Notes: generated by a model from the sequence alone, not told the origin. Counted from the stretch's first letter, positions 1 through 64,000 are shown. The stretch is 64,000 nucleotides of DNA from Halorubrum ruber (GCF_018228765.1 NZ_CP073695.1:2713218-2777217); one strand, 5' to 3'. A program made the numbers and translations.

Positions 1-1671
1 CTCGGCCTCAACCGAGCCCAGCTCGCCGACCGCGCCGTGGACGCCGTCGATACCGCCGTTCTTCACCTCGGTGACCGCGCGGGGCCAGGAGGCGTCGCCG
101 CGCTCGTCGGCCGCCGCCTCCAGCTTGGCGTACTCGTTCTGCTTCTCGCGGAGCGTCGACTCGATCTCCTCTAAGCGCTCCTCCTTCTCGGCCTTCTCCG
201 CGAACAGGTCGGCGACCGCGTCCTCGATGGTCGCCTGGTTCTTCTCCGCCTTGTCGAGCTCGCTTTTCAGCTCGGAGATGCGCGCCTTGTGTTCCGGGAG
301 CGACTCGCGGGCCTCCTCTAACTCCTCGCGGGCCTCGCTCACGGCGTTCGAGCGGCGGCGGGCCTCGTCGAGCAGCCGGTCCTTCTCGCGTTGCGTCTCG
401 TTTTTCTCCTCGCGGAGCGCCTCGATCGCCTCCTTCTTCTCCGCGAGGTCGCTTTTCAGCTCGTCGAACTCCGTGTCCGCGCCCTCGATCTCGGCCTCGA
501 CATCGGCCAGCTCGGAGCGCTTCGTCGCCAGCTCCGACTTCACCGACGCCTTCTCCACTTTCGTCTCGCGGATCTCGGCCTCCAGCTCCTCGACCTTCTC
601 CTCTTTGCGATCGATCTGGACGAACGCCTGCCGCCGGTCGTTCTCGGCCGATTCGGCGCGCGACTCGGCGGACTCAATTTTGTCCTCTAACCGCGAGACC
701 TCGCCTTTGATCTCCTCTATCTCCGAGCGGATCTGGATCTGTTCCTCCTCGCCTTTCGTCTCGATCTCGTGGTTGAGGTCCGCTAAGTCCTCCTCCAAGC
801 GAGTGAGCTTCCCCTGTCTGGCGTCGAGCTCCTCGCGGAGCGATTCGAGGTCCGCCTCGGCCTCGTCGATGTCGCCCTCGACGTCCGCGAGTGCGTCGCG
901 CTTCTCCTCTAACTCGGAGGCCTTCCGGAACCCGCGGTACTCCTCGAGCTCGTCGCGGAGCTCCTGGTACTCGAGGGCGGTCTCGCGCTCGTCGGCGAGC
1001 TGGTCGAGGCGGTCCTGCTTCTCGCCGATGCGGAGGTCGGCCTCGCCGATCCGGTCTTCGACCGTGTCGAGCTCCTCGTAGGCGGCCTCCTTCTTCTCGT
1101 CGAACTCCGCGACGCCCGCGATCTCGTCGATGATCCCCCGCCGCTGGTAGGGGGTCATGTTGATGATCTCGGTGACGTCGCCCTGCATCACCACGTTGTA
1201 CCCCTCCGGCGTGACGCCCGCCGCCGCGAGCAGGTCCTGGACGTCCGAGAGGTTCACCGAGCGTCCGTTGAGGTAGTAGTACGAGTAGTAGTTGTCCTCG
1301 GTCTCCTTCACGCGGCGCTTGATCGTGATCTCGGAGACGTCGCCGACGTTCTCCGTGCCGGCCGCGGAGACGACCTGCGACCGGTCGAGGGTGCCGTCCT
1401 CGTTGGAGAGTACGACCGTGACGGACGCCTCGTTCGGCCCGTCGGCGGCCTCGCCGTCGTCGTGGCCGGGGTTGTAGATGAGGTCGGTGAGCTTCTTGGC
1501 GCGGATCCCGCGGGTGCGGGCGAGCCCGAGCGCGAACAACACGCCGTCGATGATGTTCGACTTCCCGGAGCCGTTCGGGCCGGTGACGACGGTGAAGTCC
1601 TCGTAGAAGGGGATCCTCGTCGTTCGCCCGAAGCTCTTGAACCCGTCTAAGACCACTTCAGTGATGTGCAT
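1..1671 (-). CDS. smc: Chromosome segregation protein SMC, N-terminal part (cut by window edge)
   Basis: This is the structural maintenance of chromosomes ATPase, which forms a ring-shaped coiled-coil dimer that organises and segregates the chromosome. About 557 codons are present; the hinge C-terminal half and the second ATPase half lie beyond base 1. The protein begins MHITEVVLDGFKSFG, with the Walker A motif GPNGSGKSN at residues 31-39. Further on, GYNVVMQGDVTEIINM resembles the Q-loop region of SMC heads. A long Glu/Lys/Arg-rich coiled coil runs from about residue 170 to 510, and hinge-like sequence (GGIDGVHGAVGELGS) starts near the window edge. The stop of the upstream coiled-coil gene lies 18 bases before this start, so the two form one operon read from the TATA box near 2205. 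No defect is visible. Confidence 0.97.
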   Translation of the reverse strand, partial: MHITEVVLDGFKSFGRTTRIPFYEDFTVVTGPNGSGKSNIIDGVLFALGLARTRGIRAKKLTDLIYNPGHDDGEAADGPNEASVTVVLSNEDGTLDRSQVVSAAGTENVGDVSEITIKRRVKETEDNYYSYYYLNGRSVNLSDVQDLLAAAGVTPEGYNVVMQGDVTEIINMTPYQRRGIIDEIAGVAEFDEKKEAAYEELDTVEDRIGEADLRIGEKQDRLDQLADERETALEYQELRDELEEYRGFRKASELEEKRDALADVEGDIDEAEADLESLREELDARQGKLTRLEEDLADLNHEIETKGEEEQIQIRSEIEEIKGEVSRLEDKIESAESRAESAENDRRQAFVQIDRKEEKVEELEAEIRETKVEKASVKSELATKRSELADVEAEIEGADTEFDELKSDLAEKKEAIEALREEKNETQREKDRLLDEARRRSNAVSEAREELEEARESLPEHKARISELKSELDKAEKNQATIEDAVADLFAEKAEKEERLEEIESTLREKQNEYAKLEAAADERGDASWPRAVTEVKNGGIDGVHGAVGELGSVEAE

Positions 1672-1689
1672 GGGGTCGGAGGCGACCGC

Positions 1690-2175
1690 TTACGCGACGA
1701 TGATGTCGCTGTCGCTCGACTCGCCGTCGTCGTCGTCCTCGGCGGCCTCCTCGGCCTCCGCGTCGGCGTCGGGCGTCGTCGCCGACTGCTCGGGGACGAT
1801 GACATCGTCTCCCTCGCTCGCATCGTCCACGGTTGCCGCCTCGCCGTCGCCGCCGTCGGACGGCTCCTCGACCGACTCGAAGACGTCGACGTGGTCGTCG
1901 GAATGGGTCGTCCGCTCGCCCCCCGACACCTCTGACGCGTCGTCGGAGGCGGGCTCGTCGGTCGCGGGCTCGCCGGCCGCGGGCTCGCCGGCCGCGGCGT
2001 CCGTCGCTTCCGACCCGGCTGTCGCCTCGGCGGCCGCCTCCTCCACCGCGACCGACCGCTCGTCTTCCAGCTGTCGGACGCGCTCTTTCATCTCGACGAG
2101 CTCCTCGGTGAGCCCGTTGACCGCCGCCTGTAGCTCCGCGACCTGCCGTTCGAGGTCCTCGACGCGGTTACTCAT
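1690..2175 (-). CDS. Small acidic coiled-coil protein co-transcribed with smc
   Basis: A protein of 161 residues with no assigned function. Residues 1-45 (MSNRVEDLERQVAELQAAVN onward) form a heptad-like coiled coil. The rest is a low-complexity Ala/Asp/Glu/Ser tail with GEPAAGEPA repeats, and the extreme C-terminus is IIVA. An in-frame ATG lies three codons upstream at 2184. I chose 2175 because a clear TATA box (2202-2209) sits about 27 bases before it, as for leaderless haloarchaeal transcripts. It is the first gene of the operon with smc, which suggests an SMC-associated accessory role. That is inference from position and coiled-coil character only. I believe the family is a haloarchaeal domain of unknown function (possibly DUF7518), but this is from memory. 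Confidence 0.85.
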   Translation of the reverse strand: MSNRVEDLERQVAELQAAVNGLTEELVEMKERVRQLEDERSVAVEEAAAEATAGSEATDAAAGEPAAGEPATDEPASDDASEVSGGERTTHSDDHVDVFESVEEPSDGGDGEAATVDDASEGDDVIVPEQSATTPDADAEAEEAAEDDDDGESSDSDIIVA

Positions 2176-2201
2176 TATACACACGCATGCTCGCGCGACG
2201 C

Positions 2202-2209
2202 GTATAAAT
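2202..2209 (-). promoter_or_regulatory. TATA box of the coiled-coil/smc operon
   Basis: On the minus strand the sequence reads GATTTATACG, a good haloarchaeal TATA box. It lies about 27 bases upstream of the ATG at 2175, so the mRNA is probably leaderless. This supports 2175 over 2184 as the start codon. Confidence 0.7.
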
Positions 2210-2303
2210 CTGCGTCAGACACATGTGTGACCAAACCGCACGATCCGGGCGTCGTCAGCGCGAACGTTTCGGCGCCGTGAAACGTGTCAGACAGCAGGAG
2301 AAG

Positions 2304-2337
2304 ATACTTATACCGACCGGAGATACTCCTTCGGTAT
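2304..2337 (+). promoter_or_regulatory. cdrL promoter with overlapping inverted repeat
   Basis: ATACTTATA at 2304-2312 sits about 28 bases before the cdrL ATG (2336). An inverted repeat, ATACCGA (2310-2316) and TCGGTAT (2331-2337), brackets the space between TATA box and start codon. Ribbon-helix-helix regulators often bind such repeats, so autoregulation by CdrL is plausible. The repeat is seen; the function is inferred. Confidence 0.5.
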
Positions 2338-2941
2338 GAGCAAGATCACCTTCCGGGCGGACGACGACCTCGTCGACCGGCTGGAAGCGTGTGACGCCTC
2401 CAAAAGCGAGGTGATGCGGGAGGCGCTCCGGACCCACCTCGACGGGGAGGGGGACGCGTCCGACGCGTCCGACGCGGCGACCGGGAGCGTCGACGACGCC
2501 CTCGCGGACCGCGTCGACGAGCTGATCGCGGAGCGGCTCGACGCCGCGCTCGACGAGCGGCTCGGTCCGGCGGGCGGCGCCGCAACGCGGGCGTATACGC
2601 CCGAGAACGCCGGCGATATCAACGTAAACGTCACTCTCGACGCCCCGAACGCCGGATCCGACGATCGAGACGACGAGGTTCGTGTGACGCGTGAGACGGC
2701 CGGCGAGGCGGAAGCGAGTACGCGTAAGACGGAGGCGGGTCCGGGCGCGCAAACGCGCGAAAACGCTTGCGGCGGATGCGGCGAAATCGTCCCTTCTGAC
2801 CACGTATACTGCCCGAACTGCGGTGAAAAGCAGTCTCACAGGGCCTTCTGCGAGTGCGGCGACGAGCTCCGAACCGACTGGGCGTTCTGCCCCGGATGCG
2901 GACGCCGGACCCCGGCTGCGGACGTTCTGAAAGATCAGTAA
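2336..2941 (+). CDS. cdrL: CdrL-like regulator: ribbon-helix-helix plus double zinc ribbon
   Basis: A protein of 201 residues. The N-terminus (MSKITFRADDDLVDRLEACD, then SKSEVMREALRTHL) is a ribbon-helix-helix DNA-binding domain. A long acidic linker follows. The C-terminus carries two zinc ribbons: CGGCGEIV...YCPNCGEK and FCECGDEL...FCPGCGRR, eight cysteines in all. In Halobacterium and relatives the gene next to cdrS-ftsZ2 is cdrL (cell division regulator, long). Domain content and order match that description here. It probably regulates its own gene and the cdrS-ftsZ2 unit and so helps set division. The start is fixed by the TATA box 28 bases upstream. The gene name rests on synteny and domain content; no alignment was made. 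Confidence 0.85.
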   Translation: MSKITFRADDDLVDRLEACDASKSEVMREALRTHLDGEGDASDASDAATGSVDDALADRVDELIAERLDAALDERLGPAGGAATRAYTPENAGDINVNVTLDAPNAGSDDRDDEVRVTRETAGEAEASTRKTEAGPGAQTRENACGGCGEIVPSDHVYCPNCGEKQSHRAFCECGDELRTDWAFCPGCGRRTPAADVLKDQ

Positions 2942-2990
2942 CGTGGCATAGGCGGCTGTATACGCCTCGTTTCGGGCGTTTTCACGTTCT

Positions 2991-3144
2991 GTCTTACAGC
3001 CACCGGTACTTTTATAATGGTAGCCTCGGTGACTTCAACTGCGTAAGACGGTCGTCTTACAGCGGGCGTCCGGTGCGGGGTGTCGCCCCGCAGTCGGGCG
3101 GTTTCGCGCTGTAAGACACACGCGTCGCGTGTTCGCCGTCTTAC
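2991..3144 (+). promoter_or_regulatory. cdrS-ftsZ2 promoter and leader with nested palindromes
   Basis: A TATA box (TTTTATAAT, about 3010-3018) predicts transcription from about 3040, giving a leader of roughly 118 bases before cdrS, unusually long for a haloarchaeon. The heptamer GTAAGAC or its complement GTCTTAC occurs five times: 2991-2997 (-), 3043-3049 (+), 3054-3060 (-), 3111-3117 (+) and 3138-3144 (-). They make an 8-bp palindrome at 3043-3060, an 11-bp inverted repeat 3054-3064/3107-3117 enclosing a hairpin at 3074-3092, and a third pair 3111-3117/3138-3144 enclosing the hairpin 3118-3132. The likely role is operator sites for CdrL/CdrS or a structured 5' leader; the function is inferred. 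Confidence 0.65.
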
Positions 3145-3157
3145 CGGGGGAATACCA

Positions 3158-3337
3158 ATGGAGCGTGTGACACTACGAATCCCGAAACAGCAGATCGACG
3201 AGGTCGAACAGATGGTGGAGACGGGCGAGTTCCCGAACCGGAGCGAGGCGATCCGGTCGGCCGTCCGCGACATGTTGAACGAACAGGACGGCGAGCGCGA
3301 CGAGCGCGGCCGCAACCGCAACTGGGCGAAGGTGTAA
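3158..3337 (+). CDS. cdrS: CdrS ribbon-helix-helix regulator of cell division
   Basis: A protein of 59 residues, almost entirely one ribbon-helix-helix domain: [20 protein letters not shown] followed by [16 protein letters not shown], ending in a basic tail. Published work in Halobacterium salinarum shows that CdrS, co-transcribed with ftsZ2, controls division. The next gene here is ftsZ2, starting 4 bases after this stop. The reading frame extends upstream to 3080, but that extension lies in the palindromic leader and has no family similarity, so the ATG at 3158 is taken. It probably acts as a dimer at the GTAAGAC palindromes just upstream, which is inference. Confidence 0.92.
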
Positions 3338-3341
3338 ACTG

Positions 3342-4586
3342 ATGCAAGATCTCGTTCAGGACGCCCTCGACAACGCGGAGGCGGAGAAGCGCGACATGGA
3401 TGACGTCGACATGGGCGACGACGAGTTCGGGGACCCCCGGATCGTCATCGTCGGTGCCGGCGGCGCCGGGAACAACACGGTCAACCGGCTGTACAACATC
3501 GGCGTCGACGGCGCCGACACCGTCGCCATCAACACGGACAAACAGCACCTCAAGATGATCGAGGCCGACACCAAGATCCTCGTGGGTAAGTCGCTCACGC
3601 AGGGGCTCGGCGCCGGCGGCGACCCCAAGATGGGCGAGCGTGCCACCGAGATGGCTCAGGGCACGATCAAGGAGGTGCTCGGCGACGCGGACCTCGTCTT
3701 CGTCACCGCCGGGATGGGCGGCGGCACGGGCACCGGCGCGGCGCCGGTCGTCTCGAAGATCGCCAAAGAGCAGGGCGCCATCGTCGTCGGGATGGTCTCG
3801 ACGCCGTTCAACGTCGAGCGCGCCCGCACGGTGAAGGCCGAGGAGGGGCTCGAGACCCTGCGCAACGAGGCCGACTCGATCATCGTCCTCGACAACAACC
3901 GCCTCCTCGACTACGTCCCGAACCTGCCGATCGGGAAGGCGTTCTCCGTGATGGACCAGATCATCGCGGAGACGGTGAAGGGGATCTCGGAGACGATCAC
4001 CCAGCCGAGCCTCATCAACCTCGACTACGCGGACATGTCGACGATCATGAATCAGGGCGGCGTCGCGGTCATGCTCGTCGGCGAGACCCAAGACAAGAAC
4101 AAGACCCAAGAGGTGGTCAACGACGCGATGAACCACCCGCTGCTCGACGTCGACTACCGCGGCGCCTCGGGCGGGCTCGTCCACATCACGGGCGGCCCTG
4201 ACCTCACGCTGAAGGAGGCCGAGGGGATCGCGAACAACATCACCGAGCGGCTGGAGGCGAACGCCAACGTCATCTGGGGCGCTCGCATTCAGGAGGAGTA
4301 CAAGGGGAAGGTACGCGTCATGGCGATCATGACGGGCGTCCAGAGCGCGCAGGTGCTCGGTCCCTCGACCCAGAAGCAGGCGGACAAGTCGCGCGCCGCG
4401 GCCGGCGGCGAGGACCTCGGCGACTCGCGCCAGCGGGCGGCCGAGGCGAACGACGCCGCGGGCGGCGCGGGCGCCGCGGGCGACAGAGGCGAGCCGGCGG
4501 TCTCCGGCGGCACCGACCACGGCTGGGAGTCCGACGGCGGCAGCGACCCGATCGAGAAGAACAACGGGCTCGACGTCATCCGCTGA
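3342..4586 (+). CDS. ftsZ2: Cell division protein FtsZ2
   Basis: A tubulin-superfamily GTPase of 414 residues that forms the cytokinetic ring. After an acidic N-terminal tail, the nucleotide-binding fold starts at [20 protein letters not shown] (residues 31-50). The tubulin signature GGGTGTG is at residues 126-132, and the catalytic T7 loop region follows ([18 protein letters not shown]). The C-terminus has a Gly/Ala/Asp-rich linker and a short conserved tail ending GLDVIR. Haloarchaea have FtsZ1 and FtsZ2; the cdrS partner and sequence character identify FtsZ2, the paralogue needed for constriction. It is translated just after cdrS from the same mRNA. In Haloferax volcanii ftsZ2 (HVO_0581) and ncsA (HVO_0580) are neighbours, from memory; here about 8 kb separates them. 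Confidence 0.97.
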
Positions 4587-4617
4587 GCGTCTCGCGACCG
4601 CTGCGGTTCGGTTCCAA

Positions 4618-4673
4618 TTCCGTTTTCCATCGGTACTGGTTCGCTTTCGGTTCCGTTTTCCATCGGTACTGGT
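4618..4673. repeat. Pair of 23-bp direct repeats downstream of ftsZ2
   Basis: TTCCGTTTTCCATCGGTACT plus GGT occurs at 4618-4640 and again at 4651-4673. The repeats lie in the gap between ftsZ2 and the dehydrogenase gene and include T-runs that could terminate transcription. No gene is visible in this gap. Confidence 0.6.
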
Positions 4674-4806
4674 CCGACCCGCGCACGGCGCGAGGACTTA
4701 ACATCACACGGTCCGTGGAGACCTACGTGTCACGTCACCAGCCGAGCCGGGGGACGCGGCGTCGCTCCGTCGCCGTCCGCGGTCGAGCCAGATTCGCGAC
4801 GACACG

Positions 4807-5886
4807 ATGACCGACGCGGCGCTCTACTTCACGGGTCCGGAGACCGTCGAGGTGCGGGAGACGTCGGTCGGCCCGCCGGACGCAGACGAACTGCTCGTCG
4901 GCACCCGGGCGTCGGCGATAAGCGCCGGGACGGAGCTGCTCGTGTACCGCGACCAGACGCCCGACGGTCTCCCGGCCGACGAGACGCTCGACGCGCTCGA
5001 CGGCGACCTCTCGTACCCCCTCCAGTACGGGTACGCCGCGAGCGGGGTCGTCAGCGAGGTCGGCGCGGACGTCGACCCGGAGTGGGTCGGTCGGTCGGTG
5101 TTCTCGTTCGTCCCCCACCAGACGAGCTTTCGGACCACCCCCGACTCGGTGGTCGCGCTCCCGCCGGGGACGACGCCGGCCGTCGGGTCGCTCCTCCCCT
5201 CGGTCGAGACCGCGACGAACATCGTCCTCGACGCCGCCCCTCGGCTCGGGGAGCGGGTCGTGGTGTTCGGCGCCGGCGTGATCGGGCTCTGCGTCACCCG
5301 ACTGCTGGCCGCGTTCCCGCTGGAGTCGCTCGTCGTGGTCGACCCGGTCGAGCGTCGTCGGGCCCTCGCGGCGTCGTTCGGCGCCGACCGGACGACGACG
5401 CCGGCAGCTCTCGACGACGACGCCGACGCGGGCCTCGGCGGTTCGGACGCCGCGCTCGACGACGCCGGCTCGGACGCCCACCTCCGCGACGCCGGCTCGG
5501 ACGCCGCGCTCGACGACGCCGACCTCGCGGTCGAACTCTCCGGCCAGCCGAGCGCCCTCGACGACGCGCTCGGCGTCGTCGGCTACGACGCGCGGATCGT
5601 CGTCGGGTCGTGGTACGGCACGAAACGCGAGCCGATCGGGCTCGGGGGGCGGTTCCACCGGGACCGCATCGACATCGTCTCCAGCCAAGTGTCGACGATA
5701 AGCCCCGAGCTCCGGGGGCGCTGGGACCGCGACCGACGCATGGACGCGGCGCTCGAACGGCTCGACCGGGTCCCCGCCGACGAGCTGATCACCCACCGGA
5801 TCCCGTTCGAGCGCGCGGCGGAGGCGTACGAGCTGCTCGACTCGGCGGCCGACGAGACGGTACAGGTGATCTTGGAGTACGAGTGA
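4807..5886 (+). CDS. Medium-chain (zinc-type) alcohol dehydrogenase family protein
   Basis: A protein of 359 residues with a GroES-like N-terminal fold and a Rossmann nucleotide-binding domain (VVVFGAGVIGLCVTRLLAAF, with an acidic Asp after the second strand, so NAD preference is likely). It lacks the usual cysteine cluster of a structural zinc site. An insertion at about residues 207-240 is a low-complexity repeat of GSDAALDDA-type units, expanded at DNA level. It probably oxidises or reduces an alcohol or polyol; the substrate cannot be read from sequence. It converges with the CDP-alcohol phosphatidyltransferase gene 14 bases downstream, and such a dehydrogenase may supply a polar head group for it (inference). 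Confidence 0.85.
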   Translation: MTDAALYFTGPETVEVRETSVGPPDADELLVGTRASAISAGTELLVYRDQTPDGLPADETLDALDGDLSYPLQYGYAASGVVSEVGADVDPEWVGRSVFSFVPHQTSFRTTPDSVVALPPGTTPAVGSLLPSVETATNIVLDAAPRLGERVVVFGAGVIGLCVTRLLAAFPLESLVVVDPVERRRALAASFGADRTTTPAALDDDADAGLGGSDAALDDAGSDAHLRDAGSDAALDDADLAVELSGQPSALDDALGVVGYDARIVVGSWYGTKREPIGLGGRFHRDRIDIVSSQVSTISPELRGRWDRDRRMDAALERLDRVPADELITHRIPFERAAEAYELLDSAADETVQVILEYE

Positions 5887-5899
5887 ACGGCCGCCGCGG

Positions 5900-6670
5900 T
5901 CACCGGCGGTTGGAGAGGCGTCCGCTGACAAAGAGGTAGTCGCGGGTAAACACCGCCAGCGACGGGAGCAGGACGACGGGCGCGACGGTCCGCACGAGTT
6001 CCGTCGGGACCGGCGGGACGAGCGCGACCGTCACGAACACCATCTGGACGCCCGCGAGGTACTTTCCGAGGTCGCTGTCGGGGAGGTCGCCGACGGGGAG
6101 CCCGCGGACGCGGCGCAGCCACACGGCGCCGCGGAAGACGTAGCGCGCGGCGGAGATCGAGAGGTACCAGACCGGCAGCAGCCCCCACAGCACCGCCACC
6201 AGCGGCGCGGCGACGAACCCGAAGGTGTCGAACGCCATGTCGAGCCGGCGGCCGATATCGGTCTCCCGGCCCACCGTCCGGGCGAGGGTCCCGTCGAGGT
6301 TGTCGAGCGCGACGCCGGTCCCGTAACACAGCGCCGGCACCCACGCGAGCGACGTCCCCGGCGGGACGACCGCGAACCCGGCGACGACGGCGTACAGCGC
6401 CCCCCGAGCGAGCGTGACCGCGTTCGCCAGCCCGAACAGCCGCCGCCAGAACCCCCCGGCCAGCCGCTCCGGGTCGAGCCGGTAGCCGACGTACCAGAGC
6501 TGTCCGGCCCAGCAGCCGCCCGCGACGACGGCGGGAGAGAGCCCCCACCGGCCGGTCGCGTCCATCGGAAACAGCCGGAACAGGAGCGCGGCGAGCGCGA
6601 CCGCGGCGACGAGCGGGAGCCCGACGCCGACCCCGACGCGGAGGGAGCGCCGCTGCCGTACGCCGGCCAT
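5900..6670 (-). CDS. CDP-alcohol phosphatidyltransferase family membrane protein
   Basis: A polytopic membrane protein of 256 residues. The family signature DGx2ARx8Gx3Dx3D is complete: D126, G127, A130, R131, G140, D144 and D148, with D123 just before. These aspartates bind two metal ions and catalyse transfer of a CDP-linked lipid to an alcohol acceptor, as in archaetidylinositol phosphate or archaetidylglycerol phosphate synthases. About six hydrophobic segments are seen. The lipid acceptor is unknown. Its neighbours (dehydrogenase, sulfatase-like, glycosyltransferase) suggest a modified membrane lipid or surface glycan. Confidence 0.9.
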   Translation of the reverse strand: MAGVRQRRSLRVGVGVGLPLVAAVALAALLFRLFPMDATGRWGLSPAVVAGGCWAGQLWYVGYRLDPERLAGGFWRRLFGLANAVTLARGALYAVVAGFAVVPPGTSLAWVPALCYGTGVALDNLDGTLARTVGRETDIGRRLDMAFDTFGFVAAPLVAVLWGLLPVWYLSISAARYVFRGAVWLRRVRGLPVGDLPDSDLGKYLAGVQMVFVTVALVPPVPTELVRTVAPVVLLPSLAVFTRDYLFVSGRLSNRR

Positions 6671-6744
6671 CTACCCGTCACCTCCGGTGTCGGCGACCCC
6701 GGCGGCGCGCCCGCACCGCGGTCGGCGCTTCCGAGTCGACACGG

Positions 6745-7131
6745 CTATCGGCGGAGCAGGGCGACCAGCACGGCGATCAACACGACCTGTGCGATCTTGT
6801 CGACGGCGCCGAGCGTCCCGACGTCGGCCGGGAACGACTTCCCCCCGCCCGCGAAGTTGAAGACGTACCACAGGACGATCTGGACGAGCGTGAAGGGGAT
6901 CCCGACGGCGTACACCGCCCGGCGGCGGTAGTCGAGCAACACCAGCACGACCGCTCCGAGGAAGCCGAATCCGGCGAGAAGGAAGCTGACCCGAAGCGGC
7001 AGCGGGAGCCCCCCGACGCCGAGGCGGATGTGGACGGCGGCGGTGATCAGCGCGGCGGCGATGCCTACCCAGTGGAGGCCGCTCAGCGACCCGACGTCTA
7101 TCCCCGGCCCTTGTGATTCGGTCGTTGCCAT
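6745..7131 (-). CDS. Small four-helix membrane protein, haloarchaeal, unknown function
   Basis: A protein of 128 residues with four predicted transmembrane helices, starting near LHWVGIAAALITAAVHI, VSFLLAGFGFLGAVVLVLL, VYAVGIPFTLVQIVLWYVF and VDKIAQVVLIAVLVALL. The reading frame extends upstream to 7341, but that part is Arg-rich and overlaps the next gene antisense. The start MATTESQGPG at 7131 is acidic and haloarchaeal in style and is taken. No catalytic motif is visible. It lies about 75 bases upstream of the CDP-alcohol phosphatidyltransferase gene on the same strand and may be co-transcribed. Confidence 0.75.
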   Translation of the reverse strand: MATTESQGPGIDVGSLSGLHWVGIAAALITAAVHIRLGVGGLPLPLRVSFLLAGFGFLGAVVLVLLDYRRRAVYAVGIPFTLVQIVLWYVFNFAGGGKSFPADVGTLGAVDKIAQVVLIAVLVALLRR

Positions 7132-7193
7132 ATCACACAGACGGGCTTCACTCACAAAGAAATACCGCCGGTGTCCGATCGGCACCGACCGTC

Positions 7194-9173
7194 TCACCGC
7201 TCGAAGTCGGGGTCTCGAAGGGCGTCGATTCGCGCGATCTCGTCGTCGGTCAGCCGCTCGCTCCCGGCCGCCAGGTTCGAGACGACGTGCGACTCGGCGG
7301 TGCTCGACGGGATCGGGACGACCCCCTGCGAGGCGTTCCACGCGATCACGACCTCAGCCGGCGAGAGCTCCCGCTCCGTCCCGATCGCGTTCAGGTCGGG
7401 CTCGTCGAGGAGGCCGGGCGCCGACAGCGGCGAGTGCGCGACCACCCGGATCCCTCGCTCGTGACAGAACTCGACCAGATCGTTCCGGGGGCGATAGGGG
7501 TGTCGCTCCACCTGGACGAGCGCAGGGTCGACCGTCCCCGCTTCCAGGACCGTCTCCAACTGCGCCCGCGAGACGTTACAGATCCCGAGCGTCCGCGCCC
7601 ACCCCCTGTCGTGAACGGCCTCCAAGTTCTCCCACGCGGTCGCGAGCGACACGTCGGCGGTCGCGGGCTCGCCGTCCGCGCCCTCGGGGAAGGTGAGCGC
7701 CTCCTGCCGCTCGACCGGCTCCTCGGCGAGCCGGCGAAGCTCGCCCCGGTGGTCGAGCGCCGAGGGCCAGTGGAGCGCGTAGCAGTCGAACGCGTCGATC
7801 CCGAGCTCCTCGCGGCTGCCCGCGCAGGCGGCGAGCAGGTGCTCGCGGCGGTGGTTCGTGCGCCACGCCTTCCCGAGGAGGAACACGCGCTCGCGGTCGG
7901 GTGCGCCCGGCGCGGCGAGCAGCTCCCCGATCCGGTGTTCGTTGCCGTACAGCTCGGCTGAGTCGAGGAGGCGGTAGCCGGCGTCGAGCGCGGTCGCGAT
8001 CGAGTCGGCGCGCTCGACGTACTCCCCGTCGCGGTAGCGCGAGCAGCCGAAGCCGACGGCGGGGAGTCGGAGCGCGCGCGGGCCCGACTCTGTCTCTCCT
8101 CCAATCTGCTTCTCCGGCCGCACCACCGGCGCCGGCGGCGGGTCGGCGGTCGCGCCGCAGTCGTCGACCGCGACCGGGCCGTCGCCTTCGGCGGCCGTCT
8201 CGATCGCGTTGCAGACGGCGACGACGTGGGCGCCCCGACGTCCCCCCGCCCGCGACGGCGACCCGGCCTCGACCGTCGCGGCGAGGCGCTCGACCGCGTC
8301 GACGTACTCGTACGGTTCCGCGGGCGCGTCCGGCGGCGCGCTCACGTACTCCCGGCCGACGCGGCCGAACCGGACGTGATCGCGGCCGGTCTCCATCGCG
8401 CCGGTCCCCTTCAGGTACAGCGAGCCGTCGTCGCCGTGGAGCTCCAGCCCGTAGAACTCCCGGCTCCGGTGGGGGGCGTAGAAGCTGGCCGTGAGTCTGA
8501 CGGTCGGCCCCGCCGCGAACGCGAGCGTCGCCTCGACGTGGCTCGGCGTCGACGGCCGCCGCTCCTCCCGGGCGGGCCAGACGTCGAGGGCGTCGGCGAC
8601 GCGGACGCGCTCGACCGGCCCGAACCACGAGACGAGGAGCGCGAGGGGGTACACCGCCCCGTCGTACAGCGGCCCGATCTCGAGGAAGGAGTCTGGCCGG
8701 TCGTGCCAGTCGGTGACGCGGCCGACGTGGGCGTGGGCGTACCCCAGCCCCACCGGCCCGAGCCGGCCGTCGGCGAGGAGTCGGCCCGCGCGGCGCTGCG
8801 AGGGCGCTCGCGGCGTCCCGGGCGCGCAGCCGAGGGCGAGTCCGCGGTCGCGGGCGAGCGCCACCAGCGACCGCGCCTCGTCGGCGTCGAGCGCGAGCGG
8901 CTTCTGCGAGTAGACGTGGCGGTCCGCTTCGAGCGCGGTCCGCGTCACCGGCGCGTGGGCCGCGTGGCTCGTCAGGTTCACGACGAGCGGCGCGTCGACG
9001 CGCTCCAGCGCGGTCTCCAGGTCGGCGAACGACGGGCAGCCGTGGTCCGCGGCGAGGGCGGCGGCGCGGTCGGCGTCGAGGTCGACGACGCCGGCCAGCG
9101 ACAGCGAGCTCTCCGGCAGGCCGGCGGCGTACTCGGGCGCGATCGCCCCCGCGCCGACGAGCAGGCAGTTCAC
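7194..9173 (-). CDS. Fusion: Gfo/Idh/MocA dehydrogenase plus aldo/keto reductase
   Basis: A protein of 659 residues with two complete oxidoreductase modules. Residues 1 to about 350 are a Gfo/Idh/MocA dehydrogenase: an N-terminal Rossmann motif (LLVGAGAIAPEYAAGL), then SQKPLALDADEARSLV with the family's catalytic Lys-Pro. Residues about 365-655 are an aldo/keto reductase with its tetrad: Asp and Tyr in LLDSAELYGNE, Lys in LLGKAW and His in YALHWPS. PIPSS near the C-terminus is the NADPH-binding region. A Pro-rich linker joins them. The fusion suggests that a sugar or polyol is processed by two coupled redox steps. The start ATG at 9173 begins with a typical dinucleotide fold (MNCLLVGAGA). The substrate is unknown. 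Confidence 0.88.
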   Translation of the reverse strand: MNCLLVGAGAIAPEYAAGLPESSLSLAGVVDLDADRAAALAADHGCPSFADLETALERVDAPLVVNLTSHAAHAPVTRTALEADRHVYSQKPLALDADEARSLVALARDRGLALGCAPGTPRAPSQRRAGRLLADGRLGPVGLGYAHAHVGRVTDWHDRPDSFLEIGPLYDGAVYPLALLVSWFGPVERVRVADALDVWPAREERRPSTPSHVEATLAFAAGPTVRLTASFYAPHRSREFYGLELHGDDGSLYLKGTGAMETGRDHVRFGRVGREYVSAPPDAPAEPYEYVDAVERLAATVEAGSPSRAGGRRGAHVVAVCNAIETAAEGDGPVAVDDCGATADPPPAPVVRPEKQIGGETESGPRALRLPAVGFGCSRYRDGEYVERADSIATALDAGYRLLDSAELYGNEHRIGELLAAPGAPDRERVFLLGKAWRTNHRREHLLAACAGSREELGIDAFDCYALHWPSALDHRGELRRLAEEPVERQEALTFPEGADGEPATADVSLATAWENLEAVHDRGWARTLGICNVSRAQLETVLEAGTVDPALVQVERHPYRPRNDLVEFCHERGIRVVAHSPLSAPGLLDEPDLNAIGTERELSPAEVVIAWNASQGVVPIPSSTAESHVVSNLAAGSERLTDDEIARIDALRDPDFER

Positions 9174-9287
9174 GGTCGTACCGAGGCGGCGAGACGTATA
9201 GGTGTCCCGACGGCGGCGGGGCGTCGCCGGAGGCGACGGTGGCGCTCCCGCCGGAGCGGTTTAGTCGCCTCGCGCCAACTCACGGTC

Positions 9288-10178
9288 GTGACGGAGCCGG
9301 GCATGGGCCGCCTCGGGACCGCCTACCTGCGCGGGCTACAGGCGATCGGTCGGCGGCTCGACTACGGGACGAACGCCTTCGACCGCGAGTGGGACGTCCT
9401 CGTCGTCCTCGACGCCTGTCGGGCCGACCTGCTGCGCTCGGTCGCGCCCGACTTCGAGTTCCTCGGCGGGGTCGAGACGGTCCGGTCGGTCGGGAGCTCC
9501 TCCTCGGAGTGGTTAGAGAACACCTTCGTCGGCCACCCCGAGACGGCGCGGACCGCGATGGTCACCGGAAACACGTGGACCGACCGCTACCTCGACGCCG
9601 ACGCGTTCGCCGCACTCGACGAGGTGTGGAAGTACGCGTGGGACGAGGAGGCGGGAACCGTGCCGGCCGCGGCCGTGACGGACCGGGCGATCGCGCTCGC
9701 CCGCGAGCGCGACCCCGACCGGCTCGTCGTCCACTACATGCAGCCGCACCACCCCTTCGTCCCGGACCCCCTCGACGGCGACGACGGGCTGGCGCGGACC
9801 GGGAGCCACAGCAACGCGGGGAACCCGTGGGTGCTGCTCCGACGCGGCGAGGTCTCGGTCGAGCGCGTCTGGACGGCGTATGAGGCGAACCTCCGACACG
9901 TCCTCGGCGAGGTCGAGTCCCTCGCGGCGAACGTCGACGGGCGGATCGCGGTCACCGCCGACCACGGCAACTGCTTCGGCGAGTGGGGGCTGTACGGCCA
10001 CCCGATGCACACGCCCGTCCCCGCGCTGCTCGCGGTCCCGTGGTCGACGGTCGACGGCGCGGACGAGGGGACGCGCGAGCCGACCCTGACGCCGCCCGAG
10101 CCGCTACCGGTGTCGTGGGTCCACGGCGACGGGGACGAGACGGACCGGGACCGGCTGCGCGCGCTCGGCTATTTATAA
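9288..10178 (+). CDS. Sulfatase-like / alkaline phosphatase superfamily hydrolase
   Basis: About 296 residues. VLVVLDACRADLL is the metal-binding start of the sulfatase fold. VVHYMQPHHPF and AVTADHGNCFGEWGLYGHP carry the other metal ligands (the DHG motif). Members act on sulfate or phosphate esters or transfer phospho-head groups. There is no signal peptide, so it is probably cytoplasmic. Two starts are possible: GTG 9288 (VTEPGMGRLG) and ATG 9303. I chose 9288 because a TTTAGT box lies about 27 bases upstream near 9260. The frame extends back to 8226 only as a shadow of the gene on the other strand. It begins a plus-strand group with the PTPS-like, glycosyltransferase and methyltransferase genes. 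Confidence 0.85.
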   Translation: MTEPGMGRLGTAYLRGLQAIGRRLDYGTNAFDREWDVLVVLDACRADLLRSVAPDFEFLGGVETVRSVGSSSSEWLENTFVGHPETARTAMVTGNTWTDRYLDADAFAALDEVWKYAWDEEAGTVPAAAVTDRAIALARERDPDRLVVHYMQPHHPFVPDPLDGDDGLARTGSHSNAGNPWVLLRRGEVSVERVWTAYEANLRHVLGEVESLAANVDGRIAVTADHGNCFGEWGLYGHPMHTPVPALLAVPWSTVDGADEGTREPTLTPPEPLPVSWVHGDGDETDRDRLRALGYL

Positions 10179-10249
10179 AAAGCGCCGACGCGTCGAACGT
10201 CCTTCCGCCGCCCTCCGGCTTTAGGTTGCTCGCGCCCGTGGATCGGTTC

Positions 10250-10627
10250 ATGTACGCGACGACGGTGCTGACGGACTTCGTGGCCCAGCACTACCTCACG
10301 GTCGTCGACGAGGGGCCCGAGAGCGTCCCGCACTCACACCACTTCGAGGTGGAGCTGACCTTCCGCGGCCCCGAGCTGAACGAGCACGACTACCTCGTCG
10401 ACATCGACGACGCCGAGGCGGCGCTGGCCGACCTCGCCGACCGCTACCGCGACGAGCTGCTCAACGACCTCCCCGAGTTCGAGGGGGACAACCCGAGCGT
10501 CGAGCGCTTCGCTCGCGTCGTCTTCGAGCGCGTGACCGACGCGGTGACCGACGACGCGGTGAACGAGCTGGCCGTGACGGTCTGGGAGGACGACGCGGCC
10601 GCCGCGACCTACGACGCGCCGGTATGA
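10250..10627 (+). CDS. 6-pyruvoyl-tetrahydropterin synthase (PTPS/QueD) family protein, non-canonical
   Basis: A protein of 125 residues with the T-fold of the PTPS family. Three zinc-ligand histidines are recognisable: one in DFVAQHYL and two in HSHHFEVEL. NPSVERFARVVFERV corresponds to the usual PTAEN helix, and LAVTVWED to the pterin-anchoring strand. No cysteine is present, so the catalytic Cys of true PTPS and QueD is missing and the reaction must differ. The stop overlaps the glycosyltransferase start by 4 bases (ATGA), so they are translationally coupled. A CTTTAG box about 30 bases upstream supports the start. The role in this cluster is unknown. Confidence 0.85.
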   Translation: MYATTVLTDFVAQHYLTVVDEGPESVPHSHHFEVELTFRGPELNEHDYLVDIDDAEAALADLADRYRDELLNDLPEFEGDNPSVERFARVVFERVTDAVTDDAVNELAVTVWEDDAAAATYDAPV

Positions 10628-11733
10628 GGGTCGGGCTCGCGCTGTACGGCAGTCTCGACGAGCGGTCGGGCGGGTTCCGCTACGACCGGAAGCTCGTCGA
10701 GGGGCTCCGCGCGGCCGGCGACGCCGTCGAGGTCGTCGAGCTCCCGTGGCGGGCGTACCCGCGCGGGCTGCTGGACAACGCGCTCCCGGGGGTCCGCGAC
10801 CGCCTCCGCGTCGACGTCGACGTGATGCTCCAAGATGAGCTCGCGCACCCCTCGCTGTTCCTCGCCAACCGCGACCTGCCGTACCCGGTCGTGAGCGTCG
10901 TCCACCACCTACGCGCGAGCGAGCCGCGCCGGCTCTCGCCGCTGTACCGCGCCGTCGAGCGCCGCTACCTCGCGACCGTCGACGGCGTCGTCTGTAACAG
11001 CGCGGCGACCCGCGACGCTGTCGCCGCCCTCGGGGTCGATCCCGCGGCGACCGTCGTCGCGCCGCCCGCCGGCGACCGGTTCGACCCCGCGATCGACGAC
11101 GACGCGATCGCGGCGCGGGCCGCGTCGCTCGACGGTCCCGACCCCGACCCGCTCCGCGTCGCGTTCGTCGGCAACGTCGAGCCGCGGAAGGGGCTCGACA
11201 CGCTCGTCGAGGGGGTCGCCCGCGCCGACGCCGCCGTCGACCTCACGGTCGTCGGTCGGGCGGTCGACGAGTCCCACGTCGCCGACGTGCGGCGGCTGGT
11301 CCGGGAGCGGGGGCTCGGCGATCGGGTGCGCTTCGCCGGCCGGCTGTCGGACGCCGAGCTGGCCGACGCGCTCCGCGGGAGCCACGTCCTCGCCGTCCCC
11401 TCCCGGTACGAGGGGTTCGGGATCGTCTACTTAGAGGGGATGAGCTTCGGCCTGCCGGCGATCGCCTCCAGTGCGGGCGGCGCGAGCGAGACGGTCGCCG
11501 ACGGCGAGACGGGCGTCCTCGTCGACCCGGACGACCCGGCCGCCGTCGCCCGCGCGCTCGACGGATTCGCGGCCGACCCCGACCGGCTCGCCGAGATGGG
11601 CCGCGCCGCGAGGCGTCGGTACGAGCGCCACCCGGACTGGGAGGAGACGACGGCCCGCGTCCGCCGGCTCCTCGCCGGGGTCGCCGACGCGCCCGACGCC
11701 GTCGACGCGGCCGAGCCGGAGGTGACGACATGA
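10624..11733 (+). CDS. Glycosyltransferase, GT4 family
   Basis: A retaining GT-B glycosyltransferase of 369 residues. The N-terminal acceptor domain starts MRVGLALYGSLDERSGGFRY. The donor domain contains VAFVGNVEPRKGLDTLVEGV and the GT4 signature SRYEGFGIVYLEGMSFGLPA, where the two Glu of the EX7E motif bind the nucleotide-sugar. It would transfer a sugar from a nucleotide donor to a lipid, glycan or small molecule. Both junctions are ATGA overlaps (with the PTPS-like gene before and the methyltransferase gene after), so all three are one translational unit. The substrate is not known. Confidence 0.92.
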   Translation: MRVGLALYGSLDERSGGFRYDRKLVEGLRAAGDAVEVVELPWRAYPRGLLDNALPGVRDRLRVDVDVMLQDELAHPSLFLANRDLPYPVVSVVHHLRASEPRRLSPLYRAVERRYLATVDGVVCNSAATRDAVAALGVDPAATVVAPPAGDRFDPAIDDDAIAARAASLDGPDPDPLRVAFVGNVEPRKGLDTLVEGVARADAAVDLTVVGRAVDESHVADVRRLVRERGLGDRVRFAGRLSDAELADALRGSHVLAVPSRYEGFGIVYLEGMSFGLPAIASSAGGASETVADGETGVLVDPDDPAAVARALDGFAADPDRLAEMGRAARRRYERHPDWEETTARVRRLLAGVADAPDAVDAAEPEVTT

Positions 11734-12731
11734 CGGGAGACGGTGACGGCCCTCCGGAGGCCGGCGACGACGCCCTCGCCGCCGACACCGCCGCCTTCCG
11801 GCGCTACCTCCGGGCGAAGCAGAGCGTCGACGACCGGGCGCTCGACCGGCGGCTCCTCGGGATCCTCCGCGAGCGGCTCGCGGAGCGGGCCGTCGCGACC
11901 GAGGGGCCGCTCCGCGTCTTGGAGGTCGGCGCCGGCGTCGGGACGATGGTCGCCCGGCTGATCGACTGGGAGGTGCTCCCGCCGGGCGAGACGCGGTACG
12001 TCGCGGTCGACCGCGACCCGGACGCGCTCGCCGGGCTAGGTCCCTTCCTCCGGGAGTGGGCGGCGGAACGAGACGCACCGACGTCCATCGACGATGGCGG
12101 CGACGACGACGCGCTCGTCGTCGAGACCGACGCGCGCACGGTCAGGGTCGAGCCCGTCGCCGCCGACGCGCCCGCGTACGCCGCGGCCCACGCGGGCGAG
12201 TCCGACGCGCTGATCGGGATGGCGCTACTGGACGTGCTCGGGCTCGACCGGCTCGATCCGCTGCTCGACGCGCTTGCGCCCGGCGGGACCTACTACTTCC
12301 CGATCACCTTCGACGGGGCGACCCGGTTCCGCCCGGCACGTCCCGACGATCGGGAGGTGGAGCGGCTGTACCACCGTCACATGGACGAGAAGCCGGGCGG
12401 GAACAGCCGCGCCGGCGGCGCCGCGCTTGCGCGCCTGCGCGAGGCGGACGGCTCGACGCTCCTCGGGGCCGCCGGCTCCGACTGGATCGCGCGTCCCGCC
12501 GACGGCGAGGCGGGCTATCCGGGCGACGAGGCGTTCTTCCTCCGACACATCCTCGACACCGTCGAGGCCGCGGTCGGCGAGGTGATCGCCGACGGGGGTG
12601 AGACGGGGTCCGTCTCGGCCGACGACCTCGACGCGTGGCTCGAGATTCGCCGCGGACAGGTCGATTCCGGGACGCTCGTCTACCTCACCCACCAGCTCGA
12701 CCTCATCGGTCGCGTCGACGACGACGCGTGA
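11730..12731 (+). CDS. Class I SAM-dependent methyltransferase
   Basis: A protein of 333 residues. Motif I, LRVLEVGAGVGTMVARLID, and the following acidic strand (YVAVDRDPDALAG) define the S-adenosylmethionine site. GMALLDVLGLDRLDPLLDALAPGGTYYFPITFDG matches the post-I motifs of Rossmann methyltransferases. It overlaps the glycosyltransferase stop by 4 bases. It presumably methylates the product of that cluster, perhaps a glycoconjugate; this is inferred from the operon. It converges with ncsA 45 bases downstream. Confidence 0.88.
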   Translation: MTGDGDGPPEAGDDALAADTAAFRRYLRAKQSVDDRALDRRLLGILRERLAERAVATEGPLRVLEVGAGVGTMVARLIDWEVLPPGETRYVAVDRDPDALAGLGPFLREWAAERDAPTSIDDGGDDDALVVETDARTVRVEPVAADAPAYAAAHAGESDALIGMALLDVLGLDRLDPLLDALAPGGTYYFPITFDGATRFRPARPDDREVERLYHRHMDEKPGGNSRAGGAALARLREADGSTLLGAAGSDWIARPADGEAGYPGDEAFFLRHILDTVEAAVGEVIADGGETGSVSADDLDAWLEIRRGQVDSGTLVYLTHQLDLIGRVDDDA

Positions 12732-12776
12732 ACGACGCTCCGGTCGCGGTGACGGCGGCGCGTGAACGCGCCCCGG

Positions 12777-13790
12777 TCACGTCGCCGCCTCGATCGACTC
12801 CAGCAGCCGGCACTTCCGACAGACGTCGCGGCTCGTCTGCGAGCCGCAGCGCTCGCACTCGCGGAGGCCGGAGTCGTCGCCCTCGCCGCCGGCGTCCCCC
12901 TCGTCGCCTTCGTCGTCCTCGTCGCTCCCGCGGTACGCCTCGGCCGCGAGCGCGGAGAGCTCCTCGTAGCCGGCCATGATCGAGTGGCGCGCGCCGGGGT
13001 GGTTCTCCTCCAGCTCGTGGATCGTCGACTGGATCTCGCCGCGGTACGCCTCCTCGGCGTGGGGGCACTCGGCCATGTGCGTGGGGAGGTCGCGGACGTG
13101 ACAGTACAGGGCGATCTCCTTTTCGGGCACGTCGCGGAGCGGCTTGGCGCGCGGGACGAACGCGTCGGTGGCTTCGCGCTCGTCGAACGGGCCGAGCGAG
13201 GCGTCGAAGTGTTTCGCGACCTGCCGCACGTCGCCTTCGAGGAAGTTCATCATCGCGGTCTGCGCCTCGTCGTCGAGGTTGTGGCCGGTGAGCAGCTTGT
13301 CGGCGTCGAACTCGGCGGCGTAGTTCTCGAGGAGGTCGCGGCGGAACACGCCGCAGTACGCGCAGGCGGCCATGTCCTCGGGGTCGTCCTCGACGACGTC
13401 GTCCATCCGCACGTCGAACTCCTCCTCGTAGGAGACGAGCTCGTGGCGCAGCGAGAGCTCGTCGGCGAGCTCGACGCAGGCGTCGACGCTCGCGTCGCGG
13501 TACCCCTCGATCCCCTCGTGGATCGTGAGAGCGAGCATCTCGACGCGGGGGTCCTTCCCGAACACGTCGTCTAAGATCCGCGTCAGGGCGACGCTGTCTT
13601 TCCCGCCGGAGAGCCCGATCACCCAGCGATCCGGGTCGTCGGGCGTCGCGTCCGGGTCGAGGAGGCCGTCCTCGCGGACCCGACGCTTCACGCGCTTCTC
13701 GACCGACTGCCGGAGGTGGTGGCCGCAGAGGTGCGCCCCGGAGTAGGCGGCGTGGTGGATCGCGTCGCTCCCGCACTTGTCGCACTCCAT
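12777..13790 (-). CDS. ncsA: tRNA 2-thiolation protein NcsA (Ncs6/TtcA family)
   Basis: A PP-loop ATPase of 337 residues that adenylates tRNA wobble uridine for sulfur transfer. The N-terminal zinc motif is MECDKCGSDA...LCGHH, the PP-loop SGGKDS is at residues 61-66, and CAYCGVFRR plus GHNLDDEAQT complete the family pattern. A C-terminal zinc finger (CERCGSQTSRDVCRKC) follows an acidic linker. The open frame continues upstream to 13997 through the 57-bp repeat array, giving a false N-terminal extension with 19-residue repeats; MECDKCG at 13790 is the true start. In Haloferax the homologue works with the ubiquitin-like SAMP2. The repeat-array TATA boxes upstream could contribute to its transcription (inference). 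Confidence 0.95.
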   Translation of the reverse strand: MECDKCGSDAIHHAAYSGAHLCGHHLRQSVEKRVKRRVREDGLLDPDATPDDPDRWVIGLSGGKDSVALTRILDDVFGKDPRVEMLALTIHEGIEGYRDASVDACVELADELSLRHELVSYEEEFDVRMDDVVEDDPEDMAACAYCGVFRRDLLENYAAEFDADKLLTGHNLDDEAQTAMMNFLEGDVRQVAKHFDASLGPFDEREATDAFVPRAKPLRDVPEKEIALYCHVRDLPTHMAECPHAEEAYRGEIQSTIHELEENHPGARHSIMAGYEELSALAAEAYRGSDEDDEGDEGDAGGEGDDSGLRECERCGSQTSRDVCRKCRLLESIEAAT

Positions 13791-13868
13791 CGGTGTCCGG
13801 TTGCGGTCGCGCGGGGATACCCGTTTCGGGCCGAGACGATCTAATTGGCGGCTTCGTCGACGCGAGCG

Positions 13869-14051
13869 CTTCCGAAGCGCCACTCGCTCGCTTATAAATG
13901 GTTGACAACAGATCGGCGGCGAACACCTCCGAAGCCCCAGCCGCTCGATTATAAATGATTGCTGGCGAATCGACGGCGAACACCGCCAAAGCCCCAACCA
14001 CTCACTTATAAATGATTGCTGGCAGATCGACGGCGAACACCGCCAAAGCCC
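13869..14051 (-). repeat. 57-bp TATA-box array, copy 1 (3 units)
   Basis: TTATAA occurs at 13892, 13949 and 14006, exactly 57 bases apart. Each box is followed, on the plus strand, by sequence like GATCGACGGCGAACACCGCC and then CAAAGCCCCAGCCGCTCG. The array ends where the structured core of the same element begins. Relative to the core's orientation (minus strand) the array is on the 3' side. No gene is seen between 13791 and 13868. Confidence 0.85.
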
Positions 14052-14290
14052 CAGCCGGGAGGACTCGCGCGGCTCGCTGCGCTCCTCGCTCAGTCGCTAT
14101 CGCTCCTTCGCTGCGGTGCTTACGTCGCCGTGCTTCGCCCTCCCGGCTGCCCCTTTGAGTCCCGCCCCGCACCGCAACCGCACCTCACGCCTCCCCAACC
14201 TCGTCGGTCGCCCGTCGCTCCGCTCCGGGCGACCGACTCCCTCGCGCGTGCTCCTCGCGCCCTGCGGGCGCTCGGAGGCACGCGCCATCG
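14052..14290 (-). ncRNA. Structured repeat core, copy 1 (candidate RNA or hairpin element)
   Basis: This is one of four related cores in the window, read on the minus strand. Three hairpins are visible. Stem 1: GCGCGTG (14244-14250) with CACGCGC (14279-14285), CTCC with GGAG, and an inner GCGCCC/GGGCGC hairpin. Stem 2: 11 bp, 14203-14213 with 14227-14237. Stem 3: 11 bp, 14052-14062 with 14139-14149. Between stems 2 and 3 lies the near-invariant strand (minus strand: GAGGTTGGGGAGGCGTGAGG). The stems differ in the other copies yet still pair, which favours a selected fold. No TATA box is seen 5' of this copy. Open frames through it are not conserved as proteins. Confidence 0.6.
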
Positions 14291-14383
14291 TGGGTTGTGG
14301 GAGTACGTGTCCGACGTCGACAACCCCCGGCCGGTTGTCACCGGTTCCGACACCGGTTTGTCACCGGGGCGTCCCGGATCGCC

Positions 14384-14902
14384 GTGAGCGATTCCCCGAC
14401 CGGGGTCGACCGCGACCCCGACCCGCGGCCGCTGCGCGAGGACCCGCCCGCGGAGAGCCGCCGGACGCGGCTCTGGCGACTCGGGTTCAACCTCCTCCCC
14501 GCGTACCGGGGCACGGGCGCGCGCGTCGACCACATCGCGGCCGACTGGCGCTACATTCGAATTCGACTGCCGCTGAACTGGCGCACCCGCAACGCGGTCG
14601 GGACGATCTTCGGCGGCAGCATCTACGCCGCGATCGACCCGGTATACATGATGATGCTGCGGCGGGTCCTCGGCGACGCGTTCACGGTGTGGGACAAGTC
14701 GGCCGCGCTGGAGTTCATCGAACCCGGCCGCGACACGCTGTACGCCGAGTTCGAGGTGCCAACTGCCGAGACCGAGGCGATCCGCGAGACGCTTGTGCCG
14801 GGCGAGTCGACCGACCGCGAGTACCTCGTCTCACTGGTCGACGACGAGGGGGAAGTCCACGCGGCCTGCGAGAAGACGCTGTACGTGCGCCGCGACGGGT
14901 GA
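14384..14902 (+). CDS. Hotdog-fold protein, DUF4442 / PaaI-like thioesterase
   Basis: About 172 residues from a GTG start (VSDSPTGVDRDP). The core AVGTIFGGSIYAAIDPVYMMML matches the hotdog family in which a glycine-rich helix packs inside the sheet. This fold hydrolyses acyl-CoA thioesters or binds them. The frame extends back to 14297, but that stretch lies near the repeat core and is Arg-rich, so the GTG is preferred; there is no decisive promoter signal. It is read away from repeat copy 1. Confidence 0.75.
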   Translation: MSDSPTGVDRDPDPRPLREDPPAESRRTRLWRLGFNLLPAYRGTGARVDHIAADWRYIRIRLPLNWRTRNAVGTIFGGSIYAAIDPVYMMMLRRVLGDAFTVWDKSAALEFIEPGRDTLYAEFEVPTAETEAIRETLVPGESTDREYLVSLVDDEGEVHAACEKTLYVRRDG

Positions 14903-14932
14903 GGCGGGCGGAATCCTGCGGTTCGCGGCCGT

Positions 14933-15697
14933 TCAGTCGTCGGCGACCGGCCGTACCGCGTCGAGCGGCGACACCGAGATGACCAGCCGGTCGTCCGCCG
15001 TCGCGCTCACCATCTTCGACTCGGCGAACCGGCTGCCGTCCGCCCGGAGCCCCGTGCTCGCCCCCGTCCACCGCTCACCGTCGGTCACGGCCGGGATGAC
15101 GTTCGTCTCGATGTGTTCGACCTCGGTCTCGGGATGGAGCCGCTGCCACGGCTCTCCCTCTAACTCCTCGGGGGCGTAGCCGTACAACGCGCCGTACTCC
15201 TCGCCGACGAACTCGAAGGTCCCGTCGGGCGCCACGGTACAGACCCCGTCGAGCGCCACGTCCGCCTCGGTCAGGTCGTCGGCGTCCCGAGCCGCAAAAC
15301 CCCCGTTCTCGCCGGCTGCGGTCCGCTTGACGCGCCGCAACAGCGCCGTGTAGCCGTCCGCGCCGCCCCGTTTCGAGACGTAGTCGCTGACGCCGGCGCG
15401 GACCATCTCGGCCGCGATGTCGGCCGGGCCGGTCGCGGAAAACAGGAGGAACGGGAGGTCCGGGTCGACCTCGCGGGCGGCCGAGAGCAGTTCCACGCCG
15501 GTCAGGCGGGGCATGTCGTAGTCGCTGACGACGCAGTCGAACGACTCGCGCTCGATCCGGCGGAGCGCGTCGTCGGGGCGGGTCTCGACCGCGGTCTCGC
15601 AGTCGAGGTCGGCGTCGCGTTCGAGGTGGGTCGCGACGAGCCGCGCGAGTCCGGGCTCGTCGTCGACGCACAGCACGCGAAACGTCTCGTTCGTCAT
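14933..15697 (-). CDS. Response regulator with receiver and PAS domains
   Basis: A protein of 254 residues. The receiver domain has the acidic pair D12/D13 (CVDDEPG), phosphoacceptor D59 (VVSDYDMP), the conserved Ser/Thr (FSATGP) and Lys (VSKRGG). A PAS domain follows (about residues 140-245: LDGVCTVAPDGTFEFVGEEY...YGYAPEELEG), which may bind a ligand or mediate dimerisation. There is no DNA-binding or kinase domain, so it probably relays a signal from an unlinked histidine kinase to a partner protein. This layout is common in haloarchaea. No kinase lies nearby. Confidence 0.92.
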   Translation of the reverse strand: MTNETFRVLCVDDEPGLARLVATHLERDADLDCETAVETRPDDALRRIERESFDCVVSDYDMPRLTGVELLSAAREVDPDLPFLLFSATGPADIAAEMVRAGVSDYVSKRGGADGYTALLRRVKRTAAGENGGFAARDADDLTEADVALDGVCTVAPDGTFEFVGEEYGALYGYAPEELEGEPWQRLHPETEVEHIETNVIPAVTDGERWTGASTGLRADGSRFAESKMVSATADDRLVISVSPLDAVRPVADD

Positions 15698-15802
15698 ACG
15701 CGTCTTCGGCGGACGGCGTACTTATTCGTGTTCGCCCGATGCTCAGCGCTGAGAACCGGGGGCGACGGCGATCGAAGAGCGTCGGGCGACGGGCCAGCCG
15801 AG

Positions 15803-16752
15803 CTACGCCGCCGCGGCCGCGACGAGCGCCTCCTCGACCGTCTCGACGAACCGCTCGGGGTGTTCGACGTGGGGGAGCAGCCGCGCGCGGTCGAAGACGA
15901 CGAGGCGCGCGTCCGCTGCGTCCGCGAGCTCGCGGCCGTCCGTGAGCGGGCTCACGGTCGCCTCGCGGCCCCAGACGATCGTCGGGGCACGTCGAGGTCG
16001 CCGAGCGCGGCGGCGAGGTCGATATCGCTGTTGAGCGTCCCCGAGACGAACGAGGCGGGCGCGAAGCGCGCGTTCTCGACGTGGGTCGTGCGCCACTCGT
16101 AGTCGGTCCACTCCGCGCTCTGGTTCGCGGGGTCGTCGTAGCCGTGGTCGGCGTTAAAGTACCGGATCGACGGCTTCGCAGTGATGACGTTGAACAGCGC
16201 CTGCCCGACGAGCGGCGCGCGGAACAGCTCCCGCAGCCACCCCTTCGCCGGACTCGGGCCCGCGGTCGCCGTCGGGCAGACCGCGACGAACCCGCTCAGT
16301 TCGACGCCGCCCTCCTCGCCGCCGTCGGTCGCCGCGAGCGCGTACGCGGCCGACAGCGAGGAGGCGACGACGGCCGGCTCGTCGAACTCGGCGAGGAAGT
16401 CGTGGACGAAGTCCTCGTACAGCGCGGCGGAGTAGCGGAGCGGCGGCCGGTCCGAGCGGCCGTACCCCGGGAAGTCGGGCGCGACGACGTGGTAGTCGGC
16501 AGCTAGGTCGTCGAACACCGCGCGCCACTCCCCGGAGGAGCCGGCGGCGTTGATCCCGTGGAGCAGGAGGAGGTCGGGGTCGTCCGGGTCGCCCGCCTCG
16601 GTGTAGGCGACGTCCATCCCGCGCCAGCGGAAGGTGCGGTCGTCGCCGTCGAGCGGGGACTCCAACTCGCCCTCGTACCGGAGGCCGGTGTTGATCGCGG
16701 CGAGCGCGCCGGTGCCGAGGACGGCACCGCCGAGGAGGTTCCTGAGCTTCAT
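15803..16752 (-). pseudogene. Alpha/beta hydrolase gene with a single-base frameshift
   Basis: The first 250 codons (16752 to about 15990) encode an alpha/beta hydrolase: MKLRNLLGGAVLGTGALAAI, the oxyanion region LLLLHGINAAG, DFPGYGRSDRPP, and a nucleophile region VVASSLSAAYAL in place of the usual GxSxG. At about 15987-15993 the frame breaks: GDLDVP is followed by out-of-frame residues, while the other frame continues TIVWGREATVSPLTDGRELA...LPHVEHPERFVETV, the expected C-terminus with the catalytic His. One missing base in a C-run explains it. It is a recent pseudogene or a sequencing error. Intact, the product would be about 315 residues with an N-terminal membrane anchor. Confidence 0.8.
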
Positions 16753-16836
16753 GGAAACCTGTTGGTTCGCTGGCGACTTATACCCGTGGGACGCGGTCGC
16801 GGCCGCGGTCCGCGCGACCGCGAACAGGCCCGGGCG

Positions 16837-18096
16837 TCAGTCGTCGCGCTCGTCGTCGGCGGCGCGCTCCTCGTCGACGCAGTCGGCTATCGGGCCGACG
16901 ATCGCCTCCGCGACCGCGTACGGGTCCGTCTCTCGGTCCCGGACCCGCTCCGCGAGGCGATCGATCCCGCCGTGCCGCTCGATCTCGGCGGTTGCGAGCG
17001 AACCCACGTCCGCGCGCACGAGCGTGCGGATCTCCGCGGCGTACCGGCGCCGCTCGGTCGTCTCGATCTCGCCGGACTCCCGGAGGTACGCCGCATGCGC
17101 GTCGAACGCCTCGATCAGCGCCTCGACCCCCTCGCCGCTGTTCGCGACGGTCTCTAACACGTCCGGCGTCCACGAGTCGTCGGCGTCCGCTCCGTGCGCG
17201 TCGGCATCGCCCGCGTGCGCGTCGGCATCGCCGTGTCCGGAACCGCCCGCGTGATCGCCGCCGTGGTTGCCGCCATCGTGGTGGCCGTCGCCGTGGTTGC
17301 CGCCATCGTGGTGGCCGTCGCCGTGCCCCGCCGCGGAGCCGCCCGCGCCGGTCGAGGCCATCGAGGCCGCGCCGTGGTGGCCGGCGCCGCGACCGGTCGT
17401 CCCGCCCTCGCGGCGGTGGACCATCTCCTCTAGCTCCGCGACGGTGCGCTGTGCGCCGTCCATGTCCGCCTTGTTGACGACGAAGACGTCGCCAATCTCT
17501 AATATTCCGGCCTTCAGCGTCTGCACGTCGTCGCCGGAGCCGGGCTGGACGAGGACCGCGACCGTGTCCGCGGTACGGACCACGTCGACCTCGTTCTGTC
17601 CGGCGCCGACGGTCTCTAAGACCACGACGTCCTTCCCGAAGGCGTCGAGCGCCTTCACCGCGTCCGCGGTCGCCGTCGAGAGGCCGCCCAGCTGGCCGCG
17701 CGCGCTCATCGACCGGAAGAACACGTCCATGTCGCCCACGTTCGACCCCATCCGGATCCGGTCGCCGAGGACGGCGCCGCCGGTGTACGGCGAGGAGGGG
17801 TCGACCGCGATCACGCCGACGGTGTCGCCGCGGTCGCGGTAGGCGGCGGCGAGCTTGTCGACGAGCGTCGACTTCCCGGCGCCGGGCGAGCCCGTGATCC
17901 CGATCACGTCCGCGCCGCCGGTGTGCTCGTGGAGCGCGGAGACGATCGCGCGGTACCCCGGCGTCCGGTTCTCGATCTTGGTGATGACGCGGGCGAGCGC
18001 GCGGTGGCTCCCGGAGAGGAGGTCCTCGACGAGCGCGGCGTCGTCGTCGGTGAGCGACGGCGCGTCCGCGAACGCGGGTGCGTCCGGCCCGTCCAT
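16837..18096 (-). CDS. meaB: MeaB/ArgK-type G3E GTPase, methylmalonyl-CoA mutase chaperone, with His-rich insertion
   Basis: A protein of 419 residues. Walker A GSPGAGKST is at residues 69-77, then VIAVDPSSPYTGGA, ETVGAGQNEVDVV and the NKAD base-recognition motif. MeaB loads and protects the B12 cofactor of methylmalonyl-CoA mutase. Unusually, about residues 232-304 are a His/Gly/Asp-rich insertion with GDGHHDGGNH repeated twice; at DNA level a 30-bp unit is duplicated at 17261-17320. Such stretches bind metal in HypB- and CobW-type GTPases, so cobalt or nickel binding is possible (inference). The B12-binding mutase subunit gene ends directly before this start, so they form an operon. Confidence 0.93.
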   Translation of the reverse strand: MDGPDAPAFADAPSLTDDDAALVEDLLSGSHRALARVITKIENRTPGYRAIVSALHEHTGGADVIGITGSPGAGKSTLVDKLAAAYRDRGDTVGVIAVDPSSPYTGGAVLGDRIRMGSNVGDMDVFFRSMSARGQLGGLSTATADAVKALDAFGKDVVVLETVGAGQNEVDVVRTADTVAVLVQPGSGDDVQTLKAGILEIGDVFVVNKADMDGAQRTVAELEEMVHRREGGTTGRGAGHHGAASMASTGAGGSAAGHGDGHHDGGNHGDGHHDGGNHGGDHAGGSGHGDADAHAGDADAHGADADDSWTPDVLETVANSGEGVEALIEAFDAHAAYLRESGEIETTERRRYAAEIRTLVRADVGSLATAEIERHGGIDRLAERVRDRETDPYAVAEAIVGPIADCVDEERAADDERDD

Positions 18097-18516
18097 CTAC
18101 GCGCGCTCCGGGACGTTGTTCCGGATGAACTCGATCGTCTCCTCCATCGGCGTCCCGGGGCCGAACACCTCGGCGACGCCTAGCTCCTTCAGCTCGTCCT
18201 CGTCCTCGTCCGGGATGATCCCGCCGACGAGGACGAGGGTGTCGTCGAACGCGTCGTACTCCTTCAGCCCCTCGATCACCTTCGGGACGAGCGTGTTGTG
18301 CGCGCCCGAGAGGATCGAGATGCCGAGCACGTCGACGTCCTCTTGCACGGCCGCCTGGACGATGTCCTCGGGCGCGCGGTGGAGCCCGGAGTAGACGACC
18401 TCGAAGCCGGCGTCGCGGAACGCCCGCGCGATCACGTGTGCCCCCCGGTCGTGGCCGTCGAGCCCGACCTTCGCGACCAGACACCGGACGGCCCGCTCCT
18501 GCTGTTCGGCGCTCAT
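18097..18516 (-). CDS. mcmA2: Methylmalonyl-CoA mutase, B12-binding (C-terminal) subunit
   Basis: A protein of 139 residues. It carries the cobalamin-binding signature DGHDRG at residues 20-25, where H22 is the lower axial cobalt ligand, then SGLHRAPEDIV and VLVGGIIP. It is the separately encoded small subunit that pairs with the catalytic alpha subunit to interconvert methylmalonyl-CoA and succinyl-CoA. The catalytic subunit is not in this window. Its stop abuts the meaB start. The frame extends upstream to 18726, but the start MSAEQQERAV at 18516 is clearly the family start. Confidence 0.93.
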   Translation of the reverse strand: MSAEQQERAVRCLVAKVGLDGHDRGAHVIARAFRDAGFEVVYSGLHRAPEDIVQAAVQEDVDVLGISILSGAHNTLVPKVIEGLKEYDAFDDTLVLVGGIIPDEDEDELKELGVAEVFGPGTPMEETIEFIRNNVPERA

Positions 18517-18649
18517 ACACCCTTCTGTGTCGCGTGCGGGTTTGATTCTAACGGAAGATGGGGAAGGTTCGGGCGGTCGGCCGGGGCGGTCGCTCAGTTC
18601 GGCTTCCGCGACCGACGCGTTGAACGCGCGAGCGACCGTAGTCCGCCCG

Positions 18650-19597
18650 ATGACCGCCACCGACGACGGCGACGGCGACGCCGCCGCGAGCGACCGCGAC
18701 GACCGCCTTCCGCCCGGAACGCGCATCAGACGCGCCGCGCTCCGGGTCGCAGACCTCGACGAGACGACCGCGTTCTACCGGGACGTGGTCGGGCTCGCGG
18801 TCCTCGACCGCGACCCCGAGCGCGCGACGCTCGGGGTCGACGGGACGCCCCTGCTCGTGTTGGAGCGCAACGCCGACGGCCCCGCCCGGAGCCGGACCGA
18901 CGCCGGACTCTTCCACACCGCGTTCCGGGTCCCTTCCCGGGCCGCTCTTGGCGAGGCGTTGGGACGCGTCCGGGAGCGGTGGCGGCTCGACGGCGCCTCC
19001 GACCACCTCGTCAGCGAGGCGCTGTACCTCGACGACCCCGAGGGGAACGGCGTGGAGATATACCGCGACCGACCCCGCGAGGAGTGGCCCGTCGACGACG
19101 ACGGCACGGTGCGAATGGCGACCGACCCGCTCGACGTCGAGGGGGTCGCCGCGGCGGCGGCCGGCGAGGGCGAGGAAGGCGGCGTTGACTCCGCCGCAGT
19201 CGTCGACCGCGCCCCCGCCGGCACCGACGTGGGGCACATACACCTCGAAGTGACCTCGCTGTCGGCGTTCGAGACGGTGTACGTCGAGGGGCTCGGCTTC
19301 GAGGTCGGGATGAGCGGCCCGGACGTGCGGTTCGTCGCGGCCGGCGGCTACCACCACCACCTCGGCGCGAACACGTGGCGGGGGCGGACGACCCCCGCCG
19401 CGGGGCGGGGGGTCGCGTGGTTCGAGGTCGTCGTTCCCGACGCGGCCGCGCTGGAGGCGGCCCGGTCGCGACTCAACGCGGTCGCGGGCGAGAACGAGGT
19501 CGAGTTCGCTGTCGCGGAGCGAGCGGACGGGTTCGCCGTCACCGACGCCGACGGGATCGAGGTCCAGGTTCGGGCAGCGGAAACTCAGTCTTTATAA
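18650..19597 (+). CDS. VOC superfamily protein (glyoxalase / ring-cleavage dioxygenase type), two modules
   Basis: A protein of 315 residues with two vicinal-oxygen-chelate modules. The first begins IRRAALRVADLDETTAFYRDVVGL and the second VGHIHLEVTSLSAFETVYVEGLGFEVG. YHHHLGANTW and GIEVQV close the metal site. The first module has Ala-Leu-Arg-Val where a metal His is often found, so only the second may bind metal. It resembles CatE-like extradiol dioxygenases, but the substrate is unknown. The ATG at 18650 is chosen over 18527. The last codons (CAG TCT TTA TAA) create a TTTATAAA box at the stop, just where repeat element copy 2 begins. Confidence 0.85.
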   Translation: MTATDDGDGDAAASDRDDRLPPGTRIRRAALRVADLDETTAFYRDVVGLAVLDRDPERATLGVDGTPLLVLERNADGPARSRTDAGLFHTAFRVPSRAALGEALGRVRERWRLDGASDHLVSEALYLDDPEGNGVEIYRDRPREEWPVDDDGTVRMATDPLDVEGVAAAAAGEGEEGGVDSAAVVDRAPAGTDVGHIHLEVTSLSAFETVYVEGLGFEVGMSGPDVRFVAAGGYHHHLGANTWRGRTTPAAGRGVAWFEVVVPDAAALEAARSRLNAVAGENEVEFAVAERADGFAVTDADGIEVQVRAAETQSL

Positions 19598-19598
19598 A
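19591..19598 (+). promoter_or_regulatory. TATA-like box overlapping the VOC stop codon, 5' of repeat core copy 2
   Basis: TTTATAAA at 19591-19598 includes the TAA stop of the VOC gene and lies about 11 bases before the core of repeat copy 2. A similar box (TTATAAAT, 37004-37011) precedes copy 3. It could start transcription of the core. Start sites about 27 bases downstream would fall inside stem 1. Confidence 0.4.
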
Positions 19599-19608
19599 GG
19601 AATGCGGT

Positions 19609-19907
19609 GGCGCGCGCCTGCGAGCGGCCGCTGAAGGCGGCCGCGAGACAGCGCGTGCGAGGGAGTCAGTCGCCGGAGCGAAGCGGAGGCGACTGACGAG
19701 GCTGGGGAGGCGTGAGGTGCGGTGCTGTGCGGGGTGGAACTCAAAGGGGCAGTCACCGGCGGCGAAGCCGCCGGTTGCCCGTGGCGCGTCGCGCCACGCT
19801 GCCGCGAGGGCGAAGCACGGCGTAGCAAGCACCGCAGCGAAGGAGTGAGCAACGCGAGCGACTGAGCGAGGCGCGCAGCAAGCCGCGCGAGTCCTCGCGG
19901 CTGGGGC
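19609..19907 (+). ncRNA. Structured repeat core, copy 2, with two extra hairpins
   Basis: The plus-strand copy of the repeated core. Stem 2 pairs 19665-19674 with 19688-19697 (10 bp; GTCAGTCGCC with its complement), a different sequence from the other copies. Stem 3 pairs GCCGCGAGG (about 19801) with CCTCGCGGC (about 19892). The invariant strand GAGGCTGGGGAGGCGTGAGG and the ACTCAAAGGGGCAG strand are present. Between that strand and stem 3 this copy has an insertion with two perfect hairpins: 19755-19763/19767-19775 (9 bp, GAA loop) and 19781-19788/19790-19797 (8 bp). No protein-coding logic is visible. Confidence 0.6.
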
Positions 19908-20126
19908 TTTGGAGGTGTTCGTCGTCGATCTGCCAGTGTCGATTTATAAGTATACGGCTGGAACTTTGGCGGTGTTCGCCGTCGATCCGTAAGCAACCAT
20001 TTATAAACGAGCGGCTGGGCTTTGGAGGTCTCCACGGTCGATCTGCGGTCAATCACTTATAATAGAGAACCCGAGCGTTCGGAGGTAGCCGCCGTTGCCC
20101 GAGGTTCAACCATTTATAAGTGCGTA
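19899..20126 (+). repeat. 57-bp TATA-box array, copy 2 (4 units)
   Basis: TTATAA occurs at 19944, 20001, 20057 and 20114 (steps 57, 56 and 57). The units nearest the core keep the consensus GCGGCTGGGGCTTTGG and GTTCGCCGTCGATC. The farthest unit keeps little beyond the TATA box. The array points at the 3' end of the cation antiporter gene, which ends at 20175 on the other strand. Confidence 0.85.
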
Positions 20127-20174
20127 CTCGAGCGCTGTCTGATGTCCCGAACCGATCGACCGCTGTGGTAGTCG

Positions 20175-21227
20175 TCACCCGACGATCGTCCGGAGCGTCG
20201 ACTCGGTCAGGAACGTGGTGATCCCGAACGCCTCGGCCGTCATCCAGCCGAGGAAGGCGACGTACATCGCGAGGAAGACGTACCCCTCCTCGGTGGTGAT
20301 CTCGAAGTCCGTCGCGGCCATCACCACCACGACGAGGGTTGTGTAAAACAGGAACAACAGGAGCGGCACGGAGGTGAGGAAGCCGATCGAGACGCCGCCG
20401 GCGAGGATGACGCCGACCGGCAGCGCCGCGACGAGGTTGAACGTGTTCGTTCCGAAGACGTTGGCGACCGCGGCGCGCTTGTCGCCGGCCTTGCCCATCT
20501 TCACGCCGACGAGCAGGTCGGGGAAGGAGCTCAGCGCCGACAACACCGTCACGGAGATGAGGAACGACGGCGCGTCGAGCGCGTCCGAGAGCTGCACCGT
20601 CATGGTGACCATCGACTCGACGCCGACGAGCACGACGACCAGCCCGACCGCGAACAGTCCGGCCTGTTTGGGGATGTTCGTCGATTCGGCCCGCTTGAGG
20701 TCCGAAGCGCCGCTTTTCCCGCCGGCGAGGAGTATGACGTACACGCCGTACAACACCACCAGGCCGACGCCCATCTGCGGGGTGATCCGCGCGATCTCCC
20801 GCCCGTCGGTCCCGAGGACGCCCAAGGCGATCACGCCGAAGAGGGCGAGGACGGCGACCATGTAGAAGATGGCGTCGCGGTAGACGATCCCCTGCGTCGT
20901 CGTCGTGTCGCCGCTCGTGATGGAGACGGCCGCCGGGATGACGAGTATGTTGAACACCGCCGTCCCGATGAGCGCCCCCGCGCCGACGCCGAAGTCGCCG
21001 AGTACGAGCACCGAGATGAGGATAATCGCGAGTTCGGGGAACGACGTCGCGGCCGCGACGATGAGTCCGCCCTGAATCGCCTGCGAGACCCCGAAGTGGT
21101 CGCTGATCTTCGAGGTCGTCGACTCGATGACGTTCGCGCCCTTCCAGGTCAGCAGGAACCCGATCGCGCCCAAGGCGATCCAAACGGCGAGCGACTGGTC
21201 TCCGATGAGCTCCTGCAGTACGGTCAC
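20175..21227 (-). CDS. Sodium/calcium exchanger (CaCA) family membrane protein
   Basis: A protein of 350 residues with about ten hydrophobic segments. Both alpha repeats are present: alpha-1, GGLIVAAATSFPELAI with GTAVFNILVIP, and alpha-2, VLSALSSFPDLLVGVKMGK with ANVFGTNTFNLV. The acidic residue in each SFPE/SFPD motif coordinates the cation. The family exchanges Ca2+ or other cations for Na+ or H+ across the membrane. The start MTVLQELIGDQSLAV at 21227 fits the family. It ends 49 bases from repeat array 2 and is divergent from nothing obvious; tandem 30-bp repeats lie just upstream. Confidence 0.93.
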   Translation of the reverse strand: MTVLQELIGDQSLAVWIALGAIGFLLTWKGANVIESTTSKISDHFGVSQAIQGGLIVAAATSFPELAIILISVLVLGDFGVGAGALIGTAVFNILVIPAAVSITSGDTTTTQGIVYRDAIFYMVAVLALFGVIALGVLGTDGREIARITPQMGVGLVVLYGVYVILLAGGKSGASDLKRAESTNIPKQAGLFAVGLVVVLVGVESMVTMTVQLSDALDAPSFLISVTVLSALSSFPDLLVGVKMGKAGDKRAAVANVFGTNTFNLVAALPVGVILAGGVSIGFLTSVPLLLFLFYTTLVVVVMAATDFEITTEEGYVFLAMYVAFLGWMTAEAFGITTFLTESTLRTIVG

Positions 21228-21269
21228 GTTCGGTCAGTAGGCCCGGAGTCGATTAGGAGTTCCGGAGAC

Positions 21270-21410
21270 GCCGAGACGGAAGCCGGTCCGCCCGCGGCAG
21301 GCCGAGACGGAAGCCGGTCGCCCGCGGCAGGCCGAGACGGAAGCCGGTCGCCCGCGGCAGGCCGAGACGGAAGCCGGTCCGCCCGCGGCAGGCCGAGCCG
21401 CGAGCCGCGC
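21270..21410. repeat. 30/31-bp tandem repeats, four units plus a partial
   Basis: Unit GCCGAGACGGAAGCCGGTCG plus CCCGCGGCAG, at 21270-21300 (31), 21301-21330 (30), 21331-21360 (30) and 21361-21391 (31), then a partial unit to about 21410. It fills the gap between the exchanger start (21227) and the phoU stop (21411). The unit-length difference is one C. It reads as Arg/Gly/Leu repeats on the minus strand but has no start or family similarity, so it is treated as non-coding. Confidence 0.85.
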
Positions 21411-22112
21411 TCAGTAGATCAGCTCGTCGTCGTTCTCGACCATGTACAGCGTCCGCGCCGCGATGTTGACCGCGTGGTCGGCGACCCGTTCGAGGTCGCG
21501 CACCGCGAGCAGCGCCTGCGACACCTCGTCGAGGGAGGCTTCGAGCGCCTCGCCGTCCGTCGGCGCCGGGCCGTCGCGCGCCGCGTCGCGGGCGCGGTCG
21601 GCCTTTAAGAGCTCGCGGACGACCGCCTCGCTCGCCTCGCGACAGCGCTCGTCGAACGCGTCGTCGCTGGCGGCGATCTCGCGGCAGGCGTCCGGGTCGC
21701 GCGCCGCGTAGGCATCGACGGCGTCGACGACCATCTCCCGGGCGCCGTCCCCGAGGTCGCGCACGTCGACGGCGTCGTGGACGCCGCCCTCGGGACCGCC
21801 GTACGCCGCGACGTTCGTCGCGAGGTCCGCGACGCGTTCGAGGTCGGTGATGATCTTGAAGGAGGCGGTGACGAGCCGGAGGTCGCCGGCCACCGGCTGC
21901 TGGAGCGCCAACAGCTCGGTACACTCGTCCTCGAGGGCGAGGTACGTCTCGTTGACCTCGTGGTCGGTCTCGATCACCGACTGTGCGAGCTCGTCGTCGC
22001 CGGTCACCGCGGCCTCGATCGCGTCGTCGAGCCGGTCGCAGACGGTCTCGCCCATCGCGACCACGTCCTCGCGGAGCTCGTCGAGCCGCTCCTGATAGTT
22101 CTCGCGGGGCAT
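21411..22112 (-). CDS. phoU: Phosphate signalling complex protein PhoU
   Basis: An all-helical protein of 233 residues made of two PhoU repeats. The metal-binding helix motifs are seen as DLERVADLATNVAAY in the first repeat and DLERVADHAVNIAARTLYMV in the second. PhoU restrains Pst transport and the phosphate response when phosphate is ample. It begins immediately after the pstB stop, the last gene of the pstSCAB-phoU operon. Residues 165-190 form an Asp/Arg/Ala-rich inter-repeat linker. Confidence 0.95.
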   Translation of the reverse strand: MPRENYQERLDELREDVVAMGETVCDRLDDAIEAAVTGDDELAQSVIETDHEVNETYLALEDECTELLALQQPVAGDLRLVTASFKIITDLERVADLATNVAAYGGPEGGVHDAVDVRDLGDGAREMVVDAVDAYAARDPDACREIAASDDAFDERCREASEAVVRELLKADRARDAARDGPAPTDGEALEASLDEVSQALLAVRDLERVADHAVNIAARTLYMVENDDELIY

Positions 22113-22949
22113 CTATCCGAACTTCCCCGTGATGTAGTCCTCGACGCGCTGTTCTTCGGGGTCCTCGAAGATCTTGGCGGTGTCGTCGTACTCGACGAGC
22201 TCGCCGCCGGTGAGGAACACCGCGGTCCGGTCGGAGATGCGGGCCGCCTGCTGCATGTTGTGCGTGACGATGATGACGGTGTACTCCTCCGCGAGGTCGT
22301 CGATGAGGTCCTCGATCTTCGAGGCCGCGACGGGGTCGAGCGCCGAGGTGGGCTCGTCCATCAGGACGACCTCCGGGTCGGGCGCGATGGCGCGGGCGAT
22401 ACAGAGCCGCTGTTGCTGGCCGCCGGAGAGTTCGAGCCCCGAGGAGTCGAGCTGGTCTTTCACCTCGTCCCACAGCGCGGCGGCCTTCAGCGACTCCTCG
22501 ACGCGCTCGTCGACGTCGCCCTCGTACCCCTGGATCTTCAGGCCGTAGGCGACGTTGTCGCGGATCGACTTCGGGAACGGGTTCGGCTTCTGGAACACCA
22601 TCCCGATCTTCCGGCGTAAGGCGACCGGGTCGACGTCGTCCTCGTAGACGTTCTTGCCGCCGAACTCCACGTCGCCCTCGACGCGGCAGATCTCGATCAT
22701 GTCGTTCATCCGGTTAATACACCGGAGGAACGTCGACTTCCCGCAGCCCGAGGGACCGATGAGCGCGGTGACGCGCTTCTCGGGGATCTCCATCGTCACG
22801 TCGTCGATGGCTTGCTCGTCGCCGTAGTAGACGTCGAGGTTCCGGGCCGCCACCGCGGTGCCGGTCTCGCCGAGCGGCGCCCGGTCGTCGTTCGAATCCG
22901 CCTGTACCTCCGTCGTGATGAGCGAGTCGTCTGATGTCGTGTTACTCAT
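22113..22949 (-). CDS. pstB: Phosphate ABC transporter ATP-binding protein PstB
   Basis: A protein of 278 residues. Walker [11 protein letters not shown]-loop [12 protein letters not shown], the signature [16 protein letters not shown] and Walker [14 protein letters not shown] are all present. A short acidic N-terminal extension (about residues 1-33) precedes the domain. It powers high-affinity phosphate import with PstS, PstC and PstA. It follows pstA after a single base and runs straight into phoU. Confidence 0.97.
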
Positions 22950-22950
22950 G

Positions 22951-24735
22951 TCAGGTCCCCCCTTCCGCGCGGTTCCGCAGCAGTATCGCCGTCCCGTTCA
23001 TTCCGATGAGCACGATGAGCAGCGTGATGACGCCCGCGGCGACGACGCCGTACCGGAAGTCGGCCTGCGGGAAGTTCGACCACGCGTAGATCTGCATCGG
23101 CATCGCGCTGAGCCGACTGAAGAGGCTGCTCGGCGCGCTGAACACCGTCGTCGCCGCTCCGATCATGATGAGCGGGGCGGTCTCGCCGATCGCACGGCCG
23201 AGCGCGAGGATCGTCCCGGTGAGGATACCGGGGAACGCCTCGGGCAGCACGACGTTCTTCGTCGTCTGCCAGCGCGTCGCCCCCATCGCGTCCGACCCGC
23301 GCCGGAGGTCGTCCGGCACGGACCGGATCGCCTCCTGTGCGGAGATGATCGTGATCGGGAGGATGAGGAGCGACAGCGTCAGCGCGGCCGTCACCGCCGT
23401 CCCGAAGCCGAGCCCGAGCAGGTTCGCGAACAGCCCCAGCCCGAGCAGCCCGTACACCACCGACGGGATGGCGGCCAGGTTCGCGATGTTGATCTGGAGC
23501 AGCCGCGTCAGCTTCCCGACGACCCCGGTTTCCGAGGTGTACTCCTCCAAGAAGACTGATGTCCCGACGCCGAGGACGAACGACAGCACCGCCACCAGCG
23601 CGATGATGATCACGGAGCCGACGATGGCCGGGTACAGTCCCGCCTCCTCAGGCGTCCGCGAGGGCGCCTCCGTGACGTAGTTGGGGTCGAGCCACGGGTC
23701 CGGCGCCGGCACGCCCCACGCCTCGACGAGCAGCGCGCCGGCGATCACGCCGACACCGAGCAGGAACGGTAGTCCGAGGCCGATCGTCCCCTCCCGGTCC
23801 GCGACGACGCGGTGGACGTACACGGTCGTCGGCACGCCGGTCAGCGCGATCACGATCAGCGTCGTGGGACCGGGCAGTCCGACGCTCCCGCCGAAGAAGC
23901 CGCCGGCGGTCGCGAGCGCGAGCGGCACGCCGCCGGCCGCGACGGCGGCGGTCCGGCTCCCGCGGGCGCCGACGAGGAGGGCCCCGACGACGGCGAGCGG
24001 GACCGCGATCGTCCAGAGGTAGATGACGGTGTCCGACGGGTACGTCGCGACCACCTCTCGGAGGACCGCCGCGACGACGGTCCCGACGAGACCGACCGGA
24101 ACGGCGGCGGTGACCGCCCGGTCCGCGTCGCGCAGGCGCCCGTACGCGTACAGGCCAGCGGCCGGGAGGACGCCGAGCGTGTACGCGAGGAACCAGACCA
24201 GTTCGTCGAACACCAAAAAGAGGGTGCCGACCGCGAGGCCGACCGCCACGCCGCCGATCAGCCGGCCGAGCAGCCCGAAGCCGACCGCGCCGACGCGCCC
24301 CTTGCTCCCGACGTACGCGAGGTACGCCGCGGCGGGCCCGACGACGACGAAGAGGTACGTGAGCTGCCAGCTGAGCCGCGGGATCTCCACGACGAACGCC
24401 TCGATCGCGGTGAAGCCGACGGCGACGGCGACGAGCCCGCCGCCGAGGACGCCGAGGACGCGCCGGGTCACGGCCGGGTCGCCCGCGCTGTACAGGCAGA
24501 AGGCGAGGAACGGCAGCACGAGCGTCACGAAGTAGGTCAACAGCCACTCGGGGCTGGCGTTCGCCAGGTCGAAGGCGTCGATCGCGACGTACACCAGGAG
24601 GACGCCGAGCGCGACCAGCCCGGCGACGCTGGCGGACAGGGAGAGGTACTCGAAGATCGTCCCGCGCGTCCGACTGACCGTGCCGAACGCGGTCGCGTCC
24701 TCGCTTTCGGTCGGGGTGGCGCTGTCCGTCGCCAT
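22951..24735 (-). CDS. pstA: Phosphate ABC transporter permease PstA with a long N-terminal membrane extension
   Basis: A protein of 594 residues, about twice the bacterial PstA length. The permease domain is the C-terminal 250 residues (from about [20 protein letters not shown]) with the cytoplasmic coupling loop [20 protein letters not shown] and the usual [10 protein letters not shown]. Residues about 30-320 are an additional region of eight to ten hydrophobic segments with no recognisable transport motif. It overlaps the pstC stop by one base. The extension occurs in haloarchaeal PstA proteins as far as I recall. Its purpose is unknown; membrane anchoring or a regulatory role is possible. 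Confidence 0.92.
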
Positions 24736-25709
24736 CAGTACTCCTCCCGGTAGCGTTCCGCGATAAAGTCACTGAGCACGTTCATTACGAGAGTCACCAC
24801 GAACAGCGCGAGGCCGAGCGCGAACATCGCGTCGTACGGGACCGTTCCGCCGGTGAGGTCGCCGCCGGCGATCTGGACCATCGCGACGGTGATCGTCATC
24901 CCGGAGTCCAAGAGCACGTCGGCGGGGTTGATGTACGGGACTCCGAACGCGGCCTCCTTGACCGTCGGCATCCGGGCCTGCGCGCCCATCGCGACGACGA
25001 CGATCATCGTCTCGCCGATGGCCCGGGAGACCGCGAGGATGTACGAGGAGGCGATCCCGGAGATCGACGCCGGGACGACGATCCCGGTCGACACCTCGAA
25101 CTTGGTCGCGCCGAGCCCGTACCCGGCCTGACGGAGTTCGTCGGGCACGGCGCTCATGGCGTCCTCGGAGATCGACGACACCATCGGGATCGTCATGATG
25201 CCGACCATGATCGACGCCGACAGCGCGTTGAAGGTGCTGATTCCCGGAAGCAGCGTCGCCTCCAGGACGGGCGTGACGTACACCAACGCGAAGTAGCCGT
25301 ACACCACCGTCGGGATCCCGGCGAGGATCTCGAGGAGCGGCTTCAGTATCGATCGCGCGTTCGGCGAGGCGTATTCGCTGAGGTAGATGGCGGTGAGCGT
25401 CCCGGTCGGCAGCGCGACGAACGCCGCCGTGACCGTCACGACGACCGTCCCGATGAGCAGGGGAATGATACCGAACGCCTGTCCGCCGCCGGCCGGGTTC
25501 GGGCTCCAGTTCGTCCCCGTGAGGAACTCCGTGACGGCGATCTCTTGGAAGAACACCACCGCGTCGGACAGCAGCGTCACGAAGATCGCGACCGTCGTGA
25601 GCAAGGTGACCGCCGCGCAGGCCGCGAACAGCCCGCCGTAAGTTCCCTCTTTCAGTCGTGTGAGCCCGCCCTGCCGAGTCAGATCGGGACTCTCTGTGCT
25701 GTCAGTCAC
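24735..25709 (-). CDS. pstC: Phosphate ABC transporter permease PstC
   Basis: A protein of 324 residues with six transmembrane helices. Coupling-loop sequence SEDAMSAVPDELRQAGYGLGATK and AVSRAIGETMIVVVAMG are typical of PstC. With PstA it forms the phosphate channel. It ends overlapping pstA by one base and starts 56 bases after pstS. The start MTDSTESPDLTRQGGL is acidic and haloarchaeal in style. Confidence 0.96.
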   Translation of the reverse strand: MTDSTESPDLTRQGGLTRLKEGTYGGLFAACAAVTLLTTVAIFVTLLSDAVVFFQEIAVTEFLTGTNWSPNPAGGGQAFGIIPLLIGTVVVTVTAAFVALPTGTLTAIYLSEYASPNARSILKPLLEILAGIPTVVYGYFALVYVTPVLEATLLPGISTFNALSASIMVGIMTIPMVSSISEDAMSAVPDELRQAGYGLGATKFEVSTGIVVPASISGIASSYILAVSRAIGETMIVVVAMGAQARMPTVKEAAFGVPYINPADVLLDSGMTITVAMVQIAGGDLTGGTVPYDAMFALGLALFVVTLVMNVLSDFIAERYREEY

Positions 25710-25765
25710 GAACGGTGGGGTATCGAACGCTGTCGTAAATCAATACACCGGTTCATTTCGACCGG

Positions 25766-26773
25766 TTACCCCTGTGCCTGCTCGATCGCGTCTTCGAGCT
25801 TCTCCAGCTGCGCCTCTTGGGTCTCCTCGGTGGCGGGCACGTACCCGACGTCGCCGGCGACGAGGTCCTCGTTGGTGGTCTGTTCGACGAAGTAGCGGGC
25901 GAACTCCGCGATGTGCTCCTCGCCGAGCGACTCGATCGAGGGGTACGTGTACAGCGACCGCGAGAGCGGGCTGTACTCGCCGCTGGCGGCGGTTTCGAGG
26001 CTCGGCTCGACCGGACCGTCCCCGTCGTCGATCCCGAGCGCCTTCAGCTGGTCGGGGTTCTGGAAGTAGTACGCGAAGCCGAAGTAGCCGACCGCGAACT
26101 CGCTGCCGGAGACGCCCTCGGCGATCGCGTTGTCCTTCTCGGTCGCCGAGTAGTCGTCCGTGTGGCCCGCGTCGCCCGTGACGTTCTCGATGAAGTAGTC
26201 GTACGTCCCGGAGGTGTCGGCCGGACCGAACCGGCGGATCTCCTCGTTCGGGAACTCGTCGCGGACCTCGTCCCAGGTCTGCGCCGCGTCGGACCGCCAG
26301 ATCTGCGCGAGCTCGTCGATGGTGAGGTGGTCGATCCAGTCAGCCTCGGGGTTGACGACGACCGTGACCGCGTCGGTCGCGGCGACCAGCTCGATGTACT
26401 CGACGCCGTTCTCCCCGCACAGGTCCTCTTCGGCCGGCTGGATCGGCCGGCTCGCGTTGTTGAAGTCCGTCTCGCCGACACAGAAGTAGTTCGAGAAGCC
26501 ACCACCGGAGCCGGTCGAGCTCACGCTGGGGTCGATCTCGGGGTGCATCTCGGCGAAGTCCTCCATGACCGCGCTCATCAGCGGGAACACTGTGCTCGAA
26601 CCCGCGATGTTGATCGTGCCCGAGAGCTCGCCGTCGCCCCCGTCGGAACCGCCGCCGTCGCCCGTACTCTGCGTACAGCCCGCGAGCCCGAGCGCCCCGG
26701 CACCCGCGATCGCCGCGAGCGATTTCCGCCGCGTGATTCCCGCTGTGTCCGCGTCGTGGCTGGAAGCCATCAC
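25766..26773 (-). CDS. pstS: Phosphate-binding lipoprotein PstS
   Basis: A protein of 335 residues. The N-terminus has a twin-arginine signal (TRRKSLAAIAGAGALGLAGC) with a lipobox ending in Cys, so it is exported folded through Tat and lipid-anchored outside the cell. The binding-protein core starts GTINIAGSSTVFPLMSAVME with the phosphate-contacting GSSTV loop; PADTSGTYDYF and GYFGFAYYFQNP follow. Met-1 and Met-2 are adjacent; 26770 is an equally good start. It is the first gene of pstSCAB-phoU. Confidence 0.96.
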   Translation of the reverse strand: MMASSHDADTAGITRRKSLAAIAGAGALGLAGCTQSTGDGGGSDGGDGELSGTINIAGSSTVFPLMSAVMEDFAEMHPEIDPSVSSTGSGGGFSNYFCVGETDFNNASRPIQPAEEDLCGENGVEYIELVAATDAVTVVVNPEADWIDHLTIDELAQIWRSDAAQTWDEVRDEFPNEEIRRFGPADTSGTYDYFIENVTGDAGHTDDYSATEKDNAIAEGVSGSEFAVGYFGFAYYFQNPDQLKALGIDDGDGPVEPSLETAASGEYSPLSRSLYTYPSIESLGEEHIAEFARYFVEQTTNEDLVAGDVGYVPATEETQEAQLEKLEDAIEQAQG

Positions 26774-26794
26774 CCGTGGATGGGCGAGTTTCGG

Positions 26795-26803
26795 TTAAGT
26801 AGT
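26795..26803 (-). promoter_or_regulatory. Promoter of the pst operon
   Basis: On the minus strand TACTTAACC lies about 25-28 bases before the pstS ATG, consistent with a near-leaderless transcript. The bases further upstream (26804-26820) are AT-rich for this genome and may hold phosphate-response sites. The remaining gap to 26981 shows nothing else beyond the promoter of the next gene. Confidence 0.5.
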
Positions 26804-26981
26804 ATGCTATGATGAGTACAGGGGAGCGCGTACTGCCCGGTACGGCTATGTTTCGATATATACTCTATATAGACGCGTGGGTACGACCGAACCGCGGTCA
26901 GGGCGACGGCGACTCCGCGGGCTCGCGCGACCCCGAACCGAGACGTGGTTTTAAGTCCCCGTACCGGGAGAACCCGGACGA

Positions 26982-27278
26982 ATGACCCCTCCCACCACCG
27001 ACGGGCCGCCGGCGCCGACCACCTCCCGGGAGGAGGCGTGGGTGGCTCACGCCGCGCTGCTCGACGCCGCGCAGCGCGCGACCGACGAGGACGTTGCGTA
27101 CCGCCGTCCGATCGAGTCGATAGAGCGGGGCGCGGCGCTCGACGACGAGGACATCGCGCTGCTCCGGGACGCGCTCGTCGACTACCTCGGTGACGCGCCG
27201 GTCCGCGACCGCGCCCCCGGTCGCGCGCTGTTGCGCCGCACCGACGACGCGACGGACGCGCAGTCGCGGCGCGCGTAG
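26982..27278 (+). CDS. Small acidic protein of unknown function
   Basis: A protein of 98 residues with two predicted helical segments: EAWVAHAALLDAAQRATDED and DDEDIALLRDALVDYLG. There are no cysteines, membrane segments or catalytic motifs. A TTTTAAG box at about 26949-26955 lies 27-30 bases upstream, supporting a leaderless start. I believe it belongs to a conserved haloarchaeal DUF but cannot name it with certainty. It is divergent from pstS and convergent with the iron-sulfur oxidoreductase gene. Confidence 0.7.
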   Translation: MTPPTTDGPPAPTTSREEAWVAHAALLDAAQRATDEDVAYRRPIESIERGAALDDEDIALLRDALVDYLGDAPVRDRAPGRALLRRTDDATDAQSRRA

Positions 27279-27311
27279 CGTCGACGACCGCGGAAAAAGA
27301 GCACCCGACGG

Positions 27312-29498
27312 CTACGACCCGGCCTCCACCGCCTCTATCAGCAGTTCCGCGACGTCGACGATCTCCACGTCGTCCTCGAAGTCCCCGGTCTTCCGCCCGT
27401 CCTCGAACATCGTCGTACACATCGGGCAGGCGACGACGAACTTCTCGATCGCGGCGCCCGCGTCGGTGTCCTCGACCGCCTCGCGGAGGCGCTCTTCGCT
27501 CGGCTTCACCTCCTCGTCGTGTTCGGTCCAGAGGCCGCCGCCGCCCCCGCCACAGCAGAACGAGTCGTCGCGCGAGCGCGGCATCTCGTAGAGGTCGGCG
27601 CCGGTCGCGCGGATGAGCTCGCGGGGCGCCTCGTACTCGTCGTTGTACCGCCCGAGGTGACACGGGTCGTGGTAGGTGACGGTGTAGTCGAGCTCGTCGC
27701 CGGAGAGGTCGAGCCGGCCCTCGCTCACCAGCTCCTCGACCACCTGCGTCCAGTGGAACACGTCGACCGCGCCGTCAGCGTTCCACGGCTCCTCGCGCTC
27801 GAACGGCATCATCGGGTCGTCCGCGAACTCGGCGAAGTCGACCTCGGGGTACTCGTTTTTGATGGTGTTGTACGAGTGCGGATCCGTACAGACGATGTTC
27901 TCGAACTCGCAGTCGGCGAACGTCTCGACGTGGTGGCCGGCGAGCTCGAGGTAGAGGAACTCCTCGCCGATCCGGCGGATGTCGTTGCCGTCGGTCTTCT
28001 CGTCGTCGAAGAGGATACCGAACGACACGTCGGCCTCGTCGAAGAGCCTCGCGAGCGCCCGCGCGACCTTCTTGTTCCGGTCGTCGAAGCTCGGGTAGTC
28101 GCCGACGTACCAGAGGTACTCCACCTCCGTCTCGCGGGCGTCCGGCACCTCGACGGCGTCGTCGAGGTCGTCCGCCCAGTCGCCGCGCGCGGACTGCGAC
28201 TCGCCGAAGGAGTTCCCCTTCTGCATCACGTCCTGGAACACGTCCTGGAGGTTCGAGTCGACCGCCCCCTCGTCGACGAGCTGGCGGTTCATCTTCGTGA
28301 AGGAGGTGAGATGTTCGATGTCGACCGGGCAGGCGTCCATGCACGCCATACAGGACATGCACGACTCCATCGACTCGGCATCGATGACGCCGCCCTCGTC
28401 GGCGACAATGGGGACCGTGCCCCCGTCTGCGCTCGCGACGCCGCCGTCGGTTGCCATCGGCCCGTCCCCGCGCCCGCTCCCCGCCACCGGATCGTCGCTC
28501 ACCGACTCGCGGTACGCCTTCAAATCGAGAATAACGTTCCGCGGGTCGAGGTTGCGACCGACCGTGTCGGCGGGACAGGCGTCGGTACACCGGCCGCACT
28601 TCGTGCAGGCGTCGCCGTCCAGCAGCTCCTTCCACGTGAAGTCGTCGAGCGACTCGGCGTTGGTGTGATCGAGGTCGGCTGGGACGTTCGGGAGCCGCGC
28701 GCCCGCCTGCTCGTCGCGGGCGACGACGTTCGCGAACGAGGAGATCATGTGGAACGGCTTCGCGTACGGGATCCACGCGACGAACGCGAACGCGAGCAGC
28801 GAGTGGCTCCACCAGAGGACGCCGTAGATCGCCTCGGCGCCCGCGGCCGTGAGCCCGGCGGTTTCCAGCCCGGTCGCGAGCGCCATCCCGACGAAGCTCA
28901 CCGTCTCGGTCGCGCGCTGCGGTTGCCCGACCATGCTCACGCCCTCGACGAGGAAGCCGCCGACGCCGAGCAAGAAGAGTGTCCAGACGAACGCGTCGTC
29001 TTCGAAGGAGGTGTGTTTCCCCCACAGCCGCCCCTCGCGGGTCTTGTAGCGGCGGTAGCCCGCCATACCGACGCCGACGACGAACAGCAGCCCGAACGCG
29101 TCGACGGCGAACTGGTAGGCCAAATAGAAGTCGCCGACCCAGAACGACTCGCCCGTGAGCGGTCGGTAGAGGTCGATGTCGATCCCGAGGATCGTCGTCG
29201 CGACGAGGAGGACGAGGAACCCCCACAGCACGAACGTGTGCATCACGCCGGTGTACAGGTCCCCGTCGAACTGGTTCTCGTTCGCGAGGACAGTCTTCGT
29301 CGCCGCGACGGTCCGTCCGGGGAGGTTCGACAGTCTGTCTTGCGGGTCCGCGCTCCCGCGCGCGTACGCCGCGAACCGGGCGTAGACGCCGTAGCAGAAG
29401 ACGAGGACCGCGACGGCGGCGAGCCAGTAGAACGCCGCCTTCCCCACCGGACCGATCGTCCAGAAGGTCTCTCGGGTGGCCGCCTGCAGGGGAGTCAT
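27312..29498 (-). CDS. Membrane-bound iron-sulfur oxidoreductase (HdrD/GlpC type) with heme-type membrane domain
   Basis: A protein of 728 residues. The N-terminal 250 residues hold about six transmembrane segments resembling the cytochrome-b-like domain of NarI/HdrE-type subunits. Two [4Fe-4S] ferredoxin motifs follow: CTKCGRCTDACP at about 298-309 and CMSCMACMDACP at about 375-386. Two CCG-type cysteine-rich regions end the protein (DPCHLGRYNDEYE and SFCCGGGGGGLW). This arrangement moves electrons between the quinone pool and a soluble partner, in haloarchaea possibly the electron transfer flavoprotein or a lactate/acyl-CoA pathway. A Gly/Ala/Asp-rich linker separates the ferredoxin motifs. 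The partner is not identifiable from this window, though etfBA is present at 51.5 kb. Confidence 0.9.
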   Translation of the reverse strand: MTPLQAATRETFWTIGPVGKAAFYWLAAVAVLVFCYGVYARFAAYARGSADPQDRLSNLPGRTVAATKTVLANENQFDGDLYTGVMHTFVLWGFLVLLVATTILGIDIDLYRPLTGESFWVGDFYLAYQFAVDAFGLLFVVGVGMAGYRRYKTREGRLWGKHTSFEDDAFVWTLFLLGVGGFLVEGVSMVGQPQRATETVSFVGMALATGLETAGLTAAGAEAIYGVLWWSHSLLAFAFVAWIPYAKPFHMISSFANVVARDEQAGARLPNVPADLDHTNAESLDDFTWKELLDGDACTKCGRCTDACPADTVGRNLDPRNVILDLKAYRESVSDDPVAGSGRGDGPMATDGGVASADGGTVPIVADEGGVIDAESMESCMSCMACMDACPVDIEHLTSFTKMNRQLVDEGAVDSNLQDVFQDVMQKGNSFGESQSARGDWADDLDDAVEVPDARETEVEYLWYVGDYPSFDDRNKKVARALARLFDEADVSFGILFDDEKTDGNDIRRIGEEFLYLELAGHHVETFADCEFENIVCTDPHSYNTIKNEYPEVDFAEFADDPMMPFEREEPWNADGAVDVFHWTQVVEELVSEGRLDLSGDELDYTVTYHDPCHLGRYNDEYEAPRELIRATGADLYEMPRSRDDSFCCGGGGGGLWTEHDEEVKPSEERLREAVEDTDAGAAIEKFVVACPMCTTMFEDGRKTGDFEDDVEIVDVAELLIEAVEAGS

Positions 29499-29653
29499 GA
29501 TCGATCAGCCGGATACGGTCCGGTTAAAACTTGCCACAACGCGGACCTCGTCGCTCGGCGTTCACGCGGCGTCGGGGGACTCGCGAGACGGCGCCTCTCC
29601 ACGCCTGCGCGCCGGCTGTGCCGCGCCGCGCGTGCCGTCTCCCCATCTTCGAA

Positions 29654-29675
29654 GCGGCGAGCTTCCGCTCGCCGC
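29654..29675 (-). terminator. Hairpin just after the Tm-1-like gene
   Basis: A perfect 9-bp stem, GCGGCGAGC (29654-29662) with GCTCGCCGC (29667-29675) around TTCC, begins 4 bases after the stop at 29679 on the minus strand. It may stabilise or end the transcript. No U-run follows. Confidence 0.45.
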
Positions 29676-29678
29676 GTG

Positions 29679-30902
29679 TCACTCCGGCGCCACCCCCGCC
29701 TCGCGCATGTACTCGTCGAGCTTCGCGGCGATCGTCCGGGCGAACTCGTCGTCGTTGACGGCGGCGTCCGCCTCGATCACCTCGACGTCGTCGGAGACGC
29801 CGCGCCGTAACGCGTCGAACAGCGCCGCGTCGGCCTCCGGGTCGTGGAACCGCTCGCCCGCGACGTCGAGCATCGAGACGCCGTCGAGCGGGAGCGCGAG
29901 CGCGGTGGGGCCGGTCGCGGCGTTCAGCTTCTCGGCGACGATCTCCCCGAGCTCGGCGCACTCCGCGGAGGTGGTCCGCATCAGCGTCACCTGCGGGTTG
30001 TGAACGTGGAACAGCCGCTCGTCGAACCGCTCGGGAACGGAGTCCCGCGGGCCGAAGTTCACCATGTCGAGCGCTCCGGTCGAGACGACCTGCGGGATCC
30101 CCGCCTTCCCGGCCGCGTCGAGGCGGTCTGGTCCGGCCGAGAGCACGCCCCCGACGAGCTCGTCGGCCCACTCCGTCGTGGTGACGTCGAGCACGCCGTC
30201 GATGACGCCCTCCTCGACGAGGTTCTCCATGGCCCGACCGCCGGTCCCGGTCGCGTGAAAGACGATCGTCTCGTACCCTCGCGATTCGAGGTACTCGCGT
30301 GCCGTCTGGACGCACGGGGTGGTCACGCCGAACATCGTGATCCCGATCGTGGGTCGCTCCTCGACCTCGACGGCGGAATCGTTGGTGACCATCCCAACCA
30401 TCGCGAGCGCCGCGTTGGCGATGACCTGTCGGGAGAGCTGATTGAGCCCCTCGATGTCGGCGACTGAGTACAGCATCGCGATGTCCGTCGCGCCGACGTA
30501 CGGCTCGGTGTCACCGGAGGCCATCGTCGAGACCATCAGCTTCGGAACGCCCACCGGAAGCGCGCGCATCGCCGCCGTCGCGATCGAGGTGTTGCCCGAC
30601 CCCCCGAGCCCCAACGCGCCGTCGAGTTCGCCGGCCTCGTACATGCGCGAGACCACGGCGGCGGCGCCCTCGCCCATGACCTCGACGGCCTCGCCGCGGT
30701 CGGCCGCGTCGCGCAGGCCGTCGAGGGACGCGTCGGCCGCCGCCGCGACCGCGTCGGCTCCCGTGTCCGGCTCGAACTCCGGCTCGCCCATCACTCCCAC
30801 GTCGACCACGTGGACGTCGACGCCCTGGGCGCGGAGGACGTCGCGAGCGAATCCGATCTCCTCGCCTTTCGTGTCGAGGGTGCCGACGACGACGACGCTC
30901 AT
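29679..30902 (-). CDS. Tm-1-like ATP-binding domain protein (UPF0261)
   Basis: A protein of 407 residues. MSVVVVGTLDTKGEEIGFAR is the family's nucleotide-binding start. LGLGGSGNTSIATAAMRALP and STMASGDTEPYVGATDIAML are its hallmark motifs. The family is the N-terminal half of tomato Tm-1, a viral replicase inhibitor; the prokaryotic role is probably metabolic and unknown. It overlaps the TIM-barrel gene by 4 bases, so the two halves of the Tm-1 architecture are co-translated here as separate proteins. Confidence 0.92.
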   Translation of the reverse strand: MSVVVVGTLDTKGEEIGFARDVLRAQGVDVHVVDVGVMGEPEFEPDTGADAVAAAADASLDGLRDAADRGEAVEVMGEGAAAVVSRMYEAGELDGALGLGGSGNTSIATAAMRALPVGVPKLMVSTMASGDTEPYVGATDIAMLYSVADIEGLNQLSRQVIANAALAMVGMVTNDSAVEVEERPTIGITMFGVTTPCVQTAREYLESRGYETIVFHATGTGGRAMENLVEEGVIDGVLDVTTTEWADELVGGVLSAGPDRLDAAGKAGIPQVVSTGALDMVNFGPRDSVPERFDERLFHVHNPQVTLMRTTSAECAELGEIVAEKLNAATGPTALALPLDGVSMLDVAGERFHDPEADAALFDALRRGVSDDVEVIEADAAVNDDEFARTIAAKLDEYMREAGVAPE

Positions 30903-31735
30903 CGGAGGTCGATCTCCTTGAACTCGCGGGCCTGCTCCTCGATGGCCGTCTCTGTGGGGAGCCGCTCGATGCTGGAGGCGCCGAAGAAGCCGACGACGTC
31001 CTCGGTGTGTTCGAGCACGTATCGGGCGTCGTCGGGCCAGGCGATCGGCCCGCCGTGACAGATCACCAGCACGTCCTCGTCGACCGACTTCGCGGCGTCA
31101 CAGTGGGCCTGAACCCGATCGACGGCCGCCTCCAGGTCGAGCGCCGTCTCGGCGCCGATGTCGCCGGAGGTGGTCAGCCCCATGTGCGAGACGACGACGT
31201 CCGCGCCGGCGCGAGTCATCGCGCGGGCCTGCTCCTCGGTGAAGACGTACGGGCACGTCAGCATCCCGCGCTCGCTGGCCTCGCGGATCATCTCGACCTC
31301 GCGGTCGTACCCCATCCCGGTCTCCTCCAGATTCCGTCGGAAGTCGCTGTCCTCGTCGATGAGCCCCACGGTCGGGAAGTTCTGGACGCCCGAGAACCCC
31401 CGCCGCTTGAGGTCCTCGATGAACACGCCCATGTCCCGGAACGGATCGGTCCCGTTGACTCCCGCGAGCACCGGCGTGTCCTCCACGACCGGGATCACCT
31501 CGTGGCCCATCTCGACGACGATCTCGTTGGCGTCGCCGTACGGGAGCAGCCCGGCCAGCGACCCCCGCCCGTTCATCCGGTAACGGCCGGAGTTGTAGAT
31601 GATGAGCAGGTCGACGCCGCCCCGCTCGGCGAACTTCGCCGAGAGCCCCGTCCCCGCGCCGGCACCGATCACGGGGTCGCCGTCCGCGACGACTGATTCG
31701 AGTCGGTCGAGCGTCTCCGATCGGTCAAATTTCAT
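30899..31735 (-). CDS. TIM-barrel protein, phosphoenolpyruvate hydrolase / Tm-1 C-terminal family
   Basis: A protein of 278 residues. ETLDRLESVVADGDPVIGAGAGTGLSAKFAERGG and LLPYGDANEIVVEMGHEVIPVV fit the TIM-barrel domain found at the C-terminus of Tm-1 and in PEP-mutase-like proteins. It is encoded just before and overlapping its UPF0261 partner. The likely role is in catabolism of an unidentified small acid together with that partner. The start MKFDRSETLDRLESV at 31735 is clear. Confidence 0.9.
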   Translation of the reverse strand: MKFDRSETLDRLESVVADGDPVIGAGAGTGLSAKFAERGGVDLLIIYNSGRYRMNGRGSLAGLLPYGDANEIVVEMGHEVIPVVEDTPVLAGVNGTDPFRDMGVFIEDLKRRGFSGVQNFPTVGLIDEDSDFRRNLEETGMGYDREVEMIREASERGMLTCPYVFTEEQARAMTRAGADVVVSHMGLTTSGDIGAETALDLEAAVDRVQAHCDAAKSVDEDVLVICHGGPIAWPDDARYVLEHTEDVVGFFGASSIERLPTETAIEEQAREFKEIDLR

Positions 31736-31813
31736 GTGACGCGTCCGTCATCTCCCAGAACCATAATGAACGTTCGGGATGTTCTCGGCGAGGGAGGGGC
31801 GTCGCCGGGGCGG

Positions 31814-32527
31814 TCAGAGAACGGCCGCGAGAGCGGCCGCGAACAGGCCGAATCCGACTCCCAGCGCGACCGCGTCCGCGCGCCCGAACGCCAGCCGCGG
31901 GAGCGTCGGGTTCCACGCGAAACACCGGGCGTTCAGGGCGGTTCCGAGCCGGTCCGCGCGGCCGAACGCCCGGTCGATCCCGGCGACGGTGACGAGCCGT
32001 ATCCGCTCGCTGACCGGCAGCGCGCCGCCGCCGCGGGCGCGGACCGCCTCCCGCGCCGTCAGCAGGTCTCGCTTCAGCAGGGGGAGAAACCGGAAGACGA
32101 GCGCGACGCCGACGCCGAGGAAGACGCCCGGCCGCCCGGGAATCGTCCGCTGGACCGCCGCGCGCGACTCGCGGACCGGGGTCGAGCGCACGTACGCGGC
32201 CGCGACGACGAGCAGCAGGAGGACGCGGTAGCTCGCTAGCCCCGTCACGGCTGCGCGCTCGACCCGAAACCACGGCGCGCCGAGCGTCGCGCCCGCGACG
32301 AGGGGGGCGAAGAGGAGGACGGGAAACGCGACGCGGTAGCTCCACAGATCCCGCGGCCCGCCGTCGGCGGCGACAAGGCAGCCGACCGCGACGAGCGTGA
32401 GGAGGGCGAGCCCCCGCGGCGTGGTGTACGCGTACGCGACCGCGGCGAACGCGACCTGAACGAGCAGCTTCGACCGCGGGTCGAGCCGGTGGGCGAGCGA
32501 GTCGCCGGGGACGAAGGACAGCGTCAT
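31814..32527 (-). CDS. bioN: Energy-coupling factor transporter transmembrane protein (EcfT/BioN)
   Basis: A protein of 237 residues with about five transmembrane helices. MTLSFVPGDSLAHRLDPRSKLL is the usual EcfT start. The coupling Ala-Arg-Gly motif appears as AVRARGGG, and ALNARCFAWNP carries a second family Ala-Arg pair. It links the ATPase to the BioY substrate-binding component. Its start overlaps the ATPase gene by 4 bases. The operon order read on the minus strand is bioY, bioM, bioN. Confidence 0.92.
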   Translation of the reverse strand: MTLSFVPGDSLAHRLDPRSKLLVQVAFAAVAYAYTTPRGLALLTLVAVGCLVAADGGPRDLWSYRVAFPVLLFAPLVAGATLGAPWFRVERAAVTGLASYRVLLLLVVAAAYVRSTPVRESRAAVQRTIPGRPGVFLGVGVALVFRFLPLLKRDLLTAREAVRARGGGALPVSERIRLVTVAGIDRAFGRADRLGTALNARCFAWNPTLPRLAFGRADAVALGVGFGLFAAALAAVL

Positions 32528-33306
32528 CCGGTCGGCTCGTCGAGCCCGCCTCCCTCCGGCACCCGTACGTCCAGCCCGGGCAGCGCCGAAACCGCTTCTT
32601 CCGGCGGCGCGTCGACAGCGACTCGCCCGTCCGCCAGCCCGACGATCCGGTCGGCGAGCGCGGCGACGTCGCGGAGGTCGTGGGTGACGACAACGACGCT
32701 CGTCCCCTCGCGGTGAAGCGCCCGGAGGCGCTCCACGACTGACCGCCGGGCGGGCTCGTCGAGACCGGTGAACGGCTCGTCCAACACGAGGTGGTCCGGT
32801 TCCATCGCGAGCGCGCCCGCGATCGCGACGCGCTCGCGCTCGCCTCCGGAGAGGGAGTCGACGCGCTCGCGCTCCCGGCCCGCCATGTTCACGGCCGCGA
32901 GCGCCTCGTCGACCCGTCGGTCGCTCTCGTCGTGCGCGAGTCCGAGGTTCTCCGGCCCGAACGCGACGTCCGCGCCGACGGTGGCGGCGACCAACTGGTC
33001 GCGCGGGTCCTGGAACACCATGCCGACCGCCGAGCGCGCGGCGACGAGGTCCTCGTCGACCGGGGTCCCGTTCACGGCCACGGTCCCGGCGTCCGGCTCG
33101 ACGAGGCCGTTGAACGTCCGGACGAGCGTCGTCTTCCCCGACCCGTTCGCGCCCGCGACGACGAGGAACTCGCCGTCGGGGACGGTGAGGGAGATGTCGT
33201 CGACCGCGACGGTGGCGTCGTCTACTCCCTCGTCGCCGTCCTCGTCGTCTCCCTCCCCGTCGCCGCCACGGCCGTATCGGCACGTGACGCCGTCGAGTTC
33301 GATCAC
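32524..33306 (-). CDS. bioM: Energy-coupling factor transporter ATP-binding protein (EcfA/BioM)
   Basis: A protein of 260 residues. Walker A GANGSGKTT, Q-loop MVFQDPRDQLVAATV, signature LSGGERERVAIAGALAM and Walker B HLVLDEPFTGLD are complete. An acidic Asp/Glu/Gly insert at residues 13-30 is a halophile-style expansion. It energises biotin uptake. Both ends overlap its neighbours by 4 bases, showing translational coupling. Confidence 0.94.
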   Translation of the reverse strand: MIELDGVTCRYGRGGDGEGDDEDGDEGVDDATVAVDDISLTVPDGEFLVVAGANGSGKTTLVRTFNGLVEPDAGTVAVNGTPVDEDLVAARSAVGMVFQDPRDQLVAATVGADVAFGPENLGLAHDESDRRVDEALAAVNMAGRERERVDSLSGGERERVAIAGALAMEPDHLVLDEPFTGLDEPARRSVVERLRALHREGTSVVVVTHDLRDVAALADRIVGLADGRVAVDAPPEEAVSALPGLDVRVPEGGGLDEPTG

Positions 33307-33884
33307 GTCGCGGCGATCGCGTCGGACCTCACGACGCCGACGGCTGCGGCGATCTTCAGGGCCTCGGCCGGGAGGAACGCGGCGGCGCCGGCAGCGATCG
33401 CCTCGACCGGGCCGAGCGACAGCACCAGCATGAGGCCGGCGACGCCGAACCCGTAGATGACGACGGTGCCGAGGACCATCGCGCCGACGAGCGTCGAGAG
33501 ACCGACGGAATCGAGGTCGCGGAGCGTCGCGCCGCGGTGGACGACCGCGCCGACGACCGCCGCGGCGACCGGGTACGACCAGAGGTAGCCGGCCGAGTCA
33601 CCGACGAGTTGGCCGAACCCGGCCGACCCGCCCCCGAAGACGGGCGCGCCGAGCGCCCCCGCGGCGAGGTAGAGGACGAGCGACGCGCCGCCCCACACCG
33701 GACCGAGGAATATCCCCGCGAGGAAGACGCCCAACACTTGAAGGGTCACGTCCACGGGCGAGACCGGGTTCGGGAACGTGACGTACGCGAACGCCCCGAC
33801 GAGCGCCGCGAACAGCGCGGCGCGCGCGAGGTTCGTCGCCGCCTCGTCGCCGACGAGGTCGACGGACTCCGTGTTCGTTGCCAT
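33303..33884 (-). CDS. bioY: Biotin transporter substrate-binding membrane protein BioY
   Basis: A protein of 193 residues with six transmembrane segments. NPVSPVDVTLQVLGVFLAGI and LGPVWGGASLVLYLAAGALG match BioY, and GAPVFGGGSAGFGQLVGDSAGYLW is its conserved motif. It binds biotin in the membrane and works with BioM and BioN. The frame extends to 33974, but MATNTESVDLVGDEA at 33884 is the natural start and lies just downstream of the inverted repeat at 33895-33930. Confidence 0.95.
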   Translation of the reverse strand: MATNTESVDLVGDEAATNLARAALFAALVGAFAYVTFPNPVSPVDVTLQVLGVFLAGIFLGPVWGGASLVLYLAAGALGAPVFGGGSAGFGQLVGDSAGYLWSYPVAAAVVGAVVHRGATLRDLDSVGLSTLVGAMVLGTVVIYGFGVAGLMLVLSLGPVEAIAAGAAAFLPAEALKIAAAVGVVRSDAIAAT

Positions 33885-33894
33885 ACCCGAACGG

Positions 33895-33930
33895 ACTCGT
33901 AAACTCACTTCAACGTAGCGGTTTACGAGT
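33895..33930 (-). promoter_or_regulatory. BirA-type operator in front of bioYMN
   Basis: A perfect 10-bp inverted repeat, ACTCGTAAAC (33895-33904) and GTTTACGAGT (33921-33930), with a 16-base spacer. The core GTAAAC-N16-GTTTAC matches the known BirA operator pattern (TTGTAAACC, spacer, GGTTTACAA). It starts 11 bases upstream of bioY and so covers the expected core promoter of a leaderless transcript. Repression by biotin protein ligase when biotin is plentiful is the likely function. Confidence 0.75.
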
Positions 33931-34040
33931 TCGGAGCAGCCGGGACCGAGCCGACACGCGGCCGCCCCGAGCATCCGTGGACTCTCTAGATAATCCTCGG
34001 ATAATAACGTTCATGCCCGGCCGGCGTCCACGACGCGAGT

Positions 34041-34256
34041 ATGCCCAAGATAAGCGTCGAGATCCCGGCGGAGCTGCTCGCCGACCTCGACGAGCACGTC
34101 GGCGACGACGGGAAGTTCGTGAACCGCAGCGACGCGGTGCGCGCGTCGATCCGGAAGAACCTCGACCTGCTCGACGAGATCGACGCCCGCCACGACCGAC
34201 TCGACGGCGATTCCGCGTCGGCCGCGGCCGGAGCGGCGGAGGAGACCGATGAGTAG
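34041..34256 (+). CDS. Ribbon-helix-helix (CopG-type) regulator
   Basis: A protein of 71 residues. MPKISVEIPAELLADLDEHV, then FVNRSDAVRASIRKNLDLL, is a complete ribbon-helix-helix domain; the tail is Ala/Ser/Glu-rich. It overlaps the following transporter gene by 8 bases, so it is likely to be its regulator or to be co-expressed. The DNA just upstream (33975-34020) is AT-rich with GATAATCC/ATAATAACG, a probable promoter. Confidence 0.88.
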   Translation: MPKISVEIPAELLADLDEHVGDDGKFVNRSDAVRASIRKNLDLLDEIDARHDRLDGDSASAAAGAAEETDE

Positions 34257-34968
34257 CCGGACGGCAGCCGGCGAGGACGGTCCCTTCCGGACCGACCCGC
34301 TGGACCGGTCGGCGGTCGCGGCGGTCGCGCTCGTCACGCTGTTCACGGTCGCGCTCGCGACCGCGCAGCTCACCGCCGCGAAGGTGCTCGCGCTGCCGCT
34401 CCCGTTCGCGCTGCCGGTGGTCGGGGCGGAGATACTGCTGCCCGGCGCCGCGCTCGCGTACGCGCTCACGTTCCTCGCGTCGGACTGCTACGCCGAGCTG
34501 TACGGCCGGCGGGCGACGCAGGTGGTCGTCAACGTCGCGTTCCTTGCGAACTTCCTCGTGTTAGCGCTCGTGTGGTCGACGCTCGCGGCGCCCGGGGTCG
34601 ACCCTGAGGTGTCGAGCGCCTTCCAGACCGCGCTCGGGCCGGCGGCGAACATCGTCGCGGGCAGCCTGCTGGCGTACGTCGTCAGCCAGAACTGGGACGT
34701 GTTCGTCTTCCACGCGATCCGCGACCGCACGGGCGAGGGGATGCTGTGGCTCCGCAACATCGGCTCGACCGCCACGAGCCAGGCGATAGACACCGTCATC
34801 TTCGTCGGCGTCGCCTTCTACGCCGCGCCGCTCCTGCTGGGCGTCGGCCCGGTGTTCGACCCGCCGGCGCTGCTCGCGCTCGGGCTGGGCCAGTACCTGC
34901 TGAAGCTCGCGATCGCCCTCCTCGACACGCCGGTCGTCTACCTGATCGTCGGCGCGGTCCGGAACTGA
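34249..34968 (+). CDS. Queuosine/preQ0 precursor transporter, YhhQ family
   Basis: A protein of 239 residues with six transmembrane helices. LTAAKVLALPLPFALPVVGAEILLPG and FLASDCYAELYGRRAT are the family's signature. SQNWDVFVFHAIRDRTGEGMLWLRNIGSTATSQAIDT is the second conserved block. In archaea the imported base would feed archaeosine (G15) synthesis. It overlaps the RHH regulator gene. The function is from family knowledge; specificity was not tested. Confidence 0.9.
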   Translation: MSSRTAAGEDGPFRTDPLDRSAVAAVALVTLFTVALATAQLTAAKVLALPLPFALPVVGAEILLPGAALAYALTFLASDCYAELYGRRATQVVVNVAFLANFLVLALVWSTLAAPGVDPEVSSAFQTALGPAANIVAGSLLAYVVSQNWDVFVFHAIRDRTGEGMLWLRNIGSTATSQAIDTVIFVGVAFYAAPLLLGVGPVFDPPALLALGLGQYLLKLAIALLDTPVVYLIVGAVRN

Positions 34969-35014
34969 CCGGACCGCCCGGTCCCGGTCCGGCTCGCTCC
35001 GTCTCCCGCGGCCC

Positions 35015-36043
35015 TCACGCGACCGCCAGCGCCCACGCCGCCCGGTCGGGGAGGTCGACCGGGACCTGCTCGAAGGAGTCGCCCGCGTCGCGGGTGACGA
35101 AGAGCCCGCGGTTCGAGAGCGCCCAGACCTCCCCGGCGGCGCGGCCGGCGGCCAACACGGCCCGATAGGTGCCCTCCCCGGTCGGGAATCCGCGCTCGTC
35201 GAGCCGATCGAATCCTTCGTTGCGGCGGTAGCGGTACAGGTACGCCTCGCCGCGGCGGTGGGCGGCCGTCGCGCTCGCGGCCGCGCTGACCAGGGCGATG
35301 TCGGGGTCGCCGGGGTCGACCGCGAGCCCCCAGACGTAGACGTGATCGAGACCGGCGTCGCGGACGCGCCACGAGTCGCCGCGGTCGCCGCTCTCGGCGA
35401 AGCCGTCGCCGGCGGCGTAGACGCGGTCGGGCGCGTCGGGGTGAGTCGCCATCGCGTGGGTGTCGCGGCGCGACCCCGGCGGACGGTCGGTCCACGTCTC
35501 GCCGCCGTCGGCGGTCACGGCGAGCGCGCCCGCCTCGATGCCGAGGAGCCACCGCTCGGGGTCGGCCGGGCACGGCTCGATCCACCGGACGTGGTGGGTG
35601 TCGGGCCGCGGCGGGAACGACCACTCGTCGGCGGAGGGGAGGTCGATCAGCCCGCCGACGCGGTCGACCGTCTCGCCGCCGTCCGCGGAGCGGTACGCCC
35701 GCGAGGGCTCCGTGCCGATCCAGACGACGTTGGGGTCGTGCGGGCTCGTCGCGACCGCGGTCACCGCGTCGGGGCCGGACCCCTCGGGGCCGAGCGTCGA
35801 GGCCGCCACGCGCGCGAACCGGCTCCCGCCGTCGACGGAGCGGAACAGGCCCGCGTCCGACGTCCCCGCGAGGACGCGCGGAGCGGGGTCTCCGGCTCCG
35901 GCCGCGCCGTTCGCGTCTTCGCGGACTTCGCCGCGCGCGACCGAGAGACACTCCACGCGCTGGCCGGAGAGGCGCGTCTCGACCGCACCGGTCGCGGGGT
36001 CGACGACCCGGAGCCCGTCGTCGTAGGCCGCGTAGATGCGCAT
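35015..36043 (-). CDS. Beta-propeller (BNR/sialidase-like repeat) protein
   Basis: A protein of 342 residues built of repeated blades with Asp-box-like motifs: GLFRSVDGGSRF, AYRSADGGET, AVTADGGETW, SGDRGDSW and FVTRDAGDSF. Such S/TxDxGxTW loops mark a five- to seven-bladed propeller. There is no signal peptide, so it is cytoplasmic. It resembles photosystem-II-stability-factor and exo-sialidase-like propellers, but no catalytic residues can be assigned. The start MRIYAAYDDGLRVVD is at 36043; upstream frame extension is rejected as Arg/Pro-rich shadow. Confidence 0.85.
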   Translation of the reverse strand: MRIYAAYDDGLRVVDPATGAVETRLSGQRVECLSVARGEVREDANGAAGAGDPAPRVLAGTSDAGLFRSVDGGSRFARVAASTLGPEGSGPDAVTAVATSPHDPNVVWIGTEPSRAYRSADGGETVDRVGGLIDLPSADEWSFPPRPDTHHVRWIEPCPADPERWLLGIEAGALAVTADGGETWTDRPPGSRRDTHAMATHPDAPDRVYAAGDGFAESGDRGDSWRVRDAGLDHVYVWGLAVDPGDPDIALVSAAASATAAHRRGEAYLYRYRRNEGFDRLDERGFPTGEGTYRAVLAAGRAAGEVWALSNRGLFVTRDAGDSFEQVPVDLPDRAAWALAVA

Positions 36044-36198
36044 GGGTCGGCGTTCGGTGGGGAGGGCCAAAAGCGTACGCCGGGGCGCCGGAGCGCCGAG
36101 CGCTCGGCGGGCCCTCGGCGGGCCGAACCCCCCGTCGCGACGACCCGGGTTCCACGAGCGCAAGAGACTTACCGCCGCCGCCCGTGTGAACTGTACGC

Positions 36199-36930
36199 AT
36201 GGATCTTCGCGTTCAGGGGGACGTTCCCCCCGACCCGTTTCTCGGTGCCGCGGACCTCTTCGAGACCGAGCGCTCCGTGGAGGCGCCGGTCCGCGTCGTG
36301 GTCCGCGAGGACCCGGACGAGCGGACCTGGGCCGGCCACTACGACGACCACCACGTCCTGAACGTCTCGCGGCGGGCCGCCACGAGCGCGATGGCGCGCG
36401 AGCTGGCGATCCACGAGCTGTCGCACATGGCGCGCTACGAGGAGGGCCACCCCTCGCACCTCCAGTCCACGGAGGAGGCGTTGTACCTCGGCCTCTCCGG
36501 CGAGAAGGTCGAGCGCCGGAAGCTCGCGCACTGCTACCAGATCGCGAACCACATGAAGGACATCTACGCCGACGACATCACGCTCTCGGTGGCGCCCGCG
36601 GACAAGCTCCTCGGCTTCCTCGAGTCGACGCTGGCGGCCGCCGTCGCGGACCGCCCCGACGTGTCGCGCACCGGCTCGCCGCCCGTGACGGCCGGCGCCG
36701 ATCCCGAGATCACGGCCGTCAACGCCGCGTTCGCGCTCGCTCTCGTCGAGCGGCACGACATCGCCGGCCCCGACCACCGGATCTACGACCTCGCGCGCGC
36801 CGCCGGCAGCGACACCGACGCCGTCGACGTCGACGCATTTAAAAATCGATTCCTCGACCTCGGTCACGACCCCTCCGAGAGCGACTACCGGAAGGCGCTC
36901 GTTGCGGCCGCTCGCGCCTACGCCGTTTAA
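36199..36930 (+). CDS. HExxH metallopeptidase-like protein (DUF5781)
   Basis: A protein of 243 residues. HELSH at residues 72-76 (AIHELSHMARYEEGH) is a zincin motif, with Glu/His residues further on (TEEALYLGLSGEKVERRK) that may supply the third ligand. There is no signal peptide or membrane segment, so it acts in the cytoplasm. I place it in DUF5781 from memory. The start MDLRVQGDVPPDPF is supported by the strong N-terminal pattern. Repeat copy 3 begins about 90 bases after its stop. Confidence 0.8.
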   Translation: MDLRVQGDVPPDPFLGAADLFETERSVEAPVRVVVREDPDERTWAGHYDDHHVLNVSRRAATSAMARELAIHELSHMARYEEGHPSHLQSTEEALYLGLSGEKVERRKLAHCYQIANHMKDIYADDITLSVAPADKLLGFLESTLAAAVADRPDVSRTGSPPVTAGADPEITAVNAAFALALVERHDIAGPDHRIYDLARAAGSDTDAVDVDAFKNRFLDLGHDPSESDYRKALVAAARAYAV

Positions 36931-37003
36931 AAATGGCACACCGCACATGGCGGTCGAGTTGCGGACGGCGCTTTCTCGAAACGGGACCGACCGCAGCGAT
37001 CAC

Positions 37004-37011
37004 TTATAAAT
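37004..37011 (+). promoter_or_regulatory. TATA-like box 5' of repeat core copy 3
   Basis: CTTATAAATC lies about 10 bases before the core, comparable to the box in front of copy 2. It is the best candidate promoter if the core is transcribed as an RNA. Confidence 0.4.
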
Positions 37012-37020
37012 CAAACAACG

Positions 37021-37251
37021 ATGGCGCGCGCCTCCGAGCGCCCACCGGGCGCGAGGAGCGCCGCGCGAGGGAGTCGGCCGGCCGGAGCGAAGCGAAGGCC
37101 GGCCGACGAGGCTGGGGAGGCGTGAGGTGCGGTGCGGTCGCGGTCGGGTGGGACTCAAAGGGGCAGCCGCGGGGCCGCAGTAGGCGACGTAAGCACCGCA
37201 GCGAGCGGAGCGAGCGAGGAGCGCAACGAGCGTACTGCGGCCCCGCGGCTG
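37021..37251 (+). ncRNA. Structured repeat core, copy 3 (cleanest copy)
   Basis: The plus-strand copy with the longest stems. Stem 1: an outer GC-rich pairing with CTCC/GGAG, inner GCGCCC/GGGCGC. Stem 2: 11 bp, 37073-37083 with 37097-37107. Stem 3: a perfect 19-bp stem, 37164-37182 with 37233-37251, closing a 50-base loop that contains GACGTAAGCACCGCAGCGAG. The invariant strand GAGGCTGGGGAGGCGTGAGG lies between stems 2 and 3. The 3' arm of stem 3 is also the first bases of the 57-bp array. Confidence 0.62.
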
Positions 37252-37535
37252 GGGCTTTGGCGGAGTTCACCGTCGATCCGTTATCAGCTATTTATAACCG
37301 AGCGGCTGGGGATTTGGCGGTGTTCACCGTCGGTCTGCTATCAGCCATTTATAAGTGAGCGGCTGAAAATTTAGTGGTGTTGTCAGCGGATCCATGTTCA
37401 GCCATTTATAAACGAACGACTGGGACTCCAGCGGCGCTCTCCGTCCGCCCGCTGTCGATTATTTATAAGTGATTGTCTGTGACTTCGTCCGCGTTTGCCA
37501 CTGAAACGCCGGCAGCCGTTTATAAACAACCGCTC
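37245..37535 (+). repeat. 57-bp TATA-box array, copy 3 (5 units, graded decay)
   Basis: TTATAA occurs at 37292, 37349, 37406, 37463 and 37520, every step exactly 57. Unit 1 matches the consensus well (GCGGCTGGGGCTTTGGCGG...). Units 3 to 5 lose most of it, yet each keeps the TTTATAA box and the length. The array ends 30-45 bases from the 3' end of the CNNM transporter gene on the opposite strand. Confidence 0.88.
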
Positions 37536-37564
37536 CGATCTCCGAGAACGTCGCGTTCCCCGTC

Positions 37565-38989
37565 CTATTCCGCGTCGTTCTGCGCGGGCTCGCCGTCGCC
37601 ATCCGCCTCGACCGTCTCGTCCCCGTCTGTCGAGTCGGCCGTCTCCACCGGGGCGGTCGAGTCCGCCGCCGCGGCGCCGCCGTCGAGGACGGTGACGCGC
37701 GCGGACATGATTCGGGTGTTGTCGACGCGCTCGATGCGGATCCGGATCTCGTCGAACTCGATCTCCTCGCCCTCCTCGACGAGGCGCCCGGCTCGGTTGA
37801 ACACGAAGCCGGCGAGCGTCTCGAACTCCTCGCCCTCGGGGAGGTCGATCCCGAGGATCTCGTTGACCTCGTCGATGTTCACCTCGCCTTGGACGACCGC
37901 GACGTTGTCCTCTAAGAACTCCACCGGCGCCTCCTCGTCGCCCTCCAAGATCTCGCCGACAATCTCCTCGACCATGTCTTCGAGGGTGATGATCCCCTCC
38001 GTGGTCCCGAACTCGTCGATCACCGTCACCATCTGGAGGCGGTTTTCCTGCATCTCCGCGAGCAGCTCGTCGGCGTTCTTCGACTCGGGGACGTGGAGGG
38101 TGGGCTTGACGACGCGCTCCAAGGAGGGCGTCCCCTCGGAGTAGCGCAGTTCGCGGACCAAGTCGCGCACGGTGACCACACCGATGATGTTGTCGAGGTT
38201 CCCCTCGTAGACGGGGACGCGCTCGTGGTCGGCCTGGATACACGTCTCGATCGCCTCCTCGACGGAGTCCTCCTTCGCGACGGCGGTGACGTCGAGCCGC
38301 GGCGTCATCACCTCCTTGGCGATGGTGTTGTTGAACCGGAAGATGCGGTCGAGCATCTCCCGCTCCTCCTCCTCGATGACGCCCTCGCGCTCGCCCGTCT
38401 CGATGATGTCCTGGATCTCGTCGCGGGTGACGTACGTCGACTCGATGGCCGCCGAGCCGCCGATGATGCTGTTGACTCCCTTGACGATGTAGTCGAAGAG
38501 GACGACGAGCGGGTACAGCGCGTACTCGGAGGCCTTCAGCGGCCGGGCGATCTTGAGCGCCCACGACTCGGTGTTCTCGACGGCGTACGACTTGGGCGCG
38601 CTCTCGCCGAAGATCAGCACGAGCGTCGTGATCCCGAACGTCGTCGCCAGCACCGACTGGCCGCGGGAGAGGTAGATACCGAACAGCGCGGTGGCGATGG
38701 AGGTCATCGCCACGTTGACGATGTTGTTGCCGACGAGGATCGTCACCAGCAGCCGGTGGGGGTTCTGTTTCATCTCGCGGATCGTCTTCGCGCCCGTCAC
38801 CCCCTCGTCGACGAGGCTGTCGACGCGGTGTTGCGGGAGCGAGAACATCGCGATCTCGGACGAGGAGAAGAACGCCGAGAGCGCGACTAAAAGGAGGATC
38901 GCGACGACGCCGAGCGCGGTGATGACCCCGTCGCCCGGCATCGGTACCTGGAGGACGTCGACCAGCGGCGCAGTAGACGACAAGCCCAT
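37565..38989 (-). CDS. CNNM/CorC-type transporter (DUF21, CBS pair, CorC_HlyC domain)
   Basis: A protein of 474 residues. The N-terminal DUF21 domain has four membrane segments (LLLVALSAFFSSSEIAMFSLPQHRV, ILVGNNIVNVAMTSIATALF, GITTLVLIFGESAPKSYAVENT). The tandem CBS domains begin VMTPRLDVTAVAKEDSVEEA and a CorC_HlyC domain follows. Family members export or control Mg2+ and other divalent cations; CBS domains sense ATP-Mg. It ends with an acidic tail of Asp/Glu/Thr repeats. A promoter (GCTTTAATC on the minus strand near 39019) fits a leaderless start at 38989. Confidence 0.93.
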   Translation of the reverse strand: MGLSSTAPLVDVLQVPMPGDGVITALGVVAILLLVALSAFFSSSEIAMFSLPQHRVDSLVDEGVTGAKTIREMKQNPHRLLVTILVGNNIVNVAMTSIATALFGIYLSRGQSVLATTFGITTLVLIFGESAPKSYAVENTESWALKIARPLKASEYALYPLVVLFDYIVKGVNSIIGGSAAIESTYVTRDEIQDIIETGEREGVIEEEEREMLDRIFRFNNTIAKEVMTPRLDVTAVAKEDSVEEAIETCIQADHERVPVYEGNLDNIIGVVTVRDLVRELRYSEGTPSLERVVKPTLHVPESKNADELLAEMQENRLQMVTVIDEFGTTEGIITLEDMVEEIVGEILEGDEEAPVEFLEDNVAVVQGEVNIDEVNEILGIDLPEGEEFETLAGFVFNRAGRLVEEGEEIEFDEIRIRIERVDNTRIMSARVTVLDGGAAAADSTAPVETADSTDGDETVEADGDGEPAQNDAE

Positions 38990-39061
38990 GTTCGTTTGTC
39001 TTCCGTCGGCCCGCGATTAAAGCGTTCCCTTCGAGTACCCTCGAATCGGCCCGCTTTCACC

Positions 39062-39160
39062 CCGCCGACCCCGCCGACTCCGCCGACCCCGCCGACTCCG
39101 CCGACTCCGCCGACCCCACCGACCCCACCGACCCCACCGACCCCGCCGACCCCGCCGACC
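39062..39160. repeat. 9-bp minisatellite, 11 units
   Basis: CCGCCGACC/T and CCACCGACC units repeat 11 times without a length change. It fills the promoter region shared by the divergent CNNM transporter and glutaredoxin genes. In frame it would read as Pro-Pro-Thr repeats, but no conserved protein starts there. Confidence 0.9.
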
Positions 39161-39213
39161 CCAAGGGTGCCGCTGCCGACACGATTACCCGTCTCGCGGG
39201 CGAATTACGCGAT

Positions 39214-39474
39214 ATGAGCGATCCACAGATCACCCTATACCGGCTTCAGGCGTGTCCGTTCTGCGAGCGCGTGGTCCGGACGCTGAACGAGCTCGACGTG
39301 GAGTACCGCTCCCGATACGTCGAGCCGATGCACTCCGAGCGCAACGTCGTCAAGCGCGTCTCCGGCGCCCGGAGCGTCCCGGCGATCGTCGACCGCGAGA
39401 CCGGCGTCACCATGTCGGAGAGCGCGAACATCGTCGAGTACCTCCAAGGTACCTACGGCGAGGGAGGTGCCTGA
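39214..39474 (+). CDS. Glutaredoxin-like protein
   Basis: A protein of 86 residues with a thioredoxin fold. The redox motif CPFC is at residues 14-17 (RLQACPFCERVVRTLNEL). SVPAIVDRETG holds the cis-proline and MSESANIVEYLQ is the glutathione/gamma-glutamylcysteine-site helix region. Haloarchaea use gamma-glutamylcysteine rather than glutathione. Its stop lies 2 bases before the start of the peroxiredoxin-like gene, so the two are an operon. Confidence 0.93.
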   Translation: MSDPQITLYRLQACPFCERVVRTLNELDVEYRSRYVEPMHSERNVVKRVSGARSVPAIVDRETGVTMSESANIVEYLQGTYGEGGA

Positions 39475-39475
39475 G

Positions 39476-39985
39476 ATGCCCGACTTCGACGTCGTCTCCC
39501 TGCCCGAAACCGACCACGTCGACGAGGGCGACACGGCGCCCGACTTCACCCGCCCGCTCGTGAACGGCGAGTACTGGGAGGACCGCGCGCTCGACGACGT
39601 CGTCGACGGCCCGACGCTTCTCCTCTTTCACCCCATGGACGGCACCTTCCAGGGGACGTACCTCTACAACACGGTCGACGACAACGAGTGGAGCGACGAC
39701 CTCGACGTCCTCGGTCTCTCGATCTCGACGCCGTACGCCCACAAGCGCCTGCTCGCCGAGCGCGGCGACGGCATCCGGATCTTCTCGGACCCGGGCGCGG
39801 CCGTGGTCGAGGAGTACGGCCTCGCACACGAGATCGACGGGATGACGGGGATCACGGAGAGCCGCCCCGCCGTCTTCCTCCTCGATTCCGACCGCACCGT
39901 GGAGTACGCGTGGGTCGCGAGCGAACACCCCGAGTTCCCCGACGCCGAGGCGATCGGCGACGCGGTCGCCGACCTCGTCGACTGA
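39476..39985 (+). CDS. Peroxiredoxin-fold (redoxin) protein without cysteines
   Basis: A protein of 169 residues with an AhpC/TSA-like fold: GDTAPDFTRPLVNGEY...TLLLFHPMDGTF...VLGLSISTPYAHKRLLAERG...VFLLDSDRTVEYAWV. In true peroxiredoxins the motif PxxxTxxC carries the peroxidatic Cys. Here the equivalent stretch is PMDGTFQGT and the whole protein contains no Cys, so it cannot be a thiol peroxidase. It may be a structural partner of, or a scaffold for, the glutaredoxin encoded directly upstream. I use the ATG at 39476; a GTG at 39467 overlapping the previous gene is possible. Confidence 0.85.
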   Translation: MPDFDVVSLPETDHVDEGDTAPDFTRPLVNGEYWEDRALDDVVDGPTLLLFHPMDGTFQGTYLYNTVDDNEWSDDLDVLGLSISTPYAHKRLLAERGDGIRIFSDPGAAVVEEYGLAHEIDGMTGITESRPAVFLLDSDRTVEYAWVASEHPEFPDAEAIGDAVADLVD

Positions 39986-40074
39986 CCGGAGTCTGACCGG
40001 GGCCGACCGCGGGCCGTGCGCGCCGGCCGCACCCACACGTCACCCTTTTTCAACTCGCCGCCGAACGGTCGCGC

Positions 40075-40704
40075 GTGACCGCCGACACGAGCGACGACCG
40101 ACCGGACCGATCCGAGGAGCTGCGCGCGGCGGCCGCCGCCGTCGACCGCGGCGACCTCGTCGTCTACCCGACCGAGACGGTGTACGGGCTGGGCGCCGAC
40201 GCGCTCGACCCCGACGCCGTCGAGCGCGTCTTCGAGCTGAAGGGCCGCGACCGGTCGAACCCGCTCTCGCTCGGCGTCGCGAGCGTCGACGACGCGCTCC
40301 GCTACACCCGGCCGACGGAGTTAGCCGTCGCCTTCGCGCGGGCGTTCCTCCCGGGGCCGGTGACCGTCGTCGTCGAGCGCGGCGACCGGGTGCCGGACGC
40401 GCTCACCGCCGGGCGCGACCGCGTCGGGATCCGCGTGCCGGACCACGACCTCGCGCGGGCGTTGCTGGACGAAACCGGACCGCTCACCGCGACGAGCGCC
40501 AACGTCTCGGGGACTGGCAGTGTCACGGACCCTGCCGACCTCGACGACCGGATCCGCGAGGGCGCCGCCGCCGTGATCGACGACGGGGAGGCCCCCGGCA
40601 CCGAGAGCACGGTCGTCGACCCCGAGGCGGGGACGATCCACCGGCGCGGCGCGATGGCCGGCGCCATCGAGGCGTGGCTGGCGGATCCGCCGGTAGACGA
40701 GTGA
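40075..40704 (+). CDS. L-threonylcarbamoyladenylate synthase (Sua5/YrdC/TsaC family)
   Basis: A protein of 209 residues from a GTG start. VYPTETVYGLGADALDP, LKGRDRSNPLSLGVA and LPGPVTVVVERG are the family motifs for ATP, threonine and bicarbonate binding. TATSANVSGTG is the other signature. It makes the activated intermediate for the universal t6A37 tRNA modification. It has the short YrdC domain only, without the Sua5 C-terminal domain. A TTTTTC box about 28 bases upstream supports the start. Confidence 0.93.
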   Translation: MTADTSDDRPDRSEELRAAAAAVDRGDLVVYPTETVYGLGADALDPDAVERVFELKGRDRSNPLSLGVASVDDALRYTRPTELAVAFARAFLPGPVTVVVERGDRVPDALTAGRDRVGIRVPDHDLARALLDETGPLTATSANVSGTGSVTDPADLDDRIREGAAAVIDDGEAPGTESTVVDPEAGTIHRRGAMAGAIEAWLADPPVDE

Positions 40705-40737
40705 GGAGAGCCGAGGAAGAGCGCCCGTCTGTGCGGT

Positions 40738-41004
40738 TTAAACCGACAGCTCGCCCTTCGCCTTGATCACGTCCAACTCCTCGGCGTCGACCGTCTCGAC
40801 GTCGAGCCAGTGGGGGACGTACTCGCGTTTGTCGTACGCCTCGCGCTCGTCTTCCGTGCCGACGGTACACCAGAGCTGCGGCTCGTCCGGGCCGTGCCAG
40901 CCGCCCTGAACGTTGATTCCGAAACAGACCAGCTCCTCGCCGTCGTGCTCGATCACCGCGTCCCGCCGGATGTCGGGGTCGCCGCGGATGATGAGGTGGT
41001 ACAT
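40738..41004 (-). CDS. Small haloarchaeal protein, HAH_0734 family
   Basis: A protein of 88 residues starting MYHLIIRGDPDIRRDAVIEH. It contains two cysteines (LVCFGINVQGGWHG and LWCTVGTE) and a conserved Trp/Asp pattern (EYVPHWLDVETVDAEELDVI). The function is unknown. The frame extends to 41076, but MYHLII is the conserved start as I recall. It converges with the Sua5 gene. Confidence 0.8.
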   Translation of the reverse strand: MYHLIIRGDPDIRRDAVIEHDGEELVCFGINVQGGWHGPDEPQLWCTVGTEDEREAYDKREYVPHWLDVETVDAEELDVIKAKGELSV

Positions 41005-41109
41005 GTGCCGGGGTTCGCGTGTTCCGGGCTTAATCGCTTCGATACTGCGGATCGGATCGCGGCGGCGGCGTCTCACGCGTCCGGTCGCGCGGAACGCCGC
41101 TGCGACCCC

Positions 41110-41853
41110 TCACCATCCCGCGTCGAGGTCCTCGACGAGCGCGCCGAGGATCTCGCGGGTCGTCGCGGCGACGATCGGTTCGAGCGCGTCCGGGTCGCTG
41201 TTCGTCGGGTCGCCGAGCCCGCCTAACTCAGTCACCTCGTCGAAGTACTCGTAGCTCCGCGTGCGGGGCATCTCGGCGGCCTCCTGCGGCTCCTTCTTCT
41301 CCGTCCGCACGAGGTCCGGGCGGTACAGCTCGACGAAGCTCGTCTCGTGGTCGCCGGCGTGGCCCCACCCCTCACCGTACGCCTCCTCCAGATCCTCGCG
41401 CGCGAAGTCGGTCCAGTGAACGAAGTGGACCGTGAGGTCGGTGTCGCGGCCGAGCCGGTCGGCGGCGACCGACAGCGGCTCCCGGTTCCCGCCGTGGCAG
41501 TTCACGATGAGCAGTCGGTCGGCGCCGTGTTCGACAATCGACTCGCCGATCTCGCGGATCACGTCGACGTACGTCTCGGTCGAGAGGGTGATCGTCCCCG
41601 GGAACCGCATGTGGTGTTCCGACTGCCCGTACGGCAGCGTCGGGAGCCGCAGCAGGTCAAGGTCGAACTCGTCGGCGGCGTCGACGAGCTCGGCGGTGAG
41701 GTGGTCCGCGCGGAGCGTGTCGGTCGACACCGGGAGGTGCGGGCCGTGCTGCTCGATGCTGCCGGTCGGGAGGACCGCGAAGTCGGCGTCGTCGATCGCG
41801 TCCCCCGCCTCTTCCCACGTCATGCCGAACAGGTCGGCGTCCGTCTCGGGCAT
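41110..41853 (-). CDS. Creatininase-family amidohydrolase
   Basis: A protein of 247 residues. LPTGSIEQHGPHLPVSTDTL, LPYGQSEHHMRFPGTITLS, IVNCHGGN and GHAGDHETS are the metal-binding motifs of the creatininase family, including the two catalytic metal sites. Archaeal members include ArfB, the deformylase of riboflavin and F420 synthesis, so that is one candidate role; MftE-like or other amidohydrolase functions are alternatives. It stands alone, with no cofactor genes nearby. Confidence 0.88.
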   Translation of the reverse strand: MPETDADLFGMTWEEAGDAIDDADFAVLPTGSIEQHGPHLPVSTDTLRADHLTAELVDAADEFDLDLLRLPTLPYGQSEHHMRFPGTITLSTETYVDVIREIGESIVEHGADRLLIVNCHGGNREPLSVAADRLGRDTDLTVHFVHWTDFAREDLEEAYGEGWGHAGDHETSFVELYRPDLVRTEKKEPQEAAEMPRTRSYEYFDEVTELGGLGDPTNSDPDALEPIVAATTREILGALVEDLDAGW

Positions 41854-41928
41854 GGCGAAGCGTCTGACGGCGGGCGAGGAAAGGTTCGGGGTAGCGGCGA
41901 GCCCGGACGGGGCGAGAGGACGACCGGA

Positions 41929-43749
41929 TTACCCGGAGTAGTAGTACTCGCCGTCGCGCTTCTGCTGACTGTCGAGCTGCGACCCCGGCTTGTTGATCCG
42001 GGGGCGCCCGGTGCGCTCGTCGCGGCGGAAGGTAATCTCCAGGTCGGCGAGGAACTCGTTCATGCCGTCGCGCATCTCCTGCGGCGGCGCGGCGCGCCCG
42101 CGCTCGGCCGGTTCGCCGTCGAACACCATCAGGCGGTCCGCGAGGAGGTCGATCATGTAGATGTCGTGGTCGATCACCATCACGGTCGCGTCGTGGTTCT
42201 CGGCGTAGCGGCGGATCGCGGTCGTGGCACGGACGCGCTGCTCCACGTCGAGGTGCGCGGAGGGCTCGTCGAGCAGGTAGAGGTCGGCGTCGTCGGAGAG
42301 ACAGGCCGCGATGGCGACGCGCTGGCGCTCCCCGCCCGAGAGGTCCGAGAGATTCTGCTCCATCACGCGCTCCAACTGGAGGGGCTGGGCGACCTCGGTG
42401 TTCCAGTAGGAGGAGCCGAACTCGTCGGTAATCGAGGAGAGGAACGCGTCGACCCGCATATGCTGGTCGATGTCGATGTACTGCGGCTTGTAGGAGATGT
42501 CGAGCGCGAAGTCGAGCTCCCCTTCGTCGGGCTCTAAGTCGCCCGTGAACAGCTCCGCGAGCGTGGACTTGCCGATCCCGTTCGGACCGACGACGCCCAG
42601 CACCTCGGAGCGGTTGATCTCGCCGCCCTCGACGCGGAGCTCGAACTCGCCGTCGCCGTACGACTTCCGCAGGTCGGGGTACTCGATCAGCGTCTCGCTG
42701 CGGGAGGCGACCCGTGGCGCGTGCTCCTCGAAGGTGATCGCCGACGGGCGGATCCGCATGTTCTCGTTGTCGAGGTACCCCTTCAGGTACTCGTTGATCC
42801 CCTTCCGGACCGACTTCGGGTCGGTGATGACCCCGTACGCGCCCGGCTCACCGTACGCGACGTGGAGGGTGTCCGCCAGCAGGTCGAGGATGGCGAGGTC
42901 GTGCTCGACGACGAGCATCGAGCGGTCCGCGGCGTCGTCGTCCGCGAGCTCGCGAATGAGCCGCGCGACGATCATCCGCTGGCCGATGTCGAGGTACGGG
43001 GTGATCTCGTCGAGGAAGTAGAAGTCGGCGTCGCGGGCGAGGCAGGCCGCGATGGCGACACGCTGGAGCTCGCCGCCGGAGATGGAATCGATGTTCTGGT
43101 CCATCACCGGCCGGATGTTGAGCCGGTCGACGAGGTCGTCGAGCGCGCCGCGCTCGTCGGTCCGCTCCAGCAGCTCGCGGGTGTTGCCGTCGAACTGGTT
43201 CGGGATCTGGTCGACGTACTGCGGTTTGCGCGCGACGGTCACGTCGCCGTCCCGCAGCGATTCGAGGTAGTTCTGCAGGCCGGTGCCGCGGAAGCGGTCG
43301 AGCACGCGCTCCCAGTCGCCGTCGGCGGCGTGGTCGCCGAGGTTCGGGACCATCTCGCCGGCGAGCGCGTGGACCGCGGTCGACTTCCCGATCCCGTTCG
43401 GCCCGAGGATGCCCGTGACGCTGCCGGGCTCGGGCGTCGGGAGACCGTACAGCGAGAAGGCGTTGTCGCCGTAGCGGTGGACCGGGTCGTCGTCGAGCTC
43501 GGAGGGGAGGTTGATGATCTCGATCGCGTCGAACGGGCACGATTGGACGCAGATGCCACAGCTCTCGCCCAGGCAGATCTCCTCGGAGATGTGGATCTGG
43601 TCCGGGTCGCCCTCCTCGGCGTCCTCGCCCCGCTCCGTGATACACTCCTTGCCCGTCCGGTTCGGCGGGCAGTCCTTCATACACTCGTAGTTGCAGCGGT
43701 CGGGCTGGCACCGATCGAGGTCCACGACCGCGATGCTGTCGTCGGCCAT
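41929..43749 (-). CDS. Ribosome recycling ATPase ABCE1 (RNase L inhibitor homologue)
   Basis: A protein of 606 residues. Two N-terminal [4Fe-4S] clusters come from DRCQPDRCNYECMKDCPPNR and CLGESCGICVQSCPFDAI. Two ABC domains follow, each with GPNGIGKST, and signatures SGGELQRVAIAACLA and SGGERQRVAIAACLS. Walker B motifs are YFLDEITPYLD and YLLDEPSAHLD. It splits ribosomal subunits after termination. It starts 1 base after the stop of the small membrane protein gene upstream. Confidence 0.97.
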   Translation of the reverse strand: MADDSIAVVDLDRCQPDRCNYECMKDCPPNRTGKECITERGEDAEEGDPDQIHISEEICLGESCGICVQSCPFDAIEIINLPSELDDDPVHRYGDNAFSLYGLPTPEPGSVTGILGPNGIGKSTAVHALAGEMVPNLGDHAADGDWERVLDRFRGTGLQNYLESLRDGDVTVARKPQYVDQIPNQFDGNTRELLERTDERGALDDLVDRLNIRPVMDQNIDSISGGELQRVAIAACLARDADFYFLDEITPYLDIGQRMIVARLIRELADDDAADRSMLVVEHDLAILDLLADTLHVAYGEPGAYGVITDPKSVRKGINEYLKGYLDNENMRIRPSAITFEEHAPRVASRSETLIEYPDLRKSYGDGEFELRVEGGEINRSEVLGVVGPNGIGKSTLAELFTGDLEPDEGELDFALDISYKPQYIDIDQHMRVDAFLSSITDEFGSSYWNTEVAQPLQLERVMEQNLSDLSGGERQRVAIAACLSDDADLYLLDEPSAHLDVEQRVRATTAIRRYAENHDATVMVIDHDIYMIDLLADRLMVFDGEPAERGRAAPPQEMRDGMNEFLADLEITFRRDERTGRPRINKPGSQLDSQQKRDGEYYYSG

Positions 43750-43750
43750 C

Positions 43751-44059
43751 TCAGACCCCCAGGTCGACGGCGGACGTCAGCAGGACGGTGTAGCTGATGA
43801 ACCAGAGGGTGAACGTGAGAAACGCCACGTAGAGGTTGTCTTTGATCCCGAGGTCGCCGACGCCGACCGCCTTGAATATCGGGTACTGGGCGATGACGAA
43901 CGCGCCGAGCACGAACACCGCGGTGGTGCTCGCGGCGGACGCCGGATCGGTGCCGACGTAGACGGCCGAGACGACGCCGGCCGCGATCCCGGCGAGACAG
44001 CAGATGGTCGTGACGACCACGCCGCGCGCGTGGTCGGACAGGCCCGAGTCGTCGCTCAT
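43751..44059 (-). CDS. Small membrane protein, possibly EMC6-like
   Basis: A protein of 102 residues with three or four hydrophobic helices: VVVTTICCLAGIAAGVVSAVYV, STTAVFVLGAFVIAQYPIFKAV and DNLYVAFLTFTLWFISYTVLL. I recall that a Rab5ip/EMC6-like protein is found in archaea with this size and topology, involved in membrane-protein insertion. That would suit its position directly before ABCE1 (1-base gap, same operon). Confidence in that specific assignment is moderate. Confidence 0.75.
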   Translation of the reverse strand: MSDDSGLSDHARGVVVTTICCLAGIAAGVVSAVYVGTDPASAASTTAVFVLGAFVIAQYPIFKAVGVGDLGIKDNLYVAFLTFTLWFISYTVLLTSAVDLGV

Positions 44060-44199
44060 GCCTTCGGATCCGCGAGCGCCCGTGAAAAGCCGTTCGTTCC
44101 GGCCGTCCCCCGCGACCGCGACGGGGCGACCGCGGGTTCGCTCCGCTCGTCGGCCCGCCGCGCGACGGCGCGGCCGAGGCGCGCGCGAGCCGAATCGCT

Positions 44200-44215
44200 G
44201 ACTGACTGGTCAGTC
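44200..44215. promoter_or_regulatory. Perfect palindrome in a divergent intergenic gap
   Basis: GACTGAC (44200-44206), TG, GTCAGTC (44209-44215). It lies between the membrane protein/ABCE1 operon and the winged-helix regulator gene, about 130-140 bases from each start. It could be an operator of the regulator at 44344. The rest of the gap (44060-44343) shows no gene. Confidence 0.4.
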
Positions 44216-44343
44216 CAGCGGCCGATTACCAGTGATTTCTGCCGGCTTATGGCACAAAATGCGGCCGTTTTCGCCGGTAAACGCCGCTCAGACGGCGTTG
44301 CTCCATCAACATTTATGAGCGTGTGCGGTTTCGAATCGTAACG

Positions 44344-44625
44344 ATGGAAGGAACTCAAACGGAGGGGCTCGACGACCTCCCACCGAGCGCCAAACTCGTC
44401 TTCAAGGTGCTCGAGTACAACGGACCGCTGACCCAGAAGGGGATCGTCCAAGAGTCGATGCTGTCGGCCCGCACCGTCCGGTACGCGCTCGAACGGCTCG
44501 AGGGGATCGGCGTCGTCGACGAGGACGTCTACTTCGCGGACGCCAGACAGAACCTCTACAAGCTCACGGAACCGGCTCAGGAGTTCACCGCCGACGAGAG
44601 CGAGGCCTCCTGCACCGCTGACTGA
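44344..44625 (+). CDS. Winged-helix (MarR-like) transcriptional regulator
   Basis: A protein of 93 residues. SAKLVFKVLEYNGPLTQKGI, then ESMLSARTVRYALERLEGIGVVDEDV, is a winged helix with the recognition helix at SARTVRYALERL; the wing contains YFADARQNLYKL. Single-domain regulators of this type are common in haloarchaea. ATTTATGA at 44311-44318 is its TATA box. The frame begins at 44323, but the ATG at 44344 fits both the promoter and the family. Confidence 0.85.
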   Translation: MEGTQTEGLDDLPPSAKLVFKVLEYNGPLTQKGIVQESMLSARTVRYALERLEGIGVVDEDVYFADARQNLYKLTEPAQEFTADESEASCTAD

Positions 44626-44753
44626 CGCGCGGATCGGAGTCGTCGACGCAGTCCCTGTGTTTTCAAACCCGCGTCGAAGGCCCCGAGCGGCGCCTCTCCG
44701 TCACACCTGCCGCTCCGCGATGTCCGGCTACTCCGGCCGCTCGCGGTGTCCAA

Positions 44754-45059
44754 CTACTCCGGCCGCTCCGCTTCGCCCTCTCGCGCGCCGCGGACCGCCG
44801 TCGCTATCGTGAGGACGACCGCCACCGACAGCGCCGACGTCGCCGCCAGCACGAACGCGAGCAGGAGGAACCAGACGTCCGGCCCGAACAGCGGGTAGTC
44901 GCGCGTGTCGATCACCGGCCCGAGCAGCTCGAAGGTCCTGACGAGGTACAAAAGCGCCGCGAGCAGCGCGCCGGCCGCCGCGCCGACGCGGACGTTGCGG
45001 TAGAACGACAGCGACTCCAAGAGAACCAGCATCGGCGGCTTCGAACTGTCCTCGCTCAC
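44754..45059 (-). CDS. Small membrane protein of unknown function
   Basis: A protein of about 101 residues from a GTG start (VSEDSSKPPM); an ATG at 45086 is the alternative. Hydrophobic segments: VRVGAAAGALLAALLYLV and VWFLLLAFVLAATSALSVAVVLTIATAV. The tail is Arg/Glu-rich. No motif suggests a function. The gap 44626-44753 after the regulator gene holds a short repeated sequence (ACTCCGGCCGCTC twice) but no gene. Confidence 0.65.
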   Translation of the reverse strand: MSEDSSKPPMLVLLESLSFYRNVRVGAAAGALLAALLYLVRTFELLGPVIDTRDYPLFGPDVWFLLLAFVLAATSALSVAVVLTIATAVRGAREGEAERPE

Positions 45060-45220
45060 GGGGGTCCGTACGGCCGGCGACCGCAAAGAGTCATCGGAAC
45101 GCGACGCGCGGAGCGGGCGTCGCTTGCGCTAGGGAGGGTTCCTCACGATCGAAACGGACGTACGAGGCCCTGACGGCGTCAGTGACAGCCGTCAAGTGGG
45201 TCGGGGGCGAACCGCGGCGC

Positions 45221-46195
45221 ATGCCCAGAGTCGTGCTGTCGGCGTTCCCGATGATAGACCCCGAGACGTACCGCAAGGTCCTCGCCGACACCGTCGACGA
45301 GCCGGTCGAGGTCGAGGTTGCGGAGATGGGGTCAACGGAGCGGCTGATCGAGGCGGCGGCCGGCGCCGACGCGGTCGTCACCGACATCAACACGCCCGTC
45401 ACCGAGGCGGCGCTCGACGCGCTGGACCTAGCGGTCGTCGTCCGCTCGGCCGTCGGCGTGGACAATATCGACGTCGCGGCGGCCGCGGAGCGCGGCGTGA
45501 CCGTCACCCGGGTGCCAGAATACTGTACCGAGGAGGTGGCGACCCACTCCGTCTCGCTGCTTTTCGCCTGTCTGCGCTCGCTGAAGCCGTACGACGACGC
45601 GGTCGCCGCCGGCGACTGGAGCTGGGAGGTCGGCGTCCCGACCCGGCGCGTGAGCGCGTCCACGATCGGGCTGCTCTCGTTCGGGCCGATCGCGCGGCGG
45701 GCGGCCGAACAGCTCTCCGGGTTCGACGCCGACCTCGTGGCGTACGACCCGTTCGTCGACGCCGAGGAGATGGCCGACTACGGCGTCGAGAAGGTCGATT
45801 TCGACGCGTTGTTCGACCGCGCCGATCACGTCGGCGTCTACGCGCCGCTGACGGACGCGACGCGCGGGATCGTCGACGCCGACGCGCTGGGGCGACTGAG
45901 CGAGGACTCGGTCGTCGTCAACGTGAGCCGCGGTCCGGTCGTCGACGCCGACGCGCTGCTCGACGCGCTGGCGGCGGACGAGATCAAGGCCGCCGGCCTC
46001 GACGTCCTCGCCGAGGAGCCGCCCGAGGACGACCCGCTCGTCGGTCGCGACGACACCGTGGTCACGCCGCACGCCGCGTGGTACAGCGAGGAGGCGAGAG
46101 ACGACCTGAACCGGAGCGGCGCCGCCGACGTGGCGGCCGTGCTGAACGGTGAGACGCCCGACGGTCGGGTCGACCCCGAGGCGGACTGGCTGTAG
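45221..46195 (+). CDS. D-isomer 2-hydroxyacid dehydrogenase family protein
   Basis: A protein of 324 residues. RSAVGVDNIDVAAAAERGV, then the catalytic-domain linkers, surround a Rossmann domain with a shortened motif (TIGLLSFGPIARRAAEQL rather than GxGxxG). VNVSRGPVVDADAL supplies catalytic Arg and Asp, EEPPEDDPL the Glu, and VVTPHAAWYSEEA the catalytic His. It would reduce a 2-keto acid with NAD(P)H, as in phosphoglycerate or glyoxylate dehydrogenases. The start MPRVVLSAFPMID is at 45221. Confidence 0.9.
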   Translation: MPRVVLSAFPMIDPETYRKVLADTVDEPVEVEVAEMGSTERLIEAAAGADAVVTDINTPVTEAALDALDLAVVVRSAVGVDNIDVAAAAERGVTVTRVPEYCTEEVATHSVSLLFACLRSLKPYDDAVAAGDWSWEVGVPTRRVSASTIGLLSFGPIARRAAEQLSGFDADLVAYDPFVDAEEMADYGVEKVDFDALFDRADHVGVYAPLTDATRGIVDADALGRLSEDSVVVNVSRGPVVDADALLDALAADEIKAAGLDVLAEEPPEDDPLVGRDDTVVTPHAAWYSEEARDDLNRSGAADVAAVLNGETPDGRVDPEADWL

Positions 46196-46230
46196 TGGAG
46201 CGGTAGTTGCGGAGGGGGCGACGAGACGAA

Positions 46231-47082
46231 CTACAGGCGGTCGAGCGCGTCGAAGTCGTCGCCTTCGTCAAGGTCGTCGTCCCCCGAGTCGTTCGAGGTG
46301 TCGGAAACCACGGAATCGCCCCCGTCGCCGCCGGGGTAGCTCGCGTCGAGCCCCGCGGCGAGGCCGGGACCGAGGTCGTAGGTGTCCCGGACCGTCTGTG
46401 CGAGGACGCCGTCGGGGTCGAAGACGACGTAGACGGCGACGAACTCGTGTTCCGCGGGGCGCAACACGAACACCTCCCGCGGGTCGTCGTCGTCCCGCGA
46501 CTCGTTCACGCGGGCGACGAGCGGCTCGATCGGGAGCCGGCCCGTGCGGACCTCCTCGAAGGTGTCGCTGCCGGGCGCGTCGGCGAAGAGGTATAACGCG
46601 CCGTTGGGGTCGCCGTCGTTCGACCGCGTCGTGATCGAGCCGACCGGCTCGCCCTCGGCGCGGATCTGTCGCCACGTCTCGACGGCCGCCTCGAACATCC
46701 CCTCGACGCCGTCGGCGAAGCGGAACCGCGTCTCGCGGACGACGTCGACCTCGCGGAAGCGCGCGGCGCCGTCGGTCCACGCCAGCGTCGCGTCGACGAC
46801 GAAACCGGGGCGGAGCGCGTCGACGGCGTCGGCGAGGTCGCCCTCGTACCCCTCGGCGGTGGCGTAGAGGGGGTCGAAGCGGTCCTCGGCGTCCGGGTCC
46901 GTCGGGTCCACCGGCTCGTCGGCCAGCTCGACGAGGACGAACTCCTCGGTGTCGTCGGGGGCGGCGGCCGACGAGTCGGCCGGAGGAGAGTCGGCTGCCG
47001 CGTCGGCGTCGGGCGCGTCGTCGATGTCCGGCCGCTGGCGGCGGTCGTGGACGCGGAACCGGCCGCTCGTCGTCGGGTCCAT
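46231..47082 (-). CDS. Conserved haloarchaeal protein of unknown function
   Basis: A protein of 283 residues, strongly acidic at both ends. MDPTTSGRFRVHDRR opens it, followed by an Asp/Ala/Pro-rich linker (residues 20-50). The central 170 residues are a compact domain (EEFVLVELADEPVDPTDPDA, then LRPGFVVDATLAWTDGAARF). There are no cysteines, membrane segments or catalytic motifs. A DUF6663-type family is my best recollection. The start at 47082 is chosen because the upstream extension is Arg/Pro-rich. Confidence 0.7.
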   Translation of the reverse strand: MDPTTSGRFRVHDRRQRPDIDDAPDADAAADSPPADSSAAAPDDTEEFVLVELADEPVDPTDPDAEDRFDPLYATAEGYEGDLADAVDALRPGFVVDATLAWTDGAARFREVDVVRETRFRFADGVEGMFEAAVETWRQIRAEGEPVGSITTRSNDGDPNGALYLFADAPGSDTFEEVRTGRLPIEPLVARVNESRDDDDPREVFVLRPAEHEFVAVYVVFDPDGVLAQTVRDTYDLGPGLAAGLDASYPGGDGGDSVVSDTSNDSGDDDLDEGDDFDALDRL

Positions 47083-47195
47083 ACCCGTCGCTGGGGCGGC
47101 GGGCGGAAAAGCCGGTCGGAAGCGGACGCAGAAACGGTCCGGAACCGACCGCGGATCCGTGTCGTTATGGGGCCGCCGGCCCAAGGAACCGGTAA

Positions 47196-47906
47196 ATGGG
47201 GATCCTCGAGGACAAGTCGAACGCCCGCCTCTTCTACAAGTACCTCTCGAAGGTGTACGACCGGATTAACAGCTTCAACTGGAACGAGGAGATGCGCGCG
47301 GAGGCGCTCTCGTGGCTGGAGTTCGGCGACGACCCGACGGTGCTCGACGTGGGCTGCGGCACCGGGTTCGGCACCGAGGGGTTACTCGAGCACGCCGACG
47401 ACGTCCACGGCCTCGACCAGAGCGTCCACCAGATGGAGAAGGCGTTCGAGAAGTTCGGGAGACACGACAGGGTAAACTTCTACCGCGGCGACGCCGAGCG
47501 GCTCCCGTTCCGCGACGACGCGTTCGACGTGGTGTGGTCGTCCGGCTCCATCGAGTACTGGCCCAACCCCGTCGAGGGGCTGCGCGAGCTCCGACGCGTC
47601 GCGAAGCCGGGCGGGCAGGTCCTCGTCGTCGGTCCCGACTACCCCCACAACCCGATCCTCCAGCGGGTGGCCGACGCGATCATGCTGTTCTACGACGCCG
47701 ACGAGGCCGACCGGATGTTCGAGGCGGCCGGCTACGAGGAGTTCGAACACCACATTCAGCAGGCGACGCCCCAGAGCCCCCGCGCCATCACGACCGTCGC
47801 CCGCGTTCCGGGCGGCGACGAGGCGGGCGGCAGTTCCGCGTCGGGTACCGAGGAGTCCGCATCGGGCGCCGAGGAGTCCCCGTCGACGGCGTCCGACGCC
47901 GAGTAA
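47196..47906 (+). CDS. UbiE/MPBQ-type methyltransferase, candidate quinone methylase
   Basis: A protein of 236 residues. NARLFYKYLSKVYDRINSFN precedes motif I VLDVGCGTGFGTEGLL; GDAERLPFRDDAFDVVWSSG and LRRVAKPGGQVLVVGPDYP are the class I methyltransferase motifs. This group includes plastid 2-methyl-6-phytyl-benzoquinone methyltransferase, and haloarchaeal members are likely to methylate menaquinone or a relative. The C-terminal 30 residues are a Ser/Glu/Ala-rich low-complexity tail with GTEESASGAEES repeats. A GTTATG box about 30 bases upstream supports the start. Confidence 0.88.
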   Translation: MGILEDKSNARLFYKYLSKVYDRINSFNWNEEMRAEALSWLEFGDDPTVLDVGCGTGFGTEGLLEHADDVHGLDQSVHQMEKAFEKFGRHDRVNFYRGDAERLPFRDDAFDVVWSSGSIEYWPNPVEGLRELRRVAKPGGQVLVVGPDYPHNPILQRVADAIMLFYDADEADRMFEAAGYEEFEHHIQQATPQSPRAITTVARVPGGDEAGGSSASGTEESASGAEESPSTASDAE

Positions 47907-47941
47907 CGGCGTCAGCACCGATCCGTCCGAGACGCGCGTTC

Positions 47942-48418
47942 TCACCCCGAGTCGACGAACGCCTCCAGCGTCGCGACCGACTGCCCGTCGGCCGTGATCT
48001 CGACGGTGACCCGCCGGCCCGGCTCGAGCGTCGGGTCGTTGGTGTCCGCGACGCGGAACGTCGCCGTCTCCCCGGCGCGCAGCGTGTCGCCGCCGGCGGA
48101 GTTGAACGCCCCCGTCGGTCCGGGGTGGAAGCCGGCGGCCGAGAAGAACGGGACCGGCGGCTGTTCGTCGAGCGGTTCGCCGTCGACGCTGACGCGGACC
48201 GTCACCGCGGAGACATCGATCGGGTCGCCGCCGCGGTGGTCGATCGCGATCCGGTCGTCGGTCGCCGACAGCGACAGGGCCGCCGACGGCGGCACCGTCG
48301 CGCTCGGGCCGTCGAGCGTGGCGGCCGCGACGCCGCCGGCCAACACGACCGTGATCGCGATGAGCAGCACGCCCGCAACGGGCGCGATCCCTCGGGCGCG
48401 ACGGACGACTGGTGGCAC
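47942..48418 (-). CDS. Archaeal type IV pilin-like protein
   Basis: About 158 residues. The N-terminus (VPPVVRRARG, then IAPVAGVLLIAITVVLAGGV) is a class III prepilin signal: basic residues, a Gly before the cleavage site and a hydrophobic helix. The rest is a beta-rich domain (AALSLSATDDRIAIDHRGGD...). Such proteins form pili or archaellum-like surface filaments after processing by PibD. The GTG at 48418 is chosen to leave the usual short signal. An earlier ATG at 48487 would give a longer leader. It lies near a secreted-protein gene in the same direction. Confidence 0.82.
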   Translation of the reverse strand: MPPVVRRARGIAPVAGVLLIAITVVLAGGVAAATLDGPSATVPPSAALSLSATDDRIAIDHRGGDPIDVSAVTVRVSVDGEPLDEQPPVPFFSAAGFHPGPTGAFNSAGGDTLRAGETATFRVADTNDPTLEPGRRVTVEITADGQSVATLEAFVDSG

Positions 48419-48483
48419 GGCGGCCCTGCGGCGGTTTCGGGTAAAAAGGTCGGCCCGGGAGGCGACGCCCCCGAGTCGGGCCG

Positions 48484-49827
48484 TCACTCGTCGTCGACCG
48501 GCCGCGGCGTCGAGAGGGGCTCGATGTCGCCGAGGACGACGACGCGGGGCTCGTCGACGACCGTGATGCGGTACGTCTCGGCCGGCGAGAGCGTCCGGAC
48601 GACCCCCTCCTCGTCGGTCGTCCCGATCGTCCGGCTGTCGCCGTCGCCCACCGACTTGGTGACGGTGACGTCGGGGACCGGCTCGCCCGTCTCGTCGTCG
48701 AGGACGGTCACGGTCACCGGGCCCCCGGGGTACGTCCGTTCGACGGTGACGTTGAACCCGTCGCCCGCCGCCGTGACGGGCTCGCTGTCGGGGAACGCGG
48801 ACAGGTCGATGCGCTGGTGTTCGACGAACACCTGCTCGGTGCCGCCGCTGACGAACGTCCGGAGGGTCCCGACCTCGTGCGGGATGGTGATCCGCTGGAC
48901 GGAGCCCGCGCCGAACGCGTCCGGTTCGCGGAGCGCGGCCGTCTCGGGGTAGGCCGCCTCGGTCATCTCGATCGCCGCGTCGTTCGAGATGTCGCTGCCG
49001 CCGCGGTCCCAGCGGTCAGTTCGGAACACCTCGCGGACGTACTCGCCGTCGACGACCGTGGCGAGCACGACGGCGCCCTGACTCGACGCGACGTACAGGT
49101 CGTTCGGCGAGGACTGGCCGCGAGCGGTCGCGAGCGCGCGGTCGCGGACCGGGCCCTCGTACACCTGGAGCGCCACCTGGAGCTCGTCGAGCCGGCCGGG
49201 CGAGCTGAACCCGTCCGTCGACTCGGCGAGCGCGTCGATCTCGTCGAGCCGCTCGTCGTACTCGCGGGCGGTCGCGGCCACGCGGACGAGCTCGTCGACT
49301 AATTCGCGGTCGCTGATCTCGCCGGCCGCGTGCGCGCTGAAGGCGGCGGTCTGGCGGCTGTTCAGCGCCACCTCCGCGCGCTCGACCCGGTTGAGCTCCG
49401 CGAGGATCTGCTGTTGGCGCTCGACGCCCGCCTCGGCGCGTTCGATCCGGTCGACGACGGCCGCGGTCTCGAAGGCGGCGTCGGCGTCGGCGGTCGCGAA
49501 GCCGAGCGACGACCCGAGGTCCGGGCCGCGGGTGTACGCGCTGACGCGCGTCTCCGCCCCGGGCGGCGTCGAGAGCGTCCGGAACGTGAGGTTGGCCGTG
49601 TCGATCTGCGGCGTCGTCTGTCCGGTGACGCTCGATGCCGAATCGACGGACAGCGGGGAGTCGACGGGACCGACCGAATCGACGGGTGGTGCCGGATCGG
49701 CGGACGGTTCCGGATCGGCGGCCGGTACCGAACCGGCGGACGGCGAGACGGCGCCGGGCGCGGTGACGCCGGCGACCGGGGCCACGAGCAGCAGGACCGC
49801 GACCGCGGCGATCGGGAGGGCTCTCAT
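48484..49827 (-). CDS. Secreted or surface protein with helical core and carboxypeptidase-regulatory-like tail
   Basis: A protein of 447 residues. MRALPIAAVAVLLLVAPVAGV is a Sec signal peptide. A Pro/Asp/Val-rich repeat region follows (PSADPAPPVDSVGPVDSPLS). The middle is helical (VVDRIERAEAGVERQQQILA...). The C-terminal 80 residues (PVTVTVLDDETGEPVPDVTV) resemble a carboxypeptidase-regulatory-like beta sandwich. I recall DUF7096/DUF7094 domains for this type. It is divergent from the membrane regulator at 50085, with 41-bp repeats in between. Confidence 0.82.
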   Translation of the reverse strand: MRALPIAAVAVLLLVAPVAGVTAPGAVSPSAGSVPAADPEPSADPAPPVDSVGPVDSPLSVDSASSVTGQTTPQIDTANLTFRTLSTPPGAETRVSAYTRGPDLGSSLGFATADADAAFETAAVVDRIERAEAGVERQQQILAELNRVERAEVALNSRQTAAFSAHAAGEISDRELVDELVRVAATAREYDERLDEIDALAESTDGFSSPGRLDELQVALQVYEGPVRDRALATARGQSSPNDLYVASSQGAVVLATVVDGEYVREVFRTDRWDRGGSDISNDAAIEMTEAAYPETAALREPDAFGAGSVQRITIPHEVGTLRTFVSGGTEQVFVEHQRIDLSAFPDSEPVTAAGDGFNVTVERTYPGGPVTVTVLDDETGEPVPDVTVTKSVGDGDSRTIGTTDEEGVVRTLSPAETYRITVVDEPRVVVLGDIEPLSTPRPVDDE

Positions 49828-49895
49828 CGTCTCTGGGTTCGACCCGCGACACAAAAAGTCCACCCACTGCGGTCGGCCGGCAGGTCGTGCGGCCG

Positions 49896-49995
49896 GGCGT
49901 CGCGGGCGAACCGCGGGCGATGGAGCCGCGCGGGTCGGCGTCGCAGGCGAACCGCGGGCGATGGAGCCGTGCGGGTCGGCGTCGCGGGCAGACGG
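49896..49995. repeat. 41-bp direct repeats in a divergent promoter region
   Basis: A 41-bp unit starting GGCGTCGCGGGCGAACCGCG begins at 49896, again at 49937 (two substitutions), and partly at 49978. It lies between the secreted protein gene and the membrane-anchored winged-helix gene, whose starts are at 49827 and 50085. Confidence 0.85.
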
Positions 49996-50084
49996 CGGCC
50001 CGGGAGCGCAAGCTCGGTCCGGCATCCTGTCAAAAAACAGCGTATGGAAAGCGTTTTGCCCGGCGCGCGAGTGACCCGAGACGT

Positions 50085-51374
50085 ATGCGGAACCCCGCCT
50101 TTCGCGCGCTCTTGGTCGCTGTCGTCGCGCTCGCGCTGGTCGCGAGCGCCGGCGGCGCGGCCGACGGTGCGACCACGACCCCCTCCCCCCTCGGCGCGGA
50201 CGACCCCCCGGCCCACGTGCCGGCAGTCGGTGACGAACCGCGCGTCCGCGAGTCGGTCGACGACCGCTCGCCGGCGGTCCGCCAGCAGACCGGCGACGGC
50301 ATCACGTCGCCGTCGACGACGCGGATCCGACTCGCGTTGAACTCCGACCGCAGCGCAGACTGGACCGTCGCGGTCCGGTACTCGCTGGCGGACGAGAACG
50401 AGACGAGGGTGTTCAGGGCCGCCGGCGACCGCTTCCGCGACGGCGAGGTCGGCCCGAGCGCCGAGCTGTTCGAGGGGTTCCGCCGCGAGGCGAACCGGAA
50501 CGTCGACCGGTCGATGGCGATCGAGGACGTCGAACGCGAGGTCATCGTCCACGAGAACCCGGGCGAGTTCGACGTCGCCACGGAGGACGCGGTCGCCGTC
50601 GGCGAGCTCCGGCTGCGCTTCACCTGGACGTCGTTCCTCGCGCAGGACGGCGAGAGCCTCGTCCTCGGGGACGCGCTGACGACGCCCGGCAACGAGACGT
50701 GGCTCCGCAGCCTCGAAGCGGGCCAGACCCTGGAGGTGGCGACGCCGGAAGGGTACACGGTCACCGGAACGCCGAGCAGCGCCGTGACGCAGCTCTCGGA
50801 CGGCGACGTGATCATCGAGGGGCCCCAGACGTTCGAGGGAGGCGAGCCCGTGGTGATCGTGTACGGGCCCGCGGGGGCGGGCACCCCGTGGACGATGCTG
50901 ATGGCCGCGATCGTACTCGCCGCGGCCCTCGTGGCCGGGAGCGTCGTCGGATACCGTCGGATCAACAACGGGGAGAGCGACCCGAACGAGTCGGCCGCGA
51001 ACGGCGGCGAGCGCGCGGCGAGCGGCGACGGTCCGAACGCGATGGGCGTCGGCGACGCCGGTCCGGGGACCGGAGCCGACGCCGGCGCCGACGCGACCGA
51101 CGAGGCGGACGACGGCGACGAGGAGGACCTCTCGCTGCTCTCGGACGAGGAGCGCGTCGAGCGGCTCCTCGACGCGAACGGCGGCCGGATGCGGCAGGCC
51201 GACATCGTCGCCGAGACAGGGTGGTCGGACGCGAAGGTGTCGCAGCTGCTCTCGGCGATGGCCGACGAGGGGCGCGTCGAGAAGCTCCGGCTCGGCCGCG
51301 AGAACCTCATCTCCCTGCCCGACGACGAGGGCGACGGCAACGGGGGAGGCGACGACGGCGACGACGACCGCTGA
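50085..51374 (+). CDS. Membrane-anchored winged-helix regulator with an external domain
   Basis: A protein of 429 residues. The signal sequence RALLVAVVALALVASAGG leads an extracellular domain (RIRLALNSDRSADWTVAVRY...), then one transmembrane helix (WTMLMAAIVLAAALVAGSVV), an acidic linker, and a cytoplasmic winged helix at residues about 360-415 (DEERVERLLDANGGRMRQADIVAETGWS...SQLLSAMADEGRVEKL). The layout suggests a one-component sensor that could pass an outside signal to DNA. I recall DUF7345 plus HTH. It is divergent from the secreted protein gene, which may be its target (inference). Confidence 0.85.
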   Translation: MRNPAFRALLVAVVALALVASAGGAADGATTTPSPLGADDPPAHVPAVGDEPRVRESVDDRSPAVRQQTGDGITSPSTTRIRLALNSDRSADWTVAVRYSLADENETRVFRAAGDRFRDGEVGPSAELFEGFRREANRNVDRSMAIEDVEREVIVHENPGEFDVATEDAVAVGELRLRFTWTSFLAQDGESLVLGDALTTPGNETWLRSLEAGQTLEVATPEGYTVTGTPSSAVTQLSDGDVIIEGPQTFEGGEPVVIVYGPAGAGTPWTMLMAAIVLAAALVAGSVVGYRRINNGESDPNESAANGGERAASGDGPNAMGVGDAGPGTGADAGADATDEADDGDEEDLSLLSDEERVERLLDANGGRMRQADIVAETGWSDAKVSQLLSAMADEGRVEKLRLGRENLISLPDDEGDGNGGGDDGDDDR

Positions 51375-51466
51375 CGACCCGGCACGCGGCCGGGCCGAGC
51401 GGAAACCGCTGGTCCGCCGTCGGCCGTTCCGAAAACCATTACAGGGCGAGCGACCGAGTATCGATC

Positions 51467-52255
51467 ATGAAGGTTCTGGTGACCGTCAAGGAGGTCGCGG
51501 AGGCGGACGACGACTTCGCGATCGAGGGGACAGACATCGCCGAGTCCGACCTCGAGTACGACCTCAACGAGTGGGACGACTACGCCGTCGAGGCCGCCGT
51601 CCAGCTCGCCGAGGCCGGGATCGCGGACGAGGTCGTGACCGTCACCGTCGGCCCGGAGCGCGCCGAGGAGACGATCCGGATGGCGCTCGCGAAGGGCGCC
51701 GACCGCGCGGTCCGCGTCTGGGACGACGCGCTCGAGGGCGGGTTCGCCGACGTCGCCTCGAAGGTCGCCCTGTTCGAGGCGGTCGTCGACGAGGAGGAGC
51801 CGGACCTGGTCCTCGGCGGCGTCCAGGCCGCGGACACCGGCTTCGGCGCCACGGGCGTCGCGCTCGCGGAGCGGATCGGATTCGAGCACGCGGCGGTCGT
51901 CAACCAGCTCGACGTGGACGCGGACGCCGGCGTGGCGCACGTCCACCGCGAGCTGGAGGGCGGCGTCGAGGAGCTGACCGACGTCGACCTGCCGGCCGTG
52001 TTGACCGTCCAGACCGGCCTCAACGAGCCGCGGTACGCGAGCCTCCGCGGGATCCGACAGGCCCAGCGCAAGGAGATCGCCGCGAAGGACCTGGCCGACC
52101 TCGGCCTGACCGCCGATGACGTCGAGAGCGCGCTGACGATCACCGAGATGTACGAGCCGGAGAGCGAGTCCGACGCGGAGATCATCGAGGGCGACGCCGG
52201 CGAGTCCGCGGGGCGCCTTGCCGAGGTCCTCCGCGAGAAGGGGGTGAGCGCGTGA
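51467..52255 (+). CDS. etfB: Electron transfer flavoprotein, beta subunit
   Basis: A protein of 262 residues. MKVLVTVKEVAEADDDFAIEG is typical, DYAVEAAVQLAEAG and TVGPERAEETIRMALAKGADRAVRV follow, and DTGFGATGVALAERIGFEHA is the nucleotide-binding stretch. It pairs with EtfA, whose gene overlaps it by 4 bases. Together they carry electrons from acyl-CoA and other dehydrogenases to the quinone pool, perhaps through an HdrD-like protein such as that at 27.3 kb. CCATTACAG about 27 bases upstream is the probable TATA. Confidence 0.95.
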   Translation: MKVLVTVKEVAEADDDFAIEGTDIAESDLEYDLNEWDDYAVEAAVQLAEAGIADEVVTVTVGPERAEETIRMALAKGADRAVRVWDDALEGGFADVASKVALFEAVVDEEEPDLVLGGVQAADTGFGATGVALAERIGFEHAAVVNQLDVDADAGVAHVHRELEGGVEELTDVDLPAVLTVQTGLNEPRYASLRGIRQAQRKEIAAKDLADLGLTADDVESALTITEMYEPESESDAEIIEGDAGESAGRLAEVLREKGVSA

Positions 52256-53199
52256 TGAGCGTGCTCGTCGCCGCCGAACACCGCCGCGGCGCGCTCCGGG
52301 ACGTTACCTACGAGGCGATCACGGCCGGGCGAGAGCTCGCCGACGAGCGCGGCGGCGACCTCCACGTGGCCGTCGTCGGCGGCGACGTCGACGGGTTCGC
52401 GGAGGACGTCAACCGCGAGGGCGTCGACGCGGTCCACGCGGTCGAGGACGGCGAGGAGTTCGACCACAACGCCTACCAGGCGGCGGTCTCGACGCTCGCG
52501 GACCGGATCGACGCCGGCGCGGTGGTGCTGCCGAACTCCGTCAACGGGCTCGACTACGCGCCCGCCCTCGCCGAGGACCTCGGCGCCCCGATCGTCACCG
52601 ACGCGGTCGGAATCGCCTACGACGACGGGCTCACCGTCACCCGCGAGATGTACGGCTCGAAGGTCGAGACGACCGTCGACGTCGCGGGCGACCGGTTCGT
52701 CCTCACGGTCCGAGGCGGCGAGTGGCCGCCCGCGGAGGGGGTCGGCGACGCGACCGTCGAGGCGGCCGAGGTCGACATCCCCGAGTCGGGCGCCCGCGTC
52801 ACGGGCTTCGAGGAGGTCGGCGGCGGCGACGTCGACATCGCGGACGCCGACGTGCTCGTCTCGGTCGGCCGCGGCATCGAGGAGGAGGAGAACCTCGAGC
52901 TCGTCGAGGAGCTCGCTGACGCGCTCGGCGCGACGCTGTCCGCCTCCCGCCCGATCGTCGACAACGGCTGGCTGCCGAAGAACCGGCAGGTCGGCCAGTC
53001 GGGGAAGGTCGTCACGCCGGACGTGTACATCGCGGTCGGCATCTCCGGCGCGGTCCAACACGTCGCCGGGATGAAGGGGTCGGACACGATAATCGCGATC
53101 AACACCGACCCGAACGCGCCCATCTTCGACATCGCCGACTACGGGATCGTCGGCGACCTCTTCGACGTGGTGCCCGAGCTGATCGACGAGTTCGCATAG
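52252..53199 (+). CDS. etfA: Electron transfer flavoprotein, alpha subunit
   Basis: A protein of 315 residues. The C-terminal FAD domain is complete: SVGRGIEEEENLELVEELAD, ASRPIVDNGWLPKNRQVGQS, GISGAVQHVAGMKGSDTIIA and NTDPNAPIFDIADYG. These contact FAD as in known EtfA proteins. It forms a heterodimer with EtfB from the overlapping gene. Residues 190-205 hold an added Gly/Asp-rich insert. Confidence 0.96.
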   Translation: MMSVLVAAEHRRGALRDVTYEAITAGRELADERGGDLHVAVVGGDVDGFAEDVNREGVDAVHAVEDGEEFDHNAYQAAVSTLADRIDAGAVVLPNSVNGLDYAPALAEDLGAPIVTDAVGIAYDDGLTVTREMYGSKVETTVDVAGDRFVLTVRGGEWPPAEGVGDATVEAAEVDIPESGARVTGFEEVGGGDVDIADADVLVSVGRGIEEEENLELVEELADALGATLSASRPIVDNGWLPKNRQVGQSGKVVTPDVYIAVGISGAVQHVAGMKGSDTIIAINTDPNAPIFDIADYGIVGDLFDVVPELIDEFA

Positions 53200-53283
53200 G
53201 CCGGCGGCGCCGTTCCGGCAGCAACACTCTTTGACTCCGACCGAGTACCGGGCGGTTAGACGGCGTCCGCCGTCGACTCCCCG

Positions 53284-54207
53284 ATGCCCCCCATCCGCGC
53301 CGCCGTCCCGACGCTCGCGGAGGCGAGAGCGCTGCTCGTCGGTCTCCGCCGGGCGGTCGACGGCGAGCGGGACGCGATCGCCGCGGAGCTGGCGGGCGAG
53401 GAGCCGGACGCGGCGCTGCTCGATCTGGTGTCGGAGCCGTTCGCGTCCGTCGACGACGTCGACGAGCGGCTGGCGCGGACCGAGTCGTACCTCCGCGAGC
53501 GCGGCGACCGGCGCGCGGTGTTCCTCACGGTGTACAGTCGGATGACGGCGACCGTGCGGACCGCCATCGACGACGGCGCGTTCGTCGATCCGGAGTGGGC
53601 GGCCGCGTATCTCGTCGCCTTCGCGGAGCGCTACCGGCGAGCGCTGGTCGCGTTCGAGCGACGAGCGTTCGACTCGCTTCCCCGGCCGTGGCTGCTCGCC
53701 TTCGGCGCCGCGGCCCGCGGGGAGACGCTCGTCGCGCAGGACGCCCTGCTGGGCATCAACGCGCACATCACCTACGACCTCACGTACACGCTCGGCGACG
53801 TGGGAATCGATCCCGACCGCGGCGACAAACACGAGGACCACGACCGCATCAACGCGGTTCTGGCCAGGCTCGTCCAGACCGCGCAGGACGCGCTCGTCGA
53901 AGCCTACGACGCGGTCGGGATCGCCGGGATCGATCGGCTGTTCCATCCCCTCGACGACCGGTTGGCGCTGCTGGGGCTGCGCGGCGTTCGGGAGTTCGCG
54001 TGGCGGAACGCCGTGTTGCGGGCGGACCTCCCGAGGTGGGTCGGCGAACCGTACGTCGACTGGCGGACCGAGACCGTCGCGACCGGCGCCGCCGCGGTCG
54101 TGCTCGCTCCCGAGTTCGACGCGGCCGAGAGCGCGCGCCTGCGGGACGCGGAGGCCGACGCGGACGTGGCGAACGCCTTCGGCGAGGCGGTCCGGCGGCG
54201 GATATAG
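53284..54207 (+). CDS. DUF5995 family protein
   Basis: A protein of 307 residues, mostly helical. NAHITYDLTYTLGDVGIDP and DKHEDHDRINAVLARLVQTAQD are the family's conserved blocks, with a His-Asp pattern that could bind metal. There is no signal peptide, membrane segment or known enzyme fold motif. The start MPPIRAAVPTLAEARAL is taken from the first ATG. The family name is from memory; the biochemical role is unknown. Confidence 0.8.
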   Translation: MPPIRAAVPTLAEARALLVGLRRAVDGERDAIAAELAGEEPDAALLDLVSEPFASVDDVDERLARTESYLRERGDRRAVFLTVYSRMTATVRTAIDDGAFVDPEWAAAYLVAFAERYRRALVAFERRAFDSLPRPWLLAFGAAARGETLVAQDALLGINAHITYDLTYTLGDVGIDPDRGDKHEDHDRINAVLARLVQTAQDALVEAYDAVGIAGIDRLFHPLDDRLALLGLRGVREFAWRNAVLRADLPRWVGEPYVDWRTETVATGAAAVVLAPEFDAAESARLRDAEADADVANAFGEAVRRRI

Positions 54208-54289
54208 CGGGCCCGCGGACCGTTCCGGCGGAGTCGATACGTAGCGAACCCGCGCCCCCGGCGGAGCATCTGCCAAGTGAGAAACACCT

Positions 54290-54571
54290 ATGACACTCGT
54301 CGCGAATATGACGACTATGCCACATATTCGGGGGACGATCCACGGCGTCGCCGCGATGGTGATGCTCGTCGTCGGGTCGATGCTGACGAACACGATCCGC
54401 GAGGAGTACGAGCTGTTCGCGCAGATGGCCGCGACGACGACGCACCTGCTCGTCGACGTCGCGGAGCTGCCGGTGTCGCGGGAGATCGCCGAGGTGGTCG
54501 TCCCCCTCGGCGTGTTGATGGGCGTCTGGGTGTTCGCCTACGAGCTCCAGCGGCTCTCGCGGAGCGAGTGA
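54290..54571 (+). CDS. Small membrane protein of unknown function
   Basis: A protein of 93 residues with two hydrophobic segments: [18 protein letters not shown] and [21 protein letters not shown]. Internal methionines at 54308 and 54317 are alternative starts. It lies 61 bases before rfcS on the same strand but a separate promoter is likely. No motif suggests a function. Confidence 0.65.
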
Positions 54572-54632
54572 CACCGAAGGGGGCGGGTCAGTCTCGGTTC
54601 GTTTATCACCCCGCCGACCCTCGGATCCGGCA

Positions 54633-56921
54633 ATGAGCGAGGCCGACGAGCAGCCGGCTGCGACCGCGACCGGCCGGGAGATCTGGATCGAGAAGTACCG
54701 GCCGCAGACGCTCGACGACATCCACGGCCAAGAGGAGATCATCGAGCGCCTCCAGAGCTACATCGCGCAGGACGACGTGCCCCACCTTTTATTTTCAGGG
54801 CCTGCGGGAGTGGGAAAAACCACCGCGGCCACCGCCATCGCCCGCGAGATCTACGGCGAGGACAACTGGCGCGGGAACTTCCTCGAGCTGAACGCCTCCG
54901 ACCAGCGCGGGATCGACGTCGTCCGCGACCGGATCAAGGGGTTCGCGCGCTCGTCGTTCGGCGGCGACTTCCGGATCGTGTTTCTCGACGAGTCAGACTC
55001 GTTATGCGTACCACCGGGAACCGAGGTCGTTACGGGGTATCCGTCGAAGCCCGAGGTAAAACCGATCGAGGAAGTGAGTACGGAGGGCGAACCGATCCCG
55101 TCTGTCGATTTCGAGACCAACGAGATACAATCCGACAAGGGGAAGCTCGTCGACTCCGGTACTGCGGACTTCCTCGAAATTGAGTTAGCGGACGGTCGAA
55201 CCACGGTCGCGAGTCCAACTCACCCGTTCTTCGCGGTCGGCGAAGACGGAAGACTCGTGGAAAAAGAGCTCAGGGAGCTGTCACCGAGTGACGAAATCGC
55301 GGACTTCAAAGACGAGATCGGGGTATCGAAGTGCGAGATCTGTGAGTCGTGGACAGCAGGACGGTTCTGTTCCATGGAGTGTAAAAACGAGGGCCACAGC
55401 CGAGAGATGCGCGGGAGCGGGAACCCGATGTACGGGACCGAATGGTCCGACGAGCGTCGAGAAAAGATCGTCGAAAAGCTCTCAGACGGTCGCTTTGCCG
55501 GAAGTAACAACCCGAACTACGGCGGGGATTTCCACGGAGTCCACGTCATGGAGATGGACGAAGAGACAGTTGAGCAATTTCGTGAGACGATCAGCGAGAT
55601 GCGGTCGGGAACGTCGTGGGAGGAGTGGGTCGTCGACGCGGATCCCGACCGGGTGAAAGCAGACATCGGTGCGGCCACGGTCGAGTGGTGGGAAAGCTTG
55701 GACGACGAGGAGAGACAGGCGGTAATCGACAAGAGCGTCGAAAACTGTGACTATCCCGTTTGTGACATCAGCGGCGACAATAATCCGATGCGCGATCCGG
55801 AAGTCGCACAGAAAGTGTCAGAAGCGCTGAAAGGCCATGAACCGACCGGCGGCAACATCAGACACAGCGACGAACTCGGACACTTGGTTCGATCCGACTG
55901 GGAGTACGATGTCGCGAAGGCACTACAGGAGGCAGGTATCGAGTACGAGTACGAACCGGCGTTCGAACTGTCCGACTCCGTGTACCATCCCGATTTCCTG
56001 CTCGGAGACACGGTGATCGAGGTTAAGGGAGTTGCCGAGCTGTGGGGACAGACCGAGAAAGTCGAGGAATTCCTCGAAACGTACGGCGACGAGTACACGT
56101 ACGTCGTCGTCGGCGACGGCGCCATGCCTCACCACGAACATTACGAGAAAGAAGAGTTCGAACCGGCGGTCGTCGCCGACGGCGGAGTCCAGAGCGTTCA
56201 GACGGTGGCGATCGACAGCATCGAGTACAGCCATCGCGGCAAGGCGTACAACATCACCATGGAGGACACCCCCAACTTCATGCTCGCGAACGGGGTGTTG
56301 ACGCACAATACCGACGACGCCCAGTCAGCGCTCCGCCGGACGATGGAGCAGTTCTCCGACAACACCCGCTTCATCCTCTCATGTAACTACTCGTCGAAGA
56401 TCATCGACCCGATCCAGTCGCGGTGCGCCGTCTTCCGCTTCTCGCCGCTCTCGGACGAGGCGGTCGGGGGGATGGTCCGCGAGATCGCGGCCGCGGAGGG
56501 GATCGAGGTGACCGACGCGGGCGTCGACGCCCTCGTCTACGCGGCCGACGGCGACATGCGCCGCGCGATCAACTCCCTTCAGGCGGCGGCGACGACCGGC
56601 GACGTCGTCGACGAGGAGGCCGTGTACGCGATCACGGCGACCGCGCGGCCGGAGGAGATCGAGTCGATGGTGACCGACGCGCTGAACGGCGACTTCGCGC
56701 GGGCCCGCTCGACGCTCGACACGCTGCTCACGGAGACGGGGATGGCCGGCGGCGACGTGATCGACCAGCTCCACCGCTCAGTCTGGGAGTTCGACCTAAG
56801 CGAGCGCGAGGCGGTGCGGCTCATGGAGCGCATCGGCGAGGCCGACTACCGGATCGCCGAGGGGGCCAACGAGCAGGTCCAGCTGGAGTCGCTGCTCGCG
56901 GCGCTTTCATTGGACGAATAG
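54633..56921 (+). CDS. rfcS: Replication factor C small subunit with an in-frame intein
   Basis: A protein of 762 residues before splicing; the mature clamp-loader subunit is about 327. Walker [17 protein letters not shown] is at about residues 55-70, and the Walker B region FLDESDSL ends at L124, where the intein begins at C125. After splicing, the sequence runs on as [15 protein letters not shown] with the RFC sensor 1 SCNYSSKII and the arginine finger SRCAVFRF. RfcS with RfcL loads the PCNA sliding clamp. The intein sits in the most conserved part of the ATPase site, which fits the known pattern of intein placement. Repeat copy 4 begins 30 bases after the stop. Confidence 0.97.
55005..56309 (+). 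other. Intein in RfcS with NUMOD3-like and PD-(D/E)XK nuclease domains
   Basis: 435 residues (C125 to N559), with Thr as the +1 extein residue. Splicing blocks: N-terminal [11 protein letters not shown], block [15 protein letters not shown], and C-terminal [20 protein letters not shown] then HN. The middle carries a four-Cys zinc knuckle ([17 protein letters not shown]), NUMOD3-like DNA-binding repeats (GNPMYG, NNPNYG, NNPMRD), and a nuclease core ([21 protein letters not shown], then [16 protein letters not shown]) of PD-(D/E)XK type. No LAGLIDADG motif is seen. GC content and codon choice are lower and different from the host gene, consistent with horizontal spread. Confidence 0.9.
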
Positions 56922-56949
56922 CGATAGACTGGGGCCGGATCTCCGCTCG

Positions 56950-57399
56950 TTCATTTATAAACAGTCGGCCGCGGACGGATGACGAACACCGCCAAAGCCC
57001 CAGCCGCTCGCTTATAAATAGCTGAGAGCAGATCGACGGCGAACATCTCCAAAGCCCGAGCCACTCGTTTATAAATAGCTGATCGCGGATCGCCGGTGAA
57101 CACCGCCAAAGCCCCAGCCGCTCGCTTATAAATAGCTGAGAGCAGATCGACGGCGAACATCTCCAAAGCCCGAGCCACTCGTTTATAAATAGCTGATCGC
57201 GGATCGCCGGTGAACACCGCCAAAGCCCCAGCCGCTCGTTTATAAATAACTGAGAGCAGATCGACGACGAACATCTCCAAAGCCCCAGCCGCTCGTTTAT
57301 AAATAACTGAGGGCAGATCGACGACGAATACCGCCAAAGCCCCAGCCGCTCGCTTATAAATAGCTGAGAGCAGATCGACGACGAACATCTCCAAAGCCC
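56950..57399 (-). repeat. 57-bp TATA-box array, copy 4 (8 boxes)
   Basis: TTATAA occurs at 56955, 57012, 57069, 57126, 57183, 57240, 57297 and 57354, all exactly 57 bases apart. The units starting at 57012 and 57069 are repeated almost exactly at 57126 and 57183, a 114-bp higher-order duplication. The shared plus-strand segment is CAAAGCCCCAGCCGCTCG. Because 57 is divisible by three, frames stay open as 19-residue repeats; I treat these as non-coding. Confidence 0.9.
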
Positions 57400-57632
57400 C
57401 AGCCGCGAGGACTCGATGGGCTCGCTGCGGTCCTCGTCGCTCACTACGTTCGCTCCTGCGGTCCTTGCGTCGCCCGTCTTCGTCCTCGCGGCTGCCCCTT
57501 TGAGTCCCGCCCTGCTCCGCACAGCACCTCACGCCTCCCCAGCCTCGTCGGCCTCCCTCCGCTTCGCTCCGGTCGGCCGACTCCCTCGCGCGTGCGATTC
57601 GCGCCCTTCGGGCGCTCATCGGCACGCGCCAT
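57400..57632 (-). ncRNA. Structured repeat core, copy 4
   Basis: The minus-strand copy. Stem 3: 13 bp, 57400-57412 with 57482-57494. Stem 2: GTCGGCC (57547-57553) with GGCCGAC (57575-57581). Stem 1: inner GCGCCC (57601-57606) with GGGCGC (57610-57615), and CGAT (57595-57598) with ATCG (57618-57621), where copies 1 and 3 have CTCC with GGAG. That compensatory change is strong evidence for pairing. The invariant strand GAGGCTGGGGAGGCGTGAGG is present. Confidence 0.6.
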
Positions 57633-57645
57633 TCCGGCAGGCGCG

Positions 57646-57655
57646 CTTTTTAAAT
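57646..57655 (+). promoter_or_regulatory. Promoter of the phosphoesterase gene
   Basis: CTTTTTAAAT lies about 27 bases upstream of the ATG at 57678, fitting a leaderless transcript. Read on the other strand the same AT-rich stretch lies about 14 bases before the start of repeat core copy 4, so it could serve both directions. Confidence 0.55.
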
Positions 57656-57677
57656 CGGGGCGGCGCCGACGGTCGGT

Positions 57678-58220
57678 ATGCTCGTCGTCGTCTCCGACAC
57701 GCACGCACGCGAGGAGTCGAAGCTTCAGGGACGGACCGCGGAGGCGATCCGCGAGGCGGAGCTGGTGATCCACGCGGGCGACTTCTACCGCGAGCCGGTC
57801 TTGGACGCGTTTCAGTCGGCCGCCGCGAGCCTCCGGGCCGTCTACGGCAACAACGACGACGCGTCGATCCGCGACCGGGTTCCTGAGGTGCGGACCGTCG
57901 AGTACGCTGGGGTGCGGTTCGCGGTCACGCACCGTCACCGGAGCGGCGACACGGGGCTCGTCATGCTCGGTCGGGGCCGCGACGCGGACGCCGTGATCTG
58001 CGGCCACAGCCACCGGCCGCGGTTCGACGACTCGGGCGGGCTCCCGATACTGAATCCGGGCAGCCACGCGCAGCCGCGCGGCAACCGCCCGGCCCACGCG
58101 GAGCTGACTCCGACCGAGGGTGAGAGCGGAAGCGAGCCCGCGCTGGACGGGGAGCTGGTGACGCCGGACGGCGAGTCCTTCGAGACGTTCCGTATCGATG
58201 GCGAGAGCGGCGCGCAGTAA
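57678..58220 (+). CDS. YfcE/MJ0936-type metallophosphoesterase
   Basis: A protein of 180 residues. The metal-binding motifs are in order: VVVSDTHA, HAGDFYREPV, VYGNNDDASIRD, THRHRSGD (where the canonical motif is GH) and CGHSHRPRF, then NPGSHAQPRG. Family members hydrolyse phosphodiesters with Mn2+ or Ni2+ in vitro; the natural substrate is uncertain. The C-terminus is extended by a Glu/Ser/Gly-rich stretch. The gene is on its own. Confidence 0.92.
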   Translation: MLVVVSDTHAREESKLQGRTAEAIREAELVIHAGDFYREPVLDAFQSAAASLRAVYGNNDDASIRDRVPEVRTVEYAGVRFAVTHRHRSGDTGLVMLGRGRDADAVICGHSHRPRFDDSGGLPILNPGSHAQPRGNRPAHAELTPTEGESGSEPALDGELVTPDGESFETFRIDGESGAQ

Positions 58221-58683
58221 CGGTGCGGGGATCGGCTCGGAGCGGAAGCGGAGACGGAAGCGCGAGAAGCGAGCGAAGCGCGTCGCCGCTGCGTCGGCGG
58301 GGACCGATCGCGACGCCCCGCGGACGGCCGGACCGGCCGACGGTCGTGTGCACGGTGGCGGACCCGAATCGGTGCGGGCGCGGGCGCGGACGCCGGCGGT
58401 CGGACGGAGCGGCCAGGGAGGGGTTCCGGGCAGGGGAGGGGTTCCGGGCAGGGGAGGGAGCGGCCGCGAGTCCGACCGGCCGGCGGGTCGACCGGCGTGT
58501 TGGGGCGTGTGAGGGCCGAAGCGGGGGTCGCGGTTACACGTAGTCCGGGTACCGACATATACGTGGCTGAGAGACAAAGGCGCGTTTTAGTCACCGGTCC
58601 GAGCGCCCGCTGGCGGAGGCGTTTCCGAGGGAGCGACCCGGCGCGCTCGAAACTTATAACCGCGTGCCGACGGATTCGAGCGT
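58221..58683. other. Gap of about 460 bases with no recognised gene
   Basis: Long open frames here are Arg/Gly-rich shadows in high-GC DNA. Two 18-bp direct repeats of GGTTCCGGGCAGGGGAGG lie at 58422-58439 and 58440-58457. An ACTTATAAC box near 58653-58660 is the promoter of the 42-residue gene at 58684. No conserved core of the repeated element is found here. Confidence 0.5.
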
Positions 58684-58812
58684 ATGCTCCCGGTCCAACC
58701 GCTGTTCGTGCTCTTATTGGTGGGTCTTCTCGGGCTGTTCTTCTTCGGGTTCCTCCTCGTCCGGCGCACGGTGGCCGGGCTGAACGAGGGGTACAACGAC
58801 GGGCGGAACTGA
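58684..58812 (+). CDS. 42-residue single-helix membrane protein, coupled to a PiT transporter
   Basis: The protein starts MLPVQPLFVLLLVGLLGLFF, continues as FGFLLVRRTVAGLNEG and ends YNDGRN. One transmembrane helix (residues 7-26) is followed by a basic-amphipathic tail. A TATA box sits about 27 bases upstream, and its TGA overlaps the ATG of the phosphate transporter gene (TGATG). The promoter, coupling and sensible sequence make it a real gene despite its size. It may be a small accessory subunit or regulator of the transporter (inference). Confidence 0.75.
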   Translation: MLPVQPLFVLLLVGLLGLFFFGFLLVRRTVAGLNEGYNDGRN

Positions 58813-59987
58813 TGGTCGTCGTCACCGCCGCGACGCTGCTCGTCGCGGCCGCGGCCAGCCTCTTTATGGCGTGGTCGATCGGCGCCGGCTCCTCCGGCTC
58901 GACCCCGTTCGCGCCCGCGGTCGGCGCGAACGCCATCTCCGTCATGCGCGCCGGCCTGATAGTCGGCGTCCTCGGGCTGCTCGGCGCGATCCTCCAGGGC
59001 GCAAACGTGACGGAGGCGGTCGGCACCGAGCTGATCGGCGGCGTGACGCTCACGGCCGCGGCGGCCATCGTCGCGCTCGTCACGGCCGCCGCGCTGGTCG
59101 CGATCGGCGTGTTCGCTGGGTATCCGATCGCGACCGCGTTCACCGTCACCGGCGCGGTCGTCGGCGTCGGCCTCGCGCTGGGCGGCGCCCCGGCGTGGCC
59201 GAAGTACGCCGAGATCGCGACGCTGTGGGTGCTCACCCCGTTCGTCGGCGGCGGCGTCGCCTACGGCGTCGCCCGAATGCTCATCGGCGAGTCGCTCCCG
59301 GAACGGCCGCTCACGGCCGCGCTCGCCGGCGTCGTCGGCGGGATCCTCGCGAACGTCGGGTTCGCGCTGCTCGGGCCGGCCGGCGAGCAGGCCTCGGTCG
59401 CGAGCGTCCTCGGCTCGGGGCTCGGACTCGGCGGCGCGGGCCCGCCCGCGGTGAGCCTCGCGATCGCCGCCGTGGTCGCGGTCGCCGTGTACGCCGACCT
59501 CGGCCGCGATCGCGCGGGCGCCCAGCGCCGGTTCCTGCTCGCGATGGGCGGGCTCGTCGCGTTCTCGGCGGGCGGCTCGCAGGTGGGGCTCGCCATCGGC
59601 CCGCTCGTCCCCATCTTCAGCGAGGTCGGCGTCCCGCTGTGGGCGCTGCTCGTCGGCGGCGGCGTCGGGCTACTGGCCGGGTCGTGGACGGGCGCGCCGC
59701 GGATGATCAAGGCGATCTCGCAGGACTATGCCTCGATGGGCCCGCGGCGGTCGATCTCCGCGCTCATTCCGTCGTTCGCGATCGCGCAGACCGCCGTCGC
59801 CTTCGGGATCCCCGTCTCGTTCAACGAGATCATCGTCTCCGCGATCGTCGGCGCGGGCTACGCCGCGGGCGACGCGGGCGTCAGCCGGAAGAAGATGGGG
59901 TACACGGTGCTCGCGTGGGTCGGGTCGCTCGTCGGCGCGTTCACGCTTGGGTTCGGCCTCTACTCGGCGGTCGACCTCGTTATCTGA
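58812..59987 (+). CDS. Inorganic phosphate transporter, PiT family
   Basis: A protein of 391 residues with about ten transmembrane helices. The two family repeats are FAPAVGANAISVMRAGLIVGVLG near the N-terminus and ISALIPSFAIAQTAVAFGIPVSFNEIIVSAIVGAGYA near the C-terminus, with conserved Asn and Glu. PiT proteins carry metal-phosphate with H+ or Na+ at lower affinity than Pst. It is co-translated with the 42-residue protein. The start ATG at 58812 is preferred over longer upstream frames. Confidence 0.9.
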   Translation: MVVVTAATLLVAAAASLFMAWSIGAGSSGSTPFAPAVGANAISVMRAGLIVGVLGLLGAILQGANVTEAVGTELIGGVTLTAAAAIVALVTAAALVAIGVFAGYPIATAFTVTGAVVGVGLALGGAPAWPKYAEIATLWVLTPFVGGGVAYGVARMLIGESLPERPLTAALAGVVGGILANVGFALLGPAGEQASVASVLGSGLGLGGAGPPAVSLAIAAVVAVAVYADLGRDRAGAQRRFLLAMGGLVAFSAGGSQVGLAIGPLVPIFSEVGVPLWALLVGGGVGLLAGSWTGAPRMIKAISQDYASMGPRRSISALIPSFAIAQTAVAFGIPVSFNEIIVSAIVGAGYAAGDAGVSRKKMGYTVLAWVGSLVGAFTLGFGLYSAVDLVI

Positions 59988-60015
59988 GGAGCGGCCGCGG
60001 CCGATATCTGGATCC

Positions 60016-61173
60016 TCAGGCTCGAAGTTCCGGGTACGTCGGCAGCCGCTCGGACGCCGCGCTCCCGTCGACGAACGGGAGGTCGACGGCGGTCGCCGGC
60101 ACCTCCTCGCCGTCGACGCGGACGGTGACCCCGCCGCGGTCGGCGTCGAACGCGACGAGCGCGAGGGCGATCGGGATGTCGGTCGCGGGGCCGACCGCAG
60201 CGCGAGTGACCTCGCCGATCGCCTCGTCGCCGTCGAAGACGGCCGCGCCGGTCGCGGGGAGCGCGTCGTCGATCCCCTGTGGGTCCGCGTTCGCGTCGAG
60301 GTCGGCGACCGCCTCGGCGACGCCGTCGAGTTCGAGGCCGACGAGCCGGCGGCTGGGTCGCCCCTGGTTCTCCACGCGCGAGACGACCTCCTGTCCCACG
60401 TAACACCCCTTCTCGAAGTCTAAGGCGTTCCGGAGGCCGAGGACGTTCGGAACCGTCCCCGCCAGCTCGTACTCGAAGAGGGGCGTCCCGGCCTCGGTCG
60501 CGAGCGCGTCCCACGTCCGGTAGCCGAACGGCGCGGCGTTGAGCCCGCGGTTGATCAGGGTGTCGAACACGTCGCCCGCGTCGGCGGCGGCGCAGACGAT
60601 CTCGTACCCCTCCTCGCCCAGCGGCGCGTCCGTCGCGATCACGGTGACGCCGGCGTCGACCATCGACCCGCGGACGAACGAGAGCGGCTCCTCGGGCGCG
60701 CCCGGCCCGCCGAGGACGGAGGCGACCTTCTCGGTGGACTTGGGGCCGTGGACGCCGAACACGCCGAACTCGTCGGAGACGTCATCGATCTCGACGTCCT
60801 GAATGAACACGTTCTCCGCCCAGTCGGCGGCAACCGACGCGACCCGCTCCGGCGGGAGGAAGACGAGCAGTCGCTCGTCGGCGTTGTACACGTACATGTC
60901 CGTCTCGATCCCGCCCTGCGGGTCGAGCAGGAGGGCGTACGTCCCCTCGCCGTCCTCGGTCGGGACGCGGTTGGAGACGGCGTTGTCGACGAACTCGACG
61001 CGGTCGGCCCCTCTGATGGCGAGGACGCCGTACCCCATCTCGATCACGCCGGCGATGTTACGGACCGCCTTGCCGACGCGGACGGGCTTCCCGTAGTGGT
61101 CGACCACTTCGCGGCCGCCGCGGTCGCGGTACACGGCGCCGTGCGCGTCGTGGGTGCCGGAGACGAGCGTCAT
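60016..61173 (-). CDS. ygfZ: YgfZ/GcvT-like folate-binding iron-sulfur repair protein
   Basis: A protein of 385 residues with the GcvT-type fold. The hallmark motif KGCYVGQE is at about 263-270, containing the essential Cys. EGTYALLLDPQGGIETDMYV and GVHGPKSTEKVASVL are other aminomethyltransferase-like motifs. YgfZ helps repair or build certain Fe-S enzymes with folate. The start MTLVSGTHDAHGAVYRD is at 61173; an upstream ATG at 61200 is less likely. The window also encodes several Fe-S proteins, consistent with demand but not proof of linkage. Confidence 0.9.
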   Translation of the reverse strand: MTLVSGTHDAHGAVYRDRGGREVVDHYGKPVRVGKAVRNIAGVIEMGYGVLAIRGADRVEFVDNAVSNRVPTEDGEGTYALLLDPQGGIETDMYVYNADERLLVFLPPERVASVAADWAENVFIQDVEIDDVSDEFGVFGVHGPKSTEKVASVLGGPGAPEEPLSFVRGSMVDAGVTVIATDAPLGEEGYEIVCAAADAGDVFDTLINRGLNAAPFGYRTWDALATEAGTPLFEYELAGTVPNVLGLRNALDFEKGCYVGQEVVSRVENQGRPSRRLVGLELDGVAEAVADLDANADPQGIDDALPATGAAVFDGDEAIGEVTRAAVGPATDIPIALALVAFDADRGGVTVRVDGEEVPATAVDLPFVDGSAASERLPTYPELRA

Positions 61174-61220
61174 GGTCGGAGGGACGCGATCGAGGGCCAA
61201 AAGGCCGCCGTCTCCGGCGG

Positions 61221-61520
61221 CTACAGCCCGAGGCGGTCGCGGATCGCGTCGACGAGGCTCTCCGAGGGGTCGTCGTCCGGGGCGTCCGGGTCCGGGACGA
61301 CCCGGTCGTGGGCGTACACCCGGACGCGCTCCTCGGACTCCACGGTGATGAGCGAGTCCTCCTTCAGCGCCGAGAGGGCCTCCTCGACGGCGTCGATGTC
61401 GGCGTCGACGGCTGCCCGAAGTTCGAGGACGGTCATCCCCTCGTCGCCGCGGTCGACGAGCGCGTCGAGCAGCGCGACCTCGACGTCCGGCCGGTCGCGG
61501 TATTCCGGCTTTGCGGCCAT
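61221..61520 (-). CDS. Small winged-helix-like protein, DUF6432 type
   Basis: A protein of 99 residues. DVEVALLDALVDRGDEGMTVLELRAAVDADIDAVEEALSALKED has the spacing of a winged helix with a recognition helix at IDAVEEALSALKED. LITVESEERVRVYAHDRVV forms the wing. The tail SESLVDAIRDRLGL is amphipathic. The function is unknown; DNA binding is likely. The family name is from memory. Confidence 0.75.
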   Translation of the reverse strand: MAAKPEYRDRPDVEVALLDALVDRGDEGMTVLELRAAVDADIDAVEEALSALKEDSLITVESEERVRVYAHDRVVPDPDAPDDDPSESLVDAIRDRLGL

Positions 61521-61595
61521 ACGTGTCCCTTGTGCGGGGCGGACTTTACGTCTACCGGCGGGAGGCGAGAACCTGACCCGAGAGAGGGCGGCCCG

Positions 61596-62117
61596 TCAGC
61601 GAACGATCCGCGAACAGGTGCCACAGAGGTTCTCCTCTTTCACGTCGACCTCGCGGACGGTCGGGGAAAACGACATGACGCACTTGCTGTTGTCGCAGTG
61701 TTCCAAGCCGAGCGTGTGCCCGATCTCGTGGACGACCTCCTTGCGGACGCGGTCGCCGAACACGTCGACCGCGGGCTTGGTGGAGACGCCGCCGTCGGAG
61801 GAGGTGCGGAGACGGTGGGTCGAGATGACGGAGCCGCTGCCGTTGAGGTACGCGAGGCCGAACACGTAGTTCCGGCGGCGGTAGTAGAGGTCCTCGGGCG
61901 TGATCCCGATGTTCTTCTCGCCGCCGCCGACCCGCGTGACCGTCTCGATGAGGTCCTCCGCGCGGTACTGGCCGCGGTCGGCGTCGAACGCGGAGTCGGG
62001 GATCGCCTGATCGTCGTGGACCGTCACGTCGCAGTCGTATACGGAACGCAGCGCACCGGAGGCCTCCCGTTTCACTCGGGGGGTGACCTCCCCGACCGGG
62101 ACGATGTCCACGAGCAT
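61596..62117 (-). CDS. amzA: Archaemetzincin metalloprotease
   Basis: A protein of 173 residues. HEIGHTLGLEHC at residues 130-141 is the HExxHxxGxxHC motif that binds catalytic zinc (H130, H134, H140). CDNSKCVMSFS and ENLCGTC supply the four-Cys second zinc site. This compact family is widespread in archaea with uncertain substrates. The start MLVDIVPVGEVTPRV is at 62117; the frame extends upstream only as the shadow of the divergent gene. Confidence 0.95.
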   Translation of the reverse strand: MLVDIVPVGEVTPRVKREASGALRSVYDCDVTVHDDQAIPDSAFDADRGQYRAEDLIETVTRVGGGEKNIGITPEDLYYRRRNYVFGLAYLNGSGSVISTHRLRTSSDGGVSTKPAVDVFGDRVRKEVVHEIGHTLGLEHCDNSKCVMSFSPTVREVDVKEENLCGTCSRIVR

Positions 62118-62156
62118 GGAACCGCTTTTGACCGCCGCGGTCATAAAGGCCGCGCC

Positions 62157-62630
62157 GTGGGCCAACCACCGCAGTCGGAACGCGCGCTCGTCGCCGCGCT
62201 CGACCGACACGAACGGCTGATCGAGGTCGGCGTCGGGCGGCGTCCGGAGGTCGCTCGCGCCCTCGCCGAGCGCGGTCGCGAGGTCGTCGCGATCGACGTC
62301 GAGGTGAGCGAGGCGGCGCGGGAGGCGTCGATGGAGCCCCGACCGTCGAGCGCGGGATCGCTCCGCGTCGTCACGGCGGACGTGACGGCACTGGCGAGCG
62401 GCGGGGACGACCGGTCGATACGGGACGGGCTCGGTCTCGACGCGTCCGAGAACGGGTTCAACGCCGTGTACGCGCGGAACCTCCCCGCCGAACTCCAGCG
62501 ACCGACCGTCGCGCTCGCGGAGCGACTCGACGCCGACTGTCTGTTCACCACGCTCGGCTTCGAGGAGCCGGTCGTCGACGTCCGGCGTCGGTCGGAGGAG
62601 TCGGGGACCATCGTGTACGTGGCGCGATGA
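62157..62630 (+). CDS. UPF0146 family protein (methyltransferase-like fold)
   Basis: A protein of 157 residues from a GTG start (VGQPPQSERALVAALDRHER). RLIEVGVGRRPEVARALAERGREVVAIDVEV resembles a Rossmann motif I and acidic strand. VYARNLPAELQRPTVALAERLDADCLFTTLGFEEPVVD follows. The family is conserved in archaea with no proven function. It is divergent from archaemetzincin, with 39 bases between starts, so the promoters overlap. Confidence 0.82.
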   Translation: MGQPPQSERALVAALDRHERLIEVGVGRRPEVARALAERGREVVAIDVEVSEAAREASMEPRPSSAGSLRVVTADVTALASGGDDRSIRDGLGLDASENGFNAVYARNLPAELQRPTVALAERLDADCLFTTLGFEEPVVDVRRRSEESGTIVYVAR

Positions 62631-62696
62631 CGAAGCGAACCGGCGACGCCGGCCGCGAACCCGAACGTTCATTCCGCCCCCAGCCGGGGTTGCGGT

Positions 62697-63560
62697 ATGC
62701 AGGTCGACGCAGCCGTCCTCGACATCGACGGGGTGTTGGTCGACGTGGCGGACTCCTACCGTCGGGCGATCCTCGAATCGGTCGACCGCGTCTGCGGCAA
62801 GCCGATCGACCGCGACGCGGTCCAGGCGTTCAAGGACGCCGGCGGGTTCAACAACGACTGGGAGCTGACGGACGCGGCCGCGCTGTTCGTGTTGGCCCGC
62901 CGCGAGGGGCTCCGGATGGACGTCGACGAGTTCACCGACCGCGTCAGCGAACTCGGCGGCGGCCTCGACGCGGCCAAGGAGGTCGTCGGCGACCTCCCGC
63001 GGGTCGCGCAGGCCCGCGTCCGCGACCAGTGGGACCGGGACGCGCTCCGCGAGACGTTCCAGGCGCTGTACCTCGGCGCGGAGCTGTACCGCGAGTTAGA
63101 GGGCGGCGAGCCGCCGATCGAGGCGGAGGGGTACATCCACGACGAGCCGACGCTCGTCGACCCCGAGACGATCGCCGACCTCACCGAGCGGTTCGACGTG
63201 GGCGTTCTCACCGGGCGCCCGGCCGCGGAGGCGGAGATCGCCTTAGAGCGCGTCGGGCTCGACGTGCCCGAGGAGCGACGCTTCACGATGGACGACTGGG
63301 AGGAGGGGAAACCGCACCCCAGAGCGCTCGTCGAGCTCGCCGAGCGGTTCGACGTCGAGCGCGTCGCGTTCGCGGGCGACACCCTCGACGACGTGCGGAC
63401 CGCGCGCAACGCCGACGAGACCGACGAGACGCGCGTCTACTACGGTATCGGCGTGCTGACGGGCGGGCTGACCGGCGAGGAAGGCCGCGAGAAGTTCGCA
63501 AACGCCGGGGCCGACGCGGTGATCGACGACGTGAACGAGCTGGTGGAACTGCTGGAGTAG
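62697..63560 (+). CDS. HAD-superfamily phosphatase (TIGR01548-like)
   Basis: A protein of 287 residues. Motif I DIDGVLVD has the nucleophile Asp, [13 protein letters not shown] is motif [10 protein letters not shown] contains the Lys, and [16 protein letters not shown] is motif IV. The cap insertion (about residues 15-150) places it in subfamily IA. The substrate is unknown. The haloarchaeal form sits near histidine and other biosynthesis genes in some genomes, but nothing here specifies it. Confidence 0.9.
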
Positions 63561-63605
63561 TGCTCTCGTGTGTCCGTTCTCGCAGAAGTACTCGCCGCGG
63601 GAGAA

Positions 63606-63681
63606 TGGGCCCTGCCGGATTTGAACCAGCGGTCTATCCGTTATGAGCGGAACGCTTTAAACCAGACTAAGCTAAGGGCCC
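63606..63681 (-). tRNA. tRNA with CAU anticodon, most likely tRNA-Ile2 (agmatidine-modified)
   Basis: 76 nt on the minus strand. Acceptor stem GGGCCCT pairs with AGGGCCC and the discriminator is A. The D arm is GCTT...AAGC, the anticodon loop CTCATAA and the T arm GCTGG-TTCAAAT-CCGGC. The CAU anticodon is uninterrupted. Haloarchaeal elongator tRNA-Met usually has an intron, and the initiator carries three G-C pairs in the anticodon stem that are not seen here, so tRNA-Ile2 is the best fit. One mismatch (U27-U43) ends the anticodon stem. CCA is not encoded. Confidence 0.88.
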
Positions 63682-63711
63682 GCTCATACCGATTTCTTTC
63701 TCGGTTCCTCT

Positions 63712-64000
63712 TTATGTTGTCGGGTTGGAACTGAGTGAGGGCAGTACCTCGTCAAGGAGGTAGTTTTCGTGCCAGTTGATGTTTTTCACGTTGCCGTTTT
63801 TCGGACGTTCGTACCGAATTGTCATTTGTGTTTTAGCGGTCTCTTCGATGGGAATCAGATACGTTTCATCACACGTTGGAGCGTAGACGGCGAAGAGGTC
63901 AATGGACCCTCCGTATCCTTCCCGCTCGTACCCTGAGCTCTTCGTCCGAGTACTCCGTGTTCGGAATCGTACCGCGCCGTTAGTCGTCGCTTCGAATGCG
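63712..64000 (-). CDS. 3' end of a PD-(D/E)XK homing-endonuclease-like gene (cut by window edge)
   Basis: 96 codons of the C-terminal part are open on the minus strand, ending at 63712. FRTRSTRTKSSGYEREGYGG, then IDLFAVYAPTCDETYLIPIE, NGNVKNINWHENYLLDE and a stop. The SIDLFAVYAPTCDETYLIP region matches the group I intron-associated PD-(D/E)XK endonucleases (PDDEXK_5, I-SspI type), which need the upstream half for the full catalytic set. The region is visibly less GC-rich than the rest and lies next to a tRNA gene, so it may be part of an imported element. Confidence 0.75.
   Translation of the reverse strand, partial: AFEATTNGAVRFRTRSTRTKSSGYEREGYGGSIDLFAVYAPTCDETYLIPIEETAKTQMTIRYERPKNGNVKNINWHENYLLDEVLPSLSSNPTT

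Follow-up and report, generated by a model that had tools for sequence, protein, structure and literature searches.

The window analysed here, a 64,000-nucleotide stretch of the Halorubrum ruber genome (GCF_018228765.1 NZ_CP073695.1:2713218-2777217), carries a block of genes between ftsZ2 (3342–4586, + strand) and ncsA (12777–13799, − strand). All of the genes named are open frames, and the features of the block are the following.

4680–4735, +: presumed promoter upstream of the dehydrogenase gene, beginning GACTTAACATCACACGGTCCGTG, a conserved stretch common to block-carrying genomes
4807–5886, +: MDR-family dehydrogenase (MDR), nearest solved relatives sugar-alcohol dehydrogenases
5900–6670, −: CDP-alcohol phosphatidyltransferase (CDP-OH-P), Pfam E 1e-14, with the full catalytic motif
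about 6745–7131, −: DUF7475 protein of ~128 aa, E 5e-12
7194–9173, −: Gfo/Idh/MocA oxidoreductase–aldo/keto reductase (AKR) fusion in one 659-aa frame, accessory
9288–10178 (alternative ATG at 9303), +: weak alkaline-phosphatase (AP)/sulfatase-superfamily protein, Pfam Sulfatase E 0.005, under the curated cut-off
10250–10627, +: PTPS-like T-fold protein without cysteine; zinc His triad kept, catalytic Cys replaced by Glu and catalytic His by Asp
10624–11733, +: GT4 glycosyltransferase, in ATGA overlap with the PTPS gene, homologous to the bacterial cluster GT4 (E 1e-62)
11730–12731, +: class I SAM-dependent methyltransferase (MT), in ATGA overlap with the GT4 gene, profile match to the bacterial cluster MT (E 2.5e-30)

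The gene set that the first-pass annotation had reported between ftsZ2 and ncsA is present in full and in the order it gave, and the ATGA overlaps described as joining the PTPS, GT4 and methyltransferase genes are real, at 10624 and 11730. All genes on that earlier list stand; the DUF7475 gene had been overlooked. The window methyltransferase gives no Pfam match by itself. The stretch upstream of the MDR gene, presumably its promoter, is conserved among the genomes that carry the block. Two adjacent 33-nt repeats also lie between ftsZ2 and the MDR gene, at 4605–4670.

Comparison of ftsZ2 and ncsA positions across 145 Halobacteria genomes bears out the earlier suspicion of an insertion. In 10 of the 16 genomes of the genus the two genes are spaced by 66–208 bp, whereas five carry a block of ~8.2 kb between them and one is split across contigs; outside the genus, ftsZ2 and ncsA lie less than 1 kb apart in 100 of 129 genomes. 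The block is an insertion of ~8.2 kb, and a search for direct or inverted repeats of at least 20 nt marking its ends found none. The PTPS and GT4 genes of the window nest with genes from other families (f3, f4) and its MDR gene belongs to a different lineage, so that the block looks, from these sequence relationships, horizontally acquired and mosaic.

Proteins of the MDR type are annotated elsewhere as 'zinc-binding alcohol dehydrogenase', and the closest PDB counterparts of the window MDR are sugar-alcohol dehydrogenases. The window protein is 359 aa long compared with 339–341 aa in its closest relatives, lengthened by an acidic Asp/Ala-rich insertion within which repeats 27 nt apart occur at 5419–5521. 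The CDP-OH-P motif, DNLDGTLAR-x8-GRRLDMAFD, is a complete DxxDGxxAR-x8-GxxxDxxxD, intact also in three bacterial cluster members, and profile comparison shows the protein to be homologous to the bacterial cluster gene (probability 99.9). The AP/sulfatase-like protein scores 16.6 bits against a curated 25, its single-sequence model reaches a pLDDT of only 35, and its homology between archaea and bacteria is not clear by profile comparison, which gives a weak match (41 %) to the bacterial sulfatase-like protein.

The PTPS-like protein, whose structure is confidently predicted (pLDDT 91.5), has as its best PDB match, both by sequence (E 7e-7) and by fold (TM 0.89), the PTPS homologue SCO6650 of Streptomyces coelicolor (3d7j), followed by QueD (TM 0.77). 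With QueD/6-pyruvoyltetrahydropterin synthase (COG0720) it shares the T-fold, three zinc histidines and the ring-binding, pterin-anchoring Glu, the histidine triad being invariant in all 40 haloarchaeal sequences. Unlike QueD, however, the haloarchaeal members have replaced the catalytic Cys of the QueD/PTPS-I motif CxxxHGH by Glu (40/40, the motif there reading HSH) and the position of catalytic His71 by Asp (39/40), while that of Asp70 is mostly Arg; the window protein falls below the QueD cut-off at 46 versus 89 bits. A protein very similar to SCO6650 belongs to a cluster in S. fungicidicus, the species from which the neighbourhood is taken rather than from S. coelicolor, and the bacterial cluster members read HGA, part of the zinc site being lost, so that their reaction may differ from that of the archaeal members. 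As the haloarchaeal proteins keep HSH, and are about 25–30 % identical to the SCO6650 type, they are best described as relatives of this type and not as plain members of it. SCO6650 itself is reportedly unable to catalyse the PTPS reaction.

Across Halobacteria, PTPS homologues are found in 88 of the 145 genomes, and the MDR gene occurs in 86 of these 88 as against 0 of the 57 genomes that have no PTPS (Fisher 1.6e-38), a pairing shown to be near-obligate. Neighbourhoods were compared in 40 loci fetched from the 145 genomes, where the same genes are again neighbours in nearly all cases, at unrelated genome positions: MDR in 35, MT in 31, GT4 in 30, DUF7475 in 26, CDP-OH-P in 25, ArfA in 18, MocA in 13, AKR in 12, and the AP-like gene in 10. 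The recurring core comprises MDR, Cys-free PTPS, GT4, MT, and CDP-OH-P. Since only three of the 40 loci adjoin ftsZ2, the grouping is not produced by the local site. DUF7475 was discarded as a possible marker of co-inheritance, since its family is present in several copies in many genomes. In one close relative (genome G038, locus L061) the PTPS gene is matched as two overlapping pieces in different frames, which may reflect a broken gene or a misassembly; a second, ArfA-linked cluster (L062) is present in the same genome.

Relatives of MDR and PTPS were also found by protein searches of plasmid records, and the order MDR-PTPS-GT4-MT occurs in Methylosinus, Streptomyces fungicidicus, Rhizobium, Thiodictyon, and Microbacterium, spanning Alpha- and Gammaproteobacteria as well as Actinobacteria, with a Rhodobacteraceae plasmid carrying MDR-PTPS-MT. 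In the species genomes of GTDB the bacterial PTPS has at least 574 relatives, of which the closest 80 were analysed together with six plasmid loci; the same order recurs in most of those 80. Within these 86 loci, MDR is present in 84, MT in 81, GT4 in 74, RibD_C in 63, CDP-OH-P in 46, RibA in 43, and a sulfatase-like gene and cytochrome b in 41 each. Profile comparison of archaeal with bacterial PTPS, MT, CDP-OH-P, GT4, and MDR returns homology at probabilities of 98.6–100. A PTPS copy on a Streptomyces anthocyanicus plasmid has no such cluster genes among its annotated neighbours, and not every PTPS copy is therefore clustered. Had the genes come together by chance, they would be expected scattered elsewhere among unrelated neighbours; the opposite was found when the 40 haloarchaeal and 86 bacterial loci were checked, the same neighbours recurring in nearly all of the former and in most of the latter. 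Chance grouping is thereby rejected, in agreement with the first-pass annotation, and the cluster is well supported as one unit.

The genes that accompany the cluster give the best lead to its function and point to its precursor. In at least 32 of the 88 PTPS-bearing haloarchaeal genomes, GTP cyclohydrolase III (ArfA) lies within 6 kb of PTPS. In Haloarcula GH36, MocA, CDP-OH-P, GTP cyclohydrolase, MDR, PTPS, and MT form one run. The bacterial loci instead carry GTP cyclohydrolase II (RibA), which is unrelated to ArfA, along with the RibD_C reductase or a creatininase-type formamidase; the S. fungicidicus cluster, for example, combines MDR-PTPS-GT4-MT with CDP-OH-P, creatininase, and ribA, and creatininase is also found in three haloarchaeal cluster loci. 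SCO6655, a GTP cyclohydrolase II, is reported to release the formamidopyrimidine. From the recurrence of non-homologous GTP cyclohydrolases beside the cluster in two domains, we infer that ring-opened GTP is the precursor. The association is partial, a cyclohydrolase being present in the fetched stretch of 18 of 40 haloarchaeal loci (ArfA) and 43 of 86 bacterial loci (RibA) and absent from about half or more. Where ArfA is the sole copy, it must serve riboflavin too. In Sinorhizobium, a creatininase-family protein is a formamidase acting on the same ring-opened intermediate (PMC9478397).

The argument about the precursor rests on genomes other than that of the window. The only GTP cyclohydrolase III locus of this genome (G000:C1:997815-998527) is about 1.7 Mb from the block and unlinked to it, and the family match is split, 997815–998390 covering profile positions 1–189 and 998396–998527 covering positions 192–235 in another frame. 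Searches by tblastn with two ArfA proteins break at the same point, and the gene thus appears frameshifted, through either a sequencing error or a genuine break. Deletion of arfA renders Haloferax volcanii auxotrophic for riboflavin (PMC8305020), which makes a sequencing error plausible. The genome has an ArfC-type RibD_C reductase and three creatininases. A creatininase-family gene that possibly encodes a formamidase lies in the window itself, at 41146–41823 on the − strand (G000:C1:2754363-2755040).

Taken together, these associations favour, with modest confidence, a portable biosynthetic cluster shared by haloarchaea and bacteria that turns ring-opened GTP into a glycosylated, methylated, and perhaps lipid-linked pyrimidine or pterin. 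In the first step a type III cyclohydrolase in archaea, or a type II enzyme in bacteria, would open the ring of GTP and so yield a pyrimidine ribonucleotide of the formamido or diamino form, which a creatininase-type formamidase would deformylate where needed. The RibD_C reductase would then reduce the sugar chain of the pyrimidine intermediate and the MDR dehydrogenase oxidise the resulting polyol chain, after which the PTPS-like protein may bind the pyrimidine or pterin ring through its conserved Glu and rearrange or cleave the side chain, a Glu perhaps serving in place of the usual catalytic Cys in the archaeal form. GT4 would add a sugar, the methyltransferase would cap the product, and CDP-OH-P would probably make it a lipid head group by joining it to CDP-archaeol or CDP-diacylglycerol. 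For the window's own genome this scheme requires a cyclohydrolase acting in trans and encoded by the apparently frameshifted gene. The order of the steps and the reactions assigned to MDR, PTPS, GT4, MT, and lipid transfer are drawn from the enzyme families.

The enzyme set fits the products suggested earlier, a modified glycolipid, a head group or a pterin-linked sugar, both the product and its attachment to lipid being hypothetical. Linkage is incomplete for the enzymes on which these last steps would depend, CDP-OH-P being near in 25 of the 40 loci from haloarchaea and in 46 of the 86 from bacteria, and GT4 in 30 of the 40 haloarchaeal loci. A more specific proposal is speculative and considered rather doubtful, namely that both domains open GTP with unrelated enzymes and make from it a new glycosylated pyrimidine or pterin that is anchored to lipid and perhaps serves as a redox cofactor in the membrane; the redox role is suggested by the cytochrome b gene that neighbours the cluster in 41 of the 86 bacterial loci (six from plasmids and the 80 closest among 574 or more).

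The same PTPS fold, the Glu conserved at the pterin-anchoring position, and the presence of GT4 and methyltransferase within the operon would also suit a soluble pterin glycoside, made by PTPS and GT4 from an ordinary pterin of the kind that GTP cyclohydrolase I/IB provides for folate or archaeosine, with ArfA and RibA serving riboflavin only. Cyanobacteria make pterin glycosides at high level (PMC13259868), and the likeness to the present cluster would lie in the pairing of a pterin-type ring with a glycosyltransferase. The present cluster, however, keeps company with GTP cyclohydrolase II or III and CDP-OH-P; the recurrent partners include RibD_C and creatininase, at least 12 of the at least 32 ArfA-linked haloarchaeal genomes have a second ArfA copy elsewhere in addition to the one at the cluster, and a soluble product leaves CDP-OH-P unexplained. 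Such a glycoside consequently appears unlikely.

An equally improbable alternative dispenses with GTP altogether, MDR, MocA-AKR, GT4, MT, and CDP-OH-P making and attaching a rare sugar or polyol as a surface-glycan or glycolipid cluster, with the PTPS-like protein recruited to a sugar reaction. MocA-AKR, AP-like, LPG_synthase_TM, FkbM, and sulfatase-like genes are indeed frequent neighbours, the PTPS has neither the canonical catalytic Cys nor the His, and the window's own block has no adjoining cyclohydrolase, its distant arfA looking frameshifted. A surface-glycan function nevertheless fails to account for the retention of the pterin-binding Glu, or for the fact that the cluster is accompanied by RibD_C and by GTP cyclohydrolases from two families without common origin.

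Modification or salvage of a flavin or deazaflavin precursor is very unlikely: ArfA, RibA, RibD_C, and creatininase are enzymes of the riboflavin branch, and such support was once suggested for some COG0720 members, PTPS-IV being said to act in F420 synthesis (an unpublished claim cited in PMC5041015), but no RibB, RibH, RibE or cof genes occur among the annotated neighbours of the regions read, and the 57 of 145 Halobacteria that have neither PTPS nor MDR nearly all keep ArfA, which makes the cluster dispensable for riboflavin. Its relation to the archaeal branch ArfA-ArfB-ArfC is one of frequent proximity to ArfA, whereas no lumazine or riboflavin synthase is seen among its annotated neighbours.

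A literature search, for which subscription papers were mostly out of scope, found no paper describing the cluster; a review of COG0720 recognises subfamilies of unclear function (PMC5041015). Through the cluster, SCO6650, proteins annotated as 'zinc-binding dehydrogenases', and CDP-alcohol transferases, from hundreds of species, are tied into a single pathway, whose product can be sought in hosts such as haloarchaea, rhizobia, and Streptomyces. If the precursor has been assigned correctly, two domains feed one pathway by non-homologous GTP-opening enzymes. The automatic annotation '6-carboxytetrahydropterin synthase / queuosine' is unsafe for the PTPS-like cluster proteins. The H. ruber genome has a second match to the PTPS family, at G000:C1:2319251-2319619, which is presumably queD and contains one in-frame TGA.
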